Below are positions 1 to 64,000 of a stretch of DNA of 64,000 nucleotides, piece by piece. A program made the position numbers and the translations under genes. The DNA lies in contig CAJNOJ010000173.1 in the NCBI GenBank assembly GCA_905250025.1, positions 124,001 to 188,000 on the forward strand, in the 5' to 3' direction. The notes under the pieces were generated by a model. The model saw only the letters and a program-made list of their open reading frames with translations. It had not been told where the DNA came from and did not search any database. Positions within the stretch are counted from its first letter, which is position 1. Every line of letters begins with the position of its first letter. Source of the DNA: Adineta ricciae (Eukaryota; Rotifera; Eurotatoria; Adinetida; Adinetidae).

Positions 1-202
1 CTCAAATGCATGGAAATGAATCCAAACTTATCTGACACGGCATTTTCTCTGTAAAACTTCAATAAAAGACCTGATCTCTACCGACCTCTATCATATCTAT
101 CATGATTTGTTAAATACATCTACCAATTTATCTCGATAATTGACAATCTACTATTTGAATATGTGAAAGTCTATTGCATTTATAGATAAAAAAAAAACTT
201 TC

Positions 203-1042
203 ATGTCATCAACATCAGCACGTATGAGATCAACAACTCTAGACCGATCCTTGCAGAAAACGAAAGGCGATGTACATTCTTCATAGACCGTCGTCAGACA
301 AATATGAATAACGTTTGTGTATTTTTGTTTGTTTAGGTTAATTTGAGCACATTCGCTTTACTCTTCTCTGAAATGGTTCAATACTCACACAATCGTGCGG
401 ATAGTATCCAAGATCTACAGAATAAGTAAGACTTTTGACTGGCGAGCTAAGATCGTTATCTAGAAGAAATAGGCTGGCCGATTTTGGAAAACATGTTGGT
501 GTACGTATACTTGATTTATTCTTTTTACGTAATGGAAAAGATAAACGAGAAGTACGTCTTACTCCTATGCTTGTATTTATTCAAAAAACATTTTGGAAAG
601 TAAGAGATCATCTGAATGATAAAATTAAATAGAGAATTGCTTTTTATAAAATAGTTTTTATTCAATCGTGAAGCTGATCATCTTGAACAACATGCACAAG
701 AAGCGAAAATTTGTATATAAACTTTCGTATTTTCTTCTAGAATTCTTATTTGTCTTTATTGAAGATTACATCATCGAACGCGAATGTTTAGTTAACAAAT
801 TTATCTCTGTTCCAAAAGACAAAGGTACTTTAAATTGCGCATCATTTGTTGCTGGAATTGTCGAAGGTATTCTGTGTACAAGTGGCTTTGTATGTACTTC
901 ATTCAATGAAATTTTTCTCGAAAACTATATTCGATTTTAGACATGTAAAGTTCATGCACTTCAAGGCCCACGTGGTACAACCTATGTCATCGATTTTGCT
1001 CAATCAGTCATGGATCGCGAAAGTCGATTAGATGCCAAGTAA
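203..1042 (+). CDS. TRAPPC5: TRAPP complex subunit 5 (TRAPPC5, Bet3 family)
   Basis: Subunit of the TRAPP tethering complex, which acts in ER-to-Golgi and Golgi traffic as a Rab exchange factor. Six exons: 203-271, 337-425, 467-599, 655-712, 765-889 and 941-1042. They sum to 576 nt (191 aa), close to the roughly 188 aa usual in animals. The family signature is clear: [15 protein letters not shown] near the N-terminus, [11 protein letters not shown], then the strongly conserved block [18 protein letters not shown] / [16 protein letters not shown], and an end reading [20 protein letters not shown]. Introns are only 41-66 bp. The start at 203 gives an N-terminus that aligns with the family without extra sequence. 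An AATAAA lies 58 nt after the stop. Identity is from remembered family similarity; the splice model is mine. Confidence 0.93.
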
Positions 1043-1099
1043 AGTGTGCATGTGTGTGTATTTTGGAACGATACATGTTCTTCATTCCGATGATGTTTA

Positions 1100-1105
1100 A
1101 ATAAA
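1100..1105 (+). promoter_or_regulatory. Polyadenylation signal for TRAPPC5
   Basis: AATAAA 58 nt downstream of the TRAPPC5 stop codon, at the usual distance for an animal poly(A) signal. Confidence 0.6.
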
Positions 1106-4100
1106 TTTCAACTTCCTTTTATGCGTGTATGTGTGTGTGTGTATTCGTAATTAAAATGATTCTCGTCGCATATGAATGTTGATAAATATAGAGTTAAACT
1201 TGATCAGAACAATAGTGAACTGTATCTTCTCCTACTTGAAAATCTGAAATAAGCATTGTTGTCATAATTATCGTGAGGATCAATCAATTGAACATTTCAT
1301 TATTCAAGTGTACTTTTGCATGTACAAGATATGAACGAAATTCCTTTAGAAATTGTGTAAATGGTAAAAGAATACGAGTCGATGTACACTCCTTCACTTT
1401 TGTTTTCAATGTCAAGTATCTGTCAAAGTTGAAAGTGTATCTTCAATATTGTTTCGTTGTGTAAAATAGAGCATTCTTCTTTTTTCTCTGTTTGAAATAA
1501 TATTTTTCATACGACACTGGGGATTGATGAATAAAAATTCTCTGATGAGAAAAAGGAAATATTCGTTTCGATTAATCCAAATCAGATTTGTCACATCAAA
1601 GACATTGAATTCTGTTGACCGGTGTTCGCGCGTGCATATGTCGATGTTCATTTGCGTATTTGGACAATTAAGAAAAGTTAAGACAGATAGTCAAATAAAG
1701 ACGAAGTCCATCCTCGCCGCACACGCAAACTCAACATTCACACTTTGAAGGGAAAACATTCGAATATGAAAACAAATGCCGACAAGAATACAAACGAGCG
1801 ATAATAGACAGGCAAACATCTATCTCTATGGATGACTGATCAACGTCAAGTGGATTTACATGCCATTTTCTAACGTGCGAAAAGAAAATTCTCAATGAAT
1901 AAAAACAAAAAAGGAAAGAAATATGCATAATCAATTGAGTAGACCGCTATATACTTTGGTGTGATGTGGGAGAGTGCAGTGTGTGCATAATCGAATAGCA
2001 ATAATCATAGGTTCACTTGTTGTGTGATCTGTCGTCTGTGTCCACTATCAATCATCGTGCGTTGCTTTTGTTCATCTCGATTACAATCAATAGATGTGAA
2101 GGTTAAGTGCTTGAACTCACCTTCTCGCTTGCTTGATTGTCTTTTTCTTTTCTCGTCCTCTGATGAGATCATCAAACTGCGACAATGCATACCTGAGCGA
2201 TAAATTTTCTTAATCATATATCAGAATTCAATATAGATCTACGTCATCATGAGAACAAAAAGACTCACTCGCGCTGGTCGATTTTCTCTTTTCAATTATG
2301 ATTAGACTTTGAACACGATATGGTTTATCGATGCACAACAAACGGTGATTTAAGAGAGTGTGAGAAATGAAAATTGAAGAGGATCAAAGTATGTGTAAAA
2401 CGATCAGCGAATGCAAAAGAAACTTGTGACGAGTTGAAAAAGTGTTAAATTCCATTAAGTCAAAGTGTGTGTGAAAAACGATCAGCAACAACGATGATGA
2501 TGATCAACTTAAGTGAGAGATGTTGCTTTTGCCTTAATTAGTTAAAGTCAGTAGGTATCAATGGTACTTGATTCTGTAGTCAAGAACTCTTGAGAGAGAG
2601 AAAAAAAACAAGCGAAGGAAGATGCTTGTATTTGTTTAATAGAATGCATTCTTCGGAATGTTCTATTGATCCGGAACATGTAGTTCGTACAACTGGAATT
2701 ACTTGTATTGGTCTGGGTATGTATGTGGAACAAATGAATGATGAACATTCCAACAAAAAAAAAACAAATATGCCGCTTGCCATCGTTTCTTTCTTCTTCG
2801 TTTTTTAAGCATACAGATGGAAATTGAACAAACGAAGTATGTTAAGCAAAAAAAAGAAGATTGATAGCTTGAACGAACTCTCTTGAGAGTACAAACGGCG
2901 CCGAACGATGGCAAGAAAAAAGACAAAAGTTTCCATTTTCCAGTACGATTTGAAAAACAATGGATGTTTACCATGTTTGTCAGCAGAAGAAGAGAATTTC
3001 TTTCTCATCTCATGTATATCATCTTTTTACTCGACTTGATTGATAGGCAAAGGAAAACTTTCGCGTTATTGCTCTACGTTCTTCGTTCTCGTTTCTATTC
3101 ATAGCGAATCAATTGTTCTTTCGACGCGATAATAATAAAAATCTATTCGAAGTCGAGTGATCTTTTTATCCAATACCTCGATGTTCTTGTCTCTTCATTT
3201 CTTTTTTTTTTCATGTGTCACACATCACATCGTCATCTACCAATCAATCTTCATCTGAATTTTGATTGGATGTGACAATACTTTGCTCCTGCCGATGGCA
3301 ACGTCAATGCCGTTTTGTTCTCCACCCTTTTCCGTCCAAGTGCTTGTTCATTTCTTCAGAAACTTTATGCACTCGACTACCAATGTGTGCCGAGGCGTTA
3401 ATAATCATCTTTTGTTAACATTTTTTACATAAGAAATCTTTTTTATAGCAGACAGAAATGACAAAAAATTTCTAGCACGACATGATGATGAATGGAAATT
3501 ATTTTCTTTTCTATTTCTGCCTATGCGACACACTGGCTGCAGTTCTTTTTATCTCGCCCAATCTTAAACCTGCAAACGTTTTCTTTCCATCTCCCTCCCT
3601 CTCTCTCTCTTTCTGTCTTTGCCTTTTCCGATGTTTCGTTGTCGACAATACCCGCCTACACTCGCCTTTTTGCTTGTTCTCCATACGCGCATACGCACGC
3701 ATCTAATCGCCTACCAGCAGACAAGCTAAAGAAGAAAATCCTCTTTTTTTTCTCTCTCTCTCTTTACCCAAAGAGGAAAAAATAGGGAGAAGGAGAGAAA
3801 GAGTAACTCGATTGCTGAATGGTCGAGAGTAACCGTTCACATTAAGAGTAATTACAAGTGTTCGCTTGTTTCGCCGTCAGTTTTCTCTCTTTCTGTAAAG
3901 AACAGCCTCTGTTTTTCTCTCGTTTTTTTTCTTTCTCCCTCCTACAGAGAAAAGAGAGAGAAAGAGAGAAAGTGCGAAAAGGTGAGACGTTTGCGCTTGC
4001 GGATAAAGATTGACATCCAGAAATCTATCAAATCACACACATCGATCACGTCACATAGTCCTATTAAATTCGACAGATATAAAGCGTATCCATTACACGC

Positions 4101-4338
4101 TACGATTCGACAACTGAGACGTAAATAGACACGAGTCAAAACAGACTTTTCTAGATAGATAGATAGAAAGAAGAAAAAAAAGAAGAACAAGAAGAAAAGA
4201 AAACGAAGAAAACAACTGCGTTGTCTTGTTTAATGAATGATGATCCTCATCTATTCATCCATCTATCTTTAGCTGTCTTCGTTTAACCGACAAGTAAATT
4301 AGTCATGTCGTCTTGAACACGTCGATTTCGATAGATCA
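1106..4338. other. Intergenic region upstream of the Meis gene
   Basis: About 3.2 kb with no coding exon I can support. It holds poly-T and poly-A runs, TC/GA-rich tracts (near 3595-3615, 3750-3765 and 3950-3975), a TGTG tract near 1130 and an imperfect direct repeat at 2384-2408 / 2460-2486. As the region ahead of a developmental transcription factor it is a likely place for the promoter, 5' UTR exons and enhancers, but no specific site is identified. Confidence 0.5.
2384..2486 (+). repeat. Short imperfect direct repeat, two copies
   Basis: A stretch of about 25 bp beginning TCAAAGTRTGTGT and ending AACGATCAGC occurs at 2384-2408 and again at 2460-2486, with small indels. The copies start 76 bp apart. 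It may be a decayed local duplication. Confidence 0.5.
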
Positions 4339-12471
<8,133 letters not shown>

Positions 12472-13633
12472 ATTCAAATTCATTTGAACGCTATACATAC
12501 ATATACATATATAAATATCATTAGATTTTACTTAGAAATTCTCGAATGTTTCTCTCACTCTCACTCTCTCTTTGTGACCGGTGTTCGTATTTCTTCTTCA
12601 GTTTTCAATTTCGATGTCGTTGTTTCGTGCGCATTTACTGCTCTTCTGTACGTTTGTGCTGTCATTTTTCTTCGATTTATCGAATATCCGCTCAATTCGT
12701 ATCTGTCTATCAATTCAACAACAAAAGTCACCGTTCACCGGTTCCTTATGTTGCCCATTGAGCATATTGTAACTGTGTCTTATGTACTAATTCGTCTAGT
12801 TGAGTTCATTTTCTTGTCATTTTTTTTGCCACGTCACTTTTTTCTCTGCATGATCAAAACATTTTTCCGTTGTCTTGTGTTTTTCTTTTTCTTCTTCAAT
12901 GTCCATGACACATGAATTTTTTTCTTTTGGATCGTTGATTGTTCAACCAGAAACGGGAGACAGAGAGAAGCTCGAAAATTTCAATCGAGAGATGATTTAT
13001 GTTTTGTTTTGTTTTTCTTTTTTTTTGAAAATATAATATACAACGTCAAAGAAAGTCGTTTGCCTTACCAATCTCAGCATACGATCTCGAACGATCGCGT
13101 ATTTTCATAAGTAAACTGAATCGTTATTACGGTTCGAATTCGGTTAGTCAGTCTGGTCGTTTCAATCGAAGACGACTGAATGCATCTGACTGTCCTTTGT
13201 CAATTACGCACGCATCGGACAACCGTCGGCAAGGAAAAAGAAACAATCGCAACTATGTACTTTTACGCAGAAAATCGAGACGTTATACCGAATGTATTCG
13301 TAACAAGAAAAAGAATGAGAACATTTTCCGTGAAAACATCGAGTTCTATCTGTTACAATTAAGAACGTTTGATGATGTAATACATTTCAATGGGATCAAA
13401 ACACCTGCGTAATCGTACGCTAATTGTCGAATTGAAAATGATAAGCAGATCATCAAAAACAGATACCGGTTCACCGCAAATCACTCGATCTTTTGTTTCT
13501 TTTTCTCTTTTTCATTCTGGGTGCTGTCAGATGATTTAACACGTGTAATGATCATTGTTCTTATAACCATCTGAATACGACGAGAGAACGAAAGACGACG
13601 AAACGAAAACATCAAATCACCGAACTTATATGT
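12472..13633. other. Intergenic region between the Meis gene and NOX5
   Basis: About 1.16 kb, pyrimidine-rich and AT-rich, probably Meis 3' UTR followed by the NOX5 promoter. A hydrophobic open frame at 12484-12915 looks like a by-product of T-rich sequence. No recognisable element was found. Confidence 0.5.
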
Positions 13634-16600
13634 ATGATGTCACCGACAGGAATAGCCTCATCGACTAAAGAGAATCTTATACAACGATGGCAGCGTCAAT
13701 TGATTGGTCGCACGCATATAAATTTTCAAGAATTTCTGCATCTACTTCGACAACATGTATGAATAACCTCTCAAACATCTATTTTTAATATTCGAGTAAC
13801 TCGATCTATTCTCTCTTTCTTTTTTTTTCTCAGCTATTGTTAGAAACGCTCTTTTGCATATTTGATCGTGATTCAAACGGGTCACTCTCTGAAGCAGAAT
13901 GGATCGGATCTGTATATAAAGTGGCCGAGTATGTGTACATAATATTCTCTTCTTTAAATGTGTCTTAACAAACATTTGATCATCATTTGTATATTGACAG
14001 GATATCCAATCGCACGAAAGATGTTCGAACACTTGAGCCATTCATACGTGCGTATAGACATGTTTCACAAGGCTCGGATTCACTTACTTTAAATGCATTT
14101 TATATTTTATTCGAGGATCAATCTGTAAAATTGCATATTTTATCTAAAACATTCATTTCCGCTTGTCTCCTTCTCTTTTAGTTTTGCCGCGATTTTGCTT
14201 TCTTATTTATGAACGAGTCACACCCATTGAACATTATGGAATTAACAGATTTACTTCGATCAGTTTCAAAGTACGTATTCATTGATACAAGATGGCGATA
14301 TTTTTTTTCTTTTCATGTTAGTCTCAAATCTGATACAAAATGGCTTTCATGGCTTGCGTATCAGTTTCATACAGCTGTTGGCAAACGTCGTAGTCTAACA
14401 TCGAATGGCATCCCATTCGATGATAGTATGGATCTCGAAACATTTCAAAATAGTTTTTACTTCAAAGTGGTACGTACTACTTCTTTGAATACGATGAAAA
14501 TTCCATGACTTTTCCTTTCTAGCCAGAACTAGCTGATTGTTTGTTTAATTATCTCGACACAGATAGAACGGGACGGTTAACATTAGATAAGTTTATTCGC
14601 AAGTTAGAATTTCTGATAGAAGCAACTGATAATGAAAAAGTCGAATTTTTGTTCAAAATTTTCGACCGTGATGGTTTGTGTATTTGTCTTGGCGGAAAAA
14701 CGAAATGTTCTTCTCGTATGAAATTCTAGGCGACGGAAGCATTGATTTTGATGAAATGAAACTATTACTTCGTTGCTTTTTGGAAGAATCCCCATCGCTG
14801 GATATGGAAGAAACATTAGCGGAATTAACAGCCACTTTATTTCAAGAAACAGACATTGATCAATCAGGAGACATTAGTTTCGAAGAACTAGCGGATGCAT
14901 TAAGGCGAAACGAGCATCTTTTCAAAGTTCTTTCATTGAGGTAATATTTGTTTTGTTAGTAAATCTTCGAATTAATTAGTAATTTTATGATATTTTTCAG
15001 TACGAGCAGTTGGATTCGACCAAAACCTGTTTCATTATGTAAATGTCATAAACGTTCATCAACTGTTCGCGCTTGGATACGAAACAATATTGGTTTGATA
15101 TTCTTCTGGTCGTTATATTCATTTATTTGCACTTGCATTTGTATTGATGTGTTACATGTCTACGTTGGTCAACAACGTGCCCATTTCTTTATTGTCATAG
15201 CACGGTTAAATGGTAAAACAAAACAAAACAAAACGATTTCCTCTTCTTCTCATTATCGTATCTTTCAGGTGGAATGTTGAATTTCAATTGCGCTCTAATG
15301 CTCGTACTGATGCTTCGAAAACATATTACTTGGCTGAGATCCAAAGGCGGAAGCGTCCTGCTTCCCTTGGATAATCATATCGATATTCATAAAACAATTG
15401 GAATTATCATTATGATCGAAACGGCTTTGCATACAATCGCGCATTTCGCTTATCTATGTTTGTATAATCTGTTTTGCTTTCTTGTTTTCGAAAGATTTCT
15501 GTTTGCTAGATTATGTCTTTTATATTTGTTCCTTACAAGAAGATAATGGTTTTCTATGTAATGAGAAAACCAACCTGAATCAATCGATGAGTGATCAAGC
15601 ACTCATCCGCAAACTCTATCGATTCGACGTTTCAACAGACCGATGTGTTCCATTTGGATACCTCGGATGTGGAGGAAATTGGAATCAATTCTATAATGAA
15701 CAATTATGTACCATCCGTTGCAGTAAATAGAGAGTTAATGTTTCCAAGAGTTCGTCCATTTTGATTCGGAATATTTGTAGAAGCATATCGTGATTCATAC
15801 CATCGATTTACCGACGCAATATTTACAGCCAAATTAGGATTGGGATACATTACAGGTGTGCTGGAATTTTTATTAGGCGCGTTGATTTATATTATGTGCT
15901 TACCATTCGTACGAAAAAGTGGCCATTTTCAAGTAAAATCAATCACGAACCCGATGATTAGGGTCAAACTTTAGTTTCTGTTTAGTTATTCTATTGGTGT
16001 CATATGTTGACACTACCATGGTTGATTATCATGCTTGTTCATGCACCGCGTTTCTGGAAATGGGTATTACTACCTGGAGTATTGTATAGCATCGAGAAAA
16101 TTTTACGTTACCGTAAATCACGTTCGAATAAACACGGAGAAACGTTCATAATGGAAGCAATCCTCTTGCCATCACAGGTGATTTCTTCCAAATTAATTAA
16201 CACAATGAGACAAGGAGATATCTACGGACTTCTTTTTTCTAGGTGATTCATTTAGTGATTAATAAGCCGCGAAAATTTACATATAAACCTGGAGATTACA
16301 TCTATGTCAACATCCCGGCTGTGGCTAGTTTCGAATGGCATCCATTCAGCATAAGTAGTGCTCCGGAACATAAAGGTATGAGATCAGAATTGAGATATGA
16401 TGATCATATCTGCTTTCAGATAGTCTTTGGCTTCATGTTCGTGCCAGTGGTCATTGGACCCGACGCGTTTATGAATTGTTTCGTTTGAAACTAAAACAAG
16501 AACATGGAGGTCTCATCAATGATTCCAATGATCTTCGTCTTCGCTTATCAATGCGTTCACGCATGTCAAAAAGTTACATCGATGAACTACGCGGTCTACA

Positions 16601-18679
16601 TCAACAAGAAAACACCCTCCTGTACGATCCTGATCAATGTTCGCAAGCGAAAGCGATTTCGGTGTCGTTTCCATTGGCTAAACAACAGACGAAATCAATC
16701 TGTTCGTCGTGTCAATCAACATTAAGCTTAAAAGACATTCATAGAAATTCGATGAATAGAAGCATTCTGATGAGTCCGAATGATCTGGAGAATTTGACTG
16801 TCGAAGAGATCGAGCAGCTTGCTTATGAAAAAGATGATCAAATAGTAAACGACTTGCAAAGAAAGTTTAGGACAACAGCGAAACTGAACAATCAAAATCG
16901 TCTGACAGTACCCACAGTCAGCGATTATTGCATTCGAATACCTACGCTGGCGTCAACCGAAGATGACTCTACAACAATATCTTATCACGAAACGCGTTTT
17001 TCTGACGCATTAGGTTATTTACGCATGTATAAAAACCAAAATAGAATACAATTCAATTCTCTTCAATTCAATGATCGTGAAGACTTACAAGTAAAAAGAA
17101 GCAATTAGACTTTAAAAAAGGTTTCTAGAATGAACTGTAGGTATTAATCGATGGACCATACGGTGCACCGTCTCAACACATATTCGAAGCTGAACATGCA
17201 GTTTTGATTGCTGCCGGCATCGGCATTACACCGTTTGCATCGATCCTGCAGAGCATTATGTGTCGATTCCGAAATCGTCGACACAAATGTCCGAGTTGTG
17301 ACTTCATTTGGGACAATCCTGAAAGTGAAGAGTTGCGCGTAAAAAAGGTAACAGAACACCTGACGAGTTAATTTCATGTGTTACATTTGATTTCATTGAA
17401 ATTTTTTCAGGTGGATTTTATTTGGGTGACACGCGAACAACGTTCGCTCGAATGGTTTATTAGTTTATTAGCTCAGATGGAAATCGAACAGCAACGTTTA
17501 AGACAAAACTCGGATAAAGGTCCCCTACTCGAAGTTCATTTATATGTCACCAGTGCACAGTCACCGGCCGACTTAAAAGCACTCAATGTGTATCTGTCAT
17601 TAGATTTAATTGGTAGGGAGAATTCTGCAAGTTGTAATGCTATTGATGGACTTCGGCAGAGAACAAAACATGGGCGACCCAACTGGGAACAAGTAAATGT
17701 CTCTTATTATGTTGTTCGAACTTATTAGAATCTTCGTTGACGTCAGAGTAGTTTTTTCCTTTAATCAATAGAATATACCGACATGACTGGAATCGGAAAA
17801 AGAACTCGTATGAATAAATAATAGGTTAACGAAAAAAAAAAAGAAGAAGAAGAAAGAAAAGTAGACTATCGTCACGCTCGACTTTGATTAACGTGACCTG
17901 CTCTATTGGTAAGAGAAAATGAGAAAATGTTTACAAGTCTAATCTGTTTTTCACTGGAACGTTCCGATGTGGGTTTACTTAATTAAATCGACTTGATGCT
18001 TCGATTAATGAAGTCATTTGTTCGTTATTGAGTTTTTCATCAAATAGGATTATAAGAAAATGTAAAGCTTTTCTGCTTACAACTTCATGCGAAAGTCCTG
18101 TTTTAATGCGTAGCGACGCACAGCGACGGTTTTCTGTTACCTCGAAAAGTACATAGAACAATTCATGCTAATGCTAAACACATTTGATGCTTTTAGTTCT
18201 GTTCGTGATATTACTGTTTCTGAAGCTATCATCCCTATATAATTGACACTCGATGATCAATACTCGAAACGCATATATTCTTATCTCATTTCCTTACCAG
18301 TCTTAACTTTTCTTTTTCTCATGCTATTAACAGTTTCTAATCGAGTTTCATCTTCAATTCACTCCTACGCACTTTTTCATCCGGAGACTTCTTGGGCTAC
18401 ATACGTAAATGCTAATGATAGGTATAAAGGGTATGCTGACCTCGCCTATCGTAAACGTTGGGTTACTACTAATTGCGTGAGAATAAAAGAAAACGGCTTT
18501 GAGTTGCGCTTCTATTTAACCATTGCTTTTATTCATATTCATTGTAGGTATTCTCAGAATTACTGTGTCAAAAGAAAGGGAAAATTTCGGTATTTTATTG
18601 TGGTCCACCATCATTATCAGCTGAACTAACAACGAAATGTCGTCAATACGGATTTGCCTTTAAAAAAGAACTATTTTAA
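13634..18679 (+). CDS. NOX5: NADPH oxidase 5-like (calcium-regulated) with inserted Kunitz-like module
   Basis: Membrane enzyme that passes electrons from cytosolic NADPH through FAD and two hemes to O2, giving superoxide outside. Exons: 13634-13756, 13834-13928, 14001-14124, 14182-14270, 14322-14469, 14523-14673, 14730-14940, 15001-15212, 15269-15457, 15543-15722, 15781-15932, 15986-16177, 16243-16375, 16420-17090, 17141-17347, 17411-17692, 18548-18679; total 3291 nt, 1096 aa. Four EF-hand loops are seen (DRDSNGSLSEAE, DTDRTGRLTLDK, DRDGDGSIDFDE and one with DIDQSGDISFEE). Heme histidine pairs are H-x13-H in helix 3 (IDIHKTIG to ALHTIAH) and H-x12-H in helix 5 (YWCHMLTL to MLVHAPRFW). FAD site: EWHPFSISSAP; NADPH site: AAGIGITPFASILQSIM and FYCGPPSLS; C-terminus KKELF. 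Two oddities are described separately: a Kunitz-like exon after helix 3 and a roughly 200-residue insert between the FAD and NADPH parts. The protein is longer than the usual 700-770 aa. Confidence 0.95.
15543..15722 (+). other. Exon encoding a Kunitz/BPTI-like module within NOX5
   Basis: A 180-nt phase-1 symmetric exon of NOX5 (residues about 448-508). It reads as the C-terminal two thirds of a Kunitz domain: YRFDVSTDRCVPFGYLGCGG, then NWNQF and two Cys spaced as in C5-x3-C6. Kunitz features seen: the aromatic FD before C3, the C3-x-x-F-x-Y-x-GCGGN-x-N-x-F core, and the final C-x3-C. C1 is present (FLCNEK); C2, which normally precedes the reactive site and pairs with C4, is missing, so five of six Cys remain. 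The exon sits after the helix with H-x13-H, i.e. in the loop predicted to face outside. Joining the exons on either side without it would create a TAA at the junction, so it appears constitutive. Confidence 0.85.
17693..18547 (+). other. Large last intron of NOX5
   Basis: This 855-bp intron is far longer than the other NOX5 introns (43-96 bp). It holds short open stretches (for example 18243-18629) but nothing I recognise as a gene. Confidence 0.5.
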
Positions 18680-19789
18680 GTTTTCAAATTCTAGACCGTT
18701 CTTTTTTCCTCGATTGTTTGTTCACACTTTTATTTCTATCTTTTTCCTGTGAATAATTTTGATTTGTACTGCTTTGTCAACGACAGATATCTGTGTTTTT
18801 TCTTCTTATTCATTTTGCTTATTAAAAACTTGAATGTACTAAATGACAGTTGTCGATCTGTTGACAATCTCGCCATGACGCACAAAGAACATTGTACGTG
18901 GGCGGAATTCGATCAAAGCAGCGCGAAGCTCCATTAGTATTAGGGTTTTCCTTTGCGGATCAACTGTGGTTTAATGCACTGCACTATCGTTTTTTATTCG
19001 AAGTATGTGCAAAGCTTTATGAAGTGCTCTAATGAGATTAGAATAAATCTCATCAAAGACGCTAATGTGTATGTAGGCATGAATAAAACTTTAATTACTT
19101 TAATCTAGCTATTTATTCGATCTAATGTATTGAAGTAATTGTAAATAACAAACCGGAAAGGAAAGAAGAAAAATAGAGAAGAACGAAGAGAAAGCTGAAG
19201 AGAGGAAAAACGAGAAAGAGAAAAATATTATTGTTTAATTCGTAGAACAGAATAGCTTTTTTTCTTCTTCGAAGTTCTCGTTGTTAAATATTTTATCTAT
19301 TTTGTAATATTCACGCGCGCAACTCCCGTATATCCACCATTGACAAGAAACAATTGAATTCATGCACAGGTATGATGCACTTCCATTAGCAAAATCTCTG
19401 GTTTTCTGCTCCCATCAACCGAGTTTGAAATAATTTCTATTTCAGTGATTAAGATTGTAATTGATAGTGACAAACAGCACTTTCTGAGAATATCTGTAAA
19501 TGACGCTGCATTTGACGCCTACGAATCTGGTCCGATGTATTTTAGTCTCATGTTAATTACGGGATAAATTTGCATTACCTGTCACTTTTGCAGAGTTTTT
19601 TTGTCTTCTTTTCAAACCTTCAACCCTTCCCCCCGAACATGAAATCTGTCACGAAGTGTATAAAGCGTTTTAGTCGTTCATTTTTCTACTAAAAAGATAA
19701 TCATAAGACTTAGTTGCTCCGTGTAAGCACACGTAAATCACCCGTTCTCATTCTATTCAATAGCCGTTTGCTCTATCTTCCATTTTAGA
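18680..19789. other. Intergenic region between NOX5 and the secreted orphan
   Basis: About 1.1 kb, AT-rich, with GA-rich runs near 19155-19220. A possible NOX5 poly(A) signal AATAAA lies at 19082-19087. No coding sequence is supported. Confidence 0.45.
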
Positions 19790-20251
19790 ATGATGATCTT
19801 CTCAACTTATCTTATCGTTTTACTAAGTATCTTGGGTCTTGTTTTAACTACTCCCGTTAAACAAATTTCTTTAAATGACAAATCTGAGGACGTTACATTA
19901 GAACAAGCGTTCCGCAAAGCAGAAAAAACCCTCCATCGTTATTATTATTTAATGAATTCCGATATCGATCATCTTGTCCACGGTATGTTACATATCCTAA
20001 TGAACCATCCAACGTCGTTTCCATTCATTCCGTACCGCGCTATGGATATAGCGTTTAAAAATGTGGCACAGAAATTAGGCGAAGAAGAAGTGAATACGTT
20101 AACCAAACCGCTTCTTTTGGCTCTTGAAGAACATCATCAAACGAAGTCGAAACAACCAATGACGTTTAAATTAAGCGACGAAACCAAGGAGAAAATCGAA
20201 GATGCTCTGGACAAGTTTTTAGATGAAGGTGAATTTGACGCACATTTGTGA
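19790..20251 (+). CDS. Small secreted protein, family not recognised (153 aa)
   Basis: Intronless frame of 153 codons. The first 20 residues (MMIFSTYLIVLLSILGLVLT) form a typical signal peptide, with cleavage likely near T-T-P. The mature part has no cysteine, is rich in Glu, Lys and Leu and looks mainly alpha-helical, with a conserved-looking middle (DHLVHGMLHILMNHPTSFPF) and an acidic amphipathic C-terminal helix. The ATG is one base after a TTTTAG acceptor, so the mRNA may carry a spliced leader or a 5' UTR intron. AATAAA overlaps the stop (TGAATAAA) and a second lies at 20457-20462. Signal peptide, regular codon use and a clean 3' end support a real gene. No function can be assigned. Confidence 0.65.
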   Translation: MMIFSTYLIVLLSILGLVLTTPVKQISLNDKSEDVTLEQAFRKAEKTLHRYYYLMNSDIDHLVHGMLHILMNHPTSFPFIPYRAMDIAFKNVAQKLGEEEVNTLTKPLLLALEEHHQTKSKQPMTFKLSDETKEKIEDALDKFLDEGEFDAHL

Positions 20252-20456
20252 ATAAAAGCATCAAGAGGAAAGCAAAGTATTATTTTGTTTAAAATGAAAA
20301 AAAAAGAAGAAGTAAAAAAACCAACTGAAAGGCAATTCGACGCTTTTTCTCTTTGCATGTATGTATTGTTTGTTTACAAAGACGAGTGAAAAGAAGCTCA
20401 TGTTCAAGAGTATTTAAATTTTGTTGTGTTTATATAGTTCGTCTAATCTTTGTTCG

Positions 20457-20462
20457 AATAAA
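20457..20462 (+). promoter_or_regulatory. Polyadenylation signal for the secreted orphan
   Basis: AATAAA 205 nt after the stop of the 153-aa gene, only 20 nt from the stop codon of the convergent hemicentin gene, so the two transcripts probably overlap at their 3' ends. Confidence 0.45.
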
Positions 20463-20481
20463 AATGACTCTTATTTTCTCT

Positions 20482-21315
20482 TCAAAAATGAAACGGAGAA
20501 ACATTGATCTGTACAATGTAAATTGTTGATAAACGACGACGGTGCAACGGTTCGTTCTTGTACACATGAATTTCCAGTTCATATTCATTGGAATCCATCA
20601 GAATCTGGTCGGTTTTCAGATTCGATCCGTCAAGCACGAACGGAAATGACGAATTGAAATTATTTCGATCGACGAGTTTTCTTGACGTCTTGTTCAAATC
20701 GAGATTTGGTAAAGTGAATAGAATCTTGTTCGAGGGTGTTAAACGTGGTAATGCAATGAATCGATAACGAATATGCATCGCGCGACGAGGTGAACACGTG
20801 GAACGATGTGCACACTTCGATTGACAATCAGTTCTATTGCTACGAAGATAGTTCACAGGACATGGAACATCGATGCACTCGTAAGCACCTTGTGTGTTGA
20901 AACATGTTCGATCTTGACCACAGTCGATCTGAAACTGTTGACATTCGTTGACGTCTAAAAATTTGCGAGAGTTATGGTAGTGAAAGTGAAGAACTAGGAG
21001 ACAAACCTTGACATTGCCCTAGTTCGTTCATTTTGAATCCAATCGGACAAAAACATCGATAGGATCCGATCTGGTTTTCACACATATATTGGCAGATATT
21101 TGTCTGTTCATGACATTCATTGATATCTAAGAACGAAAATAATATGCTAAGAAGACAATAACACAGAAGTATCATTGATAGTTGATCCGTTGATGTCAGT
21201 TTCCTCTTCAGAAACCACCATCACTGTATCAGTTTTCAAATACCTTCACATAATCCTGATTGATAATTTTTTCGATATCCAATTTCACACTTTTCAGGTA
21301 GACAAGTCGAACATT
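20482..21315 (-). other. Hemicentin EGF modules and fibulin-type C-terminus
   Basis: Exon 21244-21315 encodes a degenerate Cys-rich piece. Exon 21007-21126 encodes a calcium-binding EGF module ([19 protein letters not shown], then [11 protein letters not shown]). Exon 20482-20954 encodes a second one (DVNECQQF, then [16 protein letters not shown]), followed by a fibulin-like C-terminal domain starting near [17 protein letters not shown]. The stop is at 20482-20484. Confidence 0.88.
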
Positions 21316-24300
21316 CTGAAAAGAAATAGGTCAAAAGAAGTGTTTCAAATTATGTTTGAGACGAAATCATTCCCCGCCCTTGTTTCTTCCTGGTCCCAAA
21401 TGAATCCCTAATTAGACATATCCAATAGGTGTGAAATCAGGCTGTAGGTGAATATAGTAGTGCAATAAAGATATAAGGAACACATGCATCTGAAATTACT
21501 CATTTTGTTTCCAAGATCTCCCCATGGGCGTTCATTTCACAGACAAATTATATCAGTTTGAATGAACAGCTAAAAATGCAACTGCTCGGAAGCTCTTTTT
21601 CCTATGAATGCTTGCCTAATAAATCAGGGAGTCATGAGAAAGTGGGGCGATAATTAAGAAAATATTAAGCGCAGAAAAAATGTACACAAATCATGATTTG
21701 ATTCAGGCGAAAATTGAACGACGATTATATTTTTCGAAAAAGGTACCCAAACAAGTCGGGATATCAGCCATGAAAAGATTCAAATTGATCTATTTCAATT
21801 AATTCTCTTTCGAAATTAGATTTGATTGTTTTACAAGAGAAGAAAGTTCATAGTATTTACTAATCCCACCTACCGTGACAAAATGAACCTTGTCGTTCGA
21901 AACCATTAGGACATGTTGGACTACTCTGGGATTCTAACGATGATTCACCAGACCATTCGAGTTTTTGTTCATTTTGATCATAAACTGGCACTGAACAAAT
22001 TTGTTTTCATATTTAACAAACATACTTCATCGGTTTTCTCTCACGTGTATACAACTGTTTCAGATAATGGACCGAAAATTCCAATAATGAAGACGGTGTT
22101 TTGTTTGGTGTGCAGGAAATCGTCTGAGTATAGTTGAATTCGAGTTTGTCTTTGCCGATTAGATAGCCAGTTACATATGTTTGGAAACGATCTAAATGTG
22201 GAAGTGTGAATTGTGAAGCGATCAGAGTGAGTAGAGAGAAAATTGAGTGTTAGGCATTCGAATTTCTGGTTGTTTGTTAGAAAAATTCAATAGGCTGTTC
22301 ATTGCTGATCGTAATGAGATAAACCGTTACTATTTCACAAGATAATCGTTTGATCCGCTTATGAGACAATATGTTATTCTGTTTTTAAGATGCAAAAACT
22401 GTCAATCTAAGCATCGACGAACAACAACAAACAAGAGAGAAAGAATTTGTCTTGGTTAATTATTCGAATTCATCAGTTCTTGTCGCTTTCTCGACCATAA
22501 TGGAATGAATTCAAATCTTAAATGAAGCCGTTTGTGTTGAAGATCTTTTCGAACAGTTTGTTCTCTTTGTTGACTGATCATTTCATTCAACGCAGAAAGT
22601 TCATCAGCGGATGTGGGATCAGCGGTCGGCGTATCGATGCCTTTCATCAGAATCTGATGCGATGGCCTCTGGAACGTTTTCTCTTGACGTAGTAACTGCG
22701 AATTGAATTGAAACCAGCAAGGAAAATAGTCTTTAATTAGTATGGGCAAACGTGTTAATAATAAACTATCACCAAATCGTGCAGCGAGAAAAAGAAAACG
22801 GCAAATGAGTGTAAGTGGCTCAGGATACGCGGGATGGGCGTCGCTGGCGTTATGATTTAGATTTAGAAAATTATATTTGAATACGTAATCGTAAAATTGT
22901 CGAAGATGGTATCTCATTTGAATGAAATGCTGGGGAAATGTTAGGAGAGCGTATTTGAGAAGGAAAAGAAGTAATAAACGATGACATAAATGACATAGTG
23001 AGCGGCGTTTTTCAATTTTCATCAATGTTCGTCGTATAATGGCACTAGTCGGCGACACCCGTTCGTCATTGGACGGCTCATGCGATCGATTGGATCGGGT
23101 TGACGGGCAAGGCCTGATAGGTTGATGGGCATGCGATACACTCAGTCGGCCTTGTGTATCGTTGATCTCATCGGATACAGTGGAAAATTTACGTTTTTCC
23201 TCGGGCGAGGCGATCGATGGACGTGAACTGGTGATGAGATTTTGACTAAAAAACTTCGAATGTAGTGTCGAGTACGCGTCGTTATCTTTGAAAAGATTGC
23301 GATTCAGTTGGAGAAACTTCGAATAACATTTCAAACACGAATTTCTCTCCACGATCGAACGAATTTTGTTCGGGGATATTTGAGACGGATCATTGAATGA
23401 CCATGCTTGCTTGATTGAATCTTTTAACTGACGAACGTGAATACAACAACAAGTGAGTATAAATATGAATGTAAGCAGATCGATTGTGGGTAAGAGTATC
23501 ATGTTTAAGGCGATTAGTGGCAATAAACTGGACGTTAAAGGCACTTTCGGTGTGTAGAATATGTAATTATAGCCGAAAATTAATGCCAACGATCCTGTAA
23601 GAATTAACGCAACGTTTGTATGCTTGGTAATGAGAAGATTCTTTCCATTGTAGATATTAAACGAATATTTAGTGTTGGATAAACGATAAGATCGAATGAA
23701 ATATTGAAGAACACTTATGGAAATGATGAATAAATGAAAACCGCTGAAATTAATGAGAATCTGTTGGAGAAGGGTCAGTGGTAGAGAGTAAAAGGTTACG
23801 GATGATGGATGTACAAGATTCGGATGGTAGTGCTTAAGAATTAGATTAGGAAAATAGACACATGAAAGGCATATATTTGAAAATGAATATGCACGGATCC
23901 AATTTCGATGTAAACAATTATGAAGTAAATACTTTCTTGGAAGAACTACTGAACGAATTTGTTGTGTTTGACGGGTATGATGTTCACTAGGAGAAAGAGG
24001 ATGTCCAGGTATGATGAATGTTTTCGTAAGCAAAACTCCTACTTCGTATGTAAGAAAAGTTCTTTGGAAGATTTCTTTTGTAATGTTAATATAAACACAA
24101 ATGTATGTTCGATCAGTATAAAGCAAAGCATGGCGATTTCAATGAATTGCGTTGAGGACAAGGATTTGGCTGAGTGATGTTGTTGTTGATGATGATGATT
24201 CTGTAGGCGCATTATCGTTTGCTGAATGGTTTCATTTCGATTTTGAAAAAGTTTTTGTCCAAGAAGAAAAAGTCTGTTGAAAACATTGGTCTCATCCGTG

Positions 24301-27300
24301 GTATTGCTCGTTGTGATATTCATCTTAGACGATTTCAAAATCGCATATGTGTCGTTCGTATAAGATGAAAGAGTATGTGTGCATAGAGCATGAAATACGC
24401 AGAGAAAATGAAATCTTTATCTACAAGATAACTTAGATGGAGATTTCTTTTTTTTTAAAAAGTCACAAAGCACGTTTAATTATATAAGGGTTATTATCTA
24501 AGTGGCTGTTTGGCGTATTCTATATCGCTTACGATTTAATATTTCCTCTATCTTTTCTTCGCCATGTCTCTTCTGAACTTCGACGCTACATCATTATGTT
24601 CTACACTCTATTACGATCATTAAAAAAACACGAGATGTCGTCGAAGAAAAAAAACGACTATTTTGTGATGGAAATGACAATAGAAGTATTCCCGCGAGAG
24701 GAGAAAAATAGATGGAAGGACAAGTCCAAAAGAGTATAGTTAAGTCAAACATAATATTCATTTTTGATGTTTTCCAAATAAAGGAAAGATACAAAACAAA
24801 TACGTATGATTGCGCGAGTTGTGTTGTTGACAAGGCATTCATTTAGCTAAAGATATGCATCTTGTCATGGAAATTAGTCAGAGGAGTGAGAAAAAAAAGG
24901 CATAGCGAAGAAATGAAAGACTTCTATTAACATAAAGACTTATTCATCTATCTATCAATTTTTTCTTGTTCGGTTAGAATGCTTGAATATATAAACGAGA
25001 ATTTCTGCTTAATAACGACATGATGTCACAATTGTTTATCTACTAGCAACTAGCATACCTCGCCGGGTTTGAACAACTGTTTCAGCGAGAATCATCTCTT
25101 GTTCGAACTGATAATCATCGGGATAGGTACCGTTGAGTTGGATAGACTCATCGGATGCTTTTTCAATGATGTGAAGATACGAACCTAAAACAAATTCGAA
25201 TAATTGAAGGAAAGAACTGACAGTACGGATCAATGGGACGACTCTTGGAAGAGACAAGTTTACCATCGGCGAAGGAAACTTTGATCTGGCGGTGAAAGGC
25301 ATCATCAATCGAACAATATGGAAAAGAATTGTTTGTGTTTGTCGTTAAGAAAAACCAAGACGGTGGAAAGAGGAAAAAGATGTTTGTTTGAAGTATTGAC
25401 TGAAGTATCAATGGAACTTGATAGAATGTTGATTTTTTCGAAATTGAATTCCAATGAAGGACAATATGATCAATATTAATTCTTTTTATTTCACCCTGGA
25501 GATGACGGATCGTTGTTGTCGTTGGCAAAACTAAAAGAACAACACTACGGATTGATTTTTCAGTCCTCAAACAACGAGAGAGAGGGAGAGAGAGAGAAAA
25601 CGTAGTAGATCTTATTTCTATCTGCCTGCTTTCTTTTGCTTAGCATTTTTTTTTCTCATCATGTCAGATCATATCTTCTTCGTCGTCATTATTTTGTGTC
25701 TGTCTCCTATTGAATCAAATGACAATCTTCATATTTCAGATTGATTTACTAGTAGAATGAAATGCATGCGTCTGCTCATCTTTCAAACCAACGAGTCGAG
25801 TTTTCCCGATCGTCATTTTTCTTTCTCTCTCCCTCTTCCTCTGCTCCTTCTTCTGCTTTTTACTACATTCCTCTTCAACTATTCATTTTAACAGAATGCC
25901 GATGAAGATTGTCGCCTCTTTCTCTTCCTTTCTTCTCGTTAGCTGACAATGAAGACGTTTTCCGGCCCTCTTGACAACTAACATTAAAACTGTAAAAAGC
26001 ATCAACACGTGAATGTTATCGTATTTGAGTATGAAGTATCTTTCTTTCTCTCTGAAAGCAGTCGGGCTTGAGTTCTTCATAATTCCACTGCTCTTGAGGA
26101 AGCAATATTTGATCAATATGATTAATCAATAAGACTTTCTACCATCATCTTTCAAATATTTGTTCTTAATTCTACAGATTAATCATATTGACATGAATCA
26201 TTCGTTTAGATGTAATCTATTTAGATTATCGGAATCCGAAGTCGTGGACAAAGACATTTAACTAGCATCTGAAGTGTCCTCGACGACATATGAAACAAAA
26301 AGAAGCGTTTCCTTACTGTCGTGAACAACTACATCACAAGTTGTTGTGGCGATGCCTAAAGTATTCTCTGCTGAACATGTATAACGCCCAGTGTCAGACA
26401 ATTCCACCGGGTCGATTCTAAAAATGATGGATAGTTCTAGACAACTATGAGGAAACGTTCATTTTACTTTAATGAATTGTTAAAAAGTATCTGCAAGCGA
26501 ACACCGTCAATTCCTTCAAGGGTACTTCCATTTCTAGACCATTTTAATACGGGTTCAGGCCATGCGTCAGCAAGACAATTGAGTAAGAGCATTGAACCAG
26601 TCACGAGTTGCTGCGCTACTCGCGGAAGTTTAATGGCAAATGCCGGTCGTGCTAAATATAGACATAGATAGTCATGGGAAATGAAAAATAAAGCATGAAG
26701 CATGTGAAGTCAGAAGAGAAAAGAAATGTTCCATGTCTTACTGAAAATATTGATTGAATGGTAGGATTCCGTACGCGTACCATTTCCATTTTGAAACAGA
26801 CATTTATAGACGCCAGAATCGGATGCCTATTTTAACAGAAACACGAAACAATCGAAGCGAATTCGATGCTATATTGGCCTACTGATGTCTGCTCGACGAT
26901 TAATGTTCCGTTTCGGTAATCAATTCGATTTCGATTCTCGGAATTGACTTTCAATGGTAAACCATTATGAAACCATTCGATAGTACCAAGGAAATTGCTA
27001 TTGATGATCGAATCGAGTTCACAGGAGAGAACTAGACGATGACCCGCCATTACAGCACGATTGTGGCTTTGTGGATGAGCTAAACATTAAATAAATTGTT
27101 CTTATGAATAGTCAAATAACCGGGAAAGATCGTACGTCGAACGGTAACCGCCACGGGTGAAGAAATAATAAATTGTTGATTTGACGAGTTATTCGCAAAA
27201 CATTGATACACTCCCGTGTTTTTATCGACAGCTTTATTAATTCGAAGAACATTTCTATCGTAGAAATGTGTCAAATACTGAACGTTATCTACTGAATGAC

Positions 27301-30300
27301 CGTTATGTAACCATTGAATGTCTAGTGGACTGATGAGATTCGTTTGGCAAATTAATTCCAGAAAATCTCCATAGTCAAGAGTCAAGTTTTTCGGTGATAT
27401 AACAAGAAAAGGAAGTGGGTCTACAAATCAATCTTTACCTTCAATTCGAATAGCAAAAAATACGAGAACTTACTCGATTGTATTTCATAGGCGATCGTTG
27501 TTGTAACTTGATTATCTAGAACACTTAGACTAAATTGTTTTGTTGTTTGTCCGATTGCATTATGGGCGGAACACAGCAGTTCACCTTCATGATTTTTCCT
27601 AATTATATGGGAAAAAAAGGCAGATGCCGTTTTTCTTCCTGTACTTTTCTCTTCCGCCACTACATACTCTAGTTGATCAATATATAGATTCCCAAATGAA
27701 TCAACAATAGCTGTTCCCGATGCATTATATATTCCATGCCAAATTATTACCGGAATGGGAATACCATTAGCTTGACAAGATAGTTTCACCGATTGTCCAA
27801 TAATACCTGTATAATGTCGTTCAATTTGATCAATCGATGGGGGAACTAATGAATGGAAGATGCGAGTTATCTTTCGAAAGAAGAAAACATCAGTACCTTG
27901 AACTTCTAAACGAATTTGTGCATGTGTTCGTCGAACAAGGTTTTCCGCCCAGCATAAATAGTAGCCCGTATGTTGAACTTGTAAATGATGAATCCTTAAT
28001 GAGCCATTATTCAAGATTTGAAAGCCTAAATGAATTCGAAAGAAGACATGATAAATAATTAATGTTGTAATTGGTTTTCTATGTGTGACCTGGTTGTGTA
28101 TCAATTGAACGACCTGATTTGGTCCAGTAAATAAATGGAAGAGGGTAACCATCGACGTGACAACTAAGTGTGATAGGTTTGTTGACAATGCCAATGATTT
28201 CACTGCTTTCAACTGTAACTATCGGCGGAACTAGTAGGAAAAGAAATTGTGAAAAGCTAGGCGAAATGAGAAGAAAAGAATGAAGGTTTTTGTTAATCAC
28301 GTCTAGAAAACGTGCCGAAGAATGAAAAGAAATGAGAGTTTTTAAAAAAAGAAAGAGATTTAGCCAATCATATGTTTACCGTTCACATCCAAATGAAGAT
28401 CGATAAAATCTTGTCCAGCATCGTTCATAATCAAACATTGATATTTGCCATGATCGAGTTTCGTCGTATGAAGAAGTAACAAACTATTGGACGAGGTGAG
28501 TTTATATTTTAAATCACCGCTACCTTCGATTATATTCAATTCAATGTTATTATGGAACCACCTACAAAGAAAAGGGACTTGATTACTTCTCTTGAATAAA
28601 CATTCTGTCTTTTGTTACTTCACGATAGGAATCGGATGTCCTTGAATTACACGGCAAGGAAGTTCAATAGGTTTTGGAGAGGTAACGAGATAGGATGTAT
28701 TCTCTCGTTCAATTCGCGGAGGAACTATAAAACAAAAGCAAATCAAGACTTGACTATATGAAATTTTCCTGTTCAAACCTAAGACTGTCAAACGAAAGTG
28801 TTGCTTGGCTTCACCAGCTTTACTATAGGCTAAACATGTATAAATTCCAGCTTGAGTTGGATCCGCTTGAATAATAAGTAACTGTGAGCCACCAGGACCA
28901 ATTCTAAAGCATACATTTACAAGTCCGTAATCATCTTTTTTTTCATTCGTCAGTTCAAACCTGTATCTCGCACTGGCTCGGTCGACGGGTAAGCCATCTT
29001 TCTCCCATGATACCGAAGGCCATGGATCGCCTGAAAATAATCTTCGATATACAAAATAGACATTTTTCGATCGATTCTCCCACCGTTAGCTGTGCAGGTC
29101 AATGCAATATGATGATGTTGAATGACTGTCACATTATCTTCATTTGGTTCACGTTGTATTACCGGTGGAACTAAATGTTTCATACAAAAATCAACACTCC
29201 TCTCAAGATGGAGATTTCCTACCGAAAATTTGCAATTCAATATGATTGGATAATTCGCCGGCAATATTCGTGCCGATACATGTATAACGAGCATGATCGT
29301 TGACATTAACTGATTGAATAACCAAGACACGATTTTCTTCGAGTAACTCGTATCGTTCTAGATTATAGTTCAGTCCTATTTTACTACTCGCAAGGATAAA
29401 TTACCATTGTTGGTTTTCATATCCCGGCCATTCATCAACCACATTATGTTCGGAGTTGGTTTACCATGCATTGGACATTCCAAACGAGCCGTTTGATTCG
29501 ATTTCACTTGATAGATCTCTACCAAATTTGATCGATCGATGGTTGGTGGGGCTAGACCGAGCATACTTTTCCTATAGTTCAAAGAAGCTCATTTTTCTTA
29601 CTGAATACATCCACCTGATAAGTTAAATTCAATTGGCCAGCTACATTCGACATATGGCACGTGTAGGAACCTGCGTCGGACAAATGTGCCGAATCAATCT
29701 GTAGTTTATCTCCGTTTCCTAACAATCTATCGATGAAAAAAAAAAGACGCAAAAGGATTCCACACTATAAGGATAACGATAAGCAATTCCTTACCTCGCA
29801 TAAGAGTAGGATTCGACAAGATTCTTCTCATCTTTGAACCACTGATAGTTTAACTCCGGTACACCAAATCCATGACAAGATAAAATAATATTCTTTCCAA
29901 GAATGACGTACGGATTTCGATTAATATTGGCTAATTGAATTTCCGGTGGTGCTAGAAAGGAATAGTTCTCATCCTATCTACTTTCAGTTGCGCTGTTTTA
30001 CCGTAAACTTGAATGTCAAATATCTGTTGAGAACGACCAGCTAAGTTTTCTGCATGACATTGATACCGACCACGATCGATCAAAGAGATATTTTCGATGT
30101 ACAATTTCATATTCGAATCTATAATTGATATTCTATCATGACAAACAAGAAATGAGCGTTTTCGGAGTTGTTGTTGTTGATTTCAAAACCTTTCAAAATT
30201 AGATAGAATTTGATCATTTTTCGTCCAGACTATCGTTGGCAATGGAACGGCATGGAGTAAACAAGTTAAAACTAAAGATTCGCCTTTTAATTTTGTTATT

Positions 30301-33300
30301 TCATTTATCATTGGTCCATTGTTCAATATTGCTGGCGGTACTGAAAATTCAACATTCATTTTCTATTCCATTTCAAGAAGAAAACAACATACGGAGAATA
30401 TTGATCTCGATATCTTTTTTTGTTGAGCCAATCTTATTTTCTGCCAGACATGTGTATATTCCTGTATCGTTTAATGACGCACGAATGACTTGATAATACC
30501 GATTATGTCCAGATGATAATCGTTGACTGAAGCAAACAAATAGAACATGGTATAACACGATGGTTGATGAATTGAATACATTTACTTATTAAAATGCCAA
30601 GATATCACTGGTTCAGGTATACCATTTGCATTACAGTCCAAAGTAAAGTGATTTCCAGCAATTGGCGTTGCCGTTGGAGCAATCGATATCGAGTCGATCA
30701 TCGGTGGTACTAAATGAATACATACAATGTTAAAGCTATTGGAATCTCACTAGGGAACAATAATAGTAATTCTACAAATAGTGATTATCTTTCACACGTT
30801 CATACCTAGTCGATTAATTCGATAGTGTTGTTCGATATTTCCTGCCTCGTTCGAAGCAATGCATGTATAAATCATTCGGCCATCGTTTTGTATGGATGAA
30901 AGTGCTACAGGTAGATAATGACTGCCGTGCTGCAGATGACGACCTTCTTTCAGCCAAACGATCTAGAAAACTTTGATATTTATGATTTACTTTGCGTAGG
31001 ATCCGCTTACGATTGGTTTCGGATTTCCATACGTTGTACAAGTTAAATTGATTGTCGAATTAAAAATAGCTTCGATATTTGTTTGATCATTTCCAAATCG
31101 TGGTGGAACTAGAATCACGTGATCTAATGTCGAACTACTCTCTTAAGAATAATTTACCCAGAACTTGCAATTCTACTCGATGTTTAGCTTTTCCTGCAAT
31201 ATTTTCAGCAACACATGTATAATTTCCTGCATCACGTTCATTCACATATCGAATTTCGAGATACTGATCATCTCGAAACAATTCTACTCGTTTGTTCTGA
31301 AAACGTCAATTGCATTTCGTTTTTACAAACAAAATCTAGTTCAATGCTCTACATACATCAATATCAAACTTTTTCCCATTCTTCAACCATTTAATCGTTG
31401 GTCTTGGCATACCTTTGACTAAGCACGGTAATGTATAGGTACGATTCAATTGAATCTTATGTCGACTTGTGGGAACGTAATCAAACGTTGGTGGAAGAAG
31501 TATATCGACTAAAAATTGTTTTTCACTTTTACCAATCGGATTCGATGCTATACAAGAATACGTTCCACCATCGTGTTCGTTATAGACCACTATTTGAAGA
31601 ATTTCTGTGTGATTGATTTTCGTTCTAAAGTAGAAATTAAAATCTTAAATAGAAAATAAGATATCAACATTGAAAAGTACATTAAGTATTTAGTACGATC
31701 GATTGCAACGCCATTTTTACGCCATTCGATAGTGGCTGGTGGATGTGCGAATGTTTGACACGTCAGTTGAACGGTATGATTACTCTCAACTTGAAACAAC
31801 TCTTCCGTTTCTTCATGGACAATGTCAGGTGGAACTAAAAGCAGATGATTGGTGAACTAAAAACGAAAGAATACTCTGTTTGTACCCAAGATTTCTAATT
31901 GAAATTCAAGTGAATCAAAACCATATTCATTCGCAACGATACATTTCCAGGTTTGACCATCTTCAATTTGTACGTTGGGTATAATCAATTGATTATCATT
32001 CAGTTGTAACGACTGCCGAGTCAATTCGTGTTCAGTTTGGAACGAAGGTGGAATCCATGTTGTATTTATAATTGTAATCAGTGATGAACGTTCGGTAGTA
32101 TAAGGGCAAGAAAGAGTTATCGATGAGCCACGAACAACACTTGGATGAGTGTTGATATGACTGCGGAGAATTTCCGGTGGTCCTATGGTGGAAGAAGTGA
32201 AGTTTATTACTTGTCATATATGTCACTATTACCAGAAATGATAATGTTAAAATATCGCCGATCGGCACCGATATTATTCGAAACTAGACATGAATAGAGT
32301 CCAGCATCTTGTCTGTCAACTGCAGGAATTATCAATTCTTTCTCAATTCCATACATTTCGATTTCATTCTTAAACCTATTTGTACGATAAACTGAGAAGT
32401 TAGAGAAAATATCATCTTAGTTAATCACGAACCAACGAGTTATTGGAATTGGATGTCCACTGGTTGGACATTGAAGATGTAAACTTCCATTGCGACGAAT
32501 AATCAAACGATTAGTTTCATTATTCATATTTATAGATGGTGGTGCTTTAAAAACATAATAAAGCAGGCGTCAAGTTTAACAGCAACCTACCATAAGCTTC
32601 TAATAAAAATCGTTTTCGAATTTCACCAGCTCTGTTCTTTGCTATGCATTCATAGATGCCTGTATGATTGACCTGAATAGAGAATTATGGGAACTAAAGT
32701 CAAACAGAACATAATCGATCTACTTACTTGAACATGATCGATAACATATTCCTCTTCACGTTTCGACTCTAAAATAGTATTGGTTTCGAATGACCATGTA
32801 ACACTCGGTTTTGGAAAGCCATATACAGAGCAAGGTAATGTAACCGATGAATTGATCAACGCGTGCAATTTCACTTGTGTTAAAGAGTCATTAAATATTG
32901 GAGGAACTAGAAAATAATCGTGTTCATTTTTTATGAACACGTGCATAACGCTAGGACATACCTGCGACATCGACATCAATATGATTTTCAGCTCGACCTG
33001 CCGGATTTTCAACAGCACATGTATAACGACCAGCATCGTTCAATGTTACATGTTCAATTTCAATATACAGACCCTCGTAGACGGTTCTAACAGCGACAAG
33101 TACTCGTAAATGCATATATTACATAAATGAAGTTTTATTCGTACCGAATACGAGCTAGATCAACAAGACTCCTTCCGTTGAAAAACCATCGCCTCATAGG
33201 GATTGGTTTTCCTTCTGCCGAACAAGGTAAACGCAAGTACTCGCCAGCTTTATAGAACTGCTCTTTTGCAAATATGCCGTTGTTGTCATGCGTAAATTTC

Positions 33301-36300
33301 GGAGGAACTACAGAAGAAAAGAGAATATTGACTTTATCTTTCGATCAAGAGATCGTTCTTTCGTTTTTTACCCATCACATTGACATCGTAAACGATATCG
33401 ATTGATCCAATGGTATTTGTTGCTTGACAAATGTATCGGCCTTCGTCTTCCGACTAAATAAATTCAAATTTATTCTTGTGCAAAGCTGTTGATTCTATTC
33501 GTTTTACTTTGATTCTAGTTATAATCAATTTTTTTCCATTGTGTTTCATATAAATATGTTTTCTATTCGATGAAATATCGCGTCCATTATAGAACCATTG
33601 GATTTTCGGTTTCGGTAAACCAATAGCTGGGCATATTAAAACTAATGTATGGTTAATGATAGCAGATTTCTTTTGAAGACGAGTATGATTTTCCGATTGA
33701 TTTTCAAAATAAGGTGATTCTAAATTCATTCATCGATTAGGACAAACTCGTACAAGGAAATTTTCTTACGGTAAACAGATACATTGAATAGGCGTTGAGC
33801 TGATCCAGCTTTGTTCTTCGCTACACAACGATAAATTCCTTCATCGGTTGGTTTGATACTTGGTATGATATATTGATCGTTAATATCGAAAATTGGCAGT
33901 TCATGACCGGCTTTGAACCATCGAATCTCTGGCTGTGGCGTGCCAAGAGTTGGACAAATCAAAGTAATAGACGTATTCACTGGTGCTTGAACGAATGTTT
34001 CTTCTTCTGCACCAGTAATTGAAGGTGGAACTTGAAAAAAAGAGAAAAATATTATGTAGGCTTTTTCTAATGTAATCCTCACTATTGATGCTTAGCTTAA
34101 CGTGATGAGTAATCGTTCCAGCTGGATTTGTTGCTGTGCAATGATACTGATCGTTATAGACCAGTTCTGCTTTTCGAATTTCTAAAGAACCATTTTCATG
34201 AAGATACGTATTGATATCATCATTGGCTAAGTAGAAAGAAAAGAGAATGGAAGAAATGAGTTTGTAATGGATACACACGATCTATTGGAATGTTTTGACG
34301 AAACCAGGTGATGATGGGAGGCGGATGAGCAGTAATTGAGCAAGGAAGTAGAACTGAGTCGTAAATATTGACGTCGAGTTCACGTTCAACGAAATCATCT
34401 GCTGAACTAGGCGGCTCTATTGAAAGAAATGAATTATTTGTAGTAAGAGTAGGATGGTAATATCATTATGAGTTTAAAGAAAACACATTTTACTCTTGAG
34501 GCTTACACCTCCTATCAGAATCACAAAAGTAATAAAGGACAACTACAAAATGCGCTTGGTTTCCTAATTGCAGGATGTAGTCATTGATAAGAAGACCTGA
34601 TATTCTTGTCATTCTCTTCCGTCTTCATGATCACTGAATTGGATAGTACAAATTGATCTTGTTAGATTGACATAGAAAATGTAATAATCACACATGACAT
34701 TTTACCTGTCAACCTCGACCTATTTTCCCATTTTCTCGATTGCATGTTAAACATCAGAAACCTATTCTCATAAGTCTCTCTCTCTCTCTATCTGAATGCA
34801 GACAACTTTTACCGTAAACGTCGACTTGATACTGCTGTTTTGCATGTCCAATTACATTACTAATCTCACAGATAAATGAGCCACGATCTCCGGTGTCCAA
34901 TGAATTGATATTTAATGAACCTGTCGAGTCGATCGTCATGCGATTCTCTTCGATAACTAATTCCTAAACATCGAAGTGTGACATAGAGCAATCTTTCATT
35001 GTGCTTCTCTGCTACTTGATCATCTTTGAACCATTTCACTGTTGGTTTCGGTAAACCAATATGGTTACAAGGTAGCAGCAATGGTTTCGATATAATTCCA
35101 TTCAGAAATCTTTGCGCTTCGAAAGTAAAACGTGGAATCACTAAGTACAAGGGAAAGTATTCACTATAGCACATTTTTCTTTCGAACGAACTTGTCACAT
35201 TTAAGTGAATATCAGCACTCGTGTTGCCAAACAAATTCATTGCCAGACATGTATAAATGCCTGCATGGCGTTCTTGAGCATTGACAATCAGAATTTCCGT
35301 TCGATCATTCTGATCCAACAGACGATTTGTTTTGTTATGAAACCATCTAAACAACAAATACGTGGAAACGAAGTGAAAAATCGCTGCTAACGTACATTAT
35401 TTGAGGTTTGGGAACGCCGTATATGTCGCAGAAGAGGCCAATTGATTCTCCGACTTCAACTTGAACAAAGTCTTTGGGAATATTTATTGTTGGTTTAACT
35501 ACAAAAACGAAATGAATTGGTCGAAGATCGCGAATATTGTGTACACTTACGTCCAATGTCGAGCCGAATCGATACTGACGATGATCCGACAGTATTTTGA
35601 ACTAAACATGAATAATTTCCACTATCTTCGTTCTCGGCAGCGTTTCTTATTTCCAAATGACCATTTTCACTGGTTCGATGACGAGTGACCTAGATTACAA
35701 TTGACACTGCAAAGACCGAATACATCTCAAATCTTCATACCAATTCATTCGATTTAAACCATCGTACATCGGGAAAAGTTTCACCCGGGACGTTACATAT
35801 CAAATCGACATTGTCTCCTGGAGAAATAAGTATATGAGAATTATCCGTTGATACCATCGGTGGCTCTAAAAATCCAACATAGAAATGGTTCGTTATCTTT
35901 CGATGAATTCTTTTACCAGCATAGATCAATTGTGCTGTTTTAATATCTTCTCCTGCAGTATTACTTCCAATACATTCGTAGAAACCTTTAGGGAAACGAA
36001 GTAGAGATATATTCATCGTTGATATAGTTTCTCTATACCTTCATCAGCTTTAGTTGCCGTCATAATGTTTAATACACCATTATGACTTCGTATCGTTGAT
36101 GACTGTTCAATCGGATTCTCATTATTTTGTCGTCGCCATATCAACAATGGACGAGGTATGCCATTCATACCGATACATGCCAGTGTAATGTTCCAATGAT
36201 GTGAATATGTAATCGTTTGGGGATATATATAAACGTGTGGAATTTCTATTGATTGAGAGAGAAAGGCGTACAGATAACAATCGATGGAAAGCATACCTTG

Positions 36301-38636
36301 AACGTGTATGGTGATTCGTTCTTGTGTTTCACCGCCTTCATTCTTTGCTACGCAGACAAAAACAGATCCATCATCCGATTTTTGAATATTTCTAAATATT
36401 TCTCTATACAAAAAAGGAACTATAGAACAAAAAAGAGTTTACCGAATTTCTAATGTGCCATTTTCATAAATAGTCGTTCGATCTTCTCTTAGTTCAACTA
36501 ATACCGACGAAGATAGATCTTGTTTCCATATCAGATTATAATCCTTTGTATCTTGTTGCACAAGACAGTCAATCATCACTGTACTATTGATCAATGCAAA
36601 TAAAGATTTTGAAGGTATAATCTGAACCACCGGCGGTGCAGCTATATGCAGTGAATGCTAATCAGTAATGACTTCTGTACCTACAACACATACCGAGTAC
36701 ATCAACTTGAATCTCTCCAATGTCAAAACCACTTGTGCTTGTTGCATTACAAAGATACAATCCTTCGTCATCAGTTTCCAATGGTTGATCGATGGAATAC
36801 TCAACTGTTGTTATATCAGCACTAAAGAATCAACGGAACAGATGAAAATAATCGTAATTAGCTCAACAATTTGTCTAAATACGGATGATTGGATGTTAAA
36901 AGCAATTGTCCGTTCTTGAACCATTTCACTTGATATGAAAGTTGACTTTGAACATGACATCGAAGTTTTGTTGGAATATTCGATGGAATTTGAATAGAAT
37001 TCATCTCGACGTTAACAACTGGTTTCAATGGGACGTAAGATGTTAAAGCTGTTGAGCTCAATCGTTGAAAACGATGACCATCGCTGTCAATACCAGTTAA
37101 CTACAAATGAAGAGATTGTTCTCTTTTGTTCAAGTTTACGAAATAAAACCGATAGTATGTACTCGAATATAGAAGAACGAACTGTGTACAGGTGGTTGAA
37201 ATTTATTCATCGTAGAATAGAATGTTGGCAGTTGTGGATTGACTTGGATAGGCTCGTGCACAAGAACATTACCGAATAGATCGAGTAATTCAATCTGTTT
37301 AGCATCACGGATGTCATCCACATGGTTGACTTCCACGATTAGATGAGTTAGCGAACCTGAATTGACGGAAATGAGAGATTTTGATGATTAAAATGAAAAT
37401 TACCTTGGATCGGTTGTCGCCGTGTTCGAATTAAATCTGTCATTGGATCCATCGAAAACCCATGTCGAAATGTCAATCGACTGAGGCCTGTGATTCGAAT
37501 CGAATGTGCAGATGAAGATGTTACTTGAATATGCCATTGGCCAATCTAAATTCACACGAAATATCTCTATCAAACATGATGGGTCGATCATTTACCATCG
37601 GATGTTTAATATTGAGAATATAAACCTCTTTCAGACGTAAAAGGCGGGTAAACCAATCCCGCGGATTCAATGTTTTGTCTACCGAACAAAAAAGGTGGAA
37701 TGGGATTAAAACTAACAAAACATACTTGTCGGATCAACTAGAATCACTTGCGGATTTGCACCGCTCACTGATATTGTAAATTCTACAAGTTTCGAATCAA
37801 CTGCCAGTGTGTAATTTTCTTTATTTCGCTTCATTCGATCGATAACCAAGAGATTAACTTTCCGTGTTTGAGTCGTGTATTGAACAAAGTTAAGTATCTA
37901 TTGAAAATTAAATTCACGTAAGATTTTAGTGCATCTTTGTTCGACAAAAAACATACCTCGCTGACTTGTTTCTTATGCAAAGTAAATACTTGTCCGCTAC
38001 TAGTCGCAGCGATTTTATGAAATATCTGGTAGCCAACATGATTTTGATCGCCGCAATCACCAGTCATAACAAAAACAACCTTTAAAACATCGATCAGCAA
38101 AAAAGACTATGAAAAAATTCCATTAGCTTACTTGACTCTGCTTTTCTTGAATCAATTTCAATACAATATCACCTAACTTATAATCTTTCGAACGAGCATC
38201 TGTAAACACATATATGAAAGAATTGGGTAATGATTGTTCCAAAGCTAATTTAATGGCTGTAATCGTCATTTCCGGACAGTCACCACCGCCTTGTACAATC
38301 AGCTCCTGTAGACCACGTTGAAAGCGTGTTGAATCACGTGTTTTCAATACAGGTCCAACGTCTAAATATCAAGAATACACTTCGGTTCCTCTTCTGTTCT
38401 CTCTTCTCTATACCCGGATCAGCAAACGGAATGAGAATATAGTCATAGATCGAATGTTCTCGTCGAAGAGTTGCATTATAGATATGCGTTGCGCCTTGAA
38501 TAACTTGCAAAAGATCGTCATGCATAGAACCGGTGACATCGAATACAAACGTCACACTGGACGTTCCTAATGGTGGATTGATTTGTTTAGACGACGGAAT
38601 CCACACTAACAGGATCAAAGCAAGTATTGTTCTCAT
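20482..38636 (-). CDS. HMCN: Hemicentin (giant Ig-domain extracellular matrix protein)
   Basis: Secreted basement-membrane and cell-anchoring protein. Starting at 38636: a signal peptide ([18 protein letters not shown]), a VWA domain, a linker, about 27 Ig domains in tandem, a G2F/nidogen-type module, EGF modules and a fibulin-type C-terminal module. This is the hemicentin order. C-terminal exons checked in detail, all phase 1: 25264-25530, 25059-25184, 22045-22191, 21874-21990, 21244-21315, 21007-21126, 20482-20954. Ig exons are separated by introns mostly of 50-100 bp. No thrombospondin type 1 repeats were seen, unlike vertebrate HMCN1. The intron 22192-25058 contains another gene on the same strand. 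I treated the whole block as one gene because phases match at the junctions I checked (34.4/34.8, 25.5/26.3 and 22.2/25.1 kb); a split into two genes is unlikely. Confidence 0.93.
21874..25530 (-). other. Hemicentin G2F (nidogen beta-barrel) module, split by a 2.9-kb intron
   Basis: Exons 25264-25530, 25059-25184, 22045-22191 and 21874-21990 join in phase 1. Reading starts with [20 protein letters not shown] and continues through [28 protein letters not shown] and KLEWSGESS, ending at [14 protein letters not shown], where the EGF part begins. The order and spacing match the G2F module of hemicentins. The 25.06-to-22.19 kb intron is an outlier in length and holds the receptor-like gene. Confidence 0.8.
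22456..24323 (-). CDS. Seven-helix receptor-like membrane protein, orphan, nested in hemicentin intron
   Basis: Two exons, 24043-24323 and 22456-23986, separated by a 56-bp GT-AG intron; 603 aa. The start at 24323 gives an N-terminus with sequons NIT, NTT and NET, consistent with an outside N-terminus. About seven hydrophobic segments are visible: around [106 protein letters not shown] and [18 protein letters not shown]. Between segments five and six lies a long polar loop of about 170 residues. This resembles a class A GPCR layout, but DRY and NPxxY are not evident (FIRSYRL follows segment three). It lies on the same strand as hemicentin, within its intron. Function and ligand are unknown; GPCR membership is inference from topology. 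Confidence 0.68.
25531..26316 (-). other. Hemicentin intron between the last Ig domain and G2F
   Basis: About 790 bp, with a GAGA-rich tract near 25578-25600 and T-rich stretches. The phase (1) matches on both sides. No coding exon or thrombospondin repeat was found inside it. Confidence 0.6.
26317..37061 (-). other. Hemicentin Ig array, about 27 domains
   Basis: Tandem I-set Ig domains. Most start with a PP motif (V-P-P-x-I/F), and have the first Cys, a Trp (usually in W-x-x-N-G or W-F-K), D-x-G-x-Y-x-C and N-x-x-G. Approximate starts descending: 37.06, 36.64, 36.29, 35.87, 35.50, 35.14, 34.41, 34.03, 33.72, 33.31, 32.91, 32.55, 32.19, 31.84, 31.50, 31.11, 30.72, 30.34, 29.95, 29.55, 29.17, 28.72, 28.23, 27.84, 27.42, 27.08 and 26.66 kb. 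Most domains are built from two exons, so the array probably grew by repeat duplication, but copies are now diverged. The last exon ends at 26317. Confidence 0.88.
37900..38636 (-). other. Hemicentin signal peptide and VWA domain exons
   Basis: The VWA domain shows the metal-site motif D-x-T-G-S ([19 protein letters not shown]), then [40 protein letters not shown] and [12 protein letters not shown], followed by [17 protein letters not shown]. These blocks are closely hemicentin-like. At least three exons are involved. Confidence 0.93.
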
Positions 38637-41600
38637 TTGTATTTACTTCGATATTAAATGTATACGAGCTGGTATAACCATCGATTAAATATGTATATAT
38701 GCTCGCTTTTTCTTTTCTCATTCAGTTTCTTTGTGTGTATGTGTATGTGTGTGCAAAGCCTTCAGGATGTGTTCAATCGGCAAATGAGAACGGATGAACG
38801 ATGACCTAACAGATTAAATCAATGTGTTACTACTAGTTCGATCATCAAGATATATTTATGCATGCGTGCATGCATGCATGCACGAATAAAATGACTAGCG
38901 GTTAGATGAACTTAAGGTAAAGTTATTTCTTATTTTGTCTCTCGTCTTTCTCATTCACCATGTATGTGCGAACAATTGATTCTCATTTAGACACATTAGC
39001 CTTCAGGTAAAACATGACTGTTCAATTAATAATAGAATCAATAGTAGTCAAAACACTATCATCACGTCATAGAATGGCTTCACAAGGTCAAGACGGTTAG
39101 CAATTGTACTAAGAGGGCGATATAAATATAAATATATATATTCAGCAAACAATCATCTCATTTTCGTATCCACCGACGTCAAATGCTAAGGAAAAGAGCC
39201 GCCATGTCTATTGAATTTTAACTGCTGACGCAATATGACTTCATTTATAATTAACTCTTTCGTAAAATGAGGGAAAATTATTGATTATATATAATTTATT
39301 CATCGAATAAGAATAAAAAGCTCAATCTTGTTAATCATCGACACAGGAATGAGGAGTAGAGAACAATTTTCTCATTTAATATTTGATTTATATCCTGTCA
39401 GAGAATGTTGTTTTTCAAAGGCAAGTCAATACTACACCAGATCTAAATGCATGACTCTACTGCGTCCTGATGTCGCAATATTTCCAAACTTCTTTGCATA
39501 TGCACCAACGCCTCAAATTATTCATCACGTCATTGAGTTCTTTTCAGTTAGTTGTGGCAACTATATACATATATATATATATATATCCGAGGTAGATATA
39601 TTCACGAACGTGAGTGGCATTAAAACGAGAATGTATATCCGAATAAATAAGGTAAATGTTTCTTTCATCAACGAGAATAACCGCACCAGCATCCCGTTTA
39701 ATGACAATAATGCGTGCGAAGTCAGATTGATCAGTCTGCATGTTTAGTAATATTTCGTTGCGTTCCGATTACCAGATAGAGAAGAATAAGTCAGCTCAGA
39801 AAGTGCATCGAATGATTATATTCTTGTCTTGTTTCTTGCCGATGCCTGAGAGAGTCAAATAGATTTGGGAGAATAGAAGGATTGGCAGAACGTTCGTGTA
39901 CGGTATACATATTTTCTCGTCAGAAAAAAGGTATTCGGATAGGAAGAGAAAAAAAAAGACAGAGAGAGAGAGGGGCTTCCGTCCTTCTCGGTGAATCGCA
40001 TGTTTGACAGATAAAAGCAACATTCAACATTTTAGCTCTTCATTTCCAGAAAAAAGGAAGGTAAATGAATGTATTACTCTTGATTATAATCGTGTTCCTC
40101 TGAGAGAAAATATTTTGATGTTTAGCTGGATGTTCATCGTAGAAATCATCGAAAAAAAAACATATTAGCTGCCTCTCTTCATCTTCATATTGATAAGCAG
40201 AAGAGAATCTTGTCTTGTGAAAAAAAGATTCTTATTCAAATAATGATCTTTTTGAGAAGTAAGAAGAACTGATGTGTTAGACATTCATATTACAAGAGTG
40301 CGCGTATTCATGTTCTAGACGCCAAATTTCTCATGTGACATTCGTTGCTAGATAATTGAACACGAGAATGAATAGTTCTTATGACTGACATATATAAGCA
40401 GTAAAAAATGAGGAAAGAAACAAGGAAAAAAGCACGAACCATCGGCTTATACGCGTCTCTGATGCTTACAATAAGCATGTCAAACGAGTTAGATCTGTTC
40501 AAGTTGAATAATGAAAAGAATGACTCGGTAACCAATTAATAAGTTAGATAAAAGAAAGAAAAAGGAAGAAATTGGAGACAATATGAAGAGAACGTCTACT
40601 AGAGTCTTTTTTTTAGGTTAGATCAATTATAGTCCATTGTATAAGACATGCCCTACGGAGAAACAAGAATATTCCAGAAGCATAGTCGAAGCCTAACCAT
40701 GCATTTCAGTAAACATCTCTATAGAACAAAAGAAACTGATGAAAATATATGGAAACTGTGCATGTTGAAAACAAAGTATGATGTAGTAATTGATTCATAT
40801 GTATTAGATTGAAAGAGCACTTGAAAGAGCGATTTTTCTCTTTTTCTTCTTCTTTTCTGGTAAATCATTCGTTATAATATTCTCTTATGTGAAATGGAGA
40901 AGAGAAGAAAGCGAACACTTTATCTAGAAAGGGATCTATCGATAAACGAAAGATGAATATACAATGCTACAACTGACGTTGCATACTTCACATAATCACC
41001 GCCTATTTCTTGTCTGCTGATTTTCAATGTCGTAGGAACTTCGTCCTCTGGAAGAGTTCTATTCTTTGTTAGAATCAAACTCAACCTAGCTGCGCTAATT
41101 TGCGTTTCTTTCTCCTAATTCTTTGAAAATCTTATCGTATGCATCCGCTGTCAGGCGATACATATCCTTTTCCTCTTTTTTCTTTCTGCCAGCGTAAACC
41201 TGACGCATTATTCGTCAATATGTCTCTATCTCTTGATTATGAAGTGTTCTTTTAACGTGTATCTGTCGATATATTTACGTTAAATGTGTAGAACTCACTA
41301 TATTCTCTCTTCTCTATTGTTTCAGTCGACTTTTCATGCATGTATTTATTAACAGAAACAACAACTCCAGAAAGTTTGTCAGTGTTTTTGTTGCTCTCTC
41401 TCTCTCTCATCTGCTTTTTCTCCTTTTACATTATCATTGACTCATCATTCTAATACCAATTATTATTAGTTTTTTCCCTCTCTCCATTCGTTTCTCAAGG
41501 CATCTCTTTTTCCTTTCTCTCTCTCTCTCTTTCTCTTTATAAATATATAAAGAGAGGGAGAGAAAAGTGTGTGTGCCACATCGGTGTTTGACAAGAATAA

Positions 41601-41722
41601 AATCTCTAACAACATTTTCTTTTCTTTTTCCTTCTACTAATTTCACCTCCAGTTAAATTTCATCAAAGATTGTCATCGACGTTGTCATTATTCTTTCAAC
41701 ACACAAATTCACTTCAATTAGA
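38637..41722. other. Intergenic region between hemicentin and the RASD-like gene
   Basis: About 3.1 kb between divergent genes. It contains TGCA-type repeats (near 38863-38882), an AT dinucleotide tract (39564-39585), CT tracts (41395-41410 and 41515-41532) and a perfect 10-bp hairpin at 41532-41555. Short open stretches (for example 39328-39747) resemble nothing known. Promoters of both flanking genes should lie here. Confidence 0.5.
41532..41555. repeat. Perfect 10-bp inverted repeat with 4-bp loop
   Basis: TCTCTTTATA and TATAAAGAGA flank the loop AATA. It lies about 170 bp upstream of the RASD-like start, next to a CT-rich tract. It may form a cruciform or be a by-product of CT/GA and AT repeats. 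Confidence 0.7.
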
Positions 41723-43414
41723 ATGGACATACAGGAAAACGAGGTATGGAGTTTTCTCGATGAGTTTTCATAAAAATAGGCGGCAAAGAGATAGAAAGAT
41801 TACGTTTTTTTTCCTTCCCGTAAACTATAGTTATAATTACATTGGCCAGAAAGTAGACAACATAAGATTTTTATATACGATTATTTATTAGCGAAATACG
41901 CATCAAAATAGTGCTTAATTCTTGTTGTCTAAGGCAACATTGCCTGTGTAAGTCTTGTTTTTTCCTCTGTACTTGTCTTCAATTTCTAGTTTTTCGGTTT
42001 CGTATTACGTTTTGGACTTGAACTTGATGCTTATTTTTGTGTGTTGACGCGTCGTAGAAGAACAGCATTGTATCAAGTGACTGTCTTGTTCGGAACGAAT
42101 AGCGTTCTCACGCTATTTGTCTGTTTCTAATCAATCCTTTTCCATAAGCGATGTGATTTTCTTCTTGTTCTTTTTGTTAATAGTATTTCTCACTTCAACC
42201 GATCCTGAGACACGTTAAAAACTGTGCACGAGTTGATACCTGATGTTATTGACACTCAGTTTGCTTTTTCTTTCCATATACTTTGACAGTCGTTCTCAAC
42301 GTTTCCAGTTTTATTTTCTCCCTTTTTTTCCTCCCTAGACTACTTCACATCCGTTGATCAAGTTCGTAAAAAAAGTAACTACGCTTTGACAACTGAAGTC
42401 TTCGTGTTTTTTCTCAGAATTTAGGCACGTATGATCTCTGAGAAGCTTAGTCGACTGCTTTCTTATTCTCTTCAACAATTAATTATATCAAAAAGGAAAA
42501 GAAAAGTTTCGTATCTGTTTATATTCAGGATTTCGACGGATTATCGGCAGTACCGAACAGTCCCAAACCAATTACAATGACGGATCAAGATACACGGTAT
42601 CGTCTTGTTCTACTCGGTGCTAGTCGAACAGGAAAATCGTCGATAATCAACATGTTTTTGAACGGGAAGTTTTTGGATACGTACAAAGAAACTGTCGAAG
42701 ATTTACACTATCGAGAGTTCACAGTCGATGATAAAACTATCAAAGTCGACATTCTTGATACAGCTGGTAAGTGAAATCAATGCTCTTTTCGTCACGAGCG
42801 TGATTAACATTGGTTCTATTTTCCACTTAGGTAATATGGAATTTCCTGCCATGCGCCGTTTATCGATAGCAACATCACATGCATTCATTCTTGTCTATAG
42901 TAAATTTGCAATTCTGAATAGAAATTCATGGTTTGCCTAATTGATTATTCTAGGTGTTGATAGCATGTCATCGTTCGAAGAAATTCGTCATATAATTCTA
43001 CAGATTAAAGAGCAACGCACAAACTATGCTGAAATTCCCATTGTTGTTGTGGGAAACAAAACTGACCGAACATCTGTACGCGAAGTCGAAGAACAACATG
43101 TTCAGACAATGCTCAGCGAGCTTGGCCCACTGCATTGTCGTTTCACGGAGTGTACAGCATTGGATCGTGCGTCGACCATCGATATTTTCCTCAAACTACT
43201 CAGTCTTGTTCAATTATCAGCAGCAAGACAACTAAGTCCTATTCTTCGACGAAAAGTCAGTGAACGCTTGAAGAAGAAAGAATTTGAAGACAAAAGTGAC
43301 AAAAGTATTAATCGTAGTAGAAGTCTCATACGACGAACATCTATGAAAAAGAAACCAACGTCATCAGGAGGTGATAAAAATTCACCGGAAACACCTGATT
43401 GTTTAGTTTCTTGA
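41723..43414 (+). CDS. RASD/Dexras-like small GTPase
   Basis: Ras-superfamily GTPase, 262 aa, in four exons: 41723-41743, 42529-42766, 42831-42899 and 42954-43414 (789 nt). The nucleotide-binding motifs are clear: P-loop GASRTGKS, DILDTAG followed by NMEFPAMRRLSI, GNKTDR and CTALD at the G5 position. The RASD (Dexras1/Rhes) features are the absence of the usual catalytic Gln after DTAG (Asn here, as in RASD), the PAMRRLSI motif, and an extended basic C-terminus (RSLIRRTSMKKK) ending in the CAAX-type motif CLVS, predicting prenylation. The first exon encodes only MDIQENE; it is chosen because its phase 0 donor fits the open frame that begins at 42529. If this exon is not used, the protein would start at the ATG at 42577. 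RAP/RRAS-type assignment is less likely. Confidence 0.85.
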
Positions 43415-43523
43415 AAACAAAGAATCTCCTTTTCTTTTCGCCTTATTTTGTTTTATTTCTTTCTATAAATACGTATGTCTTTATATCTCAACCTACTTTT
43501 CTCTCTCTTCTTTTTTTTTCTGC

Positions 43524-43529
43524 AATAAA
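43524..43529 (+). promoter_or_regulatory. Polyadenylation signal for the RASD-like gene
   Basis: AATAAA 110 nt after the stop codon of the RASD-like gene. Confidence 0.55.
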
Positions 43530-43609
43530 CTATTAACTGACAGACATGAGTATTTCCACACGAAGTCCTTGTTTTGTTCTACTTGCCTATCTCCTCATAT
43601 TTGCACCCA

Positions 43610-44170
43610 TTCTTTTGTGTTTGAACACCTATATTCCATCTTCTTGCCCATGATCGCATTACCTTAAGCATTTGATCTTCTACGGAAACAGAAAACGAGA
43701 CAATACTACCCAAAACTACCATTATTTTCCTCTTTTATCTCCGCAATAGTGTATTTTTCTAATTAAACTTTATCTATCTCCATTCTCGTTCAGCAACTAC
43801 CTGCTAAAATCTTTCTACACAAGCGCTTTATACAATAGATTAGGATCGATCTGCTGTCAACGATGAAAAGCATGAACAACATACGAGAATTACCCTCACT
43901 AGACCTGACAAAAATACCACACGCATCAATGTTTCTAAAGTGTTATCAGCGCTTTGTATCAATCAACTCGAGTATTGAAATGAAACTATAAGTGAAACGT
44001 GAGTTCCTATTCTGAGTAGAACATCGTACTAACCATCTGTGATGTTTATTCTTGATGAAATATTTCCTCAGCTTCGTGCCTTAGACTTATGTATAATTAA
44101 AGTCGAATGTATGACTGCTAGAGAAGTGTATTTTGCACGACTGAAGCACCGTAGAATCATAGATGGGGAA
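43610..44170 (-). pseudogene. Decayed partial copy of IFT56/TTC26 3' exons
   Basis: This stretch resembles the 3' part of the intact IFT56 gene 2 kb downstream, in the same orientation. Matching blocks, in order: GCCCATGATCG with ATTTGATCTTCTAC (43646-43685 versus 45648-45687), AACTTTATCTA...CATTCTCG (43765 on versus 45831 on), a block ending CAACGATGAAAAGCA (43859-43873 versus 45936-45950), GCATCGT/ACATCGT with TAACCAT (44021 on versus 46147 on), and TTATGTATAATTAAAGTCGAATGT (44088 on versus 46305 on). Intervening parts are deleted or unaligned and the coding frame is broken. It is best explained as a local duplication that lost function. Block boundaries are approximate. Confidence 0.7.
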
Positions 44171-45550
44171 AATAGTAAGCAATAATGCACTGTTGACTCT
44201 AGACAGTAATGATTATTCACTCAAGAAAGCATTCTCTTAAAAACAAAAAAAGACTTGTCGAGAATAAGAACATGATCGTTCATTTATTGCTAACGGTTTG
44301 CTTGCAATCGTCGATAGATATGCTCAGAGCAGGTATGACTTTTCACTTCTGTTAATTTCACGCCTCGAATTCTGAACGTCGGTTTTTAATGACTATGGCT
44401 GTTAAATTAAGAAACAAAAACGTCCGTAAAACGCTGTCAAATCGCATTTGTGATAATTGTGTTATGAACTGCTATGTTTTGGAGATTGGTTCGAACTTTT
44501 TTTATTGCAAACAAAATAATTGTGTAACAGAATGCAGAAGCAAGTTGAAATAGATATACATCGAGGTTTTCCTAAATCTTGGTGAAAGTTACCTTGCAAG
44601 CGTATGCGAGAACAAAAGTGTTATGTAATGCTTTTTAATGATGAAAGAACAGCGTGCTCATGGTTTTCAAGATTGACGAAAAGAAATGTCACTTTTATAT
44701 GAAGTTTAAAATGTGATAATTTTCCCATCTAGTTGCAAGTTAGATACTTCAGTGCTTAGTAGGACGAAAAATAGTAATTAACAAACAAAGAGAAAAGTAG
44801 CTTTCATTGCTTCAATTGCCTTTTGCTTGTTGAAATTTGTCATTCAATGTACCTGATATGAATACAAAATATCTCATAACTCATTCTATGTCAAAATTAG
44901 TAATACAGAAAATAACAATCAACTCTTTTATTTAGAGAAAACCATGTGAGAGATTAAAACATGCTTGTAGCTGACAGAATTACGTCACTAAAGTTGCATT
45001 GGCTAGTAATAGGAGTTGTTGTCTTGTGTAGTACACACACACAGTAGATGATGTTGAATCTTTTTTGAATATTCATCGGAATTGCAAATTAGAGTTTCGT
45101 CTATCGAATCCTTTGAGCTGAAACTCGGATTGAATGTACAAAATATCCGGAACTCGGGGATGTGCCTGAAAAAATGTGACCTTTACAGGTGAAAGCAAAG
45201 AGGCATACATTATTTCTAACGGCCACGTTCAACATGTAAACGTTTCACAGTTATTGTCTAAGTGTATCAATACGTTTCTCGAAATGCAAATGAAACAAAA
45301 GCGTGTGAAGTCTCTTTTATCTCTCTTCACGTGGATCTGTACTGCCGTCCTAACATCCACATTCCTGAAAACATCCAACATCGATCTAATGAACAGAATA
45401 GACATATAGTCAACCATATATTAAGAAAAACGCATGCATCAAAGCACATGGCTGCTTCATTTCACACTGTAATTTAACTCATATGTCATCACTTGTGTCT
45501 TTTCTTTTATACAATAAAATATTAATTATCAAGCATAAATAATCATCTCT
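44171..45550. other. Intergenic stretch between IFT56 pseudogene and IFT56
   Basis: About 1.4 kb, AT-rich, with short open frames only. I see no exon, repeat or RNA gene that I can support. It may be unalignable remainder of the duplication that produced the pseudogene. Confidence 0.4.
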
Positions 45551-45556
45551 TTTATT
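45551..45556 (-). promoter_or_regulatory. Polyadenylation signal for IFT56
   Basis: AATAAA on the minus strand, about 70 nt after the IFT56 stop codon. Confidence 0.55.
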
Positions 45557-45623
45557 TCATCATAAATTCATTTTCTAATATCTTGCCATCTGTTTGTAAA
45601 CACACACACACATTCTACTCAAT

Positions 45624-48208
45624 TCATATACCAACGTTATTTCTTTTCGCCCATGATCGGATTACTGTAATCATTTGATCTTCTACGTGAAGAGAGAAAA
45701 AAAATACAAAACTAAGATTACTGTTTTTTTTATTCTTACCTTCCGGATGCTGCGAGTTTCGTAATAATGGCAACAGATCGTGTAGTTTACTTCTAATAGA
45801 ACAAATCAGTCGAATGATTTTTTACAACGAAACTTTATCTACTTTGATTCTCGACCAGCAATGATTTGCTGGAAGTATCCTGCACAAGCACCCTGTTTGC
45901 CATTCCTATACAATGGATTGGGGTCAATCTGTTGCAAACGATGAAAAGCACGAGCAGAGTAGAGATAGTATCTATGCTGAATATGCCCGAGAGACAAAAA
46001 ACTATACATACAAAAAATGTTCTGAGATGTTAGTCTTACTTTGTAACAGTCATTTGCGATCAATTCGAGAAATGACAATGTATTTTTCGAACGATCGAGT
46101 TTAGAATACAGTTCCCAAGCAAGATGTGGCTTATTGTTCTGAATATGGCATCGTGCTAGCCATGAAAGATAAATATAGTCATTTTTAATCTTCTCATTAT
46201 CAATAAGAAGCAACGCCTATAGTACATCAGGAGATATTTCAGTTTTCTTGCCATTCTTTGTTCTTACCTCTTCTGCTTCATGCCATTTCTGTTCCGAACC
46301 TTTAGCTTGTGCATAATTGAAGTTGAATGTGTCATCATTAGGAAAATAAGCCTGAAAAGAATGCAGATCATCAGTGAAAAGCATATTATGTGCGAATGAA
46401 GTGACTTTAATTGAACTTAAGTAGACTAAAACATCATAGAACCGTTGATGAAGAAAGTAATAAGCAGCCATGCATTGTCGGCCCGGAATTGTATCTACAA
46501 ACAGCGATTATTCATCCGAAGAAAGGTACAAGTACATCTTACTTACCGCATTCGAGAGGAGAACTGCCGATAGTTTGAAAATATGTTTGAGCTTGTTTGA
46601 TATGCTCGTGCTAAATTGTTTGTATTCACGAGATATATCATCGAAAGAAAGGAAATAGAATAGTTTCTTACTGAGCGATGTTTCTGCCCGTAGTTGGCAT
46701 GAACAATACCTTGCAAGATGTATTCAATCGCATGACTTGGTTCGACATTTTTCATCAACTCAAACGCTTGCTCACAATTGTCTATAAACAGTAAAATATC
46801 ATTCTATACGGAATTCACTGAATGGATATTTACCTTGTTTGAGATGGTATATGACTAGATTATAACGTGCTTCAGGAATCACATCGATCAATTGATTAAA
46901 CACTCGGAACGCATTTGGATCGTCTTGAAACACAATCTAAACTATTTGAGATAGAAACAAAATGTGAAAATAAAAAATACGTACCATATTATGCTGAAAT
47001 ATTTCTTTTGCATGATGAAATGAGATATTGACATTGTCAAGAAGCTGTTTGAGATCATTCTAAACATTCATTTATATCAATCCTAATACCCATACAAAGC
47101 ACTGTTTACTTCAGCTCTTTTTCTATTGTATAACTTGTACTGATTACACGCTTGAATATTCACAGCTGTCACTGAATCCGGATACTTCTTCAAATAGATA
47201 TCAAGTAATTCTTGTGACATATCGAAATAATCTAATTTATAATAGCAAAGTGAAACATAAACATTCAATGCCAGATAATCTCTAAGGAACGAAATCTACT
47301 TAGGTTTTCTTTTCTGTGGACCAGACAAGAGAAGCTTTACCGATCTTTTAACAAGTACCGCTTGTATATATCAAGTGCTTGTTGGTATTCATGTTTCATA
47401 TAATTCATACTAGCGAGACACATTTGATTTTGGACATCGTCTTGCAGCTGATTTTGATAATGTTGAAATTTGTCTTGATGATTTTGTTTGTGTGCAAGGT
47501 GAAACAGAAGTCGTGTTTGTAGAGAAGATTTCGGTGCTGTGTTTTGAAATTATACAAGAAAATGGGATAGTAAAAGAAAGTTGTTTTTTCCTCAAGAAAC
47601 CTTTCAATGCAGTTTGTTCGGCTTGTTCATAATTGCCCAACATAAAGTAACAACACGCTAGGTAGATGTAGATTCGGCCATCACGGTGATCTCTTTTTAG
47701 AAGATTTTCATATTCCTATTCAGAAAACAAGCTTTTACATGGATCTAGACGATGGATCGATGAAAATTTATGAGTAAGAAGGATGTGAAGAAACAACGAA
47801 GCTTGATTGATTCAAAATAGTAATTACAACATTGGAACATTTTAGTACTGTTTCATAAGGTGTTGTTTGTCTACTTACATGACGCGCACGTTGATAATCT
47901 CCCGTATGAAAAGCGGCAAATGCCAACCAATGATCGAGATCGTCTATGTTTGTGTCATTCTCTCGACAAAACTATGAAAGATTGAAAATTTTCAATTCGT
48001 AGCTGCCATTCAAAGTTCAATTCTCACTTCGAGAAAAGCAATGGCACCCGCATAATCACGTTGAGCGATGTATTCATCAAGTTTTAGTGTTTGCTTCTTC
48101 GATGGTTCTAAAGCAGGTGAAGCGTTCTTAGAATGGAAGTGTATCTAATCAAAGGAGAGCAATAAAAATCAAACATCTTTTATCGTTTCGAGAAGACTGT
48201 CTTACCAT
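45624..48208 (-). CDS. IFT56: Intraflagellar transport protein 56 (TTC26)
   Basis: TPR-repeat subunit of the IFT-B complex needed for cilium assembly and motility. Exon 1 carries only the ATG (48206-48208) and joins phase 0 to an exon reading [20 protein letters not shown] / [20 protein letters not shown]. Diagnostic TPR blocks follow: [80 protein letters not shown] (across an exon junction), [35 protein letters not shown] and IANDCYK. The end reads [18 protein letters not shown], matching the IFT56 C-terminus. There are many introns of 50-100 bp. The ATG is 11 nt from a 3' splice acceptor. The gene lies 366 bp downstream of peroxidasin on the same strand. Confidence 0.94.
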
Positions 48209-48511
48209 GTGGAATGTATCTAATAGAAAGAAGACGTCTCATCGGAAGTTAAACTATCTTAACCATAGATAATGATTTTCCTCTATGCAACACCTCTAGG
48301 CTTTTAAGTACGGATTGTCATAGGTGTCGCATGTTATATTGAAGAATGAAGAAGCAACCGTGAACGCAACAGATTTTCTTTCATCAGCCATAATAACGGA
48401 ATTCTTACTGACACTCGCGTGCCGGATTGTTCTCTTGCATTTACAATTACATTAAAAGACTACGAATAGTAGATGAGATTTGAAGTTAAAAAATCATGCA
48501 ATAAACGGTGT

Positions 48512-48517
48512 TTTATT
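48512..48517 (-). promoter_or_regulatory. Polyadenylation signal for peroxidasin
   Basis: AATAAA on the minus strand about 60 nt past the peroxidasin stop codon. Confidence 0.6.
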
Positions 48518-48573
48518 CATCAGTTAGAAGTAAATGAAACAGAACTAGTCTAATATGCATTTTTTGATAAAAA

Positions 48574-51500
48574 TTAGTTGAGATTGTATTTAGCAAAACG
48601 ACAAACGAACTGTTTGTTTAGTCCATGTAGAACACAAACGAAATAGCGATGATTAACAGACAATCTCGCATGAACTCGTTGCATCCTAGAAAAGTCAAAG
48701 TGACAGATAAATTTATCTAAAATATTCTACATACTTTGCATTGACAAACGAGACATTTATGAACATGCCATTTCGTACCATTTTTGTGTATTTTTCTTGT
48801 ATTCTGATCATAGCAATGCGTGCCAGTGGTTAGACGCTTATCAAATGTTGCGAACTATAAGTAAATGATATTTAATTATTTGAAAAAAAAACATTCAAAA
48901 TGTTTCCTTATTGCAAACCTTTTGTAACACATCATCAACTTGTTGACGAAGTTTTTGTAAATCCAATTCATCATCTTTTGTTCCTTGTTCTTCTTCAACA
49001 TCTCCTTCTGTTTCACGTTTATGTCGTGTCACTGTATCGATTGTCGACGGTCGATAATTAGGGAACGGGTCAAATGAAAGAATCGCCGGTGTATTACAAA
49101 CTAAGCAAAAATACATCGTCTATTCAAATACCAACAAAAAATTCTTTCATACTCGCATTTGGGCCGGCCATATTTTGTTTACAGCAGCCACGCCATGGTT
49201 CCAGATCAACATCTTCAATAGTCGAGCATGGAACATAATCACGTGGATACATTCCGTTGAGAAAAACGTTTCGCGGAATACGGTCAATACGATCACCATT
49301 CTCACAGAGCACTTTTGCTAGCGAAGTTTTCTGTAAAGATTTCAATTGTTCAGGCGAGAATATTCCTGATTTTTCATGCCAATATCTATCAAAGCCGGTT
49401 GTTCTTTCAAAAGGACAAATCATGAAAGAAAATGCTTACCGATCGCCATCTCTCAAGGCTTTGAATTGTTTTGTTATTAGGCAGCGGAAGAGTGGACCAA
49501 CTTTTGCACCTGGTAGATTATCTTCCAAGATTCCTCCGATCCAAACATCGATATTATCGACATGTTTGTAAACATCGCGTAAAGTGTTTCGTGTCTCTGC
49601 ATCTTTGATATCTCCTTGTAAATCATCGAAATCTTTGATTTCATCTGGGGATAGATGACAAAACTTTCTCCACGCTGTATACGATTGCAAACCATGATCG
49701 CGACTACGCTGAACATTTGCTGCAGCTAAATCAAGTGATATGGCACGTGTGACATGAAATAAACGTTCGGTTAATTCGACATTGAGAATTTGTTGTGGTA
49801 ATTTGATTTTTGCTGGTACACCAAACATACCACGTATGAGTGGATCGATACCACCTTGTTCTTTCACACGCCATGGTGAAAAGAATGCGTCACGAAGGAG
49901 AAGATTGCCTTCAGGAATCGGCTCAAGGGTTGAATTTAATCGATAGAATACAGGATTAATCAAACCATGACCAAAACTAGATGAAAATCAAAGTCAATTT
50001 GCTTCGCTTCTACTCTCAATTGCACGTACCGAAACGCAGCTGTAGCAAAAACATTAGAAATGCTTGGATCAACGTTACGACGGTAGCCTTTATATGGTCC
50101 AAGCATATTCATTCCTTCATCACCAATGATGTATGGTAGCCAATGTTGATACGTTATAATTTGTAACTGTGCTTCGATGATTTTCCGCGTTTCTTGATAG
50201 ACTTGTTCATCGGACCAGTCGGGGTTTATTGAGCTCAGACGTCCAGCGAGACGATTATGTTGACGTACCCAAATGGTATGCATGGCAATTAGAGCTACTT
50301 GTTCATTGACTCGATGATCTTCAATTGATAGGAAACGAATCTACTAAGAAAGCAATGTGCTTTCCGACTTACCTCCTGCAAGAAAACAGCCTATTTGTGA
50401 AGCTTGTCGATCGCGTTGACAATCAACCGGTGTATCTGTGCTGAACGGCAGTAAGCCTTTTGGAAATTGTGGTGTACTTCAAGAAAAATATGAACATTTA
50501 GGAATCTAAAACATTTTTACCTACCTATGAACTCGAAGGAGGCCTTTGCCCGAGCTACGTTCTCGTAAATCCCACGCATCTTGTACAGTTGAACCGTACA
50601 CATTGGATGCATCGAAAAATGATGTCAACGAATTAATCTGTTCACGTCGATATGGTAAATGAAGAAATGATGTTTCGCCACTCAAACATACAGCTGCCGA
50701 ACGAACAAATTCTAAGCACGAACCACGTTCTTCACGTAAATGATCATCATCAGGTACGCGAATTGGATAACATGGTGGTTCAAATGAACATGACGATAAA
50801 CAACGAAGACTATCCGAGAAACGTGTATTACTTGTTGCTTGAACTGTCAATGACATATCATGATCTATAATACATTCAGATTTGAGATAAGAGACAGTTC
50901 GATAATGATTAGCACGAAAAAATGTCTACCTTGAAATTGTCCCCATTGCATGAGCATATGCGAAAACGCTGGATCTGGTGTGACGACTTTTGTTGCAATT
51001 AATCGTCCTGATACTTCGCGCGCGGATGGTAAAACGAAACCATTGTATAGCTTGCTTGCATTCCAACCACGCGGGGTATTAAAACCATTTTCATATTGTG
51101 CATGCAACCAACGTGATAACGCTGTCAATGACGCGCCCCAAAACGGATGTTTTAAATTATTACATGTACCATCAGCAGTTCGGTAGGCCATACATTTTTC
51201 ATTACATTGTGATTTCAATTGATGCATAACACAACCGGATACGAGCGCAAGACGTTCTAGTTGACGAGATGTTAGCAATTGATCAGGTCGAAAGTCTATA
51301 AAATGAAAGATTAAAGGCTGAGTTTCGTCTTATGAACATTATCTCAATTACCAATAGTACTCATATCGTTTCGTGCGCTTTCACTTGAAAACGTAATATT
51401 ATCGACATAACGGTGGACAAGATCGAGTGCTCGTTCGAAAATATCTTCAGTTTTAGCTAAAGTTAACTGTAGTGGTTTGGGAAATTTCATTAACGACATT

Positions 51501-52895
51501 AAATCTCCTGGTGTTCGTGGTCGACGACGATCTTGTAAATGACGAACAGTTTCCGCTACAGCACGATTTACTTCTGATGTTGCTTGTTGAACCAAACGAT
51601 CGATCAATTCATCGGTTATTTGATTATCATCTTAATCAGATTGAACTATTTACAATCCACGTCAACAACTCTGAACTTACTGACAACGGTAACCCAAAAT
51701 GAATGAATATCATTTCCTGCGTAATTACTTGCTTGACATGTGTAATAACCTGATTGATTAGCGGCAACATGTGGTAATAGCAGTGATCCATCTTCCTTTA
51801 AGATATACTGCATATTATATTGAATACGTGTACCATCACGAAACCATTCCATTTTTGGTTCTGGTTCTCCCGTTGCTGTGCACTCGAGTTCAACGTGTGC
51901 ACCGTCATAAGTTGTTAAATTGGACATACGTCGTGAGAGCAATGGTGGTGCTACAAAAGATTTCGCAGATATAGAAAAAGAGACTTTCCTCAGAAGAAAT
52001 TTCCTACTCGGATCTCGAACACGAAGATCCGTGGCAGCAGAGATGCGTTGAAGAGTATTTTCTGCTACACACGTATAAAGACCTGTATCCTCATTTCGTA
52101 ACTGATTAATACGTAATGTTTGACCGTCCTCTCGTAATTGCATTCGATGAGATTGCCGAATCATTGTGTCTAGATAGTTTGACAGAACTTTGAACATGTA
52201 CAATCGATCTTTTATGTACTTACTCGATTTATACCAGGTTATTTTCGGCTTTGGATTACCATGAACTCGACATTGCAATTCGGTAGTTAAGTTTTTCAAA
52301 CCAACTCGATACGTGTCCGGAAATGGATTGAACCGTGGAGGAACTGAACAGTAGAACACTTGGAAGAAAAGGTTCTATGAATTAGTGATGCACTCACAAA
52401 TGACACTTAAATTTGCTGATGCCGATCGCATCTCTACAGCGTTACGAATTGTACATCCATAGGTGGCTTCATCGCTTTCGTCGACATTTAAAACCTGAAG
52501 GTACTGATTGGTAATAAAATGTTTTGCACTGGGGCCGATTGGTGTATCGTTCTAGAGTAGCGAAACAAAAGAAAAGGTTGAACGTTAGTCTTACTCAGAA
52601 AAAAATATCGAATGCTTATACTTTCGACCAAACAATTGGACTTGACGATGAACTGCAGTAGAACAAAGCGTGGCTACCAAGTGGAACTTGGATTGATTGT
52701 GGTCGACGAGAAAATACCAATGGCTCTATCGTTTTCCAAAGATGTACGTCAGTGAATATCAAACAAAATCAACCTACCCACGCGTAAAGACTGTTCGGCC
52801 TCATAATCACTGTAATCCTCATCATTCGATTGAGATTTTACATAGATAATAAGATTGAGACAGACAATGAAATGAATGCAGCATTTCAAGTACAT
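48574..52895 (-). CDS. PXDN: Peroxidasin-like heme peroxidase without LRRs
   Basis: Secreted heme peroxidase; peroxidasins make hypobromous acid to cross-link collagen IV. From 52895: signal peptide (MYLKCCIHFIVCLNLIIYVK), an acidic linker, three Ig domains (starting near 52.74, 52.35 and 51.95 kb), then an animal peroxidase domain and a C-terminal VWC-like module. The distal motif QWGQFQDHD spans an exon junction (50.94/50.87 kb); the calcium-loop and family block is LTSFFDASNVYGS; HTIWVRQHNRLA and the proximal heme ligand in FRFGHGLINPVFYRL are present; later SRDHGLQSYTAWRKFC. A linker with acidic and possible coiled-coil character precedes Cys-rich sequence (THCYDQN to KCLVCQCK). The LRRs that precede the Ig domains in most peroxidasins are absent: the signal peptide joins the first Ig domain after a short linker. 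The ATG lies 15 nt from a splice acceptor. Confidence 0.93.
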
Positions 52896-53656
52896 CTTTG
52901 CTTCTGTCTACTAACGAATAAAGCTTATATGATCTAATGACAGTCGATATGAATAAAAGAAAACAAGCAATTTACTTTATCTCTTATCGCTTTTTCCTTC
53001 TGTTTCCAGCGGCTTCTTTTTCTGCCCGATAGATAATAAATGTACACATTAGATTGGAGAGTTGAGCTTCGATGTTTGCATTTTCCTCAAGCAAGAAGGA
53101 GAACAAAATGTAAATGATATTACTACAAAGATCAAACAGCTGATGAGAATATCTGGCGAGTGTAAATGAATTTGGTAAACAACGACAGATTTATGATCTT
53201 TCCATACATTCATCTATGGAACTAATTGATAATGCACATGGATATTTCTAGTATTATGTCGACAAGAAGAGAAAATATGACGTCAGAGCGACGACAGACA
53301 GAAGAAGGTCTGTTCGAGTGCATTTCTTTTTTTCTTCTAAGGATAAGTTTATCGACTTGATTATCTGAAGAGTTCTATGTAGTTGACGAATTGTTCGACC
53401 TGGGTCGCTTGTTCAAAAAATTCTCTGCAAGCCGAGTTGTATAAACACATGTTATTTTCGGTTACACAGCGATAGAGAAGCATACCAACAGTTCAAAGAC
53501 ATAGAACGAAGAAATTCGAGTGAAAGAGAGCTTGATCATTCAATAATGCAACAAAATTACTGACTTGTTATAATAGTCCTATGACACCGAGAAAGAATTG
53601 TTCCCTCGACTGAAAGGAGGGTCATACGAAATAAAATAGTTTGTGTGTTTGTTTGT
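52896..53656. other. Region upstream of peroxidasin
   Basis: About 760 bp without recognised exons. It contains the splice acceptor at 52911-52912 immediately upstream of the peroxidasin ATG and should include its promoter. GA-rich stretches occur near 53265-53310. Confidence 0.45.
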
Positions 53657-53850
53657 GTCAGGGTCAAAGGTCAAAAAAACATTTATTTCGAAAATGCTCA
53701 AAACTTCATAAAACACCGTTTGCGAGGAGTCTTGAACCCTGGTGTTGGCTTGGGGGGGGGTCGAAGGAAGAACTTGACAGAGGTCAGAAAAAACATTTTT
53801 TTACATGCTCAAAATTCAATAAAAGATCGTTTGGATGGGTCTTGGTGCTG
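53657..53850 (+). repeat. Diverged tandem repeat, two main copies of about 113 bp
   Basis: Two similar stretches start with AGGTCA(A/G)AAAAA at 53668 and 53781 and run through ATGCTCAAAA, TCATAAAA or CAATAAAA, CGTTTG and GTCTTG. Weaker versions appear at 53899-53942 (GTCAAAGGTAAAAAACGG) and 54042-54088 (AAATGCTTTAATTTTAAAG, GTCGTTTGGA). The unit resembles nothing I know and may be the edge of a transposon remnant. Confidence 0.65.
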
Positions 53851-54183
53851 GATGGTGATAGTGAAGTACAGGACAGAATCACAAGAGCTGTACCGGCGAC
53901 GTCAAAGGTAAAAAACGGTTTGGTCGTACTTGCTCGAAAACACCTTCCGCAGCATCCACGCCCTTCTTTTATGTGCATCTCGTGTAAATTGTCAATTTCG
54001 AGGAAACAGGACGATACCGTAAAAAATACTGTCCCCTTTCCCCAAATGCTTTAATTTTAAAGAAAAGTCGTTTGGAATATGTTGAACCGTTGAGTGAGCA
54101 ACGTTTTTGTATCCGAAAATATGCCCTTAGGCCTTAGCTCGAATTCGACTAAATCAATGGGGTACTGGGGACACGTACGAGGA

Positions 54184-54254
54184 CTACCCAGGTTATTATA
54201 GTACGGTCGGAATCCGGCGGCAAGGAACCTGCCGGAATGATCGACCTGGGATAG
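54184..54254. repeat. Nested inverted repeat
   Basis: Outer arms CTACCCAGGT (54184-54193) and ACCTGGGATAG (54244-54254, one extra base) enclose inner arms TCCGGC (54213-54218) and GCCGGA (54231-54236). The nested symmetry could fold as a two-part hairpin in RNA or single-stranded DNA. Confidence 0.6.
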
Positions 54255-55189
54255 TTATATGTTCCTTCATCCGATGGGAGAATCGTATGAGGAAAAGCAG
54301 TTTGAATGGTGTGTGTTTGTATCATCATTTAAAGACAATATTGACAGAAACTTCACGAATAACGTGCGGAGATAGCTGATACGGATTGATACCTATCATG
54401 GATCATAAACCTGGCCAGTCAGGTGTCACGCGGTGTAGGGTTGAGAAATTACATGTGTCTAGGATACTTTTGCCGTATGACCCTATATATGAAAAACATG
54501 GAAGATTTCCTCTTATAACGACTAGTAAACAAAAGACAAGCTCCAGCTGAAAACTTTCTCTGTATAGTAGATTTTGTTCAGGTAGTTAAATTGTGTGTTA
54601 AGTGTTGGAGAGAAAGGCGAGTGCCGTTTGAGGACGTGTGTATGTTATGAACCATATCGAGCAGTCGGAAGTGGCGGATCGAAGGGTTGCCGACGACCGC
54701 CAGCGAGATGAGTAGAGTGATATATGTTTTGAAAACTTCTTATGACAAGAGTAGAATTAAAAGGGAATCAGTCGAGGGCTAAGCGAGTCGGACTCGGCGA
54801 GCATTACTTGTAGTTAATGGACATCAACGCGGATGAATTCTTGTCTTGGTAACTGTTCCATGATTATAACAAGCAATGCACCTTTTCTAAGATCTCGTTT
54901 ACAAAAGAGGATCGAATCAAATGATCGATCGTTTAGTATTGAATCGAACATTCTAATTCCAAAGCAGATTCATCGCGGTGATTTACTTGTCCTATTGGTA
55001 ACTTCCGTCAACAGGATGAGTATGAAACATTTTGATCAAGGCAGGAAATAGGCATATTCTTCGGAAAATATCTGTTTGAAGAAGTTGAATTCCAAATCTC
55101 ACAGTCGTTATCCTCTACCTATCGCAGGAGATAGGCACATCCGCTTAGAACGTCACGATTTCTTTAAATCTGCTTTATAATAATCGATT

Positions 55190-55199
55190 TTTATTTATT
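55190..55199 (-). promoter_or_regulatory. Overlapping polyadenylation signals for RFC4
   Basis: Two overlapping AATAAA hexamers on the minus strand, about 95 nt after the RFC4 stop codon. Confidence 0.6.
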
Positions 55200-55291
55200 G
55201 AAGATCAGAGAAAATAAGTACACATACAATCTTGAGGAAAAAGAAAAAAAATAATACCAATCTGTATCTGACGTTCGAGTATCTGTTTGAT

Positions 55292-56924
55292 TTATGTTCG
55301 ACATAACTGATGCATCACCGTACAAAGAAAATCCATTAATTGCAAATATTCATCAGCGCCATCGAGTAAACATCCATCGACAACCTAATTGAGAAACTAG
55401 ATTACTAATTCTTTCTTGCTAACTATTTTCGTACCGCTGATTTCTCGAAAATAACCGCTTTTTGTTCATTACCCAACGCCATCTGAGCCAAAATATGATC
55501 GTGTAATTGTAACAATAATTGATGAGATGCATACCCTTCTAAGAGCACATTCTGAAACGGAAAGTTTTGGAAACGAACAAACAAAAACAAATGTGTTCTA
55601 CTTACTTTCACTGTTGTTGCGAGTTTTTCATAAGAACCTGAGTGACATACTTGATAGAGATTTTCAATAACATTGTCTGGAATAACCTGAAATGAGGAAG
55701 TCATTTTGATTTTCGTTGATTATGTTCTCGACATACGCCAGTTATTTCATGCACATCCTTCGTCGAAATCGTTTCATTTGTGCGGAAACGAGCGACACTT
55801 TGCAAAAATGTCACCGCTTTACGCATGTCGCCTTCCGTACATTTAACTAATTCGCTGATAGCCTAACGAAGAAATATTTATTAGATGAAAATGCAATTGA
55901 GATGAAAAATATTGCAAACCTCAGGTTCACATTGAACATTTTCATTGTTGCAAATTGCTTGTAAACGTTGTTCAATAATGTTATTACTTAACGGTTTAAA
56001 ACGAAATTTAGCACATCGAGATGTAATTGGATCGATTATTCTACAGAAAAAATGTTGAGCTTTCGCTGAAGGAAAGAAGGTTCTCTTACCGACTGATATA
56101 ATTACAAATCAAACAAAATCTCGTTGTTTTTGATTCCCGTTCCATTGTTCGACGAAGTGCAGCCTAAGAAGAAGTTTTAGTGCTACACAAACGAAAGATC
56201 TCGTTTTTTTACTTGAGCAGCTTTCGTCATTGAATCACATTCATCGAGAATAACCAATTTAAATGGCGGACAATAAACACCGCTAAAGAGAATATTAACA
56301 CTCCTGTGAGAACATCGAGTAAATGAATAACTCACTCAGTACGTGTTGCAACTACCGAAAATTGTGCGAATTTCTTGACTTTCTCACGTATAACATTGAT
56401 GCCACGTTCATCTGACGAGTTCAATTCCATTACCCGATCACGAAAAAGTTGAGGACTAAATCGAATCAAATCCTATTGATATCGACCAGACACAAACATG
56501 TATCCTACCCAAAAAGTTCATGTGCCGCAGCAAGAATAGTACTCGTTTTACCAGTACCTGGTGGTCCATAGAACAACAGATTAGGAAACTAAATGAAATT
56601 TGTTTGTTGACAAAGCAATTCCTAGTGTGCATGCTTTTTCGTTTACGTACATCACTTCCAGCAAGACATTTGGTCAACACTGCAACAACTTCATCTTGAT
56701 AAGCAACATCACTGACTTTCTTGGGTCGACTAAAACAGATATTTCATAGATGTGTTTGGATAGAAATTGGCATCTTACTATTTCTCAACCCATGGTACTA
56801 ATCGATCTGGTTTTGTATGATTTTCTTTGTTTCCTTCTGCAGATTTTGTTGGCGATGATGATGCTGCGCTTTTCGCGAACATCGCTGGTACCACTGGTTT
56901 CTTTGCTACTGCTTTTTTCGACAT
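55292..56924 (-). CDS. RFC4: Replication factor C subunit 4
   Basis: AAA+ ATPase subunit of the clamp loader that places PCNA on primed DNA. The protein begins [20 protein letters not shown] and has VPWVEK at the start of the conserved core, Walker [41 protein letters not shown], Walker [18 protein letters not shown], then [20 protein letters not shown] with sensor 1, the SRC motif in [14 protein letters not shown] and [12 protein letters not shown]. The C-terminal collar includes [20 protein letters not shown] and ends VMHQLCRT. This block pattern matches RFC4 rather than RFC2 or RFC5. Walker B has Cys where Ala is usual (DECD for DEAD). At least nine exons with introns of 50-90 bp. A splice acceptor lies 24 nt upstream of the ATG, and the SRA1 gene ends 131 bp upstream on the same strand. 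Confidence 0.94.
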
Positions 56925-57054
56925 GATTCACGAATCAAAGAAAGGTATCTGAAAAGAAAACATCAGCAAAAGCCCATCAAGTTTAATAGATAACTGGCAA
57001 AAACGTAAGAGAGAAAGATAAACTATTAAATAGCAACAATAAAATTTAAAAAAG

Positions 57055-57781
57055 CTATTTTGGTAATCGTTGTAATTCTTGAATCAATCGTTTGATTCCA
57101 ACAATAAATCGTACGACCTAATAACAAACGAATGATCGTTTAAGCGCATAGAATGAAATGTTTGATAGTTACTTCTGAACTGGAATTTCGAACGAGAAGA
57201 ACATGCATATCGAAAGCCTCTTGTACATTATTTGAGCTAAGCTCTTGAAATATGTTTGATAACGTTTGTTTAGTATTCAAGGAGAGTTTGTTCTGCTGCC
57301 ATTCGTCTTGCATTACTTGAAATTTTTTCGAAATATCTTCGAGAATCTTTTTCTGAAAAACAAAGCATCATTTACACAACCGTTGGTGTTTGTTTGTGAA
57401 CGTATCTACTTCGATATTTGATGATTTTTCTAGTTTTTCAATTTGTGTTTGAAAGATTTCATTCACTGCCTCAATAGTTAACATTTCGGTTGCAGCTGAA
57501 GTGGCATCATCTGTAGATGCTGTCGTCGCAGCTACAGATGCTGTTGCTGATGGAGGTGGGACGACTAAAACATTGGCCGCTAAAACAAACGTAAGTGCAA
57601 TTCGGATTGAAATGACTGGATTGTAATTCCTACGATTATTCGTTGCCGATAAATCTTGATTTGTGAACGGAACGCGTTTATTGAGTAGAACACGTTTTGT
57701 TGACATATTATCAGAGAGTGCAAGATTCGCTGGTGGATCATTCCACCCATCAAGATTGGTAGATTTATTTGTTGAAGTCAT
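57055..57781 (-). CDS. SRA1: SRA1-like protein (steroid receptor RNA activator family)
   Basis: Small protein of the SRA1 family (SRAP), linked in vertebrates to nuclear-receptor coactivation; its role in invertebrates is unclear. The N-terminus carries the signature DGWNDPP followed by LLNKRV. A low-complexity Ala/Thr/Ser and Pro middle follows, then the helical SRA1 domain with EAVNEIFQTQIEKLEK, KILEDISKKFQVMQDEWQQN / KLSLNTKQTLSNIFQELSS and VVRFIVGIKRLIQELQRLPK at the C-terminus. Four exons with short introns; the junction after 57634 reads N-N-P-A-N. The ATG follows directly after an ATTCAG acceptor, so the 5' end is set by splicing. It lies between the COX7A-like gene and RFC4 on the same strand. 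Confidence 0.85.
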
Positions 57782-57846
57782 CTGAATATTTCATAAAAGA
57801 AATATAAGACAAAAAGGGAGAAAACGAATGATTATAGATCATGTTG

Positions 57847-57852
57847 TTTATT
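57847..57852 (-). promoter_or_regulatory. Polyadenylation signal for the COX7A-like gene
   Basis: AATAAA on the minus strand about 145 nt past the stop of the COX7A-like gene and 65 nt before the SRA1 start. Confidence 0.5.
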
Positions 57853-57994
57853 TCAGACAAAAAAATCTAAGCGATAGAGTTCTTTTACAGGAAACAGAGG
57901 AACTGAGGAGATAGAAAGAGAGAGAGAGAGAGAGAGACAGGAATCAATGTTCTCTAAGATATCTTGGAAAAAACGGACTGATAGTCTACTGGAT

Positions 57995-58553
57995 TTAATC
58001 GACGTTGTCTTTGTAGAGTAATTTAAGGACTAAAATGAGAAATCAGAGTAGATTTCCATAGATAAAGTTTTGGAAATTTACGTTTAAGACGATCTTTGGC
58101 TTTCAAGTGGTTGTATACGCTTGAAACCACTTGATAGAATACGTAAGTAACGATTACTCCTTGTACGGCAAAAAGGAGTTTGTCGCGTGGCATCATAACC
58201 CATGTTGGTGTTGTTTTGTTACGCTAGAAAAAGAGAATTGCATTCACGTAAAAAATTGTGGGCACCTTCGTAGAACTTACGAGAGCGAAAAGTTGTAATT
58301 CTTGAATACGTCGAGTACGATTTTCAACATATTTATCAAGTGTACCTTTGGTACGTTTGACTTGTGTAATTGTATCGGTGTCACCTTTGTATGGTGTGCG
58401 CCAAAGATTCACACCTTCCCAAGGAGCAGCATGTCCATGGTCGTGACCACCTGACACTCCACCGTGAGATGACGGTGCAACTGAATGAGCACCAGCTACT
58501 GAACCTGAGCCGGTCGTAGCGGATTTTGATGAAAGAAAGCGAAAGAGTGACAT
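57995..58553 (-). CDS. Small single-pass membrane protein, possibly COX7A-like (mitochondrial)
   Basis: Three exons give about 148 aa. The N-terminus (MSLFRFLSSKSATTGSGSVA) is rich in Ser, Ala, Gly with basic residues and no acids, as in mitochondrial targeting sequences, followed by a His/Gly stretch (GGHDHGHAAPWEGVN). A helical part (TLDKYVENRTRRIQELQLF) precedes one hydrophobic segment (DKLLFAVQGVIVTYVFYQVV) and a short basic tail ending LYKDNVD. The pattern 'Q-x-L-F ... P-x-W ... D-K-L-L ... single helix' recalls COX7A, a structural subunit of cytochrome c oxidase, but the match is weak and a complex I accessory subunit is an alternative. The gene starts 250 bp from the divergent lipase gene. 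Coding status is well supported, identity is not. Confidence 0.5.
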
Positions 58554-58803
58554 TTGACAGTCAAGTTTTGCCTCGGTATTACCGAAACTCTACAATAAAA
58601 AAGCAAAAATTAAAATATCCAAATCTTTCTTGCTTTATCTCCATTCAATTATTATTCTTTTTTCGATATCATAGAAATATCAACACTCTAGATAAAAACT
58701 AACTGAAATTAACGACCTGTCTACTTTTTCTATCATTATATTATAACAAACATATCTATACGCGCATACACACATTGACAGTCGAACAAAACTACAGTTG
58801 GTT

Positions 58804-60108
58804 ATGATGCGATGGTATTTTCTCTTCGTATGTGTATTTACGCTAAAGATCCAAGCAGTAGAGTATGATACATATTTTCATGTGTTTTCGAAAAGTAATC
58901 CTGACAAACCGGTGACTATTCATTGGGGCGATGCGAAGAAATGGGAGCAACATAAAGCGTTTCGAACATGTCCAATAAAACTGATTGCTCATGGGTATGC
59001 TGAACGATGGAATATGGACTGGCGATGGGACTGGGTTAAAGACATGAAAGACGAAATGTTGAGCAATAAAACCCAAGAAAATCTGTGCGTTGTTGCTATC
59101 GACTGGGAGAAAGGCGCAAGAGAGGCAAATTTTATCACAGCTGTTGGCAATGCCGACGTTGCTGGACGACATCTCGCTGAATTTATACAAGACAATCATA
59201 TCGAACCAAAACGATTACATTGTATTGGATTCAGGTAAGATTGTTGACAAAAAAAAACATACGAAATCTCTTCCCTAAAAAAGAAATCTTTCCTACCTAG
59301 TCTCGGTGCTCATCTCTGTGCTTTTGCTTCATCTCAATACTTTCGCTTAACAAACAAGACGACAAAATTCGCGCGCATAACAGGTCTGGATCCATCAGGT
59401 CCTCTTCTACGTAAAGCATCAGTTGATAAACGTCTGTCGCGCGATGATGCTGACTTTGTTGACTCTATTCATACATCGACAACGTTCGGTCTACAAGAAA
59501 AAAGTGGACACATGGATTTCTTTCCCGACGGCGGGAAAAGTAGTGCGAAAGGATGCGAAAAACTAATCGAAATCAAAGACGAAGAAGAAGAAGGCGAAGT
59601 TGTCGCCGCATCCGAAAAGCACCATCGGGTTAAACGGTTATTCTTTAACAAAAATAAAACAAAAAATAGCACGAACGATGACGACGACGATGTACCAAAG
59701 AAGAATTTCGTGGAAAAACTACGTGACCGCATTGGACGCGTTCGTCCGTTGAAGAAAGTGTTTCTCAACATTCATGCCTATATCGGTTGCAATCATCTCC
59801 GTTCGCCTCACTACTACATCTCGTCGATAAATCACTGTCAATTTCGAGCGCAATCGTGCTTATCATGGTCGGATTATTCAGCAAAGAAATGTGTTGATTC
59901 GATTGATAACAACTCGACCTATCCACGCATGGGTTTCTACGCTGAAAAAAGCGACGCGACCTATCGACGAGGCAACGGAAGTTTCTATTTGAAAACAACC
60001 TCTCAGAAGCCGTACTGTTCACCTACAACTACATCTTCTCTGGTGAAAAAACAAACGTCGAAACTGAAAAAAAAACTTATGAAACTACTTCCTCAACGCG
60101 TCGGTTAA
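58804..60108 (+). CDS. Pancreatic-type triacylglycerol lipase family protein
   Basis: Secreted alpha/beta-hydrolase. Two exons, 58804-59234 and 59301-60108, 412 aa. There is a signal peptide (MMRWYFLFVCVFTLKIQA). Family blocks are clear: KLIAHGYAERW, VVAIDWEKGA, the nucleophile elbow GFSLGAH (Ser across the intron), GLDPSGP with the catalytic Asp, VDSIHTSTTFGLQEKSGHMD / FFPDGG, and GCNHLRSPHYY with the catalytic His. All three triad residues are present. The lid region, normally a short Cys-bounded loop, is replaced by a long charged insert with the dibasic RVKR (59626-59637) and five Asp in a row. The C-terminus is Lys-rich and there is no PLAT/lipid-binding C-terminal domain, as in PLA1-like and insect lipases. 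Substrate is not determined. Confidence 0.92.
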
Positions 60109-60640
60109 AACAACATTTCCGAAATAAAAACAAAAAACAAGAGATTTCCGTTTGTACATGTACACATCGTTTCTTTTCTCTGGAATATCATACAAAATAA
60201 ACTTCTTTCTCATCAATACATATCGTTGAAAAGAAACAAAACATGACACGAAGCATTACAACATACAAACAGAGAAATAAATAAATAAGATACTGCACAA
60301 ACGAAAGAAAAAAGATACAATGTATTACCATGATACAACCGTACAAAGAAGAGGAAAAAAAGACAGAAGTCATTTATTCAATCAGTCAGAAAAAAACCTG
60401 TATTTAGATCATACATTTACAATAGACGAGATGAACACACGGTAATATGACATTGCCTTTCTCACCGGGATCATCGAGAAATAAAACGTCATTTGAATTC
60501 TGATAACAGTATAATGAGCAAAAGTAAGAAGAAGCCGTTCGATATTTTTTTTTACAAAGAAACAAAAAACATGCCAGAGACAAACAACAACAAAGAGAAA
60601 AAGATGATGATGATAGATTTCAGAAAATCGATTGTTCGAT
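60109..60640. other. Intergenic region between the convergent lipase and LC3 genes
   Basis: About 530 bp between two 3' ends. It contains AATAAA for the lipase at 60123-60128 (plus strand) and AATAAA for LC3 at 60373-60378 (minus strand). The rest is A-rich with no gene. Confidence 0.6.
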
Positions 60641-61290
60641 CTATTGACAAAGACCACCGAACATCTCTTGGCTAGCGTACGTCATATAGAGGAAACCATC
60701 GTCATCCTTGACAAGTCAAACGAGATGAATTTCGATGAATTTTCAATAGATTTTACTTACTTTATCATCACGATAGATTTCAGCCATGGAAGTAGACATT
60801 GATGCAATACTTTTATTGTTCACCAGTAAATAGAACGCTTGATTAGCATTTAATTGCATGCGATTTCTATGCGAAATGATCATCAAAGTGAAAGAGCGAC
60901 ATGCATGAGTTTGTATTTACCGAATAATTGTTACAAATTGCGACATGGTCAACTCTTGAGGAACCAAAAATTTTGTCTTATCTACACATTGCAATCAATG
61001 ACGGTAACAAACGAATGAACTAGACCTTACCGAGAATCGGGAGATCTTTCTCTTTATGATATCGTTCGACAATAACTGGAATTTCTAGAAAAAACATTCA
61101 TCAGTTCGAGCAGCGAATCGTATGAAAACGTACTGTTTGGAAATTTACTGCGAATGCCGGCAACTTCTTCTTTTCGTGTTGCTAAAAATAACAAATCATG
61201 TATCGAAGTGAGAGAAATATCACGAAAATATTTACCGAAACTTTTTCGTTGTTTGAATGTACGCGTATCTACATTGGATGAAGATGGCAT
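60641..61290 (-). CDS. MAP1LC3: LC3/Atg8-family ubiquitin-like protein
   Basis: Ubiquitin-like autophagy protein that is lipidated to phosphatidylethanolamine on the growing autophagosome. About 129 aa in six exons. It reads TFKQRKSF, then KIPVIVERYHKEKDLPIL, DKTKFLVPQELTMSQFVTII, RMQLNANQAFYLLVNNKS and DDDGFLYMTYASQEMFGGLC. The R-x-R/K-L-x-N-x-x-x-x-F and TYASQExFG blocks are hallmarks; the F-x-Q-R-x-S/T-F start and the S-M-S/T loop point to LC3 rather than GABARAP. The Gly for ATG4 cleavage follows Phe (FG), leaving a tail G-L-C-Q removed on activation. A CTCTAG acceptor lies 48 nt before the ATG. Confidence 0.95.
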
Positions 61291-62240
61291 TGTTATTTTT
61301 ATCGTTGTAAATTCTTGTTTTTGTCTTTGTCGTCAAATCTAGAGATTGAAATTAAACAACAGTCGAAAGTATATGTCTTTATCTACTAAGATAATGAAAT
61401 GACGACAGTTAAATAAGTTTCTCTCGAACATGACACAACAGTAGACTTCGGAGTGAAGAAAAAAAGAAGTTGAAATCGAATTCTTTTTCTATGACGCCAT
61501 CGTCATACAGACACGCGTATGCAAAACAAAACAGAAAAGAAAATAATCATCGGTTTAATCATCTTGTTTATCCGTAAAAGGACATTTCGATCGAATTAAT
61601 AGAAAAAGAAAGAAAAACGATGTATATATAGAGAGAAATGCATCGATTCTTCTCGTGGCACTTACTAATAATGACGAAGAGGGGGCGGATAGTTTCTTCT
61701 TTTATTCTCTACTCTCTCTATATATTAACGACGAGCTGCTGCCTATGTAACCGTCTATTTATACTTCAATGCGCACGATGATATATGTCACCCATTTTCC
61801 TTAAAGGTGTTCGTGATGATTCTTGATAAATAAACAGAGCATCGTCTCACTTCACTTGTTATTGAGTGCACGAAGAAAAATAGCTTATCGAAGGGAAAAA
61901 AGAAACAGCGAACGAGCGAGGTTTTATCTGTTGAAGTGAGAAAAATGAATAAAACAAAGAGATGTGAAATGTGAACGTTGCTCTTTTTTTTTCTTAATTT
62001 TCTGTAATGAATGAACAAAAAATATAATATAAGCCGTCAAATAAGCACTATTTGACAATAAAAACAAAAAGAGAGAAGAAAAATCCTACTGTACAATTGA
62101 AAGAAATGAATATTTTGTGTTTTTTAAACATATGTTTTTCGCTATACCCACAGTTCTGGTTCGTATGTGTATATATACATAGAATGCACGATAATGGAAA
62201 GTATGTTTATGAAAAAAAAGAATCTCGTGTGTGCATTGAT
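61291..62240. other. Intergenic region between PDCD10 and LC3
   Basis: About 950 bp between two genes on the minus strand. It includes the LC3 5' UTR (acceptor at 61339-61340), TA-rich runs near 61620-61640 and 61710-61730 and a GA/CT-rich tract. No exon is supported. Confidence 0.5.
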
Positions 62241-63071
62241 TTACGAGTAATTCGTGTCGTAGGATGAATTTGGTCGATTATTCGATGCAGTTGATGATTG
62301 TCTTGAGTTATGTTGTTGGGAGCTCGACGAGTAACGCGATGAAACTGTCTTAATATGGTTTTGATGTTGAGAGAGCAATGGATACAAGCATTCGTCGAGC
62401 GTATTCGTCTCACAGTAGAGTTTTATTGTACGTAGGAGATAATCAGTTTGGATGAGCAGATGATTGGCCGCAATAAAAACGTCATCACGATTACTGTCAC
62501 GAAAATAGGCTTTGAGGGTGTTACTAAAATGTTTACTATATTTGATGAATTCTTTCTTTTCGTTTTCTAATGCTTGTCGACCGTCGAGTGTTTTAAAGTA
62601 TTGATAAGTATTGGAAACACTGTCGAGTGTTGTTTTGATCGCACTTGCTATTTCTTTGATTGTTTCGAGAAAATCACGTTTTTCGTTGATGTCATCTGGA
62701 ATTCGACTTAAGATGCGCTTTAAACTTCGCGAACGCGCATTCAGTTCTTGAAATTCTTGTTCACTACGTGACAACGAGATGTAATACGGTGATTTATCAC
62801 AATATTTCTCGAGTTTAAGTGTTAATTCATTCATATTCATTGTTGCAGATAATAACGGCGTTTCTTTATTGATAAACGATTGAAGAAACGTGTTCGAAAA
62901 GCCCGGATAAATCTCTTCTAATTTAAATAACGTTGTACGAAGATCCGACTGAATGTCTTTGTAGCCCGATTTATCCAACTGATTGATAACAGGATATAAA
63001 ATGTTCGGTAAGACAAGCGCATTCGTTGGATTAACATTGGATGGAGCTGAACTTTCGCTGATTGATGACAT
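62241..63071 (-). CDS. PDCD10: Programmed cell death protein 10 (CCM3)
   Basis: Adaptor of the STRIPAK and CCM complexes; dimerises and binds GCKIII kinases and paxillin. The coding part is a single exon of 276 codons, starting at the ATG at 63071 (MSSISESSAPSN). The N-terminal dimer region reads NILYPVINQL; the family's most conserved block is QEFQELNARSRSLKRILSRI, PDDINEKRDFLETIKEIASA, IKTTLDS; the focal-adhesion-targeting-homology part includes EKKEFIKYSKHFSNTLKAYF. It is longer than the usual 212 aa: after the last conserved helix a Ser/Asn/Gln-rich low-complexity tail (SSSSQQHNSRQSSTASNNRP) is added. The in-frame extension further upstream is unlikely because a 3' acceptor (TTGTAG, at 63088-63089) precedes it by 16 nt. 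Confidence 0.94.
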   Translation of the reverse strand: MSSISESSAPSNVNPTNALVLPNILYPVINQLDKSGYKDIQSDLRTTLFKLEEIYPGFSNTFLQSFINKETPLLSATMNMNELTLKLEKYCDKSPYYISLSRSEQEFQELNARSRSLKRILSRIPDDINEKRDFLETIKEIASAIKTTLDSVSNTYQYFKTLDGRQALENEKKEFIKYSKHFSNTLKAYFRDSNRDDVFIAANHLLIQTDYLLRTIKLYCETNTLDECLYPLLSQHQNHIKTVSSRYSSSSQQHNSRQSSTASNNRPNSSYDTNYS

Positions 63072-63633
63072 TAGAACAGAAAATGATCTACAATTGAATG
63101 ATGACACACAAAGAAAAGAAACAATGTCGACAGGCAATTAAATGTTTCAATATTCAATCGATTTCTAGACCTTCAATCAGTACACGCATGTTCAACCTTA
63201 CATAACATTGCACAAGGTGCATAGAAAATTCTGGTCTTCTTTTCTTTCCCTTTTCCTGAACTATTCATACTCTACGGTACGGAATAACTCGCCTATTCAT
63301 CCTATTCAAATCGATTCTAGCTGAGTCTATTGTCAACGGATTATCGAATACTTTCCGACGATGATCACGAATGTAAAAACCTAAAATATGTTCAATAAGA
63401 CATAGAAGTAATTTCGAATCTACTATGATCATTTAAATTGTAATCAGCGAAAACAAATAACAACAACAAAATCTCGTGCAAACGCCATAGCTAAATTTCA
63501 ATAAACATCATCTAACCTCTCCGATGTGCGCAATCCTATTGGTCGAGAGAATATTCCAATAAATAAATACGTCTTGATGATAATTGTTGAATGACGAGTG
63601 TATGTATCTATTTATATTTGACTTGAGACAATA
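63072..63633. other. Intergenic region between divergent PDCD10 and SFSWAP
   Basis: About 560 bp between two gene starts transcribed in opposite directions, probably a shared promoter region. AT-rich; no specific motif is identified. Confidence 0.55.
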
Positions 63634-64000
63634 ATGTCGAATATAAACTTATTTCCTGAACTGGACGCTGAGCAGGATTATGACAATGGACATTACCATG
63701 CAAAAGATGAAGAAGAAGATTTGATTGTTTTTGGTTATTCGTGCAAATTATTTCGTGATGATTTCTCTGCGAAAGCAATCGACCGTGGACAAAGTCTGAT
63801 TCCATGGAATGGGGACGAAAACGTAATGATTGACAGGTGTGCACAAAACGACTTTTTGCTTTGTCTAACTTTTTTTCTTTCGAATAACAAGAATATGAGA
63901 CTAAATTCAAACGTTTTCTCTTTGTATATCGATATGTTTGGTGAGATTTTGAAAAAATTTAGATCTCGACACGGTAAGTATCGGTAGTGTTTATTTCCGA
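63634..64000 (+). CDS. SFSWAP: Splicing factor SFSWAP (suppressor of white-apricot) N-terminus, partial
   Basis: Start of a gene cut by the window end. Exon 1 (63634-63836) encodes [15 protein letters not shown], an acidic stretch and the conserved N-terminal block of the SWAP family: [20 protein letters not shown] then [15 protein letters not shown]. This matches the DRY/EERY-containing N-terminal region of SFSWAP, a regulator of alternative splicing. It ends in phase 2 at a GTGTGC donor. A candidate 11-nt exon (63963-63973) lies between a TTTAG acceptor and GTAAGT and would continue the frame as R-S-R-H. The rest is beyond the window. Related SURP proteins (for example SF4) do not have this N-terminal block. 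Confidence 0.83.

Follow-up and report, generated by a model that had tools for sequence, protein, structure and literature searches.

The window, by which we mean the whole 64,000-nucleotide stretch of Adineta ricciae DNA that was analysed (part of contig C173), contains an intact NOX5-type NADPH oxidase gene. The gene occupies 13637–18679 of the forward strand and consists of 17 exons encoding 1,106 amino acids and a stop codon. Exons were picked by eye; all introns have GT..AG ends, and the reading frame has zero internal stops. The tenth exon encodes a Kunitz domain, and the same exon is present in two further copies of the gene, on contigs C128 and C210. The features of the locus are as follows.

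13637–18679, forward strand: the whole oxidase gene, NOX5-type, including the additional Kunitz exon (exon model, Pfam, best PDB match NADPH oxidase 5)
13637–14940, forward strand: exons 1–7, calcium-binding EF-hand region (Pfam PF00036 at residues 232–257 and PF13499 at 230–300, both over cut-off)
15001–15212, forward strand: exon 8, first transmembrane helix (gene model; hydropathy peak at residues 342–369)
15269–15457, forward strand: exon 9, helix 2 to helix 3, ending in phase 1 (gene model; aligns to NOX5 chain positions 229–288)
15510–15722, forward strand: exon 10, Kunitz module, 213 nt, phase 1-1 (Pfam PF00014; genome scan match; same exon in C128 and C210)
15527–15721, forward strand: six Kunitz cysteines, codons starting at 15527, 15557, 15644, 15668, 15707 and 15719 (spacing 9-28-7-12-3; positions after the first computed from the start and the spacing)
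15560–15643, forward strand: expanded Cys2–Cys3 segment, 28 residues instead of 15, with the sequon NQS at residue 470 (cysteine pattern, sequon scan)
15781–15932, forward strand: exon 11, end of loop C and helix 4 (gene model; aligns to NOX5 from chain position 300)
15986–16177, forward strand: exon 12, helices 5 and 6 with the H-x12-H haem pair (gene model; alignment to NOX5)
16243–18679, forward strand: downstream part of the oxidase (Pfam FAD_binding_8, E 1.6e-23; NAD_binding_6, E 7.4e-26)

The NOX5 assignment, made already in the initial annotation of this DNA, stands up well. A 293-residue piece running from helix 2 into the FAD domain has NADPH oxidase 5 as its best PDB match (E 1.7e-49), against E 8.9e-19 for NOX2 and 1.6e-16 for DUOX1; by sequence, then, the enzyme belongs with NOX5 rather than with NOX2 or DUOX. 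The EF-hand region precedes the membrane core (best Pfam EF-hand score 66 bits, residues about 229–300), FAD_binding_8 (PF08022) and NAD_binding_6 (PF08030) score 83.3 and 91.5 bits, and Pfam found no peroxidase domain in the window protein. Both haem histidine pairs, H-x13-H and H-x12-H, can be read from the gene model (H424/H438 and HMLTLPWLIIMLVH); the conserved haem motif of NOX enzymes comprises His101, His115, His209 and His222 in NOX2 (PMC9524095). The first pair is carried by exon 9, where H438 lies in an HT.AH motif and H442 is, by motif spacing, the equivalent of NOX2 His119. Loop E, encoded by exon 12, is very short (HAPRFWKW, aligned to HGPNFWKW of NOX5). Judged by its sequence, the enzyme retains the parts of a calcium-activated NADPH oxidase. 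The Pfam Ferric_reduct profile remained below its cut-off (26.9 bits vs 28) and matched only at profile positions 75–120 (residues 538–584), presumably because the Kunitz insert splits the match; the NOX5 assignment was kept since the helices align to NOX5 in two stretches flanking the insert. Hydropathy (KD, 1.5) picked up four of the helix regions (1, 3, 4 and 5) but not helices 2 and 6, and gave a further signal in part of the nucleotide-binding domain; the topology therefore rests on alignment to solved NOX enzymes. Between the FAD and NADPH domains, residues 715–905 (16533–17090 in the window) form a long, poorly conserved segment, 48.5% identical to C210, which is possibly a regulatory insert.

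In the alignment to NOX5, 79 residues lie between chain positions 288 and 300, where the PDB chain has 11. The insert follows helix 3 and precedes the stretch leading to helix 4, and thus falls in the helix 3–4 loop, which we take to be loop C. The gene model accordingly bears out the original placement of the Kunitz exon between the exon for helix 3 with its H-x13-H pair and the exon for helix 4, with a frame that is open across both splice junctions. The exon itself had been described as 15543–15722, 180 nt long and symmetric in phase 1. It is indeed in frame and of phase 1-1, but its start has to be moved to 15510 and its length to 213 nt; the module, formerly assigned to residues 448–508, lies in an exon spanning residues 447–518. 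Starts at 15543 and 15510 are both open in frame, and for the latter the acceptor is the TAG at 15507–15509 (TGCTAG). The extra 33 nt encode 11 residues, YVFYICSLQED, which include the first Kunitz cysteine and have HVFYVCSLPRD as their counterpart in C210. We adopted 15510, and rejected 15543, since the earlier start supplies Cys1 and a stretch kept in this diverged copy. An intermediate acceptor, with the exon beginning at 15540, was rejected as well, as it produces TAA at the junction.

The introns flanking the exon (TAT/GTTTGT..TGCTAG/ATTATG and TGCA/GTAAAT..TTGTAG/AAGCAT) have regular GT..AG ends. In the window and in C128, exon 9 is followed by the donor GTTTGT, which differs from the common GTAAGT and is not strong; C210 has GTAAAA. 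The splice model rests on the sequence and the three copies, from which we infer that exons 9, 10 and 11 are joined in vivo. It had also been claimed that skipping the exon would create a TAA. This is true of the window copy, in which the protein would end at residue 447, and of C128, but in C210 the same junction reads as an in-frame GAA. The stop upon skipping is therefore not a general safeguard, and we rejected it as a rule.

That the module belongs to the Kunitz family is supported by PF00014, which matches residues 453–518 of the window protein over profile positions 2–53 of 53 (33.5 bits, cut-off 21, E 5e-8), as the initial annotation would have it. A scan of the whole genome gave a Kunitz match of 37.5 bits (E 3.3e-7) at 15527–15721 of the window, and matches at the C128 and C210 loci too; the C210 protein scores 45.8 bits, with a best stretch covering profile positions 15–53 only. 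All six Kunitz cysteines are likewise found in C128 and C210, and the G-C-G-x-N-x-N-x-F core is present (GCGGNWNQF and GCGGNWNNF). The closest PDB sequences to the module include boophilin, bikunin and the inhibitor domain of APP. A single-sequence AlphaFold2 run on the 70-residue exon alone gave a poor prediction (mean pLDDT 48.8).

What sets the module apart is the segment between Cys2 and Cys3. The canonical loop of Kunitz inhibitors is Cys2-x15-Cys3, usually with Lys or Arg following Cys2. Here the spacing is 28 in the window and C128 and 34 in C210, the additional 13–19 residues being inserted directly after Cys2, at the usual position of the reactive-site loop, and the residue that follows Cys2 is Asn in the window and His in C210. 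Such spacing is unusual among the Kunitz domains extracted from this genome. From 37 Kunitz profile matches we obtained 24 distinct stretches by cysteine pattern and, after dropping two overlapping alternatives, 22 domains, the matches left outside being identical or unlike the cysteine pattern; 18 of the 22 have a spacing of 15, and the remainder are the three oxidase copies and one domain on contig C22 (25). The expanded segment also carries the only N-glycosylation sequon between helices 1 and 6 of the window copy, NQS at residue 470. C210 has two sequons between the same helices, NES, which aligns with NQS, and NSS close by, both again in the expanded segment, and the module is probably N-glycosylated. 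The C210 module (L034, 3168–3398) has in addition a seventh cysteine (CSLPRDCGFPC), which may be free or bonded to another protein.

Searches with two parts of the gene, one from the NADPH domain and one the helix 2–3 exon, yielded seven matches each. Three of these, C173 (the window), C128 and C210, are 100–76% identical, the other four are 52–33% identical, and no further copies appeared at the depth searched. C128 is 95.6% identical to the window DNA over 15260–15960 and 93.4% over 6.9 kb, with all 17 exons equal in length, including the Kunitz exon of 213 nt. In C210 all 17 exons recur with unchanged phases; this copy encodes 1,101 residues, 68% identical to the window protein, and has a Kunitz exon of 231 nt; its sequence matches continue collinearly on both flanks of the gene. 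The exon ends of C128 were projected from the window and those of C210 picked for best match to the window protein, so these are not independent predictions. Nevertheless, all three frames are intact, each with its Kunitz exon, which led us to reject a pseudogene and upholds the original view that the module is part of the oxidase.

Bdelloid rotifers are reported to carry gene pairs together with far more diverged ohnologues, with mean Ks values in A. ricciae of 0.14 for homologues and 1.27 for ohnologues (PMC5916493). Ks between the window and C128 is 0.13–0.17, close to the published homologue mean, and by its sequence C128 is a close homologue of the window gene. The synonymous distance to C210 is 1.96 (NG86, a value near saturation from a method that gave no dS in 2 of 9 rows), compared with the ohnologue mean of 1.27, and C210 is most likely an ohnologue. 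Counts of the telomere repeat TGTGGG, taken as a possible marker of the host, did not exceed those of the reversed control (12 forward and 26 reverse, against 14 and 30) and say nothing about the organism. Tetraploidy probably arose before the bdelloid families diverged (PMC5916493). If C210 is such an ohnologue, the insertion is older than the divergence of the families, and the gain of the Kunitz domain looks like an old, retained one.

Comparison of the copies also tells which parts of the module may be constrained. In the Kunitz exon, the window and C128 differ at seven sites in 72 codons, six differences being synonymous and one nonsynonymous (P 0.0004, on the assumption that all base changes are equally likely); these two copies differ at 9.0% of intron sites and 4.1% of coding sites. 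Compared with C210, the Kunitz exon of the window copy retains just 42% identity, the full-length protein 68%. Identity is concentrated in the Kunitz hallmark columns, 14 of 16 of which are identical compared with 12 of 49 other columns; with the cysteines set aside, 8 of 10 hallmark columns are still identical (P 0.0016), although the alignment used contained the compared sequences and favours hallmark columns somewhat. Since the exon diverges this fast, only the framework is clearly constrained: the Kunitz fold appears to be under selection, with no obvious sign of this for most of its surface.

How could a Kunitz domain have come to reside in a loop of a multi-pass enzyme? The exon is of domain length and is bordered by phase-1 introns on both sides in all three copies. 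As a rule, in metazoan domain shuffling class 1-1 domains enter pre-existing phase-1 introns (PMC3927616; class 1-1 modules are treated generally in PMC8001218). The genome contains four Kunitz-free NOX5-like paralogues, on contigs C168, C310, C14 and C108 (L035, L036, L037 and L040), without a Kunitz match in the genome scan, and all four have a phase-1 intron in loop C. Three of them (C168, C310 and C14) have a further, phase-0 intron in loop C a few residues later. Compared with solved structures, C168 and C108 have NOX5 as the best match and a short loop. A phase 1-1 Kunitz exon, together with a phase-1 intron in the loops of the paralogues, looks like the usual mark of exon shuffling. The Kunitz junctions are a few codons off the paralogues' phase-1 intron, meaning either that the site has drifted or that the two introns are not exactly equivalent. 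Entry of the exon at precisely this intron is therefore likely rather than proven.

A Kunitz exon of a comparable type is present elsewhere in the genome. On contig C22 (L047, 1957–2181), a phase 1-1 exon of 225 nt encodes a domain with the spacing C1-x9-C2-x25-C3 and sequons in the same segment; it is one of several Kunitz domains clustered in about 1.8 kb and is followed by cysteine-rich sequence, and no oxidase is associated with it. It shows that such an exon type is at hand and is a possible donor type. In a tree of Kunitz domains (about 50 residues), the window, C128 and C210 group together with support 0.984, their next neighbour (0.856) being a canonical-spacing domain on C22, whereas the expanded C22 domain is placed elsewhere. 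Given this separation and the shortness of the sequences, we claim no donor. A search of a viral contig collection with the helix 2-to-FAD alignment returned 85 pattern matches, none of which was confirmed, and no match was found in a phage collection.

Taken as a whole, the best explanation of these observations is, in our view, a shuffled Kunitz exon in loop C that acts as an extracellular cap or docking module, and we put its chances at about even. On this reading, an exon for an autonomously folding Kunitz domain entered, by shuffling, a phase-1 intron within the extracellular loop C region of a NOX5 gene, at a time when duplication had not yet separated C210 from the C173/C128 pair. In the enzyme, electrons donated by NADPH would travel via FAD and the two haems and reach oxygen at the outer face, where the module would sit. 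The outside-facing position predicted initially agrees with the NOX2 structure, in which loops A, C and E are extracellular (PMC9568551), and by this analogy we infer that the module is exposed on the cell surface. In NOX2 these loops cap the outer haem, loop C is glycosylated at N132 and N149, and His119 lies at the putative oxygen-reducing centre (PMC9568551, PMC9711523). Cys1 of the module, residue 453, is 11 residues after H442, the counterpart of that histidine. NOX5 has almost no loop E, which helps to form the cap in NOX2, and the Kunitz module would replace this cap; alternatively, it would be a docking platform near the superoxide outlet. Either way, a disulfide-locked, glycosylated module might stabilise the extracellular face and control access or a partner. 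We favour the cap or docking reading on account of the position near H442, the near absence of loop E and the restriction of the sequon to the expanded segment, although the cap role is a proposal drawn by analogy from NOX2. A role in oxidant release or partner binding, suggested at the outset, is thus plausible.

The module may instead be a tolerated passenger, which folds by itself and does no harm, so that selection would maintain only its ability to fold and thereby let the oxidase mature. The rapid divergence outside the framework would fit, as would the four paralogues that do without a Kunitz domain and the preservation of the C210 frame upon exon skipping. On the other hand, the coding exon has been kept in 3 of 3 copies despite the near-saturated synonymous distance to C210, and only one of the seven changes between the close copies is nonsynonymous. 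We consider this reading unlikely, but with a real chance of being correct.

Kunitz domains are classically protease inhibitors, and the module might be a working one, tethered to the oxidase and blocking a cell-surface serine protease where superoxide exits, so as to protect the enzyme or its surroundings. The presence of all six cysteines and the inhibitors among the closest PDB sequences speak for it. The structure of the presumed inhibitory site does not: with 28 or 34 residues separating Cys2 from Cys3, where 15 are normal, and with the extra ones at the reactive site, trypsin-type inhibition is unlikely; Asn or His takes the place of Lys or Arg, and, by eye, the reactive-site stretch is poorly conserved in the alignment of the window with C210. 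An inhibitor is accordingly quite improbable. More improbable still is a redox-responsive gate, in which the exposed Cys2–Cys4 disulfide and the glycosylated loop would open or close the superoxide outlet. The disulfide is of the BPTI 14–38 type, which is labile in BPTI, and in C210 the seventh cysteine would provide an alternative form of this switch; we know of no other NOX class with extracellular feedback or a partner switch. Finally, an annotation artefact, with the exon belonging to another transcript or the contig misassembled, finds some support in the unusual exon 9 donor of the window and C128 but is extremely improbable. Three contigs agree in the exon and in its order, phase and frame, and one of these copies is 68% identical in protein and collinear to either side of the gene; the frame is open at both junctions, and skipping would terminate the window protein at residue 447. 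The architecture itself, a Kunitz exon within a NOX5-type oxidase, we regard as close to certain.

Metazoan NOX5, represented by the PDB 6sz5 and 8u7y series, which we take to be human NOX5, shares with the window protein the six-helix haem core, the start of the FAD domain and a very short loop E, as well as, by Pfam, the EF-hands and the NADPH domain; its 11 residues correspond to 79 in the window protein, a complete Kunitz domain among them. In DUOX, the peroxidase domain is extracellular and N-terminal, whereas the present module is inside loop C. APP is a single-pass protein rather than an enzyme, and its Kunitz domain has canonical spacing, unlike the expanded module of the oxidase. The likenesses are that DUOX, too, is a NOX with an added domain, a haem peroxidase (PMC9524095), and that APP is a membrane protein that gained its Kunitz domain by exon shuffling (PMC3927616). 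DspNOX of demosponges is NOX5-like with extra elements as well, but these are N-terminal or, in one species, a C-terminal cupredoxin (PMC9524095). In NOX2, loop C is ordered, N-glycosylated and positioned over the outer haem (PMC9568551, PMC9711523), yet the cap there is built of native loops with a disulfide in loop E and not of an inserted domain.

The claim that no NOX, DUOX or NOX5 with a Kunitz domain is known agrees with our searches of the open-access literature, in which no title or abstract among the papers listed described a Kunitz–NOX protein; the sequence comparison covered the PDB. The word Kunitz is absent from the main text of three studies of NOX and ferric reductase evolution (PMC9421330, PMC9524095, PMC3591440). 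A NOX tree that includes Adineta vaga has Pfam domains drawn in its figure (PMC7730656), where the Kunitz domain may be visible without comment.

Control of oxygen entry and superoxide release at the outer face varies among NOX enzymes. In this case a compact and well-understood scaffold appears to have been placed, and kept, at the outer face of an enzyme with almost no extracellular cap, apparently through exon shuffling into one loop of a protein that crosses the membrane several times. This amounts to a natural experiment: removing or swapping the module would show the effect of an extracellular cap, and Kunitz-free paralogues from the same genome are available for comparison. Bdelloids survive desiccation and oxidative damage, and for such a host the module might mean a lineage-specific change in oxidant production.

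The genome contains other oxidase-like sequences. Two, on contigs C182 and C4 (L038 and L039), resemble NOX2 by eye; they are largely single open frames, lack a Kunitz match and have longer loops after helices 3 and 5. In the window, an open frame downstream of the gene (19727–20250) is collinear with C210 and 47% identical to it. A weak match to the same C210 stretch lies on the minus strand near 21268, which suggests a further copy or an antisense coincidence.
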